Made by a program: the position numbers and the translations under genes. From the NCBI GenBank assembly GCA_030267565.1, contig BRXU01000005.1, positions 4,157,501 to 4,221,500 of the forward strand: DNA of 64,000 nt. The letters run 5' to 3'. Shown piece after piece: positions 1 to 64,000 of this stretch (within the stretch, counting starts at the first letter, position 1; every line of letters begins with the position of its first letter). Below the pieces are notes generated by a model, which saw only the letters and a program-made list of their open reading frames with translations, did not search any database and was not told the origin of the DNA. This DNA is from Pleodorina starrii. Lineage: Eukaryota; Chlorophyta; Chlorophyceae; Chlamydomonadales; Volvocaceae.

Positions 1-460
1 TCCGGGGGTGGCGGCTTCCGCCGCCTCCATGCGGTCACTGTTCAGATCTGCCAGCAGCTTGGGCGCGTTGATGTTCCGGCGGGATGCGGTCCCTCCCAGT
101 CGCGGAAAGAGCATTCGCACGCCAGGGATCGATGGTGTGACACCTGCGTGTAGGAGACGGCATGAATTGAGATTGACGTGGTAAGCCGGAGGTGCCGTAC
201 TGGGGATACGTATGTATCTGTACGACGGGCGCTGCGGCATCACGGCAGCGATTATGCCTTTGATGTTTGCAGTACCCTCGCAGTTTATTACGCGTGCTAT
301 GAGCGGGCCTGTTTACGCGTGTAGCCTGGGTCCTAACCCTGTGTCCGGCAGGTCCGAGGGGTTTTATTAAAATGTACGTCGGCTTCAGCCAGCCCACTCC
401 GACAGAGCCCAGAATGTTTGCCTGCTGTCCTGACTGGAGAATTCATCGCATACGCGCACA

Positions 461-686
461 CTACTCGTGCACCGCATAATCCGACATGCTGCCCCCCGTC
501 CATTGAATGACGACGACCTCGCCCCAGCCGGTCTCGCAGCAGTCGAAACGACTGCTCGACTTCTGGCGGAGATCTGAGAGCGAGAAACTATAACAGCTGC
601 GTAGCGTAGCAATTCTTACCAACGTACTGCAGCACCGCAGCTAGCAGTGCCACCGCCACCGCCGCTTGCACAATTATGCGCGCCAT
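461..686 (-). CDS. possible small secreted peptide (weak two-exon candidate)
   Basis: Not recognised. On the minus strand an ATG at 686 opens a hydrophobic stretch typical of a signal peptide (MARIIVQAAVAVALLAAVLQ). A good donor (G|GTAAGA) follows at 620/619. A second block, 573-461, starts after a CAG acceptor and stays in phase to a TAG; it holds two adjacent cysteines. The implied intron is only about 46 bp, short for an alga, and the peptide is about 60 residues. An alternative donor just before the stop would extend the reading frame to a TGA at 385. It could be the 5' end of a longer gene or chance. The signal-like exon is seen; the gene is inference. Confidence 0.2.
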
Positions 687-3103
687 TTGGGGTTGTTACT
701 TAAGCCAGCGCTTCCAATCCACAATGTCCGCAAAGTAATTATTATTCAAAGCTCTTAGATGTAAACACTAGCTAGTTGAATTAGGAAATAAGGTTACGCG
801 GAAACGCCCAGGGGATTGAAATGTTTATGGAGACTACAAGTAACATCCGTAAAGAGCTTAAACATGGACATAAGGCGTTATGAATGTATAGCTAATAAAG
901 TAGACAGGGTCTTAGGGAATGAAGTTATCAAACTTGCTTCGTCATCATATGAGGTAATCGAATTCTTGTATTTGAATGGTGGCAAGTCCGATTGAAGCAA
1001 AGAGGAAATGCGGGGCTTCGGTCAATCAAGCGTTGAGAAATGCCCGTACAGCCCTGGTACAGCTAGAGAATAGGGGTGTTTCTATGGGCCCGAAACCACA
1101 ATCTACGGGGACCTACGGGGTAGCTCGTCCCACCGTACCGTAGGAAAATCTTCCTACTTTGCTACGCCGACTTTGGCCCGTAGCAAAGTAGGCAGTCGTA
1201 GGATGGAGCTAGTGGAGCTAGTGGAGCGAGCTTATTAGTGCATCTTTCGCGCTTCCTTGGCCATCGACATACTCGGAAAAATGCGGGCTTTTCCCTTGGC
1301 TAATTGTTCATAAGGAGCGGCTTTTGAGCATGGAAATGAGCAATCCTCAGAGGCATTCATAGATATCTTGTGTTATACTAGAAGTTATCAAGTCATAGCA
1401 TATTAGCCTCTAACGCGAGGGCGCGTTTGCAAGCCATCACTAGACCATGAACAACTGGGGTTCCGCCATCTGGACAAGGACGACGTACCCGGCTATGAAA
1501 TAAATGAACAATGCGAACATTTGGAATATGTATTGGTGCATGACCATAAGCAGGGAATGACCTGCTCGTTTGTGGGAGCCATCCTTATATCGGCGTGGGT
1601 TCGAGGTGCCGATAGCTCTAATGGACTGTCCTAAATTTATGATACAATAACATAAGATTGCTTCCAGCAATAGGTGCAAAATTGTGTAGGTTCCACTATG
1701 GTTTCAGGAGGTCCATGGAAACGGCCCCTGTACGGATTCTACGCGCATTCTATGTACGAGGTAGATACGCCCGGAACCAAAAGCCATAGAAACACCCATA
1801 ATGTCTGCTTGGGGTTTGCCTGCACAATATTTTAGATACGTATTCAAGTTTAACTTGTCCGCCAGCAGGTATCATTTTAAGGGAAAGCTTCCCAGCTTCC
1901 ACTGTTCCACAAGCAAACCTTCGATCGCTTTCGGTTGTGGCACTTCCAACGAACAACGAACTGTTCGTAGTAAGGAAACAAACAGGCCTTCTTGACCAAT
2001 GGCGTTGATGGTGTTGCACGCAACTAGAGCTGCGTGTTTGGTGATGACGTCAAGCGAAGCACGCTGTACTGGTGTTGTGTTAGGGTACGTATGCAGGTCG
2101 ACAACACAAACTCCGCGTGCGTGCACCTAACCCTTCTCCGCGGCATAGCAATCCGGACTTCGGGTCCTCCGATGGAGGGGGTGCGCAGGCTGGGGGTAGT
2201 GTCGGTGTAAGGACTTTCCTTCGTAATGGGTAACTGAACTCCCGCCCGCTCGTGTTAGCCGTGCGTCAGTAAAACTGGTACAGGATACGACATCGTCCAA
2301 TCAGGGGTTGCCCAATAGACGCAACTAACGGCATTTCGCCGTCAATACATACGTGAAGCATAAGCGTGCCACCGTGTATGGCTGCGTGCGCTTTCTCGTA
2401 TGCACCGTTAATGTGGAGTACAACGACAACCGACTCAGCAGGGTACGCATGCAGAACCCGGCATCCTAAGCTCCCAGCCCACGACAGACCGCGCGCAAAA
2501 CGAACACGCGCGAGGCACGTACGTGTCAGCCCCCGCGAGCAGTGTGGATGGTGCAGCGGGGTCACGGTAGGTGTATGTGCTGCGTCCCATCCAAACAGGA
2601 TGGAGTCCCATAGCCTTGCTTCGCTCGCTTGTTACCTTACTTACCGTACCTTGATGATTGCCCTGTTCTGTTCTGTCTTCATTTCCCTGTCTTCCACTGC
2701 CTATCGTCACTGCTGCCACGCACACACTCATGTCGATCGATCCACGCACTGCTCTATAAATCTTCATTGCCGCATCCTATCGTGCTGCTTTCCCAGCTTC
2801 ATGATGGATGCTTTGCCTGGTCAGGTCGGGCCGCCTCTGCTTCTGCCTCAGGTCTGACGCTTAAGAGCTACACGCATGGCACAAGCAGGTTCTTGGTCGG
2901 GTTGGTTACCAGCCGTCGGCCGTTGGATGGATGGTTTTGCCCATGAAGAGGGGGGAGCGAGGGAGGGGCGTCCGCCCTCCGCCGATCTCCCGCCCTGTCT
3001 TCGTCTGTCTGCTGTCTGCTGGAGGCAATAACAATGCAATGGGCCGCTCGATCGTCCACGTTACGCCAACTGGTGCCTCCAGCAGCTACGTATGATACAT
3101 ATA
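687..3103. other. no gene recognised; lower-GC spacer
   Basis: No conserved domain, splice-consistent exon chain or RNA gene was recognised on either strand. The base composition is visibly lower in GC than in the genes to the right. The only structure noted is the foldback at 1153-1192. Confidence 0.4.
1153..1192. repeat. perfect 14-bp inverted repeat (hairpin)
   Basis: CCTACTTTGCTACG at 1153-1166 is followed by a 12-bp loop and its exact reverse complement at 1179-1192. A second small inversion (GTAGGAA/TTCCTAC) overlaps just upstream, so about 1100-1205 is rich in foldback potential. This may be the core of a small foldback element; no flanking duplication was identified. Confidence 0.7.
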
Positions 3104-3114
3104 TACCGTACCAG
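3104..3114 (+). repeat. SINE target-site duplication, left copy
   Basis: TACCGTACCAG, identical to 3545-3555, immediately before the SINE head. Confidence 0.85.
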
Positions 3115-3544
3115 TATCCCCTAGGAAGTGCCTGAGAGTTAGGGCACTGAATTGGTGACCGAGAGGTCACCAGTTCGATTCCGGCCTTCGCAGAGGGCTG
3201 GGTGACCGATGGGGGCCCTGGTGTGGGAACGATCAGCAGATGATCGCATGGCTCTTTAGCCATGTCCCTGTCCCCTACACTGGTAGAACTCATCACGGTT
3301 GAATGTGTAAACATTGATGTGTCTGGCACATCTGGGAAGAATGCGTGCGGGTACTCAGATGTGATCTGAGTGAGACGGAGCCCAGACACGGAGTGGGTGG
3401 GAGAAGCAACCCATCTTAGTCTAAAAGGCGGTCACCGCGGTAATGGGCTGTACCCGCCGATGAGGCATCAGTCTGTTCCCTTAACCCACGCAAGGGCTTA
3501 CGGTCCAGCGTAATACTTTCTTTCTTTCTCTTTCTTTCTTTCTT
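3115..3544 (+). mobile_element. tRNA-derived SINE
   Basis: The head is tRNA-like. An A-box-like stretch (GCCTGAGAGTTAGGGC, from about 3130) is followed about 30 bp later by a B box (GTTCGATTCC, about 3173-3182). The spacing and long variable region recall a class II (Ser/Leu-like) tRNA. A roughly 300-bp body unrelated to tRNA follows, and the element ends in a (CTTT)n-type tail at about 3518-3544. It is bounded by a perfect 11-bp direct repeat, TACCGTACCAG, at 3104-3114 and 3545-3555, as expected for target-primed retrotransposition. It has no coding capacity and would depend on a partner LINE. It is not a functional tRNA gene, because the acceptor stem does not pair. Confidence 0.85.
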
Positions 3545-3555
3545 TACCGTACCAG
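3545..3555 (+). repeat. SINE target-site duplication, right copy
   Basis: TACCGTACCAG directly after the (CTTT)n tail, identical to the left copy. Confidence 0.85.
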
Positions 3556-5146
3556 CTCGACCAACGGCGGGTTGCTTGCCCACAGCGAGCCTTGTGGCAG
3601 TCTTTGGGCGGGCGGACGGGGCTACCGGCGGCTACCGACTGGTAGCTAGAGGTCCGGCCTCCCGCCCGCCGGCGGTAGCACCGCAGGGCCTGTACGATTG
3701 TGATGCGCACCAGCTCTTTACACTCTGTCCACATCCTCCAGTACTGCAGTGCAATCTAGTCGTTCGTCCGCATCCGAAAGGTGGTCCTGCTAGCTCCTCA
3801 AGCGTCATTGGGCGGCGAAGCTAAAACCCTAATCTTAAGCTACATACCCCGACATACGACAGAGTATTCTTTACCGTTCGCGCACACACCAGCGCAACCT
3901 ACGTAGCGAATTCAATTCAATTCAATTCAACACGACAGCAGCCTGCTGGTCGTTACCAAACGCCAGCGCAATGTAATAGTAGTGCTAGCTCCAGTTCTAC
4001 CTGGCAAGCCCCAGCCACCGACAGCAGCCCAATCTTGGCCCCCCCAACATACCGATTTGCATCTTTCGCAGGCTATCTAGCCTCATAAATTGACCGCCCA
4101 CGAATTAAAAGCATCGTGACACATGCGTCCAACAGCCAAATCGCAACCGCCCATCCACCATCTCAATCAAGCTCTATCTCGCAATCCACCCCGACCGCGC
4201 AATCTTCGACTTACCCGCCCGCCGCCGCGCGCACCGGTGCAGTAATACATACACCTGCGTGCCCCCCGTCAATTTACTGCGACATCGTCTTTACGCCATC
4301 CATTTCGTTCTACTTTTTGGGCGGGGCCCCAGCGCGAAGCGCCCAGGGGGGCCCCGCCCTGTAGGATTGCCCATGTCCGTGGGACGTGCGTGGGAAGTAA
4401 TTGGACAAGTGCAGACTTTCGGCCAACGGAAAGGCTGCATAAGTAAAAGATTACATTCTTTATTGCACGGTAAATTTATTATTGGAACCCAACATCGCAT
4501 GAGTACAAACCAGTTTGGCAGTCTCCATGGACCGAGGCCGAGGTCAAACCAACACCTCTCGGCCTATAATTAATCCCAGATGATTCATCGTTCCTTAAAG
4601 TGGAATTCTGACATGACGGCGTGAAATGGATCTTCGTTTCGGCAAGCAACCAACTATGTTTGCATTGCGAACATTCTTCCCGCGACCACACCACAGCAGC
4701 TCTGCTAGCCGGTCCGATCGTCTTGACGCATATTACTATTACAAAGGTTGCAAGGAGCAAACCATGAGGGGCAAACTGTTGGTTGTTGGACGCCAAGCCG
4801 CCAATGCACGCACGATGCGGCGCTCTTCTGCGGGCCGCCCGACAAGTCCAGTCGGCAACCTAGGGGACTTCTACAGTCCTGTCCTAATGTTAAAGTTGTC
4901 AAGCCTGCTCTACGATACGGCGGATACCTCGGTAGCGAAGCCTGTGCACGCTCGTCGGTAACTGCACGTCGTCGCGACCCTCGAAAACAGTTCCGCTGTC
5001 CTTCTATTGGCAAGTCAGCCTGCGTGATATGTGAATGATACACTCCACGTCTACTGTCATGTTACTTAAGCCAATGCGCTCGCGGGAAGAGTTGCACAGT
5101 GCCGAGACGGAGCGCGATGCTGAACATGGGGTGGATTGCTCAAGCC
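3556..5146. other. no gene recognised
   Basis: No coding evidence was found. The stretch contains a short (TTCAA)4 array at 3911-3930 and the G/C hairpin at 4319-4359. Open frames here are unsupported. Confidence 0.4.
4319..4359. repeat. 12-bp perfect G/C-rich inverted repeat
   Basis: GGGCGGGGCCCC at 4319-4330 pairs with GGGGCCCCGCCC at 4348-4359 across a 17-bp loop. It would form a very stable hairpin in RNA or DNA. Its role is unknown. Confidence 0.7.
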
Positions 5147-5374
5147 GCAGGCATTTCGGATATAAAGCTCTGGCTGTCTATCAGCAGGACTGTCAGGACA
5201 CTCTCACACTTGACGCCCTCGCCGCTCGCTTTGGAAATGATGCCGTATTTCGATCCATGCGCTCATGCACCCGGGGGGATGACGTGATTCGCGCGGCGCC
5301 GGCAGGCCTTGCTGACGACTCCGCAAGCAGGCATTTCGGGGATAAAGCTCTGGCTATATATCAGCAGGACTGTC
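5147..5374 (+). repeat. 48-bp direct repeat, two copies 180 bp apart
   Basis: The segments 5147-5194 and 5327-5374 share nearly the same sequence (GCAGGCATTTCGG..ATAAAGCTCTGGCT..TATCAGCAGGACTGTC), with a few substitutions. Weaker similarity continues about 20 bp further (CACACTT..CGCCCTCGC). It looks like a diverged tandem duplication of a unit of about 180 bp. The sequence lies 460-690 bp downstream of the receptor-kinase stop codon, possibly in its 3' UTR. Confidence 0.75.
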
Positions 5375-5835
5375 CACACTTTCGCCCTCGCACTCAACTT
5401 AACCCGTACGGATTGAACGAGGCCCCGCCCTTTTTCCGGCTTCAAGGAAGCCGACACCAACCCCTTGTCCCACCCTCCGGGACATCCATTAGATAGGATA
5501 GCCGTCGCAGGGAGACGATTGTCAAGTACTTGCATCATTTGATTGGCTTCATCATCATCAGTGCGAGCGACGACGCGCGGGGCTGCCAGCGGCTCCCCAT
5601 AGATTCTTATATGTCCATGCTTCCAGACCGCCGCGCGCGCTGCTGGCGGTTTCAGCCAGCCAGCCAGCCAGCCAGCGAGCAGCAGAATCTCCATCGATCT
5701 GCGCACCGCAGCCACCCACCCTTCATCGGTTGCTTGAGAATCGCGGTTTGTTGGATCACAGCCGTGCAACACACGCACGGCCACTGCCTGCTGACGTATG
5801 CGTACAAGCAAAGCTACCAACTCACGTTTACCTCG

Positions 5836-8633
5836 CTACTGGCTGCTCTTGGCGGAGCACATCGCCAACAGCGAGGCTGCCAGTTCCGCAAAGCTGGGCC
5901 GGGCTCGCGGCTCCTGGGAAAGGCACCTGCTCACAAGCTCCGCGTACGGCCGGTCGGGGATGACCGCCACGATGTCCTGGATGGATGGATGGGCAGAGCG
6001 AGACGCACGCATGCGTGGTCCGTCCAACAGCCAGCCATGTGTTAGGTTCGGTATTTCAGTACCGGGGCTCGTTGCTTGGGGGCGGATGGCTAGGACATAA
6101 AAGGGACGGGTCGGTGGAGGGTGGCAGCGGTATCGATCGGGACCCGGGGTATGTAATAAACAGTGCGATCGATCGATAGCTCTGTAAGTATACGTACGTG
6201 GCACGCAGGCGCCACTCCAACTACTGACCTGCAGGAACGTGTGCAGCGGCGTTTGCGGTCTGTCCCGCCGATCCTGGTTGTTTGCGAAGGCCGCGCACGT
6301 GGCGTGCACCGAGTGCATTGAACAGCCAAAGTACAGTTCGATGAGCAGCAGACCGAACGACCACACGTCGGCGCTGAACGAAAGCTGGCCCTCGTTTGCA
6401 ACCTGCAATGCGGTCAAGCAACAAGTAAGAGGACCGACAGGGTGCATGGCTGCTGGGGCGGCGGCGCAGCCGAAGAGCATGAGTGCGAGAACTGGATGCA
6501 CGCACGCACGTGCGTGCGTTTCATGAGGCAGTGAGCGAGCGATACATTGGTTAGAGGCTCGCAGCGACTCGTGCTGCTCCAGCAGAGCACGCTAGCAAGG
6601 ACGCACCACATACATAAATATATACAAAGCAGGCTTCCCGACCCGCTTCATGTTACTAACGTACCATGCAGGGCGTGCGTGCCCACGCACGCACCTACCT
6701 ACCTCCGGTGCCAGATACATAGGCGTCCCTCGGAAGAGGTTCGACGCATGGGTGGCATCCTCGGGCATCGCAATGCTCAGGCCAAAATCCGCCACCTTTG
6801 CATACAGGTTGAGCCCCCTCAGGTCACATTGCTGCTGCTGGGGAATTGGGCGGTCCGCCGACAGCTGTTCTGCTGCGGCGCTCTGCCAAGTCAGCAGGAT
6901 GTTCTCTGCGCGCAAATAATACGAATCGGATTAAGTAAGGTCGACCGTGCAAGCAAGAAGAATCGTGCTCGCTCGGTGATGATGACATGTGGCGAATCGT
7001 ATCCTTCATCGTGAGCTGCCTTGATTGCGTGATTGGTGTGACGTACGCAGGGGTGGCGTTGTACGTGCAAGTGTGATCTGTTCGTAGTATTATTTGTAAT
7101 ATTTGTTTCGGAGCGACGTCATTATCGTGAATGTAGGATTGGCGGCGTGGGCCCGGCCATGAAAGGTGTCGTCATTACCCATCCATGTACATCTGTGGCC
7201 CGTCTACACGGTGCATGCGTGGAATAGGTGGTGCAGTGCACGTTGGTGTTGATTGGGAGTGTCGATTAGGCGCGTCGTCGTTCGTTAGCTAGTTGCCGAG
7301 CGCGCCTACGTACATTACGTATCCCATAACGCAAACGCCGACGCCACCACGCACCACGCACCCGGCTTGAGGTCTCCATGCACGATGCGGCAGCTGTGGA
7401 TGTGCTGCATGCCCCGGGCCACGTCCAGAGCCAGGTGCAGAGCCAGCAGGCCGGACGTCCCATCTGACAGGACGCACCCCGTGAACCCATGCTCTGCAAA
7501 AATGGGCGGGCGGGGTAGTGCGCGCATACTTCTATGGCGCCTCTCCGTCCTGCTGATGATGTATGATGACCGCTATGAAAGGTAACGAATGAAGGGCGTA
7601 ACACCCGCTTGCATACGATTCTAGCTCCCCAGCCACGTATGCAACCAAAACCACCAAGGCTGCAACTCGCTACTCAACCTGCAACACGACCTGCAAAGGG
7701 CGACTCGAAACGGTCGCTCGTGGCCGTTCGCAACTTGGTCCTGAGGACCGAACACGATCTCGCCAGCGTACGTGACCCGCGGGTCACACAGTCCGGAGCC
7801 AGGCCTCTCTTTGAGAACCGGTGTCGAAACATCGACGGGCGCTTCTTACCCAGTGCAACTCGAACCGTTCCGGCGTTGCAGTATTCTTGTATGATGTGAA
7901 GCTTGATAGCATCGCAGCAGCCCGCAGCAGCAGCAGGCTGCTTGGCAGCGGTTATCGCATCTGCAGCGACCGCCGCCGGTGTGGTACGGGTGCCATGCCC
8001 ACCGGGGTTCACAATGTCGTTGTAGACACCGCCGTCGGCGGGCTCGACGGTGGCGGAGGGTGCTTGCACGAGCAGCTTCGTGTCGTACGCGTATGTCACT
8101 GCGTTCAATAACGAATGAAGTTGGGGATAATGCGTCAATAATGCCATTGAGGCCCGCCAAGCAGACAGGGCCAAGGTCCCGTGGTCCATCTACGATACAT
8201 GCATATTCAATACCTGGAGACCCGGCGGCAGGCATCGATTCACTACTCCGAGATAGACGCTCTATCTGGAAATAAGCAGCCTTTGATGAAATACATACGT
8301 CGGTACACCACGCAGGTTCAATTTCTACGCCCCAGCCAGAAGCAGCCACCCAGCAGTCTCACCGGCGAGCGATCGAGGCCCCTATTGCTTGATTGGCTGT
8401 CTGCCCACTACGTATCACTCACCCACAACATTGGGATGCGCCATGCTCATGGAGATTGCGGCCTCCAGCGCCATCCGTCGCCTCGCCTCGCTCTTCTTTC
8501 CCACCAGCTCCTGGGATATCACAATCGTCTTGACAGCCACGGGCAGGCCGCGCCACAGCCCGCGGTACACCACCCCGAAAGCGCCGCGACTGATCACAGA
8601 AGTCAGATGTAGCTCCGGGTCTCGCAGTTCGGC
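5836..8633 (-). CDS. receptor kinase, kinase-domain exons
   Basis: Six exons (8633-8423, 8098-7850, 7493-7362, 6905-6703, 6402-6229, 5976-5836) all join in phase to give about 369 residues. The glycine loop reads SRGAFGVVYRG, with Ser at the usual first Gly. The ATP lysine is in VAVK, the helix-C Glu in LEAAISM, and the hinge in IIQEYCNAG. The catalytic loop is IVHGDLKPEN, the magnesium motif VADFGLSIA, the activation-segment end GTPMYLAPE, and the F-helix ADVWSFG. HGD replaces HRD, so this is a non-RD kinase that lacks the arginine which reads activation-loop phosphorylation, but Lys, Asp and DFG are all present. The family is TKL (Raf/plant-RLK-like). The next upstream coding sequence is displaced beyond the retrotransposon. 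Confidence 0.9.
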
Positions 8634-8680
8634 CTGATTGGTATGGATGGATGGATAAGGTGGGTACGTGGAAATGAAGA

Positions 8681-9632
8681 AGATACCGCCAGGGGGGGGC
8701 AGGAAATAAAAAAAATACCCCACGCTCGAAATCGAAAGCTTTTTGCATAAGGAGTCCAAATATGCTTTCAGAAGTGAATATGGACCTGGGTATAAAAAGT
8801 TAAAAGTTGGTTGTACGGCAGGCAGGGGGGTGGGTGGGTGGGCATGGGTCTCGGAGACTTTCTTCCATACCCTTTCCAACTTTTTCTAAAATGCTCAGAA
8901 TGTAAAACTAACTTCACAAATCAAGTCCTTGATGTCATACCTATCATTTCCGCATATCAGAGTCGGAACTTTGTGCATGCACATTTGGAGTGACGGCTAT
9001 GGACGATAACGACAAACCTACATCTTCTCCAATAAATATGAAGTCCCGCAAGGACGAGCATACTTTGGGTGCGGGTGGTGGTGCTTACGGGAACCCGGCT
9101 GGAGTGTCGCATCTGAAGGTGCCATGCCTCCGTGGGTGCGGAGCCCTCCTTCCGGAGAACGTAAATGACGCAAACTTGGAGAGGCACTACGCTAGCGCAG
9201 TGTGCAAGCAAGGGCGCGCAGACGGGAAGGCATGGAGCGATGCCGCCAAGTACTTCCCGAGCTCGCTTTCCTGACTACTGTCGAGTGAAATGCATTTGAC
9301 ATGTTGAGACATTATTTTCGTGCAGTTGACTTTGTGATAAAATGGTTTTGGTCGCTTGTTTGGAAGTGGACAAACAAAGACATTACACCTCTCGGTCAGC
9401 ACTCTTGACCTGCATCCGCGTACGTTAGTAAATATTCATGACCGAAATGACAGAATTTCGCTAGTTGCGATGGCGGTTTGCGAAAACACGTTAATTTGTG
9501 CTGTTTTACGACAACCGTACAGCGTCGTACGGTACGGCAGGGGTGGGTGGGTGGTCTGGGGGGGGTCCGCCAACATTTTTAGCGTGGGGTCTGAAACTAA
9601 ATTTCTTACCCCCCCCCCCCTGATACCGCAGA
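8681..9632. mobile_element. putative small inverted-repeat element in an intron
   Basis: The left arm at 8681-8729 and the reverse complement of the right arm at 9580-9632 share an ordered set of blocks: CAGGGGGGGG, a GAAAT-type A-rich stretch, and ACCCCACGCT at the inner end. Outer ends both contain a GATACCGC-like block. The arms are imperfect (about 45-50 bp). Between them lies a plus-strand open frame (8990-9274). No clear target duplication was found. It is best read as a degraded or non-autonomous DNA element, or a foldback around a captured fragment. Confidence 0.4.
8990..9274 (+). CDS. small zinc-finger-like open frame inside the intron element
   Basis: A 94-residue open frame, antisense to the host kinase gene and nested in its intron. 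The C-terminal half looks protein-like: PCLRGCGALL, then NLERHYASAVC. This gives a C-x3-C...H-x5-C spacing that resembles a C2HC or BED-like finger from a transposase-associated protein. The N-terminal part is hydrophilic and featureless. No promoter or splice sites were seen. It could be a transposase-gene remnant or chance; function is unknown. Confidence 0.35.
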   Translation: MTAMDDNDKPTSSPINMKSRKDEHTLGAGGGAYGNPAGVSHLKVPCLRGCGALLPENVNDANLERHYASAVCKQGRADGKAWSDAAKYFPSSLS

Positions 9633-9865
9633 TAGAAGATCAGATACCGCATATAAAAAGTGGGTAGGTGTCGTGTCGCGGCCGAGCAGTGGCCCATCCA
9701 TGCACACGGCACGCACGTACGTATGCACAGAGAGACGACTGATGACAGGAAAGACGAATTCAAAGAGCTTTGCTTGGCCAAAACGATGCGCGGACGTACA
9801 GTGCGTGCGTGCCTAGGAAAGAGAGGGATGGAAGCATGTATGAGTAAGCGCACGCACGCACCTCG

Positions 9866-10398
9866 TGTCGTGCACCGTTGGTGTCGGTACATTTCCGGGA
9901 CAAATGCCCGGTGAGGGCGCGGAGAGACGCTAGGAAGGACCCTCGAGCGTATCTGGACGTATCTCCATCTTATGGGAGATATTACGGTCGTACTGCTCGT
10001 CCAAACGAGCTCCTACCTAGGCGCGAGCGCTTCCTGCTGGAAGCGCTTCGCTTGGTCATTACGATGCCGAAGGATATATGATATTGTAACACACAATCAG
10101 ATCCCCAGCAGCGACTCTCGCTGTGGCGTTAGCCCAAGCCGCCACAATGGTGTCTCACATGCACTAGCGTGGCGCCGGCCGGGCCTGATCAACCTGGCTG
10201 GCTGCCTTATCGCTTGTGCATTATAGTAGTCAGCTCAGCAGCACTGTTGCTCGCGCGCACGTAGGCGCCGAGCTCGGACCTCACGCTAGGAAGAAGGAGC
10301 GCGGCCTCGCCCCAGCGGTCAGGCCTCGGGGCCAGTACTGGATGCAGTGAGCCCGGCTGCAGTCCAGCGGCTGTCGCGCACGCCCCGCGCGAGCCCAC
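9866..10398 (+). repeat. retrotransposon terminal repeat A1 (533 bp)
   Basis: It starts TGTCGTGC and matches 21443-21975 throughout by eye, with the same length. It contains TGTAA at 10085-10089, the usual green-algal polyadenylation signal, just after an AT-rich GGATATATGATA, so it probably holds both promoter and RNA 3'-end signals. It lacks the 54-bp B segment that follows A2 at the right end. Confidence 0.9.
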
Positions 10399-10892
10399 AC
10401 CAAGCGAAGCTTTATTGATGTGTATTCCGGAAAAGGCGCACTCGAGTGTGGGGATTGTCTGATCCGCCAGTATATGTAGTTGTAGACAGCTGCTGCTACC
10501 GAGCTCTGGAGCGTCTGGGCGTAGAGAGTGCCGTAGACCCGCCATATCGCGTTGACGGCGTCGTTATTTGAATTCACTGCTGGCCCCACCCCCCCCGCCG
10601 GAAACCGCGAGATGGTTGTTCGGGGGAGAACACCGCTCCGGACGAGATTCGATCTCGAGATGTGAGGAACCAGGCGAAGCCAAGCCATTGCGGACGTCCG
10701 CGAGCGGCTTTCGGGCTTCGGCACCTAGCTGAGGTCTGCAGACCACGGTTAGGTGTTAATTTCCAACGGCACGCACGCCGTTTGGAGGGTAGCCGCGAGC
10801 GCTGCCACATCGCTGCCACGGAGCAGCTCAGGACCTAGGCCAGGTCCTCGCGCCACGAGGCGCCCAACACGCTGGAGGCTTTAGAGGACGCA
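10399..10892 (+). other. retrotransposon 5' leader
   Basis: An untranslated leader of about 494 bp between A1 and the Gag start. It begins ACCAAGCGAAG and shows no tRNA-complementary PBS. A 21-bp block at 10429-10449 (begins GGAAAAGGCGCACTCGAG) recurs exactly at 20893-20913 near the other end of the internal region. Confidence 0.6.
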
Positions 10893-13800
10893 ATGTCAGC
10901 CTTCCAGCTCGCCGACGACTTTGACGTGGGCGACGAGTATGACGCCCCGCGCGAGACGGGGCTCCTACCTCGCGTGCCTGCGTCGCCAGCCGACCGGCGA
11001 CATCTTAGCGCGCTTAACAGGGTCGGGCCACAAGACGCCCGGGCCACACAGGCCCGCCTGGCGGGCGGCCTCAGCCCTCGCGAGTCGCCGGCCTCTCTAG
11101 TGACGGCCAACCCGAGCTCGTCACTCAGCCTCCGCCACCTGCCTGAACCAACCAACGGCGGCACCCCCATTCGTCAGCAGTCGCCTCCTTCTGGCGCCGG
11201 CTCCCGCCTCTTTCTCCACAGCCTCCGGAGCATCCACGGCGCCCAACCACCTCGCCCACGTTCTCCCCCGTCACCCCTGCCCTCCCCGGGGCCTCTGGAG
11301 GGCGGCTGGCCGCTCATGGCGGCCGCTGCCGCTCTTAACCCCTATGGTGGCGGCTTTGAGGCTCTGACGGCCTTGGAGGTGCCCGCCGCCGCCGCCGAGG
11401 CGGCAGGCGGGCGCCCCCGGGCAGTGGGAGCTGCGGAGCCGGAGATAGCAGCGGAGACGGGGGAGCGCGACGCTGCAACCATGCGAGCCGCGGCGGCGGT
11501 GGCAGCGGCGATGGACGCCGCGGCCACCGACGCGGCGGCGCGCGCGGCTGCGGAACGGACCGCGGCGGATACGGCCACCGCACGCGTGCCGGGCGTCACC
11601 GCCTTGGCGGACGGGCTTGCTATGGGCGCCGCGGCGGCGCTGGGCGCTCCAGCAGCGCCGGGCGCCGCGGCGGTACCGGCCGCCCACGCTGGCGTCCCCG
11701 GTTGTGATCCGGACCGGCTGCCCGCCCGCCGCCACGCCCTCGCTGGAGGGGCCCGTCGCGTGCTGGTGCCGGACCACACGCTCGAGGACACGCCGACCAC
11801 CGCGGTGCCGCCCTACACGCCCCTGTCCGTCTACCACACGGCGGATGAAGATGGTCGCACAGGGTGGAGGTTTGAGGGCTCGAGCCCCTTGGGGACCGAG
11901 CCCGGGCTGCGGGGGAACGGCGGTGTAGGACGGGGGAACCTCCTGCAAGGGGACAGCCCGGGGTTTGTTTTTGACGCCCCGCGCGTGCAGTTGCCTGCGG
12001 GGGGCCCGGCGGAGGGCATAGTTAGGACTGTGCTGGGTTACCGAGAGGTGGCGCAGGGGGGCGCGCGCCTGCATGCGAGCGTGCAGGAGGATCAGGATCA
12101 GGAGGGGGCAGATCGGGATTATGTAGAGAGGCTCATGGCCCGACTGCACCCTGGTGGCGCGATTGGCACCAGGCCGGCGACGCGCGGAACGGGTCCTCCG
12201 GTGGGCCCGCCTGCGCGGGATGCCGATGAGCTGCAGGCCGTGCTGCACGCCCTGCGGTCCATTGGGTACATTCCCCACGCAACCCAGCGCCCCCGCGACG
12301 GCGCGGGAGGGGGGCAAGAGCGCCGGGAGTCGCACGGCGACAACACTGCCACCGCCCGTGATAGGGCAGGCTCCAACGGGGTTGGGGGCCGGCCGTGGTG
12401 GCAAGATTTACAAATGGAGGCCGCCAGCTTCGGACCCGGCCCTGAGACGCCCCCCGACCTGCTCTGGACTGTTGGGCAGGTGGACACCATCCTCTCTTAC
12501 CACCAGCAGCGGGGCGCAAGGGGGGGCCGTGTCGCGCAGCTGTATGCCCTGGCGAGCCTGCGCACTCTGCCCGACACGCCCACAGCCAATCACCTAGTCG
12601 GGCTCCCGCTGCCCACACAGGCGGATCCGGCTATCTGGACAATTTCCCTAATGTTGTCCTACGTCCCCCATGCCTCCTCCCAGCAGGGTTGCACGGAGGC
12701 CGAGCTCTACTGGGTGGAGCTCCGTCATTACCTGAACAGGACCTACCCGCCGGTACCCCGCCGCGCCACGCTGCCCGCGGGTGCGGCGGGGCTGGGGCCC
12801 CCACTTGCGGCACCGCCACCGCAAGCGGCCAATGCCACCTCGCCACCAGGGGCCCCCTCAACCGGCGGTGCGCCGCCGACGCCGCCCACGCCGCCGCCTG
12901 GCCCCAATCCCCCACCACCTCCCTCGCCTTTGCCGTCCCCCTCTGGCGCCTCGCCGTCGGTGACACCAGCCGTGACGACGACGCCGTCGGACACGTCGGC
13001 CGGCGTGCAACGCCGGCCGGGCGAGATTGTCGCTCTCCCCCAGGACGACTGGGAGCCCGCCAAACCCGTCCAGGGCCAGGGCTACGAGTTCGACGGGAAG
13101 CCCCAAAACTATACAGCCTTCAAGAGCAAGGTGGAGAACTACCTGGTGACGGCGCTGGGGCCACGGTCTAGTGCCCGCTACAAGCACGCTGATTACAAGC
13201 ACGTCGTCACCGTGCTGGTCAGCATGTTCCTAAAAGCGGACAGCCCGCCCCGGCGGACGTACACGCAGCAGCGAATCGGCGAGCTGCTCGATGATCATTT
13301 CGCCGAGTACACGGCCGCTGGCGGGGACGCGGCGCTCTACCGCGGTCAGGCAGCGCCGCGGGAGGGCGCGCGCAACTTCGTCGACTTCTGGCTCGCCAAC
13401 GTGCTACAGATCACGGCTGGCAACGGCGCCGTTATCGAGCAGGAGTACGACGCGTACGTGTACCCGGTCGGAGTGGACCCAAACACCGCCGTCACCGAGT
13501 TCACCAGCCGGTTTTCGCTGCTGCCCGCTGAGACGTACGCCGAGCCAAGGAAGGCGCAATGGTTCCTGCGTGCCGCCATCCGCGCTCTCGCCGGCTACAA
13601 GCAGCTGAAGGAAGCGGTCCTGCGCCTCCGGACCGAAGACAAGTTCCACCTGCTCACGCTCCGGCAGGCGGCCAATATCATCGGCGCCATGGTGGGGGGA
13701 TCGGGGCTTTCCGGCCTGCAGCAGCGGCCTCCACACACGCTAAAGGAAGAGGACGACGGCGTCGGCGGCGGCAGCGGCGGGGGCACAGGTGGCGGCGGCA

Positions 13801-15560
13801 GTGCCACAGTCGGCGGTGGCTCTGGCAACAACAGTAGCGGCGGCGGCGGCGGCGGCAATGGGACAGGCGGCGGAGGCGGCCGCAAGAACCACACGGTCAA
13901 TGCGTTGGCGCCGTCCGGCAACAGATCCAAGGGCAACGCCCCCCGCGCCGAGCACGACCAGGTCACAATGGCGGCGGCCGCGGCGGCAGACCGGATCTGC
14001 CCCGAAGGACGCTGGGTAGCCCACCAGGACAAGACCTGCCGCCTGCACCCCTTCCTGGGCAGCAACCACAAGCAGCGGCACTGCAGGGGGTCCAAGCAGC
14101 GCATAGCGACGGATCCGGCGGGGCTGCTGGCGGAGATGCAGGCGAAGGTTCACGAGGCGCGGCAAGGGCGGGGGCTGCCGGCGGATTTGACGGACAAGTC
14201 TGTGCCAGCGTTGGCTTTGGCGCCTAGCGCTTCGCAACGCCAGGTCGACCGCATGGACGCGCAGCTTCAGCAGCTCCATCAGCTGCTGGCGGCGGAGCGC
14301 ATCCCGTCGTCAGCTGTATCGGAGGCAGCGGCCCCGCTGCCGGTACAGATGCTCGCATGGCGGCAGCAAGCAGCGCAGGCGCCACCGCCCCCACCACAGT
14401 CGGTGGCCCCCTCGGCAGTATCCTACCACCGGCACCCGGCAACGCCCCAGCTGCAGCACCCGCCTGCGTCGTACGCGGCCCCCTCCACGCCACCGCCACC
14501 GCCACCCTGGCCGGCAGCGGTGGCGATGCCCGCCGCCATGCCGGGCCCATACGATGCAGCGCCCCACTCATCCATAGCGCTGCCCTTCGGAACCTACGCC
14601 GTCTGCCCGGTCGGCGCGACGGTGGCAGAGCGCATGCCGCCGGGCTTCCAGCAGCATAACAGCCATGCACCTGCCAAGGCTCCGGAGAAAGGCCCGGCAG
14701 CCGCGCCCGGCTCTTACGACCACACCGCCGTCGCCGTGTTGCCTGGCCCGCTGACCCAGGCCATACAGCTACTGGACAATGCACGAAATTGCCTCGTCCA
14801 AATGCAGTCGTCGGCCCTGGCCGCGGTAAAGCCAGCGCCGCCGCCACTGGCGGCAGCGCAGGCAGCACCGCCGGCCGCCGCGCTGGCGTCGCCTGCAGCC
14901 GCCCTGCCGCCGTCGCCATCGGCGTCGGCGCTGGTGGCGCTCGCGACGCCGGCAGCCGCACTGGCGATGACGGACGCCTCGCTCCACCCAGCCAATATGG
15001 CCCTGTCGGACCACGACGACCTGGCGCGGCCGCTGCCGTACCTGCAGCAAACCTGGCCGGCAGAGAGCCTGCTGGTGGGCGGCGAGCTGGTGCGCGACGT
15101 GCTGGTCGACACCGGCAGCGCCATCATCATAGTCGCGCAGCGCTTGGCGGATCGGCTGCAGCTGCGGTGCCAGCCACGGCCCGAGTACACCGTCACCACC
15201 GCGGCAGGCCGCTCAACGCTGCTTGGCGAGGTGTGCGGGGGCCTGACGCTCACGTTCGGTGCCGGTGCTGGTCAGGGCCACACCATCTGGCTGCCGGCCA
15301 TGCTGGCAGCGGACTCCGGCGCCGAGGCCTATGAGTTGTTGCTGGGCATGCGCGCACTGCAGCCGCTTCAGTCCCGACTCGACCTGCGTGAGGGCCGGGA
15401 GAAACTTGAGATGTGGCCGCCGGGACACGGGTACCTTGGCATTCCCATCATCATCCGCTGGCCGTCCCTGGGCGGCGGTGTCGCACCACTAGCCGCGAGC
15501 ACAGCGGCGCCCACACTTCCACAGCCGCCCCCTCTCGCGGGGGGCGGCGGCTCCTTATGA
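10893..15560 (+). CDS. retrotransposon Gag-protease protein
   Basis: 1555 residues. Residues 1-640 are Ala/Gly/Pro/Arg-rich and low in complexity; 640-690 is a proline-rich linker. About 725-935 is a helical Gag-like core, beginning near EFDGKPQNYTAFK, expected to form the particle shell. About 945-985 is a polyglycine run. About 1034-1070 has Cys/His residues (ICPEGRW..KTCRLHPF..RHC) in the place of a nucleocapsid knuckle, but not in CCHC spacing. An Ala/Pro/Gln-rich stretch follows. The aspartic protease active site is VLVDTGSA at about residue 1405, and the flap/second half ends near ELLLGMRAL. Its stop TGA overlaps the RT start as ATGA (15557-15560). Confidence 0.88.
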   Translation: MSAFQLADDFDVGDEYDAPRETGLLPRVPASPADRRHLSALNRVGPQDARATQARLAGGLSPRESPASLVTANPSSSLSLRHLPEPTNGGTPIRQQSPPSGAGSRLFLHSLRSIHGAQPPRPRSPPSPLPSPGPLEGGWPLMAAAAALNPYGGGFEALTALEVPAAAAEAAGGRPRAVGAAEPEIAAETGERDAATMRAAAAVAAAMDAAATDAAARAAAERTAADTATARVPGVTALADGLAMGAAAALGAPAAPGAAAVPAAHAGVPGCDPDRLPARRHALAGGARRVLVPDHTLEDTPTTAVPPYTPLSVYHTADEDGRTGWRFEGSSPLGTEPGLRGNGGVGRGNLLQGDSPGFVFDAPRVQLPAGGPAEGIVRTVLGYREVAQGGARLHASVQEDQDQEGADRDYVERLMARLHPGGAIGTRPATRGTGPPVGPPARDADELQAVLHALRSIGYIPHATQRPRDGAGGGQERRESHGDNTATARDRAGSNGVGGRPWWQDLQMEAASFGPGPETPPDLLWTVGQVDTILSYHQQRGARGGRVAQLYALASLRTLPDTPTANHLVGLPLPTQADPAIWTISLMLSYVPHASSQQGCTEAELYWVELRHYLNRTYPPVPRRATLPAGAAGLGPPLAAPPPQAANATSPPGAPSTGGAPPTPPTPPPGPNPPPPPSPLPSPSGASPSVTPAVTTTPSDTSAGVQRRPGEIVALPQDDWEPAKPVQGQGYEFDGKPQNYTAFKSKVENYLVTALGPRSSARYKHADYKHVVTVLVSMFLKADSPPRRTYTQQRIGELLDDHFAEYTAAGGDAALYRGQAAPREGARNFVDFWLANVLQITAGNGAVIEQEYDAYVYPVGVDPNTAVTEFTSRFSLLPAETYAEPRKAQWFLRAAIRALAGYKQLKEAVLRLRTEDKFHLLTLRQAANIIGAMVGGSGLSGLQQRPPHTLKEEDDGVGGGSGGGTGGGGSATVGGGSGNNSSGGGGGGNGTGGGGGRKNHTVNALAPSGNRSKGNAPRAEHDQVTMAAAAAADRICPEGRWVAHQDKTCRLHPFLGSNHKQRHCRGSKQRIATDPAGLLAEMQAKVHEARQGRGLPADLTDKSVPALALAPSASQRQVDRMDAQLQQLHQLLAAERIPSSAVSEAAAPLPVQMLAWRQQAAQAPPPPPQSVAPSAVSYHRHPATPQLQHPPASYAAPSTPPPPPPWPAAVAMPAAMPGPYDAAPHSSIALPFGTYAVCPVGATVAERMPPGFQQHNSHAPAKAPEKGPAAAPGSYDHTAVAVLPGPLTQAIQLLDNARNCLVQMQSSALAAVKPAPPPLAAAQAAPPAAALASPAAALPPSPSASALVALATPAAALAMTDASLHPANMALSDHDDLARPLPYLQQTWPAESLLVGGELVRDVLVDTGSAIIIVAQRLADRLQLRCQPRPEYTVTTAAGRSTLLGEVCGGLTLTFGAGAGQGHTIWLPAMLAADSGAEAYELLLGMRALQPLQSRLDLREGREKLEMWPPGHGYLGIPIIIRWPSLGGGVAPLAASTAAPTLPQPPPLAGGGGSL

Positions 15561-18500
15561 GCGCCGCCGAAGCGGCGGGGATGCAGGACCCCGCCGCCTG
15601 GATGCCGGGGCTGTTGGACAGCGACAGCGACAGCGAGTATGACGACGGGCTGCTACAGCCGGCAGACTTCACGCCGGAGGGGAAGCGCATGCTCCCACCC
15701 GAGGCGAAATACGAGGTCACGCCAGGCAAGTGGCTGCTGTGCCAGCGCAGCGAGATGACTCCGGAGCTGAAGCGGCGGTTCCTGGACCTGGTGGGTCGCA
15801 ACGACGACATCTTCGCGCGCAGCATGCGGGATCTGGGCGAGTACCGCGGCGACGTAGGGCCTGCCCGCATCGAGCTGGCGCATCAGCGGCCGATCTATCA
15901 GCGCCCGCGCTCCCACAGCGCGGAGGAGTACGCCGCCATGGACGCAGCCTGCCAGGAGCTGCTGGAAGCCGGGATCATCGAGGAGAGCCGCTCAAGCTCC
16001 TTCGCCATGAACTCCACCCTGCCGCCCAAGCGAGCGGCGGACGGCACCTGGACGCAGCGGCGGTTTTGCCAGGACGCGCGCGAGCTCAACGCCGCCACGC
16101 TGCCTGACCTGCACCTATCGCCGCTGCCAGAGCAGCTTTTCCAGCAAGTGGGCGATGCTACGTGGCTGACCAAGATGGACTGCCGGGCCGCCTTCCTGCA
16201 GATCCCGCTGGCGCCCGAGCACCGGGAGCGCACTAGCTTCTGGTGGCGCCGGCGGCTGATGCAGTACAAGCGCCTGGTGTACGGCCTGCGGAATGCCACC
16301 GCCCACTTTCAGCGCGTCATGGACCACGCCATCCGCAAGCACGGCCTGGAGGAGTTCGTCGTCTGCTATGTGGACGACTTGCTTATCTACAGCCAAACGG
16401 CGGAGCAGCACCTTGAGCACCTGGCTCGGGTGTTCGCCATGCTGCGGGAGATTGGCATCCGGCTCCACCCGGAGAAGACGCTGGTGGGCGGTGACGCGGT
16501 GGAGTTCCTGGGCTTCATGGTGTCGGCGCAGGGCCTGTCGCCGACACGCGCCAAGGTGGAGGCGCTGCTGGCGCTGGAGCCGCCGAACTCGTCGGCGGCT
16601 GTACGGCGGCTGCTGGGCATGTTCTCGTATTACCGGGGGCTTGTTCCGCACTTCGCTGACATCACCGCGCCACTCAACCCGTTGACTAGCACCAAGTACG
16701 TGTGGCAGCCCAGCTCGTGGGGGCCGGAGCAACAGGCAGCGCTGGACGAACTCAAGCGGATCTACACCCAGATGGACGGGCCGGTGTTGCGGCGGGTCCA
16801 GCCGGACCGGCCGCTTATCCTGCATACGGACTTCTCGGGCGTGGGCATCAGCGGCATCCTCGGGCAGTTGGACGACAGTGGGCAGGAGTACCTGTGCGCG
16901 GCAGTCTCAAGATCGCTCAACGTGCACGAACGTAGGTACGACAGCTACAAGGGCGAGCTGCTGGCGGTGGTGTGGGCGTGCAAGATGTTCTACCCTTACC
17001 TAGCGGCCCGCCACTTCACCGTCGTCACGGACCACGCGCCGCTGCTGTGGCTCATGTCGCAGCAAGACGGCCTGCCGGCGCAGTATGCCCGGTGGGCCTT
17101 GCAGCTGCAGGCGTTTGCCTTCGACGTGGCGCACCGGCCCGGCAAGCTGCACCAAAACGCCGACGCCCTCAGCCGCCACCCGCTCACGTCTGCACACGAC
17201 GGCACAGGCGCACGCGTCGACGAGGAGGGCGACCCGCTGCGCCCGCCACCCGTGCTCGTTCAGTACCCGGGCGCGAGCTGGCCGCTGTACGCATACTCGC
17301 GTGCGCCGGAAGGCGCGCAGGCGCCGGCAGCGGTCGTCACGCACTTGGCAGCCGTAGCCAGGTGCTCAGCGGCCCTAGCCCGGCGTTTCTCAGTGCAGCA
17401 TGACCTGGAGGACCCGGCCACCAGCCTGGCCGCCGCCCCCGAGGCAGTCGGGCCGCTCGCTGGTCTGACACACCTCGCTGGCCCAGTGCCCGCTGCACGC
17501 GCCGCATATCTTTGCGTGCACGCGGTGTGTGCTGTGGTCAGTGTGGGGCTGCCGGTCATGGCGGCATCGGAGCTGGAGATCGACGACGAGCTGGAGGCCT
17601 TGGCGGCGGGACAGCCCGCCGCCGGGGATACGGAGGCCTTGGCGGCGGGGCAACCTGCCGCTGGGGAGCTGGAGGCCTTGGCGGCGGGGCAACCTGCCGC
17701 CGGGGTGTCGGCGCCTGGCAGCCCCTCGGGGCCGCCGGTCGCCGGCGATACTACATTGCACATTGCCGTTGCGCTCGTTCGCGACGAAGCCGCTGCACTA
17801 CGGCGGCTGCGCGCGGTTTCGGCGCTTGCGCTGCGCCTCCGCGCTGGAACAGGGGAGATTCTCGGAGTCAACACAGCACTTGTTCAACACGTCCTCTTTC
17901 CGGCAGCAGTAGGGGGCACTGGGGTTACGATTCTGGAGCTGCCGGGCGGCCTCGCTTCTGGCCTGCTCGCGTGCCTGGGTTTGGGTTTTCAGATACAGCG
18001 CTATGTGCACCTCTCATGCGACGCCCGCGAGCGGCGCGCGGTGGCACAACTTGTGCCTGTTTGGGGGATGCATTACGATGGTCAGCTTTCAGCAGGGGCT
18101 TGGGATTCGGGGCTAGTACCGGAGTTTAGCACACCCACGGAGCTTCTTCACTGGGGAGCGTCAGCAGCAGCCGTCGAGGCAATGGGCTTGGGGGACACGT
18201 CTGTGTGTTTAGTAGTAGGCAGCTGGGGGGGATCCACGTCCTGGGATACGCAGCACGTAGTTAGTTTCTTGGGGGGATTGCAGCACTATCGCGGCACACA
18301 AAGCTGGAGCTGGAGCTGGAGCTGCTGGAGACGTCATCCCCGCCGCCGGTCTTCCAGTTCGCTCTCTCCTTCTGCATGGCGCTGCACCGCGCGTTCGTCA
18401 CGCCGCACGACATGCAGTATCCTGCGGCACGGCACCTTGTGGCCTCACCGCAGGGGGGGGGAAGTGAGCTGGCGCCGCCGATTTCTTCTGGGGCCGCGGC

Positions 18501-18562
18501 AGCGGTCTCGGGGTCGGTGGCAGGACTGGCGGGAGGGGCAGCGCCGCCGCTACCGGCCTTAG
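15557..18562 (+). CDS. retrotransposon reverse transcriptase-RNase H, with methyltransferase-like tail
   Basis: About 1001 residues from the ATG at 15557, in the -1 frame relative to Gag-protease; the frame is also open back to 15413. The RT fingers and palm cover about residues 100-330, with catalytic YVDDLL at about 271 and LGFMVS following. RNase H begins with LHTDFSG at about 421, continues through GELLAVVWA and TDHAPLLW, and ends with HRPGKLHQNADALSR, the Ty3/Gypsy signature. A threefold 12-residue repeat (LEALAAGQPAAG-like) lies at about 678-717. About 790-905 resembles a Rossmann SAM-methyltransferase start (ILELPGGLASGLL, then HLSCDARERRAV). After 18277 this frame becomes Arg/Ser-rich and looks non-coding, and the true coding frame appears to move -1 into the integrase frame. 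Confidence 0.88.
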   Translation: MSAAEAAGMQDPAAWMPGLLDSDSDSEYDDGLLQPADFTPEGKRMLPPEAKYEVTPGKWLLCQRSEMTPELKRRFLDLVGRNDDIFARSMRDLGEYRGDVGPARIELAHQRPIYQRPRSHSAEEYAAMDAACQELLEAGIIEESRSSSFAMNSTLPPKRAADGTWTQRRFCQDARELNAATLPDLHLSPLPEQLFQQVGDATWLTKMDCRAAFLQIPLAPEHRERTSFWWRRRLMQYKRLVYGLRNATAHFQRVMDHAIRKHGLEEFVVCYVDDLLIYSQTAEQHLEHLARVFAMLREIGIRLHPEKTLVGGDAVEFLGFMVSAQGLSPTRAKVEALLALEPPNSSAAVRRLLGMFSYYRGLVPHFADITAPLNPLTSTKYVWQPSSWGPEQQAALDELKRIYTQMDGPVLRRVQPDRPLILHTDFSGVGISGILGQLDDSGQEYLCAAVSRSLNVHERRYDSYKGELLAVVWACKMFYPYLAARHFTVVTDHAPLLWLMSQQDGLPAQYARWALQLQAFAFDVAHRPGKLHQNADALSRHPLTSAHDGTGARVDEEGDPLRPPPVLVQYPGASWPLYAYSRAPEGAQAPAAVVTHLAAVARCSAALARRFSVQHDLEDPATSLAAAPEAVGPLAGLTHLAGPVPAARAAYLCVHAVCAVVSVGLPVMAASELEIDDELEALAAGQPAAGDTEALAAGQPAAGELEALAAGQPAAGVSAPGSPSGPPVAGDTTLHIAVALVRDEAAALRRLRAVSALALRLRAGTGEILGVNTALVQHVLFPAAVGGTGVTILELPGGLASGLLACLGLGFQIQRYVHLSCDARERRAVAQLVPVWGMHYDGQLSAGAWDSGLVPEFSTPTELLHWGASAAAVEAMGLGDTSVCLVVGSWGGSTSWDTQHVVSFLGGLQHYRGTQSWSWSWSCWRRHPRRRSSSSLSPSAWRCTARSSRRTTCSILRHGTLWPHRRGGEVSWRRRFLLGPRQRSRGRWQDWREGQRRRYRP

Positions 18563-20055
18563 CGGTTTCCGCTGTGGCGGTCCGCTGGTCGGCGGCGGCG
18601 GCCTGGGATGAGGAGCTGACGCCGCTGGCCTGCGCCTTGCTGACACAGCGGGCGCCTGGGCTGGCGGTGGTCATGGCCACGGCTGGGCTTGCCTCGGCTG
18701 TGGATGCGCAGGAGAGCGCATTGGCGGAAGGGACCGACCCTGACGTGTGGCTTGACGCGTCAACGCTGGCGCACCTCCAGGGCGCGCCGGCGGGGGTCGG
18801 GACCGACGGGCGGCCGGAACGGCGCGTGCTCCGACGGGCCGCGCTGTACCGGTGGACGGGGGATCAATTGCTTAGGGCCTGCAGCGACGGCTCGACGCGG
18901 GTCTGCCCGCCGCCCGACGCTCGGGAGGCCATCGTGCGGCAAGTGCACGCGGTGGCCCACCTGGGCATACGGCGAACCTTGGCGCTGGTGCAGCTGGGTC
19001 ACTGGTGGCACGGGATGCGAAAAACCGTCCAGCGGGTCGTGCGCAGCTGCAAGCTGTGCGACATGACCAACAGCGGCGGCGTCGCGCGCCCGATCCAGCT
19101 GCAGCCGTTGGCCATACGGGGCATGTTCTACCGCTGGGGCGTGGACCTGGCGGGACCTCTGCCCCCGACTGCGCCATTCGGCTATACTTACGTCATGGTG
19201 TGCATTGAACATTTCACCAAGCATGCGGAGTTTGTGGCCCTGCGGAGCAAGCAGCCCGACGAGACGTCCCGCGGTCTGTTGGAGCTGGTGGCCCGGTTCT
19301 CGGCCCCAGCCGAAGTGGTGACCGACCGCGGCGGTGAGTTCCAAGGGGCTTTCGCGGCGCTGCTGCGGCAATGCTTCGTCGACCATCGGCTGACCTCGGC
19401 GGGCCATCCCCAAGCAGACGGGGCCGCCGAGCGGCTGGTTCAGGTCGTCAAGGCGGCGCTGCGCAAGCACTGCAAGGACACGGGAAGGACGGACGATTGG
19501 GATCTGCAACTGCCTTGGCTGGCGCTCGCCTACCGCTGCTCGCCTCAGGCGTCGACCCGGTACTCGCCATACGAACTCATGTTCGGCGTGCCGCCGGTCG
19601 TACCGCCTGCTGTGCGGGAGCGCATGGCGGAGCCGCTGGGGCTGGCCGGCCCGGTGGGAGCTTACGCGGCGGCGCTCCAAGAGCGCGCCGCACTTCTGCA
19701 GCGGCATGCTCCCATCGCTGCGGCAAATCTGCTCATCGCCCAGCACCGAGACACGCGCCGGTACGCGCACGTGCGCTCAGGCAAGTACCGGCCGCCGGCT
19801 GTGGAGTTCGCCCCGGGCGACTACGTGTATGTGCGCCGGTCAGCGGTGCACAACACTCTGCAGATGCCGGTGTACGACGAGGTGCTGCGCGTAGAGCGGG
19901 TCGGAGCCATGGGGGTAGCAGTGTTGTTAGGGCGTGATGGGGGGCGGATTAGGCGTAGGATAGAGCAGCTGGTGCCGTGCCACCTGCCCGATCTTGATCC
20001 GATCGTCGACGTACGGCTGCAACGGCCAACCGCCGACCTCGCCTGCGAGGTCTGA
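18265..20055 (+). CDS. retrotransposon integrase
   Basis: The frame opens at 18265 and its first ATG is at 18376, which is 559 residues from the stop. Numbered from that Met, the HHCC zinc domain is at about 190-230 (VHAVAHLG, then CKLC). The DDE catalytic core has Asp257 (VDLAGP), Asp317 (VTDRGGEF) and Glu352 (GAAERLVQ), with 34 residues between the second Asp and the Glu. A GPY/F-like module follows (GDYVYVRR..RIEQLVPCHLP). Integrase inserts the cDNA into chromosomal DNA. The segment before the zinc domain, including Ala-rich sequence, probably continues the region started in the RT frame. The frame ends at a UGA at 20053-20055 but stays open beyond it for another 141 codons. Confidence 0.9.
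   Translation, partial: FLGGIAALSRHTKLELELELLETSSPPPVFQFALSFCMALHRAFVTPHDMQYPAARHLVASPQGGGSELAPPISSGAAAAVSGSVAGLAGGAAPPLPALAVSAVAVRWSAAAAWDEELTPLACALLTQRAPGLAVVMATAGLASAVDAQESALAEGTDPDVWLDASTLAHLQGAPAGVGTDGRPERRVLRRAALYRWTGDQLLRACSDGSTRVCPPPDAREAIVRQVHAVAHLGIRRTLALVQLGHWWHGMRKTVQRVVRSCKLCDMTNSGGVARPIQLQPLAIRGMFYRWGVDLAGPLPPTAPFGYTYVMVCIEHFTKHAEFVALRSKQPDETSRGLLELVARFSAPAEVVTDRGGEFQGAFAALLRQCFVDHRLTSAGHPQADGAAERLVQVVKAALRKHCKDTGRTDDWDLQLPWLALAYRCSPQASTRYSPYELMFGVPPVVPPAVRERMAEPLGLAGPVGAYAAALQERAALLQRHAPIAAANLLIAQHRDTRRYAHVRSGKYRPPAVEFAPGDYVYVRRSAVHNTLQMPVYDEVLRVERVGAMGVAVLLGRDGGRIRRRIEQLVPCHLPDLDPIVDVRLQRPTADLACEV
18271..18277 (+). promoter_or_regulatory. candidate -1 ribosomal frameshift heptamer (G GGG GGA)
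   Basis: The heptamer is in exact X XXY YYZ register with the RT frame (codons TTG GGG GGA). It falls just inside the window where the integrase frame is open, which starts at 18265 after a TAG at 18262-18264. A one-base homopolymer indel would give the same picture. Confidence 0.5.
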
Positions 20056-20481
20056 GAGTCGCCCGAAGATGAGGCGCGCATGCTGCTGTGCGATGCGTGC
20101 GGGACAGGCTGGCACCTGCAGTGCCTGTCCCCGCCGCTGAGCGCGGTGCCGCCGGGACAGTGGGTCTGCCCTGAGTGTGTCAAGCTCAGGCGCGAGGCCC
20201 CGGTGGGGCCAGAGATGGCCTTGCCCAAGGCGGCGCCGGTCCTGTTCCCCAACGCCGCCACGCGGCGGCGGGACGAGCAAGCGGCAGCACTCGACGGTGT
20301 CCGGGTCAAGCGTGTCTTGTACACGGGGCAAGGAAGGCAGCGGGCGAAGTCAGTGGTTTGGGGTACGGTGCGGTATCGCGGAGCATTGGCTAGGCCCCAC
20401 TACTTTCTCGTCGAGTGGGACGAGGGGTCAGCTGAGCCGATGGGCATCACCGCGGTCAACCGCCTGTTGGTGACTGGATGA
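20056..20481 (+). CDS. PHD-finger extension of the integrase, beyond an in-frame UGA
   Basis: This segment is in the same frame as the integrase. Read across the UGA it makes a C4HC3 PHD finger: first Cys at 20044, then x2, then the UGA, then LLCDACGTGWHLQC, PPLSAVP and WVCPEC. Seven of eight ligands are visible, and the only missing one is the codon that reads UGA. PHD fingers bind histone H3 tails, so the domain would be suited to steering integration to chromatin, a role chromodomains play in other Ty3/Gypsy elements. The C-terminal part (FLVEWDEGSAEP) resembles a small beta-barrel reader, tentatively Tudor- or chromo-like. An independent start at 20080 would lack the first zinc pair. Confidence 0.75.
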   Translation, partial: ESPEDEARMLLCDACGTGWHLQCLSPPLSAVPPGQWVCPECVKLRREAPVGPEMALPKAAPVLFPNAATRRRDEQAAALDGVRVKRVLYTGQGRQRAKSVVWGTVRYRGALARPHYFLVEWDEGSAEPMGITAVNRLLVTG

Positions 20482-21378
20482 TTGGGGGGCTTAGTGCAGT
20501 GGTTTACTGGGTTGCCTCACGGCCGGGTACTCAGCGGAGGTTGGAAGACCGCTTGTGCGCGGCAACGGACCTTTGACCTGGTGGTGATCCGCGAAGGGTC
20601 GTTTGGGCCTGAACAGGCCGTCAGACTGCGCGCGCGCGCGACTAGAGGAACTGAACCTTCCGGCGCGGCGCCGCGTGGCGCGTTGTGTGACTGTTTCGCC
20701 CCGGCAGATCGCCGCCTTGCGGCTGGGGGGGAGACAGGGCTCGGGGCTTAGACCCGGCGGGAAGGCGGCTAACCGCCTTGCCTAACGCAGGTTGCAGGGG
20801 TGTTCCTTCGGGGGGGGCTCTCGCGTGAGTGTCCTCGACGTTGGGACCTAGACGCCCACGGTGGCGCAGTTTGGGCCGCAATGGCCGCGCTTGGAAAAGG
20901 CGCACTCGAGTGTTTCTTCGGTGCTATTGCCTTGGGAAGAGTGAAGTATAGCGCGCGCGTGCTTGGGCTGGGCGCCACTGGCGCAGGACGGCACGACGTT
21001 GTGCGAACGCAGACCTCGGATTCCAGAGCAGCAGACTCCGGACAAACCGCGTATTCGGATTTGGATCTTGGCGACCTCCGCGAGACGGGCGCGAAGCTCT
21101 TATTGCCGGACGATAGCGCGCCTTGACTTGTGCATGCTAGGCCGCGAGCGCCTCGCTAGATAGACGAATAGCCGTTTAGCGGCGCCGTACACCCTCGTTT
21201 ATGTGGTGGGCGGAAACCCGTAGTAGTTGCATTGCGACCGGCGTCAGGCTTCCGTGCCGGCCGGATAGTCGCAGGACAGTTGCAGGTCTAGCCTCGCTGT
21301 CCTTCAGGATCGGTAGCTGTTTACTCGCGCCGCGCGTCATAGCCAGCACCTCCCTCGCTTAGCTTCGCTGCTACGTTC
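20482..21378 (+). other. retrotransposon 3' untranslated region
   Basis: About 0.9 kb with no domain-bearing frame. It contains the second copy of the 21-bp block (20893-20913) and ends in the G-tract. Confidence 0.6.
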
Positions 21379-21388
21379 GGGGGGGGGA
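21379..21388 (+). promoter_or_regulatory. polypurine tract
   Basis: GGGGGGGGGA just upstream of the right-end repeats. This is where a retroelement's plus-strand primer is expected. Unusually, it abuts B1 rather than A2. Confidence 0.6.
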
Positions 21389-21440
21389 GTCCGCGTACCC
21401 AGTGTCGCGGGCACATGCCTTCCAGCGTTGGGGCATGACA
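21387..21440 (+). repeat. retrotransposon repeat B1 (54 bp)
   Basis: It starts GAGTCCGCGTACCC and ends GGGGCATGACA. It is identical to 21976-22029 by eye and separated from A2 by 2 bp (GC). Confidence 0.9.
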
Positions 21441-21442
21441 GC

Positions 21443-21975
21443 TGTCGTGCACCGTTGGTGTCGGTACATTTCCGGGACAAATGCCCGGTGAGGGCGCGGA
21501 GAGACGCTAGGAAGGACCCTCGAGCGTATCTGGACGTATCTCCATCTTATGGGAGATATTACGGTCGTACTGCTCGTCCAAACGAGCTCCTACCTAGGCG
21601 CGAGCGCTTCCTGCTGGAAGCGCTTCGCTTGGTCATTACGATGCCGAAGGATATATGATATTGTAACACACAATCAGATCCCCAGCAGCGACTCTCGCTG
21701 TGGCGTTAGCCCAAGCCGCCACAATGGTGTCTCACATGCACTAGCGTGGCGCCGGCCGGGCCTGATCAACCTGGCTGGCTGCCTTATCGCTTGTGCATTA
21801 TAGTAGTCAGCTCAGCAGCACTGTTGCTCGCGCGCACGTAGGCGCCGAGCTCGGACCTCACGCTAGGAAGAAGGAGCGCGGCCTCGCCCCAGCGGTCAGG
21901 CCTCGGGGCCAGTACTGGATGCAGTGAGCCCGGCTGCAGTCCAGCGGCTGTCGCGCACGCCCCGCGCGAGCCCAC
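21443..21975 (+). repeat. retrotransposon terminal repeat A2 (533 bp)
   Basis: It matches A1 (9866-10398) with no difference found by eye. TGTAA lies at 21662-21666. Confidence 0.9.
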
Positions 21976-22029
21976 GAGTCCGCGTACCCAGTGTCGCGGG
22001 CACATGCCTTCCAGCGTTGGGGCATGACA
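21976..22029 (+). repeat. retrotransposon repeat B2 (54 bp), right terminus
   Basis: The second copy of B1, directly after A2. It ends GCATGACA, nearly the reverse complement of the element's first 8 bases. Host exon sequence resumes at 22030/22031. Confidence 0.9.
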
Positions 22030-22030
22030 G

Positions 22031-23999
22031 TCGATCCGTCGAATGGCGTCCGACATGCGCCCACCGTTTCGGCAGATGCTGCCGGTCGTGATGGCGGGCG
22101 TTACGTCATCTGTCGCCGCCGGCAGCTCCAAGTCCCCATCGGCCACTCCGCCTTCGCCCCGCCGCCGCAGCCCGCTGACGACGGGGGTCGTCTCCGACCG
22201 TGAAGACAGATCGCTGTAGTAGGCCTGGACGTACGGCATTATTGAGAGAGTGCGCGCACGACAGCGAAATGGATACCCTGTGAGCTTTGAAGAATTTCTC
22301 TTTCTCTCGTCGACTCGATCACCGTTTGCTTGTTGTGGGGTGCGTCCGTGCGTCCAGCCACACCCGCTCCTCACTTACACAGCCATCCATTGAACGGCGA
22401 CGAAGTAAGACACGCATACAATCCGTCGATCTCCCAGCAGCCCACCCGACTTACATTCAGCTCCCTAATGAACTGATGTTCGTCCAGGTCAAGCAGCAGA
22501 GGGGGCGGGCCTGCCGCCGACTTGCCGCCGGCCGCTGCATCGAAGCAGTCTGCTGCTGCGCCCGGTCGTCCTTGCCTCCGACGTCCATCCGACCACGCTT
22601 CCGAGGCAGCAGTAGTCTTGCTGACGCCTGACGACTGCACGGCGCGGCTACTGTTGCTGCTGCTGTTATAGCTGCCGCTGCTGTTGTAGTGGCTCTCCAG
22701 CGCCCTTCGAAACGCAATAAGGTGCGCCTGCGTGCAGTCCGCGAGATGCATGCGTCGTATTCGTCGCGCATCAAATTACGTAGTTGTATATATATGTACA
22801 TGCTGGCTTGCACATGCGTTGATACGTAGCAGGCGGCGGCAGCGTTCCGAAGCAGCAGCCTTAGCTTCAGCCGGCTAACCCTCTCCCCCCGCCCCATGCA
22901 TCCTATGCGCTTATTACCTGCGACAAATGGGAGAGCTCCGCAGCATGCTCATGTTTGGTCAATCCAGCGACCTAACGGCTCATCGTAAACACCACCAACT
23001 ACGCAAACATTTCTAAACTTAACCCAGTAGTCCTCCAGATTGCTGGCAGTCCATCCTGCCTGTTCACAGGGCCTCGAGCATATGCATGCATGCCAAACAG
23101 TCGTGTAATAGGCTCACTGCGCCAAATCAACGTGCACACAGTTGTTATTCGCCTGCACACGCACGCCCGACCTACCTCCGCCGTGATGGTGCATTTACGC
23201 GCCGTCGGCGACGCGCCCACGGCTCCATCTGCCGTCGGCCGCAACCAGCACCCGCCCGCCGCTGCCGCCGCCGCCGCAACGCTGCCGCAGGACGACAATC
23301 CTGCTGCCCCCGACGGCATTGATGACGATTGCCCCCCGCCAAGCTCCCCAAATCCAACAGCAGCAGAGCCCGCCGCTGATCCACCCATGGCGGTAGCCCC
23401 TCCACCCACTACGCCTCCATGTGCAGACTCAGCGCTGCACCCTACTTGGGCGACTCCCTGCTGTTCTGTCGGCGACGCCACGCCCTCCGCCGGCAACGGC
23501 GCCCCAAACGTCCAATAATCCCTACAGCCGTTCTCGTCTCCGCGCCTCCTCTTCCTCACACGTGAAGCGAGCGCGGCAGCTGCAAGGACGACCAGCGCGG
23601 TTGCTACTATTGCCGATGCGCTGGCCACAAGTGGGACCACCCAGGCGGGGCGTCTGGAATGATGAGGGCTGCTGACGTAGGGCTCGGATAGCGGTGGTGT
23701 CACTATTGCTGGGTTCAACGCGCCGTAAGCGCTGCTGCCGCTGTCACTGCTGCTGACGCCGCCGTCGCCGCTGACGCTGCCGTCGCCGCCGTCACCGCCG
23801 TCACCGCCGTCGCCGCTGACGCCGCTGACGCCGCCCTCGCCGCTGACGCCGGTGACACCGCCGTCGCCGTTGACGCCGCCGTTGCCGTTGACGCCGCCGT
23901 TGCCGTTGACGCCGCTGTCGCCGCCGTCGCCACTGACGCTGCTGCCGCGCGCACGGGGGCTTTTACTCCAGGCATCAACCTGCAGGTCGATCGGGAGGT
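22031..23999 (-). CDS. receptor kinase, transmembrane and juxtamembrane exons
   Basis: Three exons: 23999-23176, 22727-22455 and 22224-22031 (cut by the retrotransposon). Phases match throughout. The first opens with a short conserved-looking stretch, then a long Gly/Val/Asn/Ser stalk (coding minisatellite). A transmembrane helix follows (VPLVASASAIVATALVVLAA), bounded by a basic stop-transfer RVRKRRR, and then an Ala/Gly-rich cytoplasmic region. The second encodes Ser/Asn-rich sequence ending LDEHQFIRELN. The third has YYSDLSSRSE followed by low complexity. No catalytic motifs occur here. The region links the membrane to the kinase and could carry phosphorylation sites (inference). Confidence 0.8.
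23754..23940 (-). repeat. coding minisatellite in the receptor stalk
   Basis: Degenerate repeats of a unit encoding G-D/N-G-G-V-(N/S/T)-G sit in the extracellular stalk next to the membrane helix. On the plus strand they read as GCCGCCGT(C/T)GCCG-type repeats. The array is in frame throughout, so unit-number changes would vary stalk length without frameshift. Confidence 0.8.
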
Positions 24000-24417
24000 C
24001 TGCGTACCGCGCACAAGTAAGACACAAATGCCGCCAGCGCAAGCAAGATGTTGCTGTTATATTTCAAATGGCTCATGGTAGTGGCCACCACATATCCGGG
24101 GTTGGGCGGTAAGTAGGGTCACGATACAAGCCAGTAAGGGAGGCGCACTCTGCCTAGCAATGTCGATGACAATGAAACTGAAAGGCGTTACTAGGATTGA
24201 AGGCAGCAGCGTGCATGCATGAAATTAAGTCCAAGCGTAGCGCCCCATCCGTGAACGGCTAGATAGGCCATGCATGCAGTGCGAAACACACGCACCCACG
24301 CACCCACGTCGATCGTGCAGACGCGGGACAAACAATTAAACGCCGCGGGGATTGGTGTCATTGATTGGGCCGAAACGTGCCCGGGGAATGCCGAAGATAA
24401 TTGACACGCGCTCTGAC

Positions 24418-27400
24418 CTGCTAGATCATCGTAAGGCAGGGCGAGGCCGGGGTACGACAGGAGCTTCGCGCCCTCAGGCGCGTCCTCAGGCATGTTGTAT
24501 GTTATCGTGACGTTGGTGCCGCTCCAGCCGTAGTGACGAGCAACCGCCAACACCAGTTCCCCCGCGATGTATGCATACGACATAACCTTGCGAGGCGGGA
24601 TGCAGGGTGCATATATTTGTGCTCATGGGTACGATGGACTTCGGGTTTGCGCGATAATGCGTACGGAACTGTATGTCGGCGGACCCGCCTGTCTGTGCTC
24701 ATGATATCCATCCACCGCTACGCTCGGTCCTCCCGAGTAACTAACATTATTATTATTATTGTTACACCGAACACGCTCTGGCGTGGTTTAAGGGGACGGG
24801 GGCCTGCCGCCGGGACTCTGGCATTTGCTTTATATAGCGAGCCGACCAGCCGCCACCAGTTGTGGGAGTAACTAACATTAATCCGCACAGGCCCGCCAAG
24901 CTGGCTAGCGATCAGAATCTGTCTTGTCGGGCTACGTACTCCGTCCGGCCAGCGGGTACATCGCCCGAGCGACCTATCCGTCTATATATCCCGCCAGCAA
25001 GATCAGATACCATCGATCGGTAAACGGAAGATCACACTCACCCTCGAGGCCGCGGCGAATTCCAGCACCCCAGCACGGGCTACGTCGCCATACGGTGGGC
25101 AGCAGGGCGGAGGGGGCCCGGCGGGTGGAGGAACCTGCGAGGAGCTGTCCCCGCCGCGCAGGTTTCTGCGGCCCCCCGGATTGGGCCATTCCTGCTCCCG
25201 CGCACCGGACGGCAGCTGTGACTCAGGCAACGACGGCGGTTGTCGCTGCTTCTGCTGCTGCACACTCAGCATCAGCTGGTCCCGCTGCTGCCTCTGCTGT
25301 TGTGCCTCCATCATAGCGGTCGGGGCGTGTTTCAGTACAAGCGCGGCCACCAGTGCCCTCCACTCGCGCTCCGGAATCACCAGGGTAACGTTCTCCAGCA
25401 CCAGACGAGGGGGCAGCAGCAGCTGTGGCTGTTGCTGCTGTGAGGAGGAGTCACCGCCGGTAAAGCTGCTGCTGCCGCTCGACAGCTGAACCGTAGTAGT
25501 ACCGGCGCCTGCTGAGGGCGCGGCCGCCGCCGGTGGCGAGGAAACAAGCGGCGGGACGTATCGTTGGCGGTCTTCATCGGACCTGCACGTAGGGAGTGGG
25601 TAAGAACCCCGGGTCATCATCCTTCAAGTCCGGGTTATTATGTTCACAGTGGACTGCTGTGGATCGATTGTGGACGAAAACAGTACCGCGGACGGAGGCT
25701 TCGTAATCATGGCCACGCACCGCGCGTCTGTCTTGCATGCATGCATTGGTAACCGGCACATGCGATATCTGCTCCAAGGCACGACGACATGCAAGCAAGT
25801 GCGCAACGGCTTCTGCAAAGACTCCAGCCGCACCGCAGTTTCTATTCATCCTGCACGTACGTACCAACCAATCAAGCGCCCAACAGCGTTATTCCAATCT
25901 GCCGTACCCTGGGTACTGCCGCACCTGGCGCAATCAAAAAACCACAGAGGCAGGGAGCTGCCCGCCCATGCAGCATCCGAGGGCCGCATGCGGGGCGGGG
26001 AAGCAGCAGCAGACGTAGCGCCACTGCTGCTGTTGGAAGCCGCAGTAGTCAAGTTGCTCGGGTACGTGCCCCCTGGTGCCAGGTTGTACAGCACCAGGTT
26101 TCGGAGGGTAATGGGTCGGACAAGGGTGAAGCGCCCGATGGCGCCCTGCGGGGTGAGCAACCAATCAGCAGCAGCAAAGTGATATACAGCAAGCAAGCCG
26201 CCTCCAGCCACGGCGTGGGTAGGAATTAACCAATTTCCGCAAAAGGCAAAAGGGTAGCCGCCACAACAACACGGATAGAAAGCCAAAGAAAGTGTGCGAA
26301 AGATGTACAGACAGGTGAAAGATGCAGATTTGCATTGGTGAACGAATGTCGTGCGTACACGTTGCAGAGTACATGTTGCAGAGTACGTATGTGTTCGGCA
26401 GGGCTAGCTGACACATAGCATGTGCAGAAACCTTCACCGCCGTTGTTACAGTCAGGCTGATCAGGCTAGCTGGGGACACGTTGCATGCTAGCTAGGCAGA
26501 GTAATACGCCACGTACCTATCTACCAGCAATGACCCTGCATTTCCCCCTCACTCGCCCAAGAACAAAATTTGCTGACCTGCAAGTTTGAGAACAAGCGGT
26601 CCCCTCCCCCTCCTTTTGCTCCTCCTGCTGAGGGCGGCCCGAGGCCACTCCTGGTCACGGGGGGAGCCGTCTACGGCGCATGCGGCGACGGAAGCCACAG
26701 AACCCACGCCGCTGCTGCCGGAGGGGAGTACGGCGGACGACGAGTTGGACGAGGAGCCTAGCGGCGGAATCGATGTATCATTGGTAGGCCTGCGTCGGGC
26801 GGCGCGCGGCGGGACGGTTCGAGCGAGCACGGACAACGAATACCTGCTGACTGCTGACTGCTGGGCAAGAGGCAGGCGCCACGGTGAAACACGTACGCAC
26901 CATAGGTGAGGGTAAGTTGAGGGTCTCAGTTTGCTTCTTATTTATACACACTGTGTGCAAGCTGTCGTTCATTGCTTGTTTGAGGCACAATTATTGTCAT
27001 TCACGCCGCAGCGGAGACGCGGCATGCACACATGGCGGCAGTTGGCAACAGCATGCAGGTTGCAGCAGCTCACCCCCAGGTTAGCCGTATGGGGTTGTAG
27101 CCGGGCCGGGAGTCACAGGATGCCAGAGAGGCCAAGGCCTGCTGCAGGCCCGAGACGACCGCCAGGCCTCCAGGGCCCTGCATGCGCATGGCGGCGACCA
27201 TGGCATTATACTTCCAACCGTTGTAAGAAATGGTTGCGCCTTATGGCGCGCAAGCGGCGTGCGTGGCACGCAGTGATTGGAAACCGGATGGGATTGGATG
27301 GTTTCGTTCTTATTGGACGCACGTAAACACAACTCGATGCATGGTACGGTACATGCATGGTTGCCGTTGTGTAACAGCAGCAGGCACATCTCCCCACGGC

Positions 27401-27597
27401 ACCAAGCGCCACTGTCCATGCATCGGCGATCGCTTCCATCTATTCCCGGTCTATCTCACCCACTGCGCCACAGTCTCCGAATCCAAGGCCGCCAGCAGAT
27501 CCAGCGGCCATATCCGTGACTGGTTTCGCAGCGGTACGGCGCCCGGCAGCTGCTCGTAACTGCTCGCGGACAGCAACGTGCAGTTGGACATCAGGAC
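24418..27597 (-). CDS. receptor kinase, membrane-proximal ectodomain module
   Basis: Exons supported by phase: 27597-27460, 27177-27074, 26843-26578, 26145-25925 (possibly starting further 5' at about 26207), 25582-25042 and 24586-24418. Key stretches are VLMSNCTLLSASSYEQLP, LVLENVTLVIPEREW, GRFTLVRPITLRNLVLYNL and VTITYNMPED. They alternate short beta-strand-like hydrophobic runs with N-glycosylation sequons, which suggests a repetitive beta (pectin-lyase-like) ectodomain. The module is homologous to the distal one: LVLENVTLVI here corresponds to LHLEDVTLVL there. The join between 26578 and 26145 is unresolved by phase. Gln-rich and Ser-rich inserts occur. The ligand is unknown. Confidence 0.65.
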
Positions 27598-27995
27598 CTG
27601 CATGGGGGGTGATACCGGTAATGGGCGGCGGGGGTACAGGTAGGTGGAGGGGGTTGACGACAATGCTCAACGGTTATCCATTTATTACATGTGTAAGGGC
27701 CATGAGCCACGCACCTATTTTTACCGAGCGACATATGTGTCTACCTGTTGTGTCCTCCGAGGGTTTCACATGTCCCTGATGGACGTAGGCGGCGTCCGAG
27801 CCGCGCGCATGGCCCCTAAGCTAGAGTGTCCGTGTAGCTTGGCATGCAAGCACAGCAGGTTGGGCGGCCGCCGCTCGCCAACGCAAGAAACGCTCGCCGC
27901 CGTGAGCTGGCTAGGGCGTGCAGCGCATTAAGCGGACGTGACCCCAAACTCATTTCCTGGGAGCTGTGTCGGCGCGATGGGCGCGATAACGCGAA

Positions 27996-28239
<244 letters not shown>

Positions 28240-28391
28240 GAATAACGCCCGGAGGCCGAGATGTGCGTGAAGGGAGCAGAAGAGGAGGGGTTACGGGTTT
28301 CCCCGGTCCAGAATCGTGGCGCCATGATGAGCATGCAGTACTATTGTTTCTCATGCACACTACTGCTGCGCCTGAATTACGGTATCAGTAC

Positions 28392-31300
28392 GTGGTCACA
28401 CAACAAGTCAGCAGCAGTAGCAGCAGATAGAGCATCTACCTCCGCCATGATCCGTAGTTGCAGCAGCTCCAGCCGGTCCATTTGCTGCTGCTGCTTGCTG
28501 CAGTTGTTTGATGCCTGCCCCTGCTGAGCGACGTTTAGCAGGCGGCGGGCGGGAAATAAACACAGCGCCTTTAAGGTATGGTAACAATTGTGGCACGGCA
28601 CAGTAGTGCGTGTACGGTATGCAGCCTCATCAGCTGGATCGTGCGCGAAAACCTCGTCACGCCGCTCGGTTGTCACGCCAACCACGCTCCGCGCACATGC
28701 ATCTGCCAGCCTTTGGGATGCAGCCCAGCCAGCAGCACCCGAGGGGCCCAGCCAGCAACCCGCCATGTATCCTTCGTTTCCTCGCTACGTAAGGTGTCGT
28801 GTGCTTACCGACCTCCCGCCCAGCATGCCAGCCATTGGCTGGCTTGCCGTAGAACTAACCAACTCCCGCCCAAGCAGCCGCAATCGGTAGGTAGGCCTGA
28901 TTTGCCCACGCACCTCACACACGCACCTCACACACCTCACGCACCTCACGCAAGACTGTGATGGCAAACCCTCTAGCAAGGGGGTTCCCAGGCCACACGT
29001 CGCTGCTGCTGCAGCCCGCTGCGCCCGCCAGGAAGTTCAGTTCCAGGTCCGGTACGACAACCGTACTGCGGACGAGAATAATCTGTGATGTGTTCCACAG
29101 AACGCCCCTGTGCGTGTTTGCGTGGGGACCGATCGACGAGGACGGAACGAAGCGGGGGATTGCATCGCATGCCGTCATCATTCGAAACGAATGAGAACAT
29201 CAGGGTCATCGTGCGTGGCTGGTGGATGGCATCATCATATCGATGTATGTCACACCCTACATACGACGGCATTCGCACCCAGTAGAAGGCTGCAAACGAG
29301 CCCTACATACGTAGCTAGGCGCACGGCTTCGAGTTATAACGGCACTGTTCTTGCCATCATACAAAACGTGGCATCCGATTAGAATGATAGACTAAGAAAA
29401 TATGCACGCATCATGCAAGCTTTGGTTACCCCCTTTCCAATGCATGCTTCAACGTTCCGCGCCCTCGGTAATATACAGGCTCGCACGTACGCACCTGTTT
29501 ATCCCAAAGCTTGACAGTGATGTGGCCAGCAGGCTCATCGGCCCATTTGGCCGAGTTGTGTACGGCAGATTGACGAGCAGGAGGTCGTACAACAGAGCCA
29601 CGGTACGATTACCCTGTGCGGCTGTGCTGCGGAGGCCGTTGGTCAGCAGCCCCGTCGGGGCTCGAGCCCAGGCCTCCGCGATCCCCGACATGTCCAGGGT
29701 GGTGGTCCGGATTGGGTCGCCTCGCAACACCAGCTGCTGGCCAGGCCCTAAATAAGATCTGCGTGTGTGGAAATACAGACAGATAGAGCGCTTGTTTAAT
29801 GAAGTGGAGACCCGTGTGCTGTCATTAATCAAGTAGCGGTGGCAACGAATGTGGCGGTGCTGCTGCAGACACGTACACACACACGCACATACATATATAC
29901 ATACCGCACTCCTCCCATCAGCACCCGCCCCGTTTCGCATCGTGTGTGCCGTACGTGCTGACCTGCTCCCAGCTGCCATACGCCGGCAGCGCCGCATCCG
30001 CCGTGATGGAGAGAAACACCGTGTCCGCGAGCTCCCTCTCCAGAGCCTTCTTCGCCTCCTCATACAGCGCCCGCCCGTCCGCCACCGACCGGGCCGCGCA
30101 AGGCAGCGGCGGCTTTAGGCCCGGCCGCTCCAGGCCCGGGCACGTCAGCGTTACGTTGATCCACTGCACATGCCCGCCTGTTCCCGGGGTGCCATCCGGC
30201 CCCGGCGCCCGGGACGTCAGGTTGGTGATGTGCATGACGCCATCCGCAATCACCACGCTGGGGTTGTACGGCCAGGCTTCCGGGCCGCCGACGGAGCAGA
30301 ATGCACGCAGCAGGGTGCGCAGCTCTTCCACGCGCAGCACCAGGGTCACGTCCTCGAGGTGCAGTGTCGACCCGGGGCCGAGCTGGACGGGTACGAATGT
30401 GAGCTGCGACAGCAGCCCCGCGTCACCCGCCGTCAGGCCGTCCGCTTCCATGCCATCCAGGAAGAAAGCAGCTGACCGGAAGCTGAGGCTCCGGCCTGGA
30501 TGGGCGGATGCGTGATGATTGCGTGCGGGATGATTTTCGCACGTGTTGTATAGAAAATGGCGCTTTCGGTCAAAGCACATGGCGAGAGGGACAGGCGAAT
30601 CTGCATGCTAGTTGAACGTTGTTTACTTCAGTTTGCGACTGGAGACGTTCCCGCAAAGACCAATATTATTCCCAACATCGATTCCCCCAAAGGAGGAGTG
30701 GCAATGCAATGCAATGCAATGCATGGCCAAGGCAGAGACTCGCACGAAACGTGCAGCAATGGCGCTAGCACGGGGTCTGTGCCCGACCACGCACCCTGCC
30801 TTATGGCGGGGAAAGGCTGCTGTGCGGCGGAGAGGGGCGGCAGGGGTTAGGGCGATGGAGGATTCGTACGTGGCCATGGGTGGCCATGTATGCAGGCAAG
30901 GGTGATACACGGTAGGTGCAGAATGCGAGTGCGAGTAAATCCTGCCATATCAGATTCTCACGATGTTTCCCTTCGGTGCAAGGAGGTTCCCCGCCGCCCG
31001 TACGGATTCATGCGGCGAGCGCAGAGGGCCTCATGGCCCAAGCCCACGGGCCGGCGGCCTGCAGTCCGTCACCCATGCATGCCGTACTTGAGGCGCTGAG
31101 ACCCATCCAACTTGCATGTATGCGGTTGCTACTCGGTTGCGTGCTCCCTTTCTGCCCCGGCCCCGGGCACGGAACAAAGTCTGCCGGCTGCATACCTCTA
31201 TCCGTACGCACCGTACGACAGCCGGATGGCTGGCCTGGGGGCGTAAAACCAATCCACTATCGTGTACGGCTGCCCCTCTTCAGACGGGCCTTGGGGCGGT

Positions 31301-31695
31301 CTGGGTGGGAAGGGCGGGGGGCTAGGTGGTGGCTGGGGCGGGGGCGACGGAGACGGCGGCACCGAGGGCAAACACGGCCAGGTGGGGCCGCCATAGTCTC
31401 CGACCGCTTCCCCGCATTGCGGTCTTGCGCTGCGGCCTTCGAATGGCGCGCGGGGCCGTTCCCACGGCTCGGTGATCCAGCGTAACGGCACGGCACTGCC
31501 CAGGCCGTGTAACGCTACTGCTGCTGTCGGCACGTCATCATCACGCTGCTGGGATGATGGCGATGTCATCAATGTCGCCGCGGCGCTGCCGGGCGGCATC
31601 ACCAGCCGCAATACGTCCCAGGGGAGCTCGCCCTGCTGATGTCCATTAGCAGCTAGCAGCAACATGTCCGTGACCAGAATGGGATTGTACGGCAC
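28392..31695 (-). CDS. receptor kinase, membrane-distal ectodomain module
   Basis: Exons: 31695-31212, 30495-29963, 29736-29495, 29107-about 28950, and a weaker 28523-28392. The first has VPYNPILVTDMLLLAANG, then an (S)PPP-rich linker (PSPPPQPPPSPPP), typical of hydroxyproline-rich extracellular algal proteins. The second has LHLEDVTLVL, several N-x-S/T sequons (ITNLTS, INVTLT) and paired cysteines. The third has LVLRGDPIRTTTLDMSG and DLLLVNLPY. The fourth has TSQIILVRSTVVVPDLEL. The short-strand pattern repeats that of the proximal module, so the ectodomain probably arose by duplication. The last exon, rich in Gln and Leu, is low confidence. Confidence 0.65.
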
Positions 31696-32057
31696 CTGCT
31701 GGGCGGGACAGGTCATGTGCGGGGGCAGCAGGCGTATGCAGGCATATATAGCGCCCTCGTTATTTAAAGGACCGCCTACGTATGTAATCGTCCATGTGCG
31801 TCGCCGCATGTATGTCTGCCTGCCCGTCACACGTGCAATACGTGACTGCTGCGTATCACAATAGTACGAGAATGAAATGCTGCATGCATGCTGCGGGCCG
31901 CATCGCACACCACGTCCCCCGGCCCTCGCATGACTGCTGGGTTCATGAACGGGTTCATGACCCGGAGAGCGCTGTATGACTGGGCCTTTCCCGCCCCGAG
32001 TGGCATATATGCCCTCGTTTCCGCGTATATGTGTGTACTCGAACTTGACCCACGCAC

Positions 32058-32177
32058 ATCCAAGGCCCCAGCCAGCGCGGCAGCCCATGCAGCGGCCAGT
32101 ATTGCGAGAAGCGGACACATCGGCCGCCGCGCAATCGAGCCAGCGAAGTGCCCTGCGCAGTGACAGGCGGGCTTCAT
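32058..32177 (-). CDS. receptor kinase, signal-peptide exon
   Basis: MCPLLAILAAAWAAALAGA is a clear signal peptide. An in-frame ATG 19 codons upstream (32177) is used as the start here, but the ATG at 32120 gives a more standard signal sequence. The donor GTGCGTGG at 32057 joins in phase 0 to 31695. Confidence 0.65.
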
Positions 32178-34517
32178 TCTCGGTCCGGCGGGTTGCTGCA
32201 AAGCTCGTGCAGATACACCGCAATGTTGGTTAACCGTCCTCCAAAGATGAAGTGCATAAACTTACAACAACAGCAACATAAGCTCGCCGTTAAAGCTTAC
32301 AAACGACGGCGACGGGCCCTTTTACTGCCAGAGCTGCCGTAAAGATTCCGCTGAACCATATTCGTGCTGCATCATCAGTTGCTGTATAATTGCAGAAAAA
32401 ACGTATAAGGACTGTGTAAGCTATAATAGTAGCCGCGGAGTAGGGATGTCCAGGTGCAAACAGCCGGTGACCAACAGCGATTGACGAGTTACGTACTGAG
32501 TACCAACGCTGTCATCATGCAGAAGTATCGATGGTCATTGTCACGTAGGTCACGGACTACGAGAACACGGCGATCTGCGCAACTTAGCAATACGGTACGG
32601 GCGCACATGGGCGCATTTGGAACGACCGCAATGCTATTGCCTCTTTTGGTCGCTAGTTGATTGTTTCCCCTTCTCCTGCTGTGCGGCATTTGAATACCGT
32701 GCTTTTAGGTGTTTTAGTGCCCTTGGTCCCCCTACTCGTATGGGTTTTTTTGTTGATGTACGTTACACGTACCCGGTATCCCCGCCGATGTAACAAACAC
32801 GCACACGCTTACAAAGATGCCGTATCACGTTCCTCAGCTGCAAATCAACTGTGCATTACTTCCGCGGGGCGCAGCGTTCAGGCCAGGTCGTGCAATGGCA
32901 TGATTAAGCCATATTGGATTTTATAAATAAAAGAGCACCTTTGAACGAACATTTGTAGAAAGGGCGACACGGGGCGAACGTGGGTCTTACCTGTTGACGC
33001 CATCGTTCAAATATTGATTCACTGCGGTGTCTTATATCGAGTTGCATGTTATGACTAAACAAAAAATAAAAATACATCTTGTCGCCTGCTGAGCCATGTC
33101 TCCTTTCATTCCGACGCACTCCACAGCTCTGGAAATAAATCAAGGCACCCCGGTAGATCCTGAAAATATTACCACATTAAAAACGGAATTTTAGGACGTA
33201 TTTTGCTGCACGAATTGCAGCTGCTGCTGTGGGTGAAGCTGTTTGGCGCGTGAACTTTAGGAGGGCGAGGCCTTCGATTACCAGCTGATTACCAGATCAT
33301 CCGCACGGCCGAGCTGCTCGTCTCACTGCGGCGGATTAAATCACGGTTAACACTTCGCCAATGCGGGTCGCCTTTGCTGCGTTGGTAAACAAGGCATATC
33401 AGCAGGGGAGAGGGGCTTAGGTGGGTGTCCCACCAGGTCCCACCGGCGGACGCAATGACGCTCGGGAAAGATGACAAACGTTCCAGCCGTAATCCTGCGG
33501 CCGATTCCTCTGATGACGTTATCACCTATCATTGCGCTCGCATCATCCGGGAAAGTGATGTGGACTGGTGTGGACGGACATCCGTCGCCGGAATGTCTCG
33601 GGACAGTACGTTTACAGGCAGATAGACAGGGTCGTGCCAAACGCCAGGTGGCGCCTCCCCCCGAAGCCGCTCCGCGGCAGTGGCTCCACCCCAAGCGACA
33701 TGCATCCATGCCCGCCCTACGCCGGATTATACGACATCAAGCCACCGCATTTCTGCGGAATTGGTAGCTTGAAAGCGAGGCAAAGGTGAGGAGGAACAAT
33801 CAAGCAAGTGGGTACTTCGATTACAGTATTGTGCCGTCAGATGTGTAGGTGCGCCTATTTGTGGCGGGCCTGGGCCCGTCGCCATTTGTGGGAGCCGCAT
33901 GACGCCCCATGGTTGATCCTGGTTGATTCGCCATGGGTTTCTGAGCCCTTCCCCGGGGGTTCACGCGTTCCTGCTGTCTGGGAGTTTTGTGCTGTCTGTT
34001 CTGGGCGCGCTTTCATTCTGCCCTGCTGGTCGTCTTCGCTGCACTTCACGGTCAGCTGGCCCGCTGGCTCTACCCCTCCGAAGGTCTGGAAACAAAACCC
34101 TGACTGCCCAAAGGATAGAGTGAAGGTTACATCGTTGCTTTTGTTTGTTGCTAAATACTGTGAAGAAATGCACTACGGCAGTATGGCCCTCTCTTATCCC
34201 TCATGTCAACCGCCAACTGTCAGTGTACGGCAGTTGCGAACACGTAACTGAATCAAGCTTGGGCACGCCTAGATTCCGCAGTGTGTCATGTCTTGCCCCT
34301 AGAGTGGACAGTCATTGCTTTTAAGTGTCAAGATGTGGTGTTTGCAGCATCAAACGCGCGTCCTCATGACCTAGTCTGTACACTGTGACGTTTGTTCTGA
34401 ATGCCTATTAGACAGAATGATAAGGTTAACTTTGTAAGTTCATGATAAATATAAATATACGTAGTTGATGGTGGTTAGGCTGCCCTGTTCGTGCGCCATT
34501 CCGTCGCTGGACCGAAC
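32178..34517. other. intergenic region between divergent genes; nothing recognised
   Basis: About 2.3 kb separating the receptor kinase (leftward) from the coiled-coil gene (rightward), so it should hold both promoters. No TATA box or other element was assigned. A stretch around 34030-34075 resembles 59216-59262 (see findings). Confidence 0.5.
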
Positions 34518-36393
34518 ATGAGTGGAGCAAAAGGTCGCGCAGATTATGCGGAGGCCACATTGAAGGTAAGCATGTTGCGCGTTGCGACGTTCGTTTGTTA
34601 GAGACTGGGGAACTTGGAAAGGGAAGCAAGGGTGAAGCGAACGGCTTGGTAAAGCGAACAGCTGTCAATTGAGCAGCTGACTACAACGAGACATAGATTA
34701 AATTCCAACCTTGCTTCGTTACTCATGCGGAGTTTCCAGCTCGCGGCATTAGTCTTGTCCCGTCATCACCCGTCAAGGCAGGGCACAACCCACAAACGCA
34801 CTATGCGACTAACGTACCACAACCAGGACACTGTAGGTCATGATGTGCCACCAGCATATAACCTACAGGCCTAAGCCACTTGCCAGGTCGACCTCCGCCC
34901 CTGCTCACCTTCAGCCCACCCCACCCCGGACCATTTCCCCTGCCGCCCTCCGGCCCCACCAGCACGCCAAGGGCGGCGATGCATCAGCTGGCGATGGATT
35001 TGGCAATGAGATTGAGCGAATGCTCATGGACCGCCCTACCATGACGCGCCAGTCGTTCACGGGGGCTGTCCCGGCCCCCATGAGCACCGGAATTCCGGGC
35101 AACACGCTCGATGAGCTGATGGCGGAGCTTGGCATGCTGCGAGGGGAGCGAGGCGAGGTGAGGCGGTGGGCCTTGAGAGCACCCGCGCGCCTGCCCGTGC
35201 AGCGCGGATGGTAGCAAAGGCACATGAAGAGCAGCGAGGGTAAATGAGGAACAGGACATCAAACTGCCTTGCTTGTGGTGGGATCTGGGCTCCACTGCGT
35301 GGCGCTGCCGCCATCCTCCCTCTGTCCCACACCCTGTTCCTCGTGCTCTCCTCCTCCCCTGAGTCTCCCTCCGCTGCCGCTCTTGCACACCCGTCCCCCA
35401 ACCAACTCCTCACTCGTCCCTCCCTGTCGGGGCACTCCCGACACCATCTCCCGACGCCTCCCCACACAACATCTTGACCCACCAACCCCCACCACCCTGC
35501 TTTGACTACCATACTCGAAGTCCATCATCCCTTTTACAAACACAAACGCACATACACACCACCGCCCACCCCCAACCCACCCACCCTACCCCACCCCCCA
35601 TCCGCCGCCCCTCCGACGGACCCCCCCCCCCTCTCTGCACTTCTTGGCGCCCAGCCCTCGCTACCCGACCGGCAGCTCGGCCGCACCGGCACACGCAGCG
35701 GCCCCCGGCTGTCCTCCACCGGCGATGCCTCCTCCGCCTCCCCCTCCCCCTTCCTGTTGCTGGCCAACGGACTGGACGGGGTGAGACCTCCGCACACGAG
35801 CCGCCTGCCCAGCCGCCTGCCACACCGGGGGTGGTGCTGGGCGGCCCCGTTTGATGCCGTGAGCTCGGCACCGCTACAGGCGGCCGGCTAGGAAGGGAGG
35901 GGGGCTCGTGAGGGTACGGGGCGGCGGCGGGGGGGTGGATCGGTGTCGCGGTAGCGTTGCGAGGGGCTTCAGGCGGTTTGGTCTCTTCCCCGAGGCGGGC
36001 CGTACCAAACCGAACCTGTGAGCGGCGGGAGCGGTTGCGGGCTTTGGTGGGGGGGGAACCTGCGCCGCGGCTGCGGCTGGGGGTCAGGGATCGGGGGTCG
36101 GGGGTTGGGCTCCCTCCGCCCCACCCGACCCAGCAGCACGGCTAGACGACAGGCGCTCTCGTGATGTTGCTGCTCCATCGCTACCGCAGCAGCAGCAGCA
36201 GCACAGCACCACGGTACACTCTTCACTATGTCCCGCAGCCACGCCGCACCACTTGCCTCTGGCCCTGCTCCAACCCCCGGCCGCCGCCTCCGCCCCCTTT
36301 TCCCTTTCCCTGCCCCTGCTGTCCCTTCGCCCCACCTCACCCGCCCTCACCACAGCCCCTACGCCCCTCCACGCCTCGCTCCAGCGCGGCCGC

Positions 36394-36424
<31 letters not shown>

Positions 36425-39400
36425 GCATCAGGATCTGCTGCTGCGGCTGCTGGTCCGCTGGTGCTCCCTCCCGCCAGGGGAGCGCTGCCGCCCTCCCCCG
36501 CCTCCGCGGGCCCCGGCCGGGCCCAGAGCCCCATCTTGTCCAATCGGAGGTCCATCGCCGGAGCCCTCAACCTGAATGGGGGGCCGCTGGCGGGCGCGAC
36601 CTCGTCGCCTGGGGTGAGTTGCGCCAGGCTGGGCAGCAATGCCTTTCAGCGTCAGGGTGGTGGGGGTGGGGGTGGGGGTGGGGGTGAGGGGTGGGGGGCA
36701 AACGGCACCTGTTGGAATCTGCCTGTTGTGGAGTGGCGGGGGGGGGGACTGCTCGCGGACTAACGGGCGGCAAGCGGCAGCCACACCCCTCAGCCCAGCC
36801 CAGCCGCGCACCAACCCACCTTACGCTTTGCGCCGCCATCATAATCATCAACATCATCATAATCATCAACATCATCATAATCATAATCATAATCATTATG
36901 ATTATCATCATTATCATCATCATCATCGCGTGGGTCGGAGCGACCCGCATAACAACCCGCCGTTAAGCCGCATGTGCCTGCCGCCTCAACTGGCCTGGCC
37001 CTCCCACGACGTGGCGCAAGCCCACCCTCACCCCACCGCCAGCCCCGCCACCACCCGCTTAACCACTGAGTCCCGGGTCCGTTCGCCAACGTCGCCTTCG
37101 TCCCGCGCCGCTGCGTTCTCATCCTTGTTACCCGTTCCCTCCCCCGCCTGCAGCAGGGCCCCTGTGGACCTGCGCCGCCCTCGGGTGTGCTGGAGCGCCA
37201 GGCGCAGCTGGAGGGGCGGCTGGAGAAGGTGGGCGGGGGGCGGTGGGGGGACCGACGCTGGAAGGCGGGCCGTGGACTGGCGCCGCCCCGCGGTTTGGTT
37301 CGTCCTTCTCGCCCCGCTGGTCTCTTGAGCCCTTCATGTGGCCTCGCGATCCGGTTGGTCGTCAGTTGCCGGTTGGTTGTCAGTTGCCGGTTGGTTGGCG
37401 CCGGGTGCCAGTTCGTGCGCCGAGGGGCCTCCAGTCCTTGTCCGGTCCGCGGCGATCCTGCATCCCGCAGCAGCCACCGCAGCAGCCACCAGCCCTTACA
37501 CCAGCCCCTACCTACCCCATGCCCGCACTTTCTCTGCACCCTCTGCACCCCCTCTTGGTCGCACCTTGTCGGCACCGCGGTGCCCGCGCGGGGGCGAGCG
37601 CGCCGCCCCCACTGCGACGTTTGGTGCTGTGCTTCCGCCGCATGCCGATCCGCATGCCGATCCGTATGCTGATCCGTGATCCCTTCTCGTGCCCGCCCCC
37701 CACCGTTGCCACACCCCCGCCCCCCGCACCTCACACGTCACACCCCAGATGGAGGCCCGGGAGCAGCAGCTCATGTCCCTCATATCCCAGCTGCAACAAC
37801 AGGTCTCCACCCTCAGCCGCGCACAGCAAGCCACGCAGCAGCAACTCAACATCGTCGCAGCAACGCCGCCGCCCTCGCCACCGCCGCCGTCGCCGCCAGC
37901 GGCAGCTGCGGCCGCAGGCCGCCAAGCCAGCCCCGACAGGAGCGCGGCGCCGCCTCCGCCTCCGCCGGCACCCGAGCCGCACGTCTCCGACGAGGATTTC
38001 ATCCAAAACGACGACAGCGAGTCGCCGGCCGCCAGCCCGCGGCCGCGCAGTCCAGCGGCGGCGGCGGCGTCGCGTCGCGAGGGTCCCGTCCAGCAACAGC
38101 AGTCGCTGCAGCAGCGGCAGGGCACGCCGCCGGCGACGGCGCCGGCGCCGGCGCCGCCGGCGACGGGCGCACCCCCAGCCGCACCCCCCGGCGGGGGTGG
38201 TGGTGGCGGGCGGCCCAACCGGCTGGTCCCGGCGGGCGGTGTGGCTCCCGAGTGGGAGGTGGATGTGAGCCAGCTGAGGAGGGAGCTCGGAGCGCTGGGG
38301 GCGAATGTGGTGGGTGGGGCTGGGGCTATCGGTACATTGATACGAACCGCGGCAACGGAACTGAGGCGAGGGTTTAACGAACGGGCCGACCTCGCCTCGG
38401 GAGAGGGAGAGGGACAGCCGCCTCTTCCGGCGACCGCCCGGACTGCATCCACCGCCCCTGCCCCCGGCCCCCCGCTGCGGTATCACTTTTATCATCCCCC
38501 GCCCCCTCCCTGGCCCGCTTATTCGTAGGTATCTAGTATGCTAGTTAATATTCTTCATGAATATGACCACCTTGCTCTCTACGTGGGTGAGGCCCCCTCC
38601 CCTCCCTTCCCGATCTTAACCCCCCCCCCGGTGGTGTGCAGGTGCGGCTGCGGGACTCGGTGGCCTGCCTGGTGCCGGGGGGCCCCTCGCCCCTGTCCGA
38701 GGAGGTGGCGGCCCAGGCGGCGGCCGCTGCGCAGCTCAAGCAGAACCTCACACAGATTGCGATGGTGGGTGGCTGGGTGGGTGGGGGGGTGGCTGGGTGG
38801 GTGGGTGGGTGGCTGGGTGGCTGGGTGGGTGGGTGCAGGCGGCTGAGTGCATGCGGCTGTAAGGGTGGGGTGCGGGTGGGGTGCGGGTGGGGCCAAGTGG
38901 TGGGGTGAGGAAACAAATACGGTATTGCAGCGGTGGGGTGCGGTTGGGGGCGAATGGTGGGGTGCGATTGAGGCAAATGGTGGGGTGCGGGTTGGGTTTA
39001 GGGCACCCATGCGGATGTGAGATGGGGCAGCAACTGGTGGCGGGCTGGCAGGCAGGTGGCGACAGCGCCCCTGCCCGAACGACGCGTACCGTGGCCTGTG
39101 CTGTAAGACCTGCCACCCCGTGCGGGGATGGCCTCCGCCCACACATCTAGCCACCTGCAAACTCACCCGTGCGACGCCCGGCCCCTTCCGGCCTTGCCCG
39201 GCCCCTTCCGGCCTCCCGCCCCCGCCCTCACCGCCGCAGGACGTGGTTTCACTGCACAAGGGCCTTACGGTAAGTGGGTGGGTGGGTAGGGACTGCGGTG
39301 CGTCGTTGGTATCGGTTGCTGCGGAGCGGCCCCCTCTTCGAAATCCAGATGGGGTTGGGGTTGGGGTTGGGGGTGTGGGCGCTGAGAGCTGGGCGCGGTT

Positions 39401-42400
39401 GTGCTATTGGGATTATCGCTTGTGGAGTGGGCTGCGGCGACGCCTCGGGGCTCTTGGACGGGAGGATAGATCCGGCCATGTCCCTGGGGTTGGTTGGTTG
39501 GTTGGACATTCAAGAGAGTGACCAGGAGGGGAGTGCAGCGTTCGATTCGTAGTGCGTCGCAGCGCTGCCGGTGGCGGTGAATGGTGTGGCGCACGAATTT
39601 CGGGCGCATGACGGGCGCCGCCACGGACGCCGCCTCATGCGCACCTGGGGGTGTGGCAGGGCCCCGGACGGCGCTTAAAGAAATGATCATGAGGTGATGG
39701 CGAGGAGCCTTTTCGCGTATCGAACTGCCTGAGCGGCGCCAGGCCACGTCTGCCTGCCTGCCTGCCTGCCTGCCTGCCGCGTCTACGTTTACCCACTCCT
39801 CCCGACGGGAGTTGCGCGCGGTTTCAAGGGCGCCCGTCACCCTGTCGCCTCTCCCCTCCGCCTTCTGTTCCGCAGAGCCTCAAACAGAGCTCGGAGCGCA
39901 CTCACGCTGCACTGGAGAGGTCCATCAACGACATGCAGCTGCAGGCAAGACAGCGGAGCAGGCGGACTGCTGCTGTAGGGGCACGTGATGTGTGTAGAAG
40001 TACTGCCCGGTTGCAGCAAGGGGCGAAGAAGGGGCGAGGGAGCGGCTGCAGTGGGGTATCCCAGCATGGACCGGCGACGGGGGCCACCCACGTTTAGGCC
40101 GAGGCGAGGCGGATCGGGGGAGGGGGGTGAAGTCGGTGTCTTCCGCTTGGGTCTGTTCCTTGATTGCCTGCATCTGCTCCATTCCTTTCGAGTGTGGGTG
40201 TCTTGGTACCTGGTCGTCATTGGGTTTTATTTCGCGGCGCACGCCGCATCCGCGGTCTCCCCCCCCGAGTCGATACCGTTCACGGGCTCCGGCCTATACG
40301 TGGATAACCCCCCCCCCAAGACCCCAAGACCCCGCCCACGCGGAACCCCCTCTCCTTCCGGGCTGATCTCCAATGCTGGTGGTGATGCTGGTGGTGCTTC
40401 CGGTCCTCGAAGCGCACCTTGACGCGATCCAGTCCCTTCTAGCCCCCCCCCCCAACGCCCCCATCCACCCATACATCCACCTATCCACCCACCCATCCCC
40501 CCGCTTACACAACTATGCCTGGGTCTCCTTGCCATGGGGTGGGTGGGTCGCCGCAGTCGGTTGCTTCACTGCGGTCCGTAATTCTGAATTTCTGATCATC
40601 CATCCATCCATCCACCCGCCAACCCGTTCCAACGCATTCATGCTACGTCCTCACGCGCTCGCCACCCCTCGTCCCCCTCCGGCACCCGCCTCCCTCAGGC
40701 CCAAACCAACGCACTGAACATGCTAGCAGCCGGGCCGCCACCCGGCACACCCGGCGGCGCGGCACACGGCCACCCCAACGCCGTGGCGGCGGCACTCGCG
40801 GCGACCGGCGGAGGTACGAGCGACCCGCGGGTCGGTGAGGGCTGCTTTGGGGCCGCGCACCAACGGCCCCTCCCTCCGTTCCGTCCTCTCCTTTTCCGGC
40901 CGTTCCTGGTCCTGTGCTCCTCCGGCCCTAAGCCAGCAAAGCACCCACCACGCACAGAGCACGTCGCTTGGCCCGCCGAGCCCTCCCTACCCGCCCCCGC
41001 CCATCCGCGCTTCGCCCCCGCCCTCCCTTCCCCCGCCCTCCCTTCCCGCCCTCCAGTTCTGCCTCCGTCCAACTTCGCGGCGGTTCGTAACGTTTGATCC
41101 CCTAGTGAAGTGCACATATCTGTTTTATCCTCAACTGTGTGCACTGCAGCCCTTAGGTGTGTCCGTCCGGTGACGTCTGCCATGGACACCTGCCTGGTGC
41201 ATCAATGGAAATCGCCCGCGCGAATATCATCGCGAACATCGACACTTATCTGTTCCTCCCTCCCTCCCTCCCTCCCTCCCTCCCTCCGCCCCTCCCCCCC
41301 TCCGTCCCAGTTTCGGGCTCCCTGGAGGAGTCTCTCCGCTGCGCCTTCTCCAAACCCGCCATGAGGGCCCTGCCCGCATTCAACACGGTGGACTCGGGGG
41401 GCTTCATGCCGGACAACGGGGGGGCAGCGGCGGCGGCGGCGGCGTTTGGAGGCATGGCCATGAACATGAACATGAACATGAACATGAGCATGGCGGGTGA
41501 GAGACAAAAGCGAGAAAGAGGGAGAGAGTATGTGTGTATGTGTGTGTGTGTGTGTGGGTGTGAGAGAGAGAGGGAGAGAGAGACGCAGAGATGAGGGTGG
41601 CCGGCCGTTCGCTGGCTCCTTGGGCCCACGCAGCGGCTTCATAACGTGCGCACCACTGCGCGCGCCTTCTTTGCTGCTGCGCGCAAACCCTGTGCGGAAA
41701 GGCGCCGTAAATGGATGCAGGAGGCCGTTTCCGCTGCTGCTGCTCCTGCTACTGCTACTGCTCCTGCTACTGCTGCTGCTAGTGCTTTGCTTAACTGTTG
41801 CAACACGCAACCCGGCTGTTTCGCAGGTGGTGGTTATGGCGGCGGGGGCGGCGGGCGGCGGGATCACGGACCGTCCAACGGTGGGGGTGGGGGCGGCGGC
41901 GGCGGTCTGGGTGCGGCGATGGCGCTGCTCAGCAGTTTTGAGGAGCAGGCGGCCGCTGAGCAGGCGGAGCAGCAGAAGGCGGCCATCATTACACGCCAGG
42001 TGGGGCGGGGGGCCTGTGTATGTGGGTGTGTTTATGGGTGCGTACATAGACAGGCTGGCAGCATTACATACACACAGAATGTGGGTCACCCCTGGGGTTC
42101 CGTTGGCTGGCTGCAGCAGCCGCGATTGAGCTGGGTCGGCGCAGCGGGGCACTCTCGCGGCATACCGTATGGGTGGGGTGAAGGGTGAAGGGGCCGCGCA
42201 CGCGCGCACCAGGCAGCGGGCCCCTCGCCGCCTCGCAGTCGCTTCTGATGCTCGCCTCCGCTCTAGCTTGATGGGCGGTTGGTGCCCTGTTGATGTGCAG
42301 TCGTGCACGCAAGGCCTGGGCCGAGACTCGCTGAACGGCGTGTCGTGGTGGTTGCCTACTAGCCTACTAGAGGTGTCTACCGGTACTAGTGGAGTCGTTT

Positions 42401-44034
42401 GGGGCGCCCGGGGGGACAACAATTCGTGCGCACAGCGCGGCGCGCCTGCCCTGGCCGGTTGGGTGTCCGGGTCACCGCGAGGCGCAGAGGCGCGTGTTGG
42501 ATGTGCCAACGCCCATCCTCCCCGCATGCTTGCTCAGACGTGCTCAACATCGTGCTCCTGCTCGTGTGTCTTCTTCTCCGTGTGTGTGTGAGTCCGCTTT
42601 CTTTGTTGATTTTTGGAGCCTTCCACGTCACCCTCCCGCCCGCCGCGTGGCCCCCTTTCCCTTGCCGGCCCCGCATCCTTCCTCCTCCGCCACCCCCCAT
42701 CCCTCCCCATCCCTCTTCTCTCATCCCTTTCCAGGCATGTCCATCGTTGACGCCCCTCTCTCCCTTATCCCCCCTTCCCTCCTCCTCCTCCACGCCTGCT
42801 GCCCCCTTTTAACGAACAAACAAACAACCAAACAGGCGGTGTCGCTGGTTGACGCCAAGGTGAAGCAGGTGATACTGCACGTGGACCGACACATGCAGAT
42901 CATCTCCGGGGACGTGGAGGAGCGGCTGAGGATGTACGAACAAACCATCATCAGGGTACGAATGTACGGCGGCGCCCGTGTGTGCCATTCCTCTGTGTGT
43001 GTGTGTGTGGGGGGGGGGAGGTCCGGTGAGGGCGAATCCGGAACTGACCTGACCTGACCTGTCATGGCGTTCTGCACTTTATGAGGTCCTCGGTAGCGGG
43101 GCGCAGGGTGGCTTAGGTGCCCCGCTGCCTGCATTTGGTCGCGGGGCCGTCATTGCTTCCCATCCTTCCCACCCATCGTATCTTCCTTCGCATCCTCGCT
43201 TCGCTCCCTTCCATCCCGTCCTCTTCTTCCTCTCCTTCTTCTTCTCCTTTCCCCTCGGCCCATTCTTCCCTCAACGCACCGCACTCTTAGCCCTCCCTTC
43301 CCTCCTCCATCCCCCTTCCCCTCCTCCCTCCCTACCCCTCCTCCCCTCCCTCCCTCCACAGATGGCTCAGCAGATCGACCGGGTGCAGCGGGTGCTGAGG
43401 GACATTGAGGGAGCAGCCACTTCGCGCATCGTGGTACAGCGGGGCGGCAGGGATGTGGAGGGCGGGGAGGAACTGCCGGCAGCGGAGGGGGAGGCGGGCG
43501 GCAGGCAGGCCGAGCAGGCGCAGGTGCAGGAGGCGCAGCAGCCCACCGCAAAGGAGAACTGGGTCAAGGTGCGCCCGCACCTCAGGGGGAGGCGGTGGGG
43601 CGGGCGGGCGGGCGGGCGGGCGGAGGGCGCCTCACTGGGGGAAGAGGCGCGGGGGGAGTAAGGGTGCTGGTCGGTAGGTAGGTGGGTGGGTGGGTGGGCG
43701 AATGGGTAGGTGGGTAGGCGGACGGGTGGGTGTTGGGTTAGAATGCAGGTCCGCACGACGAGCGAGTGCGCACAGCCGCAGCGCGGTACAGAAGCTTACG
43801 CTCGTTGAATGGTGATGATGACGTCAGGATGCAGGACGTCGGGTACACCGGTATCCGCCCCCAGCCAGAGCCTGCTGCCCCGGCCCGGCCCGGCCCGACC
43901 CGCGGGTCACTCTCCGCTTCCCTTCACGTGCTGCCGCCCCGCCGTCTCCTCCCCCACCCTCCGGGCTAGCGTGTCCGTTCGACTCCTTGTGCTTGCTTCT
44001 CTTTCAGTTCACGTACGCGCGCGCACAGGCGTTG

Positions 44035-44078
<44 letters not shown>

Positions 44079-44245
44079 CAGGACTCCGCCCATCTCACTC
44101 ACCCACCCACCCCCACCCACCCCGCGCGCCCACACGTGCTCAGATGGCGGCCATGGCGACCGGTCGCTTCGTGGCTCAGAAGCCGGAGGAGAAGAAACCC
44201 GCCACCAAGAACACGGCCCACGGCTACTTCAGGACGCCACCATAG
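34518..44245 (+). CDS. coiled-coil protein of unknown family
   Basis: Not recognised. Fifteen exons, all in phase: 34518-34565, 34915-35157, 35655-35780, 36356-36613, 37154-37228, 37749-38264, 38642-38764, 39240-39269, 39876-39944, 40699-40813, 41311-41496, 41827-41999, 42836-42955, 43362-43568, 44144-44245 (2391 nt, 796 aa). The N-terminus is basic, then NEIERMLMDRP and LDELMAELGMLRGERGE. Low-complexity Ser/Pro/Ala follows to about 225. Coiled coils occur at about 235-285 (LERQAQLEGRLEK..LMSLISQLQQQ), 425-500, 635-715 (VEERLRMYEQTIIRMAQQID) and 735-760, with Ala/Pro/Gly inserts, a Met-Asn run and polyglycine between. The tail is basic (KPEEKKPATKN). Heptads and Gly-rich spacers recall structural proteins of cilia, centrioles or the nuclear-pore channel, but nothing decides this. 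The intron after exon 9 uses a GC donor. Confidence 0.75.
44036..44078 (+). repeat. (TTGA)n tetranucleotide array
   Basis: About ten TTGA units in the last intron of the coiled-coil gene, about 65 bp upstream of the last exon. Confidence 0.9.
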
Positions 44246-44404
44246 TAGTGGAAGAAGCTGGGGGCCCTGGCCCTGGACGCATTGGAGGCTGGGTGATAGA
44301 GATGCCTCACCGCCCAGCGGTGGGGCGGGCGGGATTGGGGGGCCGATGGGGAGCGGGAGCGGGCGGGAGGGTTGTGGGGCGACTGCCGTAATGCCGGCGC
44401 CGTA

Positions 44405-44409
44405 TGTAA
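44405..44409 (+). terminator. TGTAA polyadenylation signal
   Basis: TGTAA lies 160 bp after the coiled-coil gene's stop. This is the signal used by volvocine green algae. Confidence 0.6.
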
Positions 44410-45840
44410 CGCGCGGTGACCTAGGTGTTGATACATGCACCTTGATGCACACGCGCTTGACTCAATAAAATGTCGCGCATTCAAACTGCGGGAGAGTGTG
44501 GCTGTGTGCGAGATTGCGGGGTACGGCGTTCGAGTACGGCGGCAACGGATGCACGGAGCACAGCACATCGACCGGGCGGCACTGGGGATAGCGACCTGAT
44601 AGCAACCTGTTGTTAACGTAACACGGGCTGTCCGCCACGGGGTGTGGTGTGCGCTCCCTCTCTGAAAGTGGCGCGTAGGGCCCACCTGGAGGTGGCCTCT
44701 CTGCGCGCATGGCTCGCCCCGCTGCTGCCGGCCAGTGCATGAGGCTTTGGACGCACCTTCCCCACTTTGAGGCGGTGCTTTGGGCTGGAGCTGCGGTTCC
44801 TTTTTTTGCAGGGGGGAGGGGGGGAGGGTCGTCGTCGATTGGGATGGGCTTGGGTGCATCGACAGACACACACGGTGGCTCATAGCACACCGCGCGGCGC
44901 TGCCAAGCGCTGGTCGTTACGGACCGACCGAGCACCAATACATCGTCGTGCTCGCCCTTAAATATGCGCGAATATATTGTCGTACACCTTCGTGGGGGAG
45001 CTGGGTCCGTCAGCTGCTGCACTGCGGGTGGGTGCGGGGCGCGTCAAGTAAGGGGCCCCTGCTGTACCCCCATAAATAATCGCCAACCCTCCTTCCTTTC
45101 TTGCGGTGCCATCTATCTTTATGGCCCCTCGTCTGGTCACGCGCGCGCGAAAGGTGCGGTAGTATCACGGCAGCAGACGGTCGGCCACCCGAAGGTGTGA
45201 TTGCCCGGTTGGCCGATCCCTGATACGGTAGGTCCCCAGTGCTCGCAGGGGGGGTGGGGGGTTGCAGACGCTTCTGACGTTTGGTTTGTGTATGTACGGG
45301 CAGGGATAGGGACAGGGGCGGACGTGCTTGCGGGCGCGCTTTGGTCTGGCTGGCCGGTTATTTGCCGTATCATGTACCGACTGTACAGTATTGTACTGTA
45401 CTGTACTGCGGAAGATGGATTGACGCATCTACTGGAGAGGTTTCGGCGCGGGGCAGCGGCGCCGTGTGTGGCGTGGCCGACTGGGAACGGGGCACAGGAG
45501 GCGTTGCGTTTGGTGTCCTTGGTGTACATATTTATTTGTGCATAGCAACTGCAACAGGCTGGCATCGCCGGTTTGTCCCCCGGCGCCGGCTCCGACAGTC
45601 CGCACCCGGCATGCAGGGGCAGCAGCTCGTGCACCCACAGCTGTCAGGCGTGGCGGTACGGTGCACGGTACGGCAGCGCACACGTGACCATGCCTGGACA
45701 ACCGCACCAACCAACCAACGCACGACTTTTTGCGGCAACGATCCGGCGGCAAACAGAATGCCCTGGTTGTGGAGGGAGGAAGGAATCGGTGCTGGGAGGA
45801 GCATGAAATGAAATGGCCTCTGGTATACGGCAGCCAAAGG
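44410..45840. other. intergenic; no gene recognised
   Basis: About 1.4 kb between two plus-strand genes. No convincing exon was seen. It has short CTGTACTG repeats near 45380-45410. Confidence 0.5.
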
Positions 45841-46050
45841 CTCCCCTCGCAGCAAACCGAACAACATCATCAACAGTAGCAGCCGTGCACTGAATGTGCG
45901 CACCTCCCAAGTCCCAACTCAACTCAGCTAAACTCATCTCAACTGGCGTCTCGGGCCGATGAAGACTGGACCGTTCGGATTGTGTGGGAGCACGGGAGCA
46001 CGGACATCCCCCGGTTCCCCCGCGCCCCTCCGTTCCAAACAGCCGACAAC
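45841..46050 (+). repeat. ~210-bp direct repeat, copy 1 (left of ABCG gene)
   Basis: It starts CTCCCCTCGCAGCAAAC and ends near AACAGCCGACAAC. It aligns end to end with 56294-56503 with scattered substitutions and small gaps. Shared blocks include GTGCGCACCTCCCAA and TTCCCCCGCGCCCCTCCGTT. Confidence 0.85.
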
Positions 46051-46600
46051 ATGTAAAAGCTATCGGTGGAGCAAATCGTGTGGCCGCTGGGGGCCCATAA
46101 GCTGGCGGATTGCAGGCAGCCAGGCCTCAAAACGTAAGCCCTTTGCACGTTCGCGATGTTCCCTTTCTCGTCCAAGGTTGTGGGTCGGGTCTAATTGGGC
46201 GACAACTGGCCATGTCACGTGCGTGGGTCAAACAACGGCAGGCGGGCCCAAACCACCGACCGGCATTCGCCCATTAGCAAACAACAGTTGTTGCTAACAC
46301 TGAAAACGTTGTCCATTCACAGACGTCGGCGCAAAACTTTCAGCAGTCTGATTGCGGCTCGATGTCTACTCGCTGCGTAACCTGACCCGTGGGTCGGTGT
46401 CAATGGATGGCCACAGGTTCCTTCTTCGTACACGCAAGTAAAGGAGCGTGTTGAAGTTGCGCGGCGAGCGCCTACTGTGCAATCTGGGCGCTGCTTCCTC
46501 TGATCCTCTCCACCTGCCTGGTCGTGTCCAGTCGGCTTCCGTAGCAGCTGCTCAGCCAGCCTGCTGCTGGGTGTATGCTGTGTGGTGGTGGGACTGGTCC

Positions 46601-49600
46601 ATGGCGAGCAATGACTCCTCGATGGCAGAAGCGCTGTCGCGCGTGGAGAAAGGCGGCGCCCTTTTGGAGTTGTGGCTGCCCGCGGCCATCTTGGGGCACC
46701 TCTTCGCGGGGGTGTTCCTGACCCACGGACTCTTCCTGTACAAGCCCAGCCTCAAGAGGTGGGAGCTGTTGCCCCGGTCATCCTGCTGCTTGTTACGTGT
46801 GCTTGTTCCTGCCAGCGGTGTTGAAGAGGACTATTGGGTGACCGGATGCTTACACGGCATCACATTGTGGAGGGGGCAGCTCGTTGCTGCCACTGGAGCC
46901 GCGAGCAGCCTGTGAGCGTTACGGGAATAGATAGAAATGGCGGGCGCAGTTTGAACGGGCCCAGCCAGCCGGCCAGCCATCCAGCCAGCCAGCCATCCAG
47001 CCAGCCAGCCATCCGATCATCCACGCGCGCCCCCCATCGTTGCTGCTGCGTGTTTTTACTCCTGCAGGAAGCTGTATCCCGAGTCGCTGCTGGCGCGTTT
47101 CTTCATGTTTGGTCGGCGACGGAAAGGTATCGCAACGGGCCCTGCTCGTCCTTTCTGTGATTCTTCGCGCGGTCATGGATCGCGGCGTGCCCCTGCTCGG
47201 CCGCTGCGCTGATGACCTCCTCGGCTCCTCAGCTGCTCGGCTCCCTCCGCCTCCCCGCCTGTGCTCCACTCTTCCGCCCTAGGAAATTCCGGAGTCAGCA
47301 CTTCCATTGAAGCTGTTGGCAACTCAGCACAACACAACACGACGCCTGGTTTGCCGACCCGCTGCCCCGCCGCCCCGCAACGCTTTCATCTCTCCCCGCC
47401 ATCCGCACTCCCTCCCTCCTACGTACCGTACTGACCCGCAGACGCCGCCCACTGCCACGTAGGCGGCGTTCGCAGCACCTCACAGGTCCCGACCCCATCG
47501 GCCCGCACCTCCACTTCCGGCCCTGGAGACCCGCCGCAGCCTCAGGCTCACCAGCAGCGGCAGCTGCCGCAGCAGCACTTCGAGGAGGAGGAGCAGGACA
47601 ATGAGGGCGGCGGTTTAGCGCGCTGTCAGTTTGTGTCCAGGAGCACCGAAGGACTGCACGCGGCGCCGGCGGAGCTCGAGAAGGCGCTGACACACGGCGA
47701 TGACGGCTACGGCGGCGGCGGCGGCGGCGGCGTCGACGGCGGCTGCGGCGGCGGCGGCGGCGACTGCGGCGGCAGCGGCGGCGGCGACTGCGGCGGCGGC
47801 GGCTGGAGTGGGAACGCGGCAAGGCAGCTGGTGCGTGGTTTTAGCGTGCGAGGGTACCGGGATTGCGCTGACTTGGTTGCGTTCCTTCCTAGTTCCTAGG
47901 GGGTGACGTTTCCCCCCCGCAGCCCTAACAGCTCATACCATTGAACTTCTGTACGGCATTGCACGGCAGGCAGACACTGCGCCAGCGCTGCGTTGGGGCC
48001 CCCGCTCGCCCGCCGCACTTCTGTCATTGAAGATTCAGTGGCTAGCTGGCTGGCTGCCCTCGCCCGTCCAGCACTTTCCTTGGATTCCGCAAACCCCTGC
48101 TGGTCACGCTGCCAGTCACTCCGCATCCCCGCGCGACGGCGTCTCCGCCCTCCCTGGCCCCGGCCCCATCCGCGGCCCTGGCCCTGGCCCTGGTCGGCCT
48201 CCTCGCCGCCGTCTTCCCTCCCTCGGGCCCCACTCCATCGCTTCCCCCTTCCCCGCCAGCAACTCTGTCGTCTGTTCCAATGCCGCCTAGCACTCGACAC
48301 TCGACACCCCTCCGGCCCGCCGTCCGGCCCGCCCGCCGGCCACCCCGCCGTCTCCTTCTCCGCTGCGGATTTCTCTTTATACCCCTCCGGCCCTCCCTCC
48401 AGGTGGTGCTGGAGTGGCGAGACGTCAGCCTGGCGCTTCCCTGCCCCCGGGGGGTGGGGGTGAGGCACGTGCTGAGGAACGTGGGCGGGAGGGCGCCGGC
48501 GGGGGCCGTCACAGCGCTGCTGGGGCCGTCGGGGTCGGGTGAGAAATATGACACCGTGTTGTGCTGGAATGCTGGGTTAGTGTTCGCGTGAGTGGCGGTT
48601 CGGAGCGGTTTTCTGTTTTGTGTGCTGCACTTCGGTCTTCGGAGCGCGGACCCACTCCGAAGAAGTCGGTGTACTGAGTGCAGATGTACTGTCTTCCAAA
48701 TAACATGATTCACCGTGACAGGGTGTCCAAACCGGCGATCTTTTTGGGCCCATGCGTTTCGCCACCTTCCTGCCTCCGCTCCTGTACCGGTACGTGTGAC
48801 CTTCCGCCAGCAGGCAAATCCACATTGTTGGACCTGCTGGCAATCCGGGGGGCAGCTGCCCTTGCCGACGGACCGACGCCGCTACCACCACCGCCGCCAC
48901 CGCCGCTGCCGCCACCGCCACCGCAGCAGCAGCAGCAGCAGCAGCAAGGGGCTCCACCTCTGCCACCGCCGGCCTATCCCGCCCCGCTGAGACTTGCGCC
49001 GCTGTCGTCGGCCTGGCTACGGCCCTCGCCGCCCACGCAGCATCCCGGTTGCAGGGGTCAAGTCCTGGTCAACGGCACTCCCCGCGACAGCCAGGCCTTC
49101 CTGGCCATGGCGTCGTACGTACCGCAGGTGGGTACGGCAGGAGTTGCGGCAATATTGTCGTTGCAGTACCATCTTGTAGGTTGTTGAAACGTGTCATGTT
49201 TTTGGCGCGAGGGAGGCGATGAGGGCGGCGTTTGTTTAGTCCTTCTCTCGATCCCGCCCCAACAATGTTGGGGCCAGCACACCGGATGCTTTCTTCTGTC
49301 GTACCCTGTTGTACTGCCGTACCTACGTTGACCGCATGTTTCCTCCACACTGCTAACGCACTTCCGCCCGCCCTCGCTTTGCCAGTACAAACATACATGA
49401 TGCAAAACGGTTCATTTGAAATATTCATACTCGCACGTACGCCTGGTCTGGTTGCAGGAGGACGCTTTTCTGCCGCAACTGACGGTCCGCGAGATTTTGC
49501 TGTTCACGGGGCGGCTGTTGCTGCCGCCGCCACAAAATGACCCGCGGGTCGTGGCGGCGCGTGCAGCTGCGGTGGCGGCGGCGCTGGGACTGGGGCCCCA

Positions 49601-52600
49601 CTTGGACTCCCTCATCGGCGGAGTGCTGCCGGGCGGGCTCATGCTGCGGGGGCTGTCAGGCGGGGAGCGCAGGAGGCTCAGCATCGGGCTGGGTGAGCCG
49701 GCGCGCGTGGGTGCGTGGTTGGATAGGTGCGCGTAGGTGCGTGGGTTGGGTACGTGGGTTTGCAAGGTGGATGTCTCTCGCGTGCGTGGGGTGCGCAGAA
49801 AACATGGAAACGACACTGTTTCGTTGACCTATTCGTGCCATATTGCCGGCCGCCCCCGCCGATGCCGAGCTACACACGGCCTGTCCTTCTTCGACCTCCG
49901 GGACGGGGACGGGCCGACCGGGGCGCGGGGGCAGTGGGGTGCGGTGCGGCGATGGCTGGGAGAGGGGCTGAAGTGCGCGTGCGGCGTGCGGCGCGGCGTG
50001 GCGGGTCGGGGGGGACTGCGAACTAACTCGCCTGTGTGCGCACCTAGGTAGGGAGGCTGGGCAGGGAGGCCTCCGCTTGGCGGCGGCAGCTCACACAACT
50101 GACACTCAACGTCGCAGTTGGGAGGTGTGATGGTGTATGGACGACACGGCAGCGAGGGGAGGCCAGCGATGGGTGAGGGAGTGGAACTCATTTGCTTCGT
50201 CCGGCTCTGTCTGGTATCCGCTTCACCTCACTTGACTTGACTTGGCTTCACTACCGTACTGTGCTTTCCCACTGCGCAGGTCTGATGTCCCGCCCCCGAG
50301 TGCTGCTTCTGGACGAGCCAACCAGCGGCCTCGACTCGTTCGCAGCGGCGGTCGTAATGGGGCACCTGTCGGCACTGGCTGCGGGCAGGGACGCAGTTAC
50401 CGCTGCCGGTGGTGGTGGAGGCGGTGACGGTGACGGTGGCGGTGAGGGCGGCATCATCGGCCGGCGCGGCATGACGGTGGTTGCATCGATGCACCAGCCG
50501 CGCGCCGCGATCTGGGAGATGGTCGATCAGGTGGGTTGGTGGGTTGGTGGGTTGGTGGGGGGGTGGGGGGGGGGTCGGCGCGTTTGACGGGGTCAGCTTG
50601 TGGCGAATGGGGGTTTGCGTTGCAGTGCGGCGGCTGTGCGGGGGCTGGGCGGTGTGGGGCCTCTTCGGTGCAGTTCGGAAGGCGCTACCCCAAGTAAGGT
50701 CCCATCTTGCCCACCCCTGCTTCCAAGCGACCGCCCGGCTGAGGGCGCCCTCTCGCGATGTGATGTGCACACGAGATGGCACCTCTTGACACACGACAGC
50801 TGCCGTCTGTGCGTCGGCAGTTGGCCTGTGCGTTGGCAACCCGTCACGCAACCCTTCACGGTTGTTATTGCGATTAGCAGCAGCCACTTCCGAGATAAGG
50901 GAGTTACGTCGTCGATGGCCACAGTCAAGCGAGTCAAGCGGAGACGCAGTCCCTGTACGGCACCTGACTCTTCACGACTAAACCTTTTGCGGACCCCCAC
51001 GAGCACCACCGCCGCCACGCAACCCTGCTGCCACACCGAGTCGCGCCCTCGCACCCCCGCCCCTCCTTCCGTACAGATTGTCGTACTGGGTCGCGGGCGG
51101 CTGCTGTACTGCGGCCCCGCGGCCGAGCTGCTGTCCTGGTTCCGCGGCCGCCTGGGCTATCGCTACCACCCCCGCCACCACGGTCTCGTGTCGGACTGGC
51201 TCATGGACCTGCTGGCCCTGCCCGAAGACAAAAACGGCGAAAACGAGGAAAACACGGATAAAACGGATAACCGTGACGATAACAACCCTACACCCAAATT
51301 CATTTCTACCACCAATGCCAACAACAGCAACAGCAATGGCGACAAGGGTAAAAGCAGCAGCTTGTACGGCAGACCATCCACCTCAGCGGTGCTGTCGGGC
51401 GCGACGGCCACGGCCACGGTGACCCACTTGAGGCCCCTGGTCGCGGCAGCAGCAGCGGCGACGGCGGCAGCGGCAGCGGCAGCGGCGGCGGCAGCGGCGT
51501 GTGGTGGCGGTATCGACCGCGGCGCTTGCCCCGACGGCGGCGCCAGCGGCGGCGGCGGCATGACCAACGAAGGCGGCGTCGGCTGGGCCGCCATCGATTC
51601 AGAGTACGGCAGCGGCACGCAGCGGGGCATGACATCCCTGGCGGAACTGACCACCGCCACGGACGCGTTTTACACTGCCGTACTGGCGGCGCCGCCGGCG
51701 CCGGGGGTCAGCGCCGGTGTGCCCGACTTCGCCAACGTACTGGCGGCGGCGGCGGCGGCGGCGATGAGTGTGGGCCCCCCGGCGGCGGCGGTCATCCCGG
51801 TCTCTGGCGTCCCCGCAGTCAGCAATGCGATGAACGCAGCAGCAAGCGGTCGGTGGGACGTCGACGCTGTGACGTCCGGCGGCGGCTCCGCAGCGGCGGC
51901 GGCGGCGCCGCCGCCGCCGCCGCCGTCGGCCCGGGCGACGGCGGGTCGGTGGCTCCTGCAGTACCGGTTGTTGATGTGGCGGGAGTGGCTGATCGCGACG
52001 CGCAACCCGGCTGACGTGGCGGGACGCATGTTGTTGTTCGTGTGGGTCAGCCTGTTCACTAATTTCGTTACGTACGGCCTTCCGGTGAGTGTACCGGTAA
52101 CGCCATGTGGTCCAGGGGCGGCATTTGACGAGGGTGTGCGAGGGTGAGGATGTTTGGCAGCGGTGCGTCCGCATTGACGATCGCGGCTTTGGCAGCCTGG
52201 GCGCCGACTTGAACGCTGAACCGCGCGGCGTTGCCGTATTGTCGTACCTTGCCGTATGGGTTTGTATGCCGTACATTCCAACTCGCGCGGCCTGGGGCCA
52301 TGAGGGTGCCCTTACAGCTATACAGCACCTCCGCCCTCCCTTTCCTTGCCGTTCGCCTTTTCACACCGGCCAGGGGCCAGCCCCGCATCCACCTCCTCCT
52401 CCGCATCCTTCGCTGCCTTTGCATCCCTCCATCTCGCCACCCCGCCCCCCATTTTTTTGCCCCAACTGCCCTCCTCCCGGACTCATCCGAACTCCTCCCA
52501 TCCTCCTCCCTTCCTCCTCCCATCCCAACTTCACTGGACTGGACTGAAACTGCATCCGCAGTCCGACGCCCGGGGCATCGTGCTGCGAGCCAACCTGTTG

Positions 52601-55346
52601 TTCGCGCTGCTCTTTTTCTTCCTCTTCGTGCCCTTCGCTTTCATCAGCCTGTTCACGGCGGGTCAGCGGGGCGCTGGCGGCAGGGAGGGAGGGAGGGAGG
52701 GTCCCCTCTTCAAGTGCTCGGGCCTTGTTGAAACGCACGGATTGGGTGGATTGAGTTGACGTTGGACGGTCGCATAGCGGTACGGCCGGGGGTATGATGC
52801 TCCCGGGCGTGCAGGCGCAGATAGAGGCGGGCTGTCGTGGGACGCGCCGCGTTGCTTGTTGCGTCAGCACGTGGATGCGACCACCTCGCCATCTGCTGGA
52901 TCCTCGTTCAGAGGCTGGGTGTGGTCGACTGCTCGGCAGGGGCTGTTGAGCCTCTCCAGCTCTCACGTATACCCCCACTTTGTACGGCGCCTTAGTCATC
53001 CTGGCCTGCTGCTCCCCTGACTAGCTGTGCTGCAACCCCCTCCCTCCGCCGCCGCCGCCCTCGCTGTCGCCGTCGCCTGCTCGTCCATTTCGCGGTGGGG
53101 CGCAGATAAGCGGTTTCTCTTGTTGGAGGCGTCCGCCCGCGGAGGCGGAGGCGGCGGGGCCGGAGGCGGCGGGGCCGGAGGCGGGCTGTACACCGCATCC
53201 GCCTACTACGCCGCCAAGGTGACTGCGGTGTCGCCTCTAAACATGGCGGTCGCGATCGCCTTTGACTGGATCGGGTGAGTGCGAGTCCTGGCAGCAGAGG
53301 AGCTGCGGCCGTAGGGACCTGCCTTGACCTGCTGAGCCCCCTCCGCGGCCCTGACATCGCGGGCCAGCGCCCAATACAGCGTCACGCTCCTGAACGCTGC
53401 AGCGCAGCGCATCCTTGCAAGTTGGATGAACACTCATTGACGGATAATTGGTGAACCCATTTGGGGGGCGGAGCCGTCGCCGCGCAGCGGCTTCGGGCCG
53501 CTGCAACGTTGCAACAAGCCCGAATGCCTTTATGCCTTTGGCGTTTAGCCCCGCGTGCCTCTGGTGTGTATCTATGCGTGCCAACCAGCGACTGACCGTT
53601 TCCCTCCCCCGCTACCTGCGACAGGTACGGCATGTTGGGCATGCGACACAACTTGCTGGCCTTCGTACGGCACACCACGTGCGCCGTACTCATGTCGCTC
53701 ATCTGCCTGCACTGGGTACAGGTGGGTGGTGGGGTGCTGCGCCCTTCCCCCGTTCCCCGCCCCAAACTTCTTACATGTCCACATACCCATGTCCACATAC
53801 CCATGTCCACATGCCTCGCATTCGTCGGGAGGGCTTTGCGGGCCGCCGCCTCCTCGGCCCCAAACACTGAGCAGCACCTTTGCGGGCCTCCTCCTCCTCG
53901 GCCCCCAATCCACGACAGTTTCCTGTTACCGGTATGCCCGTGTGTGTGCGCCGCCTGTAGGCCTCCGTGGCGTTCTCCCCCAACCAGGACATCGCCCTGT
54001 GCGCCTCCGTGGCCTTCGCCATCCTCAACCTGTTGCTCACCTCGCAGTTCATGGGGTCAAGTGAGCGCCCGTGTGACCCACGGGTCGGTGACTTGGTGTC
54101 GTGGCTGGGAGCGCCCGTCCGTGTTCGATACCGGGGACGCCAGTGTGAGAAGAACACAACCACCACCATCAACCACCAACCACCTGCTATCCGTTTGGAT
54201 CCACCGTAAAACGCTTCATTCATTCATTCATTCATTCATTCAACACCGCATTTTAGTTCGCAGACACCGTCCGTCGGCCTTCTTCTCCCATATCGCCCCC
54301 CCTAACACACACAATTCCCGACTGCCGTGCACTACGTGCCGCTGTACAACTGTACGGGTAACGTACTGCGCCGTACAACGCGCAGTGAAGCTGTACTTCC
54401 CCTGGATCGGGCACCTGCGCGTCGTATCCGCGCTGGAGCAATCGTGGCGGGGCCTTATGTGGGCGGAGTTCCAGGACCGGGCCTTCCAGTGCGGCCCCGA
54501 CGGCTCACCCGACATGCGCGGCACCGGCGCAATCGGGCTGTACCCCCATTTCATACCCTCCGACAGCCGAAACGGCGACGCGATCAGGTGTGTGCATGGG
54601 TGGGGCCCAGGCATGAAGGAAGGAGGGAATGGGGGGGTCGGTAATGACAGCGGACGAGGACGCAGAGCATCTATCGCCGCTGCCGTTGGGAAATGGACCC
54701 TGCTGGTGTGAGGGGTAAGGAAAAAGGGAGGAGGAGGGAGGCTGTCGGGGAAGAGGCACGCGTATATGTGCGCATACTTCATATCGTATGGCGGTGTGAT
54801 GTGAGACGCGACGGTCTGCGGATGGATGCCGTGTGTGGGGGGCCGCATGGGCCCAAACTCTAAAACCCATAGGGCCGCGTGCCACGAAGCCAGGGGTGCA
54901 CGGCGAGACTGCGTGGCTGCATCATCAAGAGCAGCCGCCATTTCCCGCGCTGCGTGCATCACGCCCCCTGCGGCACGCATGCATCTCCTCCACCCCCTCC
55001 ACCTCCACATCCGCCTCCTCCTGCTCCTCCTGCTCGTGGCTCCCTGTCTCTTCTTGCCTCCAGGACCTTCCTGACTCGGCGCAGCCCCGGAGACCCCGCC
55101 TGCGTCGTCAGCACCGACGCGCTGCTGTACAAGTACGACATACGTACCCCTACCGGTACGACAGTGGGGTACCTGATCGCCTACCTGGCTGCCATACACG
55201 TGATCACGTACCTCGCCCTGCGTCGAGCCGTCTCGTCCAATGGCGGGAGGCGGTCAGGGGCCCTTCCGGCGGCGGTTGCTAAATTGCTGGCTCGAGGACG
55301 GCGGGCGGCTAGCGGGCTGCTGCTGCTGCTGCTGGGGCGTAAGTAA
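46601..55346 (+). CDS. ABC transporter, subfamily G (half-size)
   Basis: Fourteen phase-consistent exons: 46601-46758, 47068-47126, 47442-47830, 48403-48538, 48814-49127, 49458-49692, 50280-50530, 51077-52084, 52562-52661, 53106-53274, 53625-53721, 53961-54060, 54386-54587, 55064-55346 (3501 nt, 1166 aa). Order is NBD then TMD, as in ABCG. Walker A GPSGSGKST (about 242-250) is split by an intron; Q-loop YVPQ ends exon 5. The signature is LSGGERRRLSIG (about 418), Walker B LLLDEPTSGLD and H-loop MHQPR. TM helices are encoded in exons 8, 9, 11, 12 and 14. Half-size ABCGs dimerise and export lipids or other hydrophobic substrates; the substrate here is unknown. Unusual: an extra hydrophobic helix at about 24-50, before the NBD, and about 280 residues of Ala/Gly/Asn-rich linker in exon 8. 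Start chosen at MASNDSS; an upstream in-frame ATG at 46448 is possible. Confidence 0.92.
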
Positions 55347-56044
55347 GCGGTCGCCGTGGCCCATGTTACAAGGCAAGGTGGCGGCGGCGGTGATGGCCGC
55401 GGTGGAAGTCTGAATCACGCAGGGCCCTCGACTGGACCTCCGCATGGGTGCGGCGCGGATGGGATCTCGGGAGCTCGGGGAGTGCGAATGGGGAGGGAGG
55501 ACGAACCGGGGAGGGGAGGACTGACATGACCCCGGGGGGGGGGGGTCTCTGGTTGCTCGTGGGTTAGACGTGCCGCATGTCAAGTGCCAAGCTTCGGGAG
55601 CAATTGGGAGCTTCGGCTGCGGTAGTGTCAGGTGCGGTATGCATCGGTGATCCTTCGGGTGGAACCATGACGCTGTGACCCACGGGTCGGCGTGGCTTTC
55701 CTGAGGTTATATGCTCTGCGGCATCGGTGGCGCGGTGGCATTTTCCAATACTGCATTTGTGTGTGAGTGTGTGGGGGGGGTGAAAATAGATGACTGTTGC
55801 GGGGCGCTGGGGACTTTGGTTGCGTCGGTTGTTCCAACCGCCCAACACACATCCGTTCTGCGCTTGTGTTCTGCGCAGCCTTCTGTCGAGAAATGGGGTT
55901 TTAAGCAGCGAATCCAACGCCGTTGGCTGTGATTTGCTGTGATCGTTAGTTTCGTGTCGTACGGGTGCTCCGGAGCTTGGGCAACCGTGGTGCCGTCGAG
56001 CAGCAGGCGGCGCAAACTTGGCTTCCGAGTCAGCACGCACCACC

Positions 56045-56049
56045 TGTAA
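56045..56049 (+). terminator. TGTAA polyadenylation signal for the ABCG gene
   Basis: TGTAA about 700 bp after the stop codon. It implies a long 3' UTR, common in volvocine genes. Confidence 0.45.
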
Positions 56050-56293
56050 CATGCAGCCATTGGTTTGTGTCTCGGACCGAGACCGGCCACCTCTCAGCTC
56101 CCTCCCTCCCTCCCGACATACCGGTACAGTCCGGAAGGTACAAGCGTCACAAGCGCAGCGCTGTATCCCCCTGCAAGCCTCCCGCTCTTGCACACAACGC
56201 CCACACTCATGAGCCACGCACATGCGCGCCACGGTGAACCGCATGTATGTGCAAGTCCCTGTCTAGATCCCCTCCTGGACTCCTCGTCAGCGC

Positions 56294-56503
56294 CTCCCCT
56301 CGCAGCAAACTACCGAACAATAACGATAACGGTAACGGTAACAGCCATGTACCAATTGTGCGCACCTCCCAACCCAACCCAACCCAGCTCAATTGGCATC
56401 CCGGGCCGGTGGGGACTGGACCGGTCCGTTCAGAGTGTGTGTGAACAGGAGCACGGATATCCCCTGGTTCCCCCGCGCCCCTCCGTTTCAAACAGCCCAC
56501 AAC
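56294..56503 (+). repeat. ~210-bp direct repeat, copy 2 (right of ABCG gene)
   Basis: In the same orientation as 45841-46050, about 10.45 kb away. It ends near AACAGCCCACAAC. Confidence 0.85.
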
Positions 56504-56799
56504 CTGCAGCGCCCCTTGCAGGCGCTCAACAGGACAGAGCAGGACTGCTGCACTCATTGGTGCAGCCCACCCGCCAGAGAATCAAACGTGCCAACCCGCC
56601 TGCGCACTTCACCCTCACGCCGCCAAAACGAAAGCGAAGACCGGCCCGCAAGTGCCTTCAAGTGCCTTCAAGTGCAGGTGCAGGCCACCCCCCCGCGCGC
56701 GCGCCCACGTCCCCAAGCAAATACCCAAATCTGCGCGACGCCCGCCCTGCCCTGCCTTGCCCTCCCGTACCATGCCATAATGCCCTCTCAACACTCAAC

Positions 56800-58752
56800 C
56801 TAGAAAATCTCCGCAGGGAACGCCCTGCCGTACAGCCCCGCCCACGACGGCGGCGCACGCAGCGCCAGTGCCGCCGCCCCCACGCCCGCCATCTCCAGCA
56901 CCGCCTCCCCTTTCGCCCCCGCCATTGCAGCCCCCGCCCCCGCCCCCGCACCCGGCCCCGGCCGCATGGTGGCCAGCAGCTGCATCGCCGCCGCCGCCAG
57001 TCGCAGCCCCTCCCCTGCGTTGTCGCCCTCCGCCGAGAAGCAGCCCATCAGCACATGCGGCAGGTTCCGCTTGCCGCACTCGCTCACCAGCGGCCAGGGC
57101 GGCAGGCTGTGGTGCAGCGCCAGCTCCTCCTCCCGGATCTCACCCTCCAGCTCCATAGCCGGCGGCCCTGTGGCCTGGGGGCCGGCGGCGGCGGCGGCGC
57201 AGGCGGCTCGGAGCTCCTCACTGCTAGCTAGGTACCTGAGCCAGGGCAGGGCAGGGCAGGGCACAGGACAGGCATGCAGGACAGGACAGGCATGCAGCGC
57301 GTTTATGAAGACGGTGGAAACCGCAGCGGGGAACAGTCGTATGGGAGGACGGTTGTGGGCGCCTGAAGCCGTATGACTTGTCATCCCCGGGGATGTCGTG
57401 ACTGACTTGGGGTTTGCGCCCCGTCAGGCGCCCACAACCAGCCTACCGGTACCCCGCACGGTCTGGGGCCCGATCTGATCTGATCTGGGGCGATGCGGCG
57501 ATGATGCTGGCGAGAGAGGGTCCGAACTGAAGGTCCAACACTTGCCTCTCTCCCTCCCTCCCTCGAGTGAGGTCAGCGGGTACCCTGTCCACGCGACCTG
57601 CCCAGTCCGGCACCAGTACTCGGTCCTCAGCCCCTCTTAGCCGCTGCTCCCTCTTAGTCACTCTCAGTCACCCGCTCGGTCACCCGCTCGGTCACCCTCT
57701 CGGTCCCCCTCGTTACGTTACCTGAGCGGCGAGCTATCCAGTTGCATGTCCCTGCGCAGCCCTGCATCCAGCCCGCTGAGCACCACCAGCGCCGCCGCCC
57801 CAGCCTCCACCAACCACCCAACCAGCTCAGCCGCGAAGGCCGACTGGCGGCCCAGGGCGGCGGGGGCGCGCTGCTGCAGGAACACCAGCGGACGACCTGC
57901 ACCGCAACCGGCCGGGGGGAGTAGTGAAGATTACGGTGATGCCGCAGCGATGGGACAGCCCGGGAAGGGAAGGGAAGGGAAGGGGCGCGGTGGTGGCGGC
58001 CCGGACCCCGGAGAGAAGGAATTTGGGTGGGCAGGCGGGTGGTTTGGCCAGGAGGCGGGCAGTGACGGCTTCATGGCTAGCAGGGTGGTGGTCCGTGTGT
58101 GGGTGACAATGCTACCGTGTGGAGACGGCGTGGGATGTAGCGTCAGTGGGCTGGGCTGCACCGTGACCCCCCCTGGACTGGACTGGACTGGAAGGGACGT
58201 CGCGGCCGACTGCTGCCCAGGAGGGGGGCGGAGGCCGACTATGGAACTCGGGCGGCCCGGTGTCACCCATCGGTGGGGCCGTCCTTGGCTTCGCCCCCGT
58301 CCTAACGCCACCAGCCCGTACAATGGTACTGAGAGGCAGTAGGTCCTGACCCCGAGGCTGGTACTTCCATGTTCCGCGCCACAGGTGGTATAGATGCGCC
58401 GCGGGCTCACCTGGGACAGAAAAGAGCTCCAAGGCGGTGGCAAGCCTGCCCGGCTGCTGAGGCTGCTGCGGCGAGGGATCAACGTCGTACGCGTCGTTGC
58501 CCACAACCGGCAGCACGTTGACCGACTCTACCGCACCCAGGGACTTGGGCCTCAGCGTGGCCACCAGGACGTCGATTGCCAGCTCCCCAACATTGGCGTA
58601 CGCGACGGCGGGCTGAAAAGCACCGCAGGCGCAGAAGAGTCATGAGCGAAAGACGAGTTCGCAGTTTACAGTAATCTAACCGGTTAGCTTACCAGCACAA
58701 CGATAGCGCCTTTGAGGGCGTCCAATGCTTCCGGGCCAAGCTCGCACAGCAT
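56800..58752 (-). CDS. PSMG2: proteasome assembly chaperone 2 (PAC2) homologue
   Basis: Four exons (58752-58693, 58612-58411, 57896-57722, 57235-56800) with matching phases total 873 nt, 290 residues; the human protein is about 264. Family landmarks are in order: YANVGELAIDVLVATL (cf. the NVGQLAxDL motif), VLPVVGNDAYD, LVFLQQRAP, ALVVLSGLDAG, MQLDSSPLRYLASSEELR and, near the C-terminus, SAEGDNAGEGLRLAAA. With PAC1 it forms a heterodimer that chaperones alpha-ring assembly of the 20S proteasome in cytosol and nucleus. The start ATG at 58752 follows an in-frame TGA six codons upstream. Ala/Gly-rich inserts occur in the last exon (about residues 235-250), in keeping with the genome's style. It is convergent with the ABCG gene. 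Confidence 0.92.
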
Positions 58753-61178
58753 CTTTAGGTTCTCAACTCAAAGACCAAGTTCGACACCACGTCCTGGGTG
58801 CGTTTTATCTTATCTGGGCAAATGATTGTAGTAACAGATATTACAAAGGATAACTGTTCCCAGGCGTCGATACCGGAAGGTTGAGGATCTCAGATGCCAC
58901 GCTGCGCACTATTGAGCAGGGCCGTGCACTTGGAACAAATTACAAAAGACACCTATGAGTTTTCAAAAGCAATGGTTAGAAGCTAACGTTCGATGTTCGG
59001 GGTACTCGACTCGGGACTCGCAACCGAAGGTGGCCTTACTCATAATGTACGACAGGCGTTTTATTGCGCCTGGTTGTGCCTGTGCTTTTGGAGGCGCTGT
59101 GCCCTTATCTATACCGCAGCCCCGTCTCCAGCAATATTCCAGCCCAAGCACACAGCAACCAAGGAGGAACCCCCGGTCACGTGCGTATGAGGTCTATGCA
59201 GCCAGTTTTGCCTCAGTCGTCTCCGGTGCAGTGCACGGCCACCTGTCCCGCTGGCTCTACCTTTCCGTGCGTCAGAAGGCCACTGTAACGGCCTGAACAA
59301 CTACCCCGCCCAATGCTCCATTCTAGAACAGCTACAACCCCGGGCCCGATTGCATCCCAACGCACCCCACGGGTATTGCGTGCAGATGCTGAACAGTGGC
59401 CCTGACCGCTTTCTTGATTGGATGTACAAGTAACTGCGTTGTCATGAAGTCCTGCCCTCAGGCGGCGTCATCGAAGCGATTTGAAAGCCGCAGTTCAGCG
59501 ATGCGCACCGACAGCTTCGACGGGGGCAAACGACGGCGGTGGAAGCACCATCTCCAGCAACCACGTGAGGGATCGAGGGGGATCGAAAGCTACTCGATGG
59601 CTGCCCTGACGGAGCAAGGCTGTGCGTGAATGCGTTTGCAATTGCTCAATCTAGAGCGCAATCGATTTTGAACCGTTGCCAAACCGTTGCACGTTAGAGA
59701 CCGTAACGGACTGCTTGGTGCTTGCTTTAAAACTGTCAATCCCTTGCCTCCAGCGGTTGATAATTTAAGATAATCTGATGGATTAGGCAGTTAAAAGCTT
59801 GGCGTTGTATTGGCGTTGAAATGACACACACCGAGCGCACCTGAGCATTGCTCGCAAACACAGGCAGGAACAAGTGCGAGAGACCATATTTTGCGTTAGA
59901 TGTGTCATTCAGTTTGACAGCCAGTTATTTAATCATTTCGATTTACAGGTGCGCGCAGCTCTCGAGAAGTCCTTGTGACGTATTTTATTACGTGCCTGCG
60001 CCCGCACATTCGGTTAAGGTTTCAGCAAAGGAAGCTTATAACTATATTGTAGATCTGCCAGAATATCGAGCCCAGCTTCACGGCTTTCGGACTTGCCGAC
60101 TGAAACCCTCACCGCTGGTCCTAGAGCGCGCCGCTCACTGGCGATGCGTTCCATCCGCTCTACATCGCATGGTCGCTGCCACCGAGTCTCTCGCAGCATC
60201 ACATGCCGGGCTCAGCGACTGCAAAGTGGGCTGGGCAGCATTACGTCGGCATTGTGGGAGCGCGCAGGCAGTGTCTTGCGACAACTCGTCGTCCAAAAGG
60301 CCGAGGTGCAGTCTGAGACTGATCTCGAGGTGGGCCACCCCTGGGCACTGGTGTTTGGGGTAACCGGTCAGGTCAGAGGTGCCGGGGGAGCTATGGGGCT
60401 GCTAGGGATCCAACAAACAGAGACACAACGGACGGAGCGCCGTCGACACGTGCCGTGCCGCGGCGCAAGATTCTGCGGCACGAGGCAGGTCGCGAGAGCC
60501 GCCTGGTGTCTGCTGCCTGGCAAGGGCTGCCTTCCAGCAGTGCACGGAGGGCGGGAAGGGGGGAAGGGGGTTTGATCTGAGGCACCGTATGCTCGTGCGG
60601 GTCACATCTACGACACATCTACCGCAGCCCCTCCCCCACTTGTTGGACCGACAGCGGAAGTCCGGCCCCCGCCCCAACTCGCACCATCTCCACCCTTGCC
60701 GGTGGTTAACGCCCCCATGCCCCTACATCCAAACACGCAGCTGCCCGTCGGCCCTCCAACCCTCGTGCGCCGTCCCGCCCCCTCCCCCTTCCTCGGTTTA
60801 GGTTTCGGAGGATGTTGTCTCCTGAGGCCTTTCCAGCGCGTATTACCCAATGTAAACCCAACCCACACAACTTGCGCTCTGCCTCCAACCAGCCACTCGG
60901 TCCACTCGGCCGGACGGTCCCCCGCCCCCACGCGGGGGCCGGGGACCGTCAGCCCTTCTCTTTCCCCCTTTTGTTCCCTCCCTCCCTCCCTGCCCACACA
61001 CACATCCGCCCTCCGGGAGTTCGGTTCACCCAAGTCGTGCAAGGCGGCGATGTCGCTGCGGTGATCTCGTAACTCCACCCGCCGCATCCGCCCGCCCTGC
61101 CCCCCTCCCTTCTTTACCTCCCTCCCCTCCCTCATTTACCTCCCTCCCCTCCCTTCTTTACCTCCCTCCCTCCTTCCC
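58753..61178. other. intergenic; no gene recognised
   Basis: The promoter side of both PSMG2 (leftward) and the DUF482 gene (rightward). A 113-codon open frame at 58955-59296 ends in a stretch (HGHLSRWLYLS) that resembles one near 34060. Another open stretch at about 59960-60120 looks protein-like (SAKEAYNYIVDLPEYRAQL) but has no identifiable domain or splice partners. Upstream exons of the DUF482 gene, such as a transit-peptide exon, could lie in 60.6-61.1 kb. Confidence 0.4.
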
Positions 61179-64000
61179 ATGGCGCTGCCCTGGTCCGCCC
61201 CCTCTGGAAAGACGGCCCCGCCAGCTGGCAAGGCCGAGGCAGGTGGCGACGTGGGCGGCATCGCGGCGGATGCTGCTGCGGTGAACAACAGCGCTGCGGT
61301 GAAGGAGAGCATCAGCGGCATCAGTGGCGGCAGCAGCAGCAGCAGCAGCCCGGGCGGTGATGGCAGTGGTGGCAGCGGCGGTGGCTACACGGCGCTTGCC
61401 TCGGTCCGAGCTCGTGGGCCCCTCAGACTGGAAGTGCGGGTGGTGGACAGCATATCCAAGGTGGGGGGGTAGGTGGGGGGGTAGGTGGGGGTGGGGGGGT
61501 GGGGGAATGGCAAGTAGGGGAGAGCAGGCAGGGGAGTGCAGGCAGGGGAGCAGATCGGCGGCAGTCCTGTTGTTGGGTCATTTGTTGTTGTTACATTTGG
61601 TGTCACCGGGTGTCACCGGGTGAGGCAGGTATGTGTGACACCAAAGGCCTTTGGCTGTGGCAACTAGCCTGGGGCCTCTACCCCGAAACCCACCCCAACC
61701 CCCCATCCGCCAACCGCCAAACACACGTCATGTCCCATCCGACCCGGCCAACTGACCCACCCGGCTGACTGACACACCCCCACCCCACCCCACCCCGCAC
61801 GGCTGAGCCACCACTCCTTTCCACCCCGCTTCGCTTCGCTTAGCTTCGCTTCGCTTCGCTTCGCTTCCCGGCCACTGGGCCCCCCCCCGCCCGCCAGGTT
61901 CCTCGGGCGGAGTGGGACTCGGTGGTGAGTTCGTGCGGCAGTGGGGAGCTGAACCCCTTTTTGCTGTGGTCCTTTCTGCACGCGCTGGAGGAGAGCGGAT
62001 CGGCGGTGGGTGGATAGGGTGGGGTGGGTGGGCGGGTAGGGTGGGTGGGTGGGTGAGTGGGTGGTGGGGGGTACATGTGTTCTCGAGGGTGCAAGCCGTT
62101 AGTTTGTCGTCAAGGACCCGCTTTGCCGAAGGAGGGTAGCAGGAGGGGGGGTAATGATATGAAGGTGGAACCGCAGCGGGGGCAGGTGGGCCCGTGCAGT
62201 TGGTGTAAGGGGGTGTAAGAAAAGAGATGCCGCAGCGGGAGGGGGAGGGGAGCCCCGGGGGAGACTTGAAGACGGGTATTGGCAGAGGGAGGGCGGGGGG
62301 TGGGGGGGGGCGTGTGCGGACGCGGGTTAGGGAGTCCAAGAGACTGGGGTAGGCAAATGCAGGCAAATGGATTATCACTCGCGCTGTTGAGGCGAACAGG
62401 GCCGCTCCATGCTCTGCGGAAATAGTGGACACCCTCCCCTCCCCCCCCCGCCCTTCGCCCGGCCCATCGCCCGCCCTCCGCCCCACCTTTATTACCCCCC
62501 CCCCCCCAATCTTCGTTACCCCCTCATCCCCCTCCCTCGCCTGACCAGGCTCCCCGGACCGGATGGCTCCCGCAGCACATTCTCGTACGGCAACTGGACG
62601 AGCCAGGTGCAGATGGGGAGTCGGGATCAGGAGCTGCCTCCCCCTCCCCCTCCCCCTCCTCCCGTCTGGTTGGCTGTGTGCCCATGTACCTAAAGGGTCA
62701 CAGCTATGGGGAGTACGTGTTCGACTCGTCATGGGCCGACTTCGCGAGCATGATGGGGAGCAGGTGAGGAGTTGTACTGGGGAGGTAATTAAAACGGCCC
62801 GGGGCCCGGGTACTGGGTGGGATGGAGGGATGGAGGGACGAGGGAAGTGAGCGGTGGAGCCTGGTTGCTCCTCCCGGGGTTTCGGAGCGGCCCACGCATC
62901 GCCTTGTTGAGCTGGACGCCCCCGCAACAGCCTCATCCCGCCCGTGGGAGTCCCGCCTCCCCCCCCCCTTGGAGCCCAGGGGGGGGGGCCCTCCCTCGCG
63001 CCAGCTCCCCGCGTCGCCAGCCCCTTCCGCCCGCCCGCGCCCCCCCCCCCACCGCCACCATCACCTCAATGCGGTCGAGTCGCTCTGCCCCGTCTGTCCT
63101 CGCCCTGCCCGCTCCCGGACCCGGGGGGCGTTCCTTTCCTCCCCAGTTACACGTGCGTGCGTGCGAACATGCATGTGCTGGGTCCCCATGTGCCGCTCGC
63201 CCCCTGGACACCCCACCGCCCCCATTGCGCCATCCATTCGTTGCGGTCTCCTCGTTATTGCCCCCTCTCCTACCCACCCTGCCCCGCCTCCACCTCCACC
63301 GCCTCCTCCTCCTCCTCCTCCACCTCCTCCTCCACCTCCTCCTCCTCCCCCTGCTGCCGGGGTTGTGCCCCCCCTCCCCCCCAGGTACTACCCCAAGCTG
63401 CAGGCGGCAGTGCCCTTCACCCCGGTGACCGGTCCCCGCCTGATGGTGTCGTCCTGCCTGCCACCCGCGGACCGGGAGGCGGTGGTGCGGGCGCTGGGAA
63501 GGACGCTCATCGACATGACGGGTGGGGCGGGGGTGGGGCGGGGCATGGGATGGGATGGGGTGGGGTTGCTGCAGGGAAAGGCTGGAGGGAAAGGCTGGAG
63601 GGGACAGGGGAGGGGCGGGGGTGACGGGGCCGGGGTGGTTGGCGAAGGGGCGGGGTGAGTGGGTGACCGGGGAGGGGTCGGGAAAGCACACACGCCGTAG
63701 AGGCGGGCTGCAGCCCGCACACACACACACACCACCACCACCACCACATACACAGCGACGATTGGCCGGTTGGTGCCAATGCAGCAGCGTCTGTGATTGG
63801 CTGACTAACATGATTGGCTGACTAACAAACTAAATAAATGATCAACTGAAGAACTGATTAACTGAATACCTGACTAACTGAATACTGTTAGGCTGTGTAC
63901 CTGCCTGCATGTGGACCTGTGCAGCGGGCACCGCTTGGAGGCGCACTGAAGAGCCGCGGGGAGGTCGTCGTGTGCGGCACTTCGCCCGTCTGTCTGGAAA
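61179..64000 (+). CDS. FemAB-like N-acyltransferase-fold protein (DUF482/PF04339), 5' part
   Basis: Four exons in phase: 61179-61460, 61898-62005, 62549-62763, 63385-63521; the rest lies beyond the right edge. Family landmarks occur in order: VRVVDSISK, RAEWDSVV, NPFLLWSFLHALEESGSA, TGWLPQHILVRQL, VPMYLKGHSYGEYVFDSSW, RYYPKLQAAVPFTPVTGPRL. These match the PF04339 (peptidogalycan biosynthesis/recognition, FemAB-like) family found in proteobacteria, plants and algae. Plant members are predicted organellar; the biochemical activity is not established. The N-terminus before the domain is Ala/Gly/Ser-rich, so this may be a transit region or an upstream exon may be missing. A Pro/Ser insert interrupts exon 3. 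A possible further exon after about 63925 is not convincing. Confidence 0.88.

Follow-up and report, generated by a model that had tools for sequence, protein, structure and literature searches.

A Ty3/Gypsy-type element family of Pleodorina starrii with split direct repeats and a putative internal integrase site

Introduction

The integrases of retroviruses and LTR elements are generally taken to work from the termini of a linear cDNA. Tf1, in which the primer binding site (PBS) is complementary to the 5' region of the element itself, also integrates from its cDNA ends. In a volvocine host, Chlamydomonas reinhardtii, a Gypsy-type element with a PHD-type domain is known as REM1.

For a vector of spleen necrosis virus, Panganiban and Temin (1984) claimed integration from an LTR–LTR junction inside the viral DNA, and this circle model was later given up in favour of linear DNA, according to the account in PMC11054761. 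In vitro, the integrases of HIV-1 and foamy virus are described as making internal cuts at the palindromic 2-LTR junction (PMC1905944, PMC1180852). The repeat order A1-internal-B1-A2-B2 (split direct repeats) is described for the PAT, Toc, Kangaroo and Ngaro elements (PMC4157794, PMC8969392). Here we analysed an element of a volvocine alga that carries split direct repeats together with a retroviral-type integrase.

Results and Discussion

Repeats of the window copy

The window, the whole stretch of 64,000 nt under analysis, is from Pleodorina starrii (assembly GCA_030267565.1, contig BRXU01000005.1, positions 4,157,501 to 4,221,500, forward strand), and the element occupies 9866–22029. The repeats, priming sites, polypurine tract, internal site and coding segments given below all lie on the + strand. 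Self-comparison of the window revealed two repeated segments, each with 100% identity between its copies: A of 533 bp (A1, 9866–10398; A2, 21443–21975) and B of 55 bp (B1, 21387–21441; B2, 21976–22030). The order A1-ORFs-B1-A2-B2 given in the preliminary description is therefore real. The true end of the element (..GACA) lies at 22029, and the right target duplication begins at 22030. Up to this end, B2 is full length in the window copy (21976–22029), with GACA as the right integrase end, and B1, with which the cDNA repeat opens (U3 start), correspondingly spans 21387–21440 and ends with ..GGGGCATGACA (integrase end). A1 starts with TGTCGTGC (integrase end) and closes with the end of U5 at the self-primer binding site. 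The left target-site duplication, CTCG (9862–9865), matches the right one, GTCG (22030–22033), at three of four bases.

Directly before B1 lies a polypurine tract of nine Gs followed by AG (21379–21387), as the preliminary description had noted, and nine Gs were found in 37 of 42 matches among the fetched loci, some of which overlap. B1 and A2 meet at GCATGACA-GC-TGTCGTGC (21433–21450), a near-palindrome that resembles a 2-LTR circle junction and is the putative internal integrase site. The A2|B2 joint (21975–21976) varies between copies in filler and truncation. By comparison with other copies, a segment of 271 bp, T, follows A1 in the window copy (about 10399–10669); it is missing from several autonomous copies, in which the leader directly abuts A1 and the PBS, and is tandem in some non-autonomous copies.

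Coding region

A Pfam search of the translations gave the Ty3/Gypsy domain order of protease, reverse transcriptase, RNase H and integrase with H2C2 and rve domains, followed by a PHD finger, in agreement with the earlier assignment to Ty3/Gypsy with an HHCC-DDE integrase. ORF1 (10839–15560; 1573 aa, stop to stop) is Gag-like and has an aspartic protease at its C-terminal end, a weak match below the Pfam curated cut-off (PF13975, residues 1420–1461, E 6e-5). The first pol frame (15410–18562) encodes reverse transcriptase (PF00078, E 6.7e-25) and RNase H (PF17917, E 2.1e-29), and the second (18265–20055) encodes the integrase, with its H2C2 zinc finger (PF17921, E 7e-15) and rve core (PF00665, E 4e-8) both above the cut-off. 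In the window copy a frame break parts the two, and about 439 bp of extra sequence is present at this position in the four other copies that span it. The PHD finger and downstream region (20056–20480; PF00628, E 1.7e-10) are preceded by an in-frame stop in the window copy. Among the best 120 of 768 matches, the relatives were algal Gypsy-type polyproteins. A search of plasmids with the integrase gave only three weak bacterial matches, and a search of viral contigs with the polyprotein of a relative gave no match.

This domain content bears on the possibility of a PAT-like element moved by a tyrosine recombinase, which we regard as having a negligible chance of being correct. PAT elements have the identical repeat order and are present in volvocine algae (PMC4157794, PMC8226300). 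A Pfam search (E up to 0.01) of four translated pieces of the window copy, however, detected no tyrosine recombinase domain, and an rve integrase is present instead. DIRS-type elements are moreover described as lacking target duplications (PMC8969392), whereas duplications of 4 bp are found here; these rule out a tyrosine-recombinase element unless the recombinase acts in trans. Because this element combines a DDE integrase with split repeats, split direct repeats alone are no mark of a tyrosine recombinase.

Probable self-priming

The preliminary description stated that no PBS follows A1. Immediately 3' of A1, however, lies ACCAAGCGAAGC (10399–10410), the exact reverse complement over 12 nt of GCTTCGCTTGGT (10045–10056; positions 180–191 of A) within A1. 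In four families, which have unrelated primer sequences, the bases immediately after A match an internal part of A in reverse complement, over lengths of 12, 15–16, 10–11 and 13 nt. In the window's family this PBS was exact in 24 of the 26 places listed, the others being one mismatch and one extension fossil. In a copy without T, the predicted RNA fold closes the primer/PBS helix (z -3.0), and only one of 100 shuffles was as stable. Two copies, C37:955775 and C6:3404603 of family 4, contain the primer joined to the reverse complement of A and have the appearance of primer-extension products. The complementarity of the PBS to A1 indicates priming on the element itself; a tRNA 3' end is not indicated by the sequence. 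We rejected the reading that this is an ordinary LTR element whose PBS is misplaced, as the positions of the PBS and G-tract are mutually consistent and the same holds in all four families.

Priming and strand transfer thus look Tf1-like, that is, self-primed and otherwise normal, and the unusual priming or template-switch route proposed earlier gives way to another odd step, the site of integrase action. RNA starting from A1 would form a fold in which GCUUCGCUUGGU base-pairs just 3' of A1 and primes the minus strand. After normal strand transfers, and with the plus strand primed at the G9 tract, the product would be a linear cDNA of B-GC-A-internal-B-GC-A, as judged from the limits of A and B. 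The self-PBS after A1 and the G-tract beside B1 thus predict a B-A-internal-B-A cDNA, whose ends would not be the integrase ends.

Junctions in other copies and related families

Comparison of copy termini, as proposed in the preliminary description, was made on loci fetched from the genome, with 48 distinct A places read. The split repeats A1-internal-B1-A2-B2 were common to other copies genome-wide: the left repeat is A1 alone and the right is B1-A2-B2, in departure from the full-LTR rule. The B1–A2 junction was GACA-GC-TGTC in 23 of 23 cases at separate genomic places, all with the G-tract upstream. The genome contains at least five related families including that of the window, and the GACA-GC-TG layout with its GC spacer recurs in the other four (families 2–5), although the site of family 3 is a poor palindrome and family 2 is known from a single rearranged 3' end. 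These observations refute a one-off rearrangement, a nested insertion and a collapse in the assembly, for which we could find nothing but the imperfect duplication (three of four bases) of the window copy, and to which we assign almost no weight. The split arrangement is the normal structure of the family, not a rearranged single product, and ordinary full-length A+B LTRs at both ends, the alternative raised for other copies, are not what these copies carry. At one place, C1 (885–898 kb), the left end beside the leader was not an A1. One distant Gypsy family in this genome was ordinary: it has the same full LTR on either side, bounded by the polypurine tract and the PBS, and the LTR ends are the integrase ends. 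A second control family, C28, showed no LTR pair within the fetched stretches, so that the control for ordinary structure is one family.

In the 23 B2-type ends, B2 extends back to the end of the G-tract and never into the tract, and families 3–5 agree. With the G-tract beside B1 and B2 extending no further than the tract end, the end of A and the start of B should correspond to the cDNA ends. The product of a one-LTR circle, with A1-internal-B1 straight at the target, was seen in none of these 23 ends, none of which has the G-tract directly before B. The solo copies C49 and C6 consist of A+B with target duplications. The unit recognised by the integrase therefore appears to be A..B, whereas the unit of reverse transcription appears to be B-GC-A. 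The earlier suggestion that A2+B2 is the true LTR holds for the former and fails for the latter.

Target duplications and integrase ends

With the ends set at TGTC of A1 and GACA of B2, exact 4-bp target duplications were found in 14 of 17 copies of the window's family, and in 9 of 10 copies of three related families. Pooled over the four families, 23 of 27 copies have exact duplications when A1 is taken to start at TGTC/TGAC and B2 to end at GACA, while shuffled right ends gave a mean of 1.0 match of 27 and a maximum of 7 in 20,000 rounds. For the copy at C4:6.83 Mb, the right flank was known first, and the left flank, read afterwards, matched. The copies without an exact match are that of the window, C32, C37:955775 and C20:877341 of family 4; the left bases of C32 and C37:955775 were read by eye and set by judgement, because their A1 starts are degenerate. 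The count covers copies for which both outer ends were read; the sequence read gave no left end for 7 of the 23 B2-type ends and no right end for several non-autonomous copies. Long chance matches far downstream (C4:6262500) were left uncounted. In seven of nine copies without B2, the four bases that precede A1 are found again no more than 25 nt past the A2 end, against an expected 1.05. Ten such copies had been entered, and C39 of family 4 was dropped as its A end was not found.

Proposed integration mechanism

Taken with the cDNA limits, these ends suggest that the integrase ends should lie back to back within the cDNA repeat, as at a 2-LTR circle junction. We consider it highly probable, on the evidence of sequence, that this Ty3/Gypsy element uses an internal integrase site and that its cDNA ends are joined later. 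The outer cDNA ends would remain unused, and the integrase would cut the near-palindrome GACA-GC-TGTC in the 5' repeat, approximately 55 bp from the cDNA end. TGTC of A1 and GACA of the 55-bp B2 stub would then be joined to the target with a 4-bp stagger, a reaction consistent with the observed ends and duplications. Host end joining would seal the free A2 end to the free end of the stub, giving A1-internal-B1-A2|B2 with a ragged joint. In copies where the stub was lost, A2 would be joined to the target and the duplication kept.

The same integrated product would arise if the cDNA ends were first joined into a 2-LTR-like circle and the integrase then opened one internal GACA-GC-TGTC, a route that was put forward in 1984 for retroviruses (PMC11054761). 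Circle formation before integration accounts for the A1-internal-B1-A2|B2 structure, the ragged joint and the duplications, and also for the inverted chimaeras C2:6948596-6961596 and C25:949469-951827, both of which have exact duplications. Such a circle, however, has two equal internal sites, so that half of the insertions should be A2|B2-A1-internal-B1; junctions of this type (A|B-A1-PBS) were observed in 0 of 23 cases. It also does not predict the seven of nine B2-less copies with a duplication. These two observations favour integration first and end joining second, an order that we regard as more likely than not, and the circle is an unlikely intermediate.

We also considered a template switch at the A2 end that adds B2 during reverse transcription, with the linear cDNA ends serving as integrase ends. 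Template switching is a known habit of reverse transcriptases, and in C38 a variant of B1 also occurs in B2, as such a switch would give. A homology-free and ragged switch in nearly every copy would nevertheless be unusual, and it leaves unexplained both why the 5' end falls precisely on TGTC within the repeat and why B2-less copies keep the duplication. We therefore regard template switching as very improbable.

Comparison with known elements

The algal family resembles Ty3/Gypsy elements (Metaviridae) in the order of its domains and in its H2C2 and rve integrase; the G-rich polypurine tract, the target duplications of 4 bp, the solo copies and ends of the TG..CA type also agree. It differs from them in that its integrase ends are not the predicted cDNA ends, its A2|B2 joint is ragged, its left repeat lacks B and its right repeat has an extra B. 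Like Tf1-type elements, it has a PBS that is complementary to a 5' part of the element itself, except that the complement sits 180–402 nt into A. With PAT, Toc, Kangaroo and Ngaro it shares the repeat layout (PMC4157794, PMC8969392) but not the tyrosine recombinase, and it has target duplications and a retroviral-type integrase. The spleen necrosis virus site was engineered, while the internal site here is natural and conserved in five families.

It is on balance probable that a clade of algal Gypsy elements has abandoned end-based integration, using an internal, circle-junction-like site of linear cDNA while the host seals the two free ends, and that the split repeats are convergent. Natural families appear to use, as a rule, an internal circle junction of the kind claimed in 1984 and then dropped (PMC11054761). 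As they occur in a culturable group of organisms, the question of internal junctions becomes testable. In the open-licence PMC literature we found no description of a DDE-integrase element that carries split direct repeats. Elements of this kind may be misclassified or overlooked by annotation pipelines.

Proposed sealing of the A2|B2 joint

The proposed mechanism would tie insertion of a mobile element to host end joining. The A2|B2 joint looks as if it had been sealed anew for each insertion: B2 ranges from full length (window copy, C49) to 16 nt (C6), and fillers reach approximately 44 nt. Three of the eight fillers tested look like copies of sequence close by (shuffle p 0.04 or less), and with copying in these three only, the polymerase-theta-like signature is partial.

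Organization of the split repeats

In the window element, the two 533 bp A repeats (A1, 9866–10398; A2, 21443–21975) are identical, as are the two 55 bp B repeats (B1, 21387–21441; B2, 21976–22030), and they are arranged in the order A1–ORFs–B1–A2|B2. Further copies were sought in the 136 Mb genome of 95 contigs (C1 onwards, the window being C5:4157501–4221500). Of 132 first-look candidates from the search with A, 40 were scored, and the copy counts are lower bounds; full-length A was present in all 40 best-scored candidates, and 48 distinct A places were readable within the fetched loci. The B-end pattern, with up to two mismatches allowed, occurred at 46 places in the genome, 23 with GC and A directly downstream (B1 type) and 23 without (B2 type). 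The preliminary description had considered a rearranged single copy; because 23 of the 46 places were of the B1 type, all with an upstream G-run, the split-repeat arrangement is the rule for the family of the window element (family 1). A primer binding site (PBS) followed A at two of the 23 B1-type places (C1:896908 and C2:6950328), both in inverted chimaeras.

Family 1 copies varied in the 271 bp segment after A1 (T), in internal deletions and in the sequence beyond A2. Two solo A+B copies, C49 and C6, match the leftover that recombination between A1 and A2 would be expected to leave. The T unit (window 10399–10669) is tandem or inverted in non-autonomous copies (C2, C16, C25 and other loci), and a TTCCGGAAAAGGCGCACTCGAGTG-like motif is shared by T, the region around window 20890 and the spacer of family 4, one of at least four related Gypsy families of this genome (families 2–5). 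The A repeats of family 3 are equally spaced (2598 and 3971 bp) at C12:2920097–2925513 and C42:740807–748960 (locus listing G000), as they would be in a tandem array of whole units.

The window element is of the Ty3/Gypsy type in gene order and integrase, and matches PAT-like elements in repeat layout, without fully fitting either definition. Among the matches listed, its nearest protein relatives belong to Volvox, Tetrabaena and Astrephomene gubernaculifera (the last at 69% across RT/RNase H), which points to a volvocine green alga as the probable host. In the available portions of PMC4157794 and PMC8969392, split direct repeats are described for tyrosine-recombinase elements only, and the main text of a Chlamydomonas survey (PMC8226300) mentions Gypsy elements and not this feature. 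Searches of the open-licence literature turned up no report of split direct repeats in a DDE-integrase element.

Probable internal integrase site and target duplications

The duplication-bearing ends were located within the B–GC–A repeat, as GCATGACA-GC-TGTCGTGC, with the GC spacer in all 23 family 1 junctions. The spacer was also found at the sites of families 2–5 (for example, GCGTGACA-GC-TGTCACGC and GCGTGACA-GC-TGTCATGC), whose integrases are 43–60% identical to that of the window element; the family 3 site is a poor palindrome. Family 2 is known from one rearranged 3' end, and the duplication counts cover families 1, 3, 4 and 5.

When insertions were taken to run from TGTC in A1 to GACA in B2, 14 of the 17 family 1 copies with both ends available had an exact 4 bp duplication (C2:6948–6961, C4:683, C6, C8:1417, C9, C10, C15, C17, C21, C25, C35, C38, C42 and C49). 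The flanks of the window copy, CTCG and GTCG, match at three of four bases, and no matching duplication was found at C32 or C37:955775. Exact duplications were also present in families 3 (4/4), 4 (4/5) and 5 (1/1), 9 of 10 together, giving 23 of 27 overall, compared with a mean of 1.0 and a maximum of 7 for shuffled right ends (20,000 rounds). For seven of the 23 B2-type ends, no left end was available (C1:6517, C1:9323, C3, C5:3361, C5:835, C12 and C29).

The ragged A2|B2 joint

A2 joins a full B directly in the window copy and C49; C4:683, C5:3361 and C38 show an offset of one to a few bases. Other copies carry fillers or deep truncations at the joint: 16 nt of B are left in C6, a filler of ~44 nt is present in C9, B1 and A2 are gone in C17, and 137 nt of A2 are left in C35. 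Three of eight fillers tested were apparently copied from nearby sequence. A second, inverted cDNA was caught at the joint of C2:6948596–6961596 and C25:949469–951827, where the duplications are still exact. The C1:885–898 kb region is also a two-cDNA inverted chimaera inside one insertion.

Ten copies lacking B2 were entered in a separate test and one was dropped. In seven of the remaining nine, the left 4-mer recurred no more than 25 nt beyond the A2 end (1.05 expected), a level reached in none of 20,000 random rounds.

Self-complementarity and probable cDNA ends

The sequence directly after A1, ACCAAGCGAAGC, is the exact reverse complement of A 180–191. This PBS/A pair is exact in 24 of 26 listed family 1 places; one is mismatched, and the other, C37:955775, looks like the fossil of a self-primed extension product, in which A breaks off at position 191, precisely where the primer ends, and gives way to the reverse complement of its own 3' end (fetched locus L060, 2200–2290). 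Folding of the 406 nt leader from a copy lacking T is predicted to close the 12 bp PBS helix.

The bases immediately following A are likewise complementary to A in family 4 (at 299, 15–16 nt), family 5 (at 270, 13 nt) and family 3 (at 402, 10–11 nt; one locus scored, a second without the script's end motif being left out), and these sequences are unrelated between families. In a family 4 copy (C6:3404400–3405900; fetched locus L113, 752–1269), A2 and a 45 bp spacer are followed by a second apparent fossil, the 16 nt primer fused to the reverse complement of the whole of A. Inverted A pairs of similar spacing occur at C4, C9 and C22.

The G9 tract adjoins B1, and none of the 23 B2-type ends reaches into a G tract. 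Since the PBS follows A, G9 adjoins B1 and B2 stops short of the tract, the repeat unit produced by reverse transcription appears to be B–GC–A.

A control Gypsy family (C2:4390833; integrase ~30% identical), read by eye, is of ordinary structure, with one 377 bp matching repeat at each end, a G-tract directly upstream of it, TTGGTATCGAG after the repeat, which we take to be tRNA-like, and a 5 bp duplication, TCGAC. In a second control family, an LTR pair was looked for in the fetched stretches and none was found.

Proposed route of integration

From the anatomy, duplications, complementarity and ragged joint observed, we infer the reactions of the following route. Reverse transcription, ordinary but self-primed, would yield a linear cDNA, B–A–internal–B–A. 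Integrase would then act within the 5' repeat, at the internal site near the cDNA end, and join both sides of that site to target DNA. The A2 end, left free, would be sealed to the B2 stub or, where the stub was lost, to the target. Such an internal cut has a precedent, as the integrases of HIV-1 and foamy virus can cleave the palindromic 2-LTR junction in vitro (PMC1905944, PMC1180852). Circularization before integration would give the same end product; however, the two sites should then be used equally, and the 3' site was used in 0 of 23 cases, while B2-less copies retaining the duplication would not be predicted. Both observations favour cleavage of the linear cDNA.

The window copy and its surroundings

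The identity of A1 with A2 and of B1 with B2 marks the window copy as recently inserted. This copy has an interrupted pol: the RT/RNase H frame differs from the integrase frame, the sequence there is ~439 bp shorter than in four copies spanning the same place, and a stop lies between the integrase and the PHD finger. Nine listed copies have an 1836 aa open frame around the integrase, and so intact copies exist. Outside the element, the window contains a direct repeat pair of ~220 bp, 75.8% identical (45841–46053 and 56294–56506), and a TAA repeat of 83 units with 99% matches (27997–28245), which is striking against the G+C-rich window.
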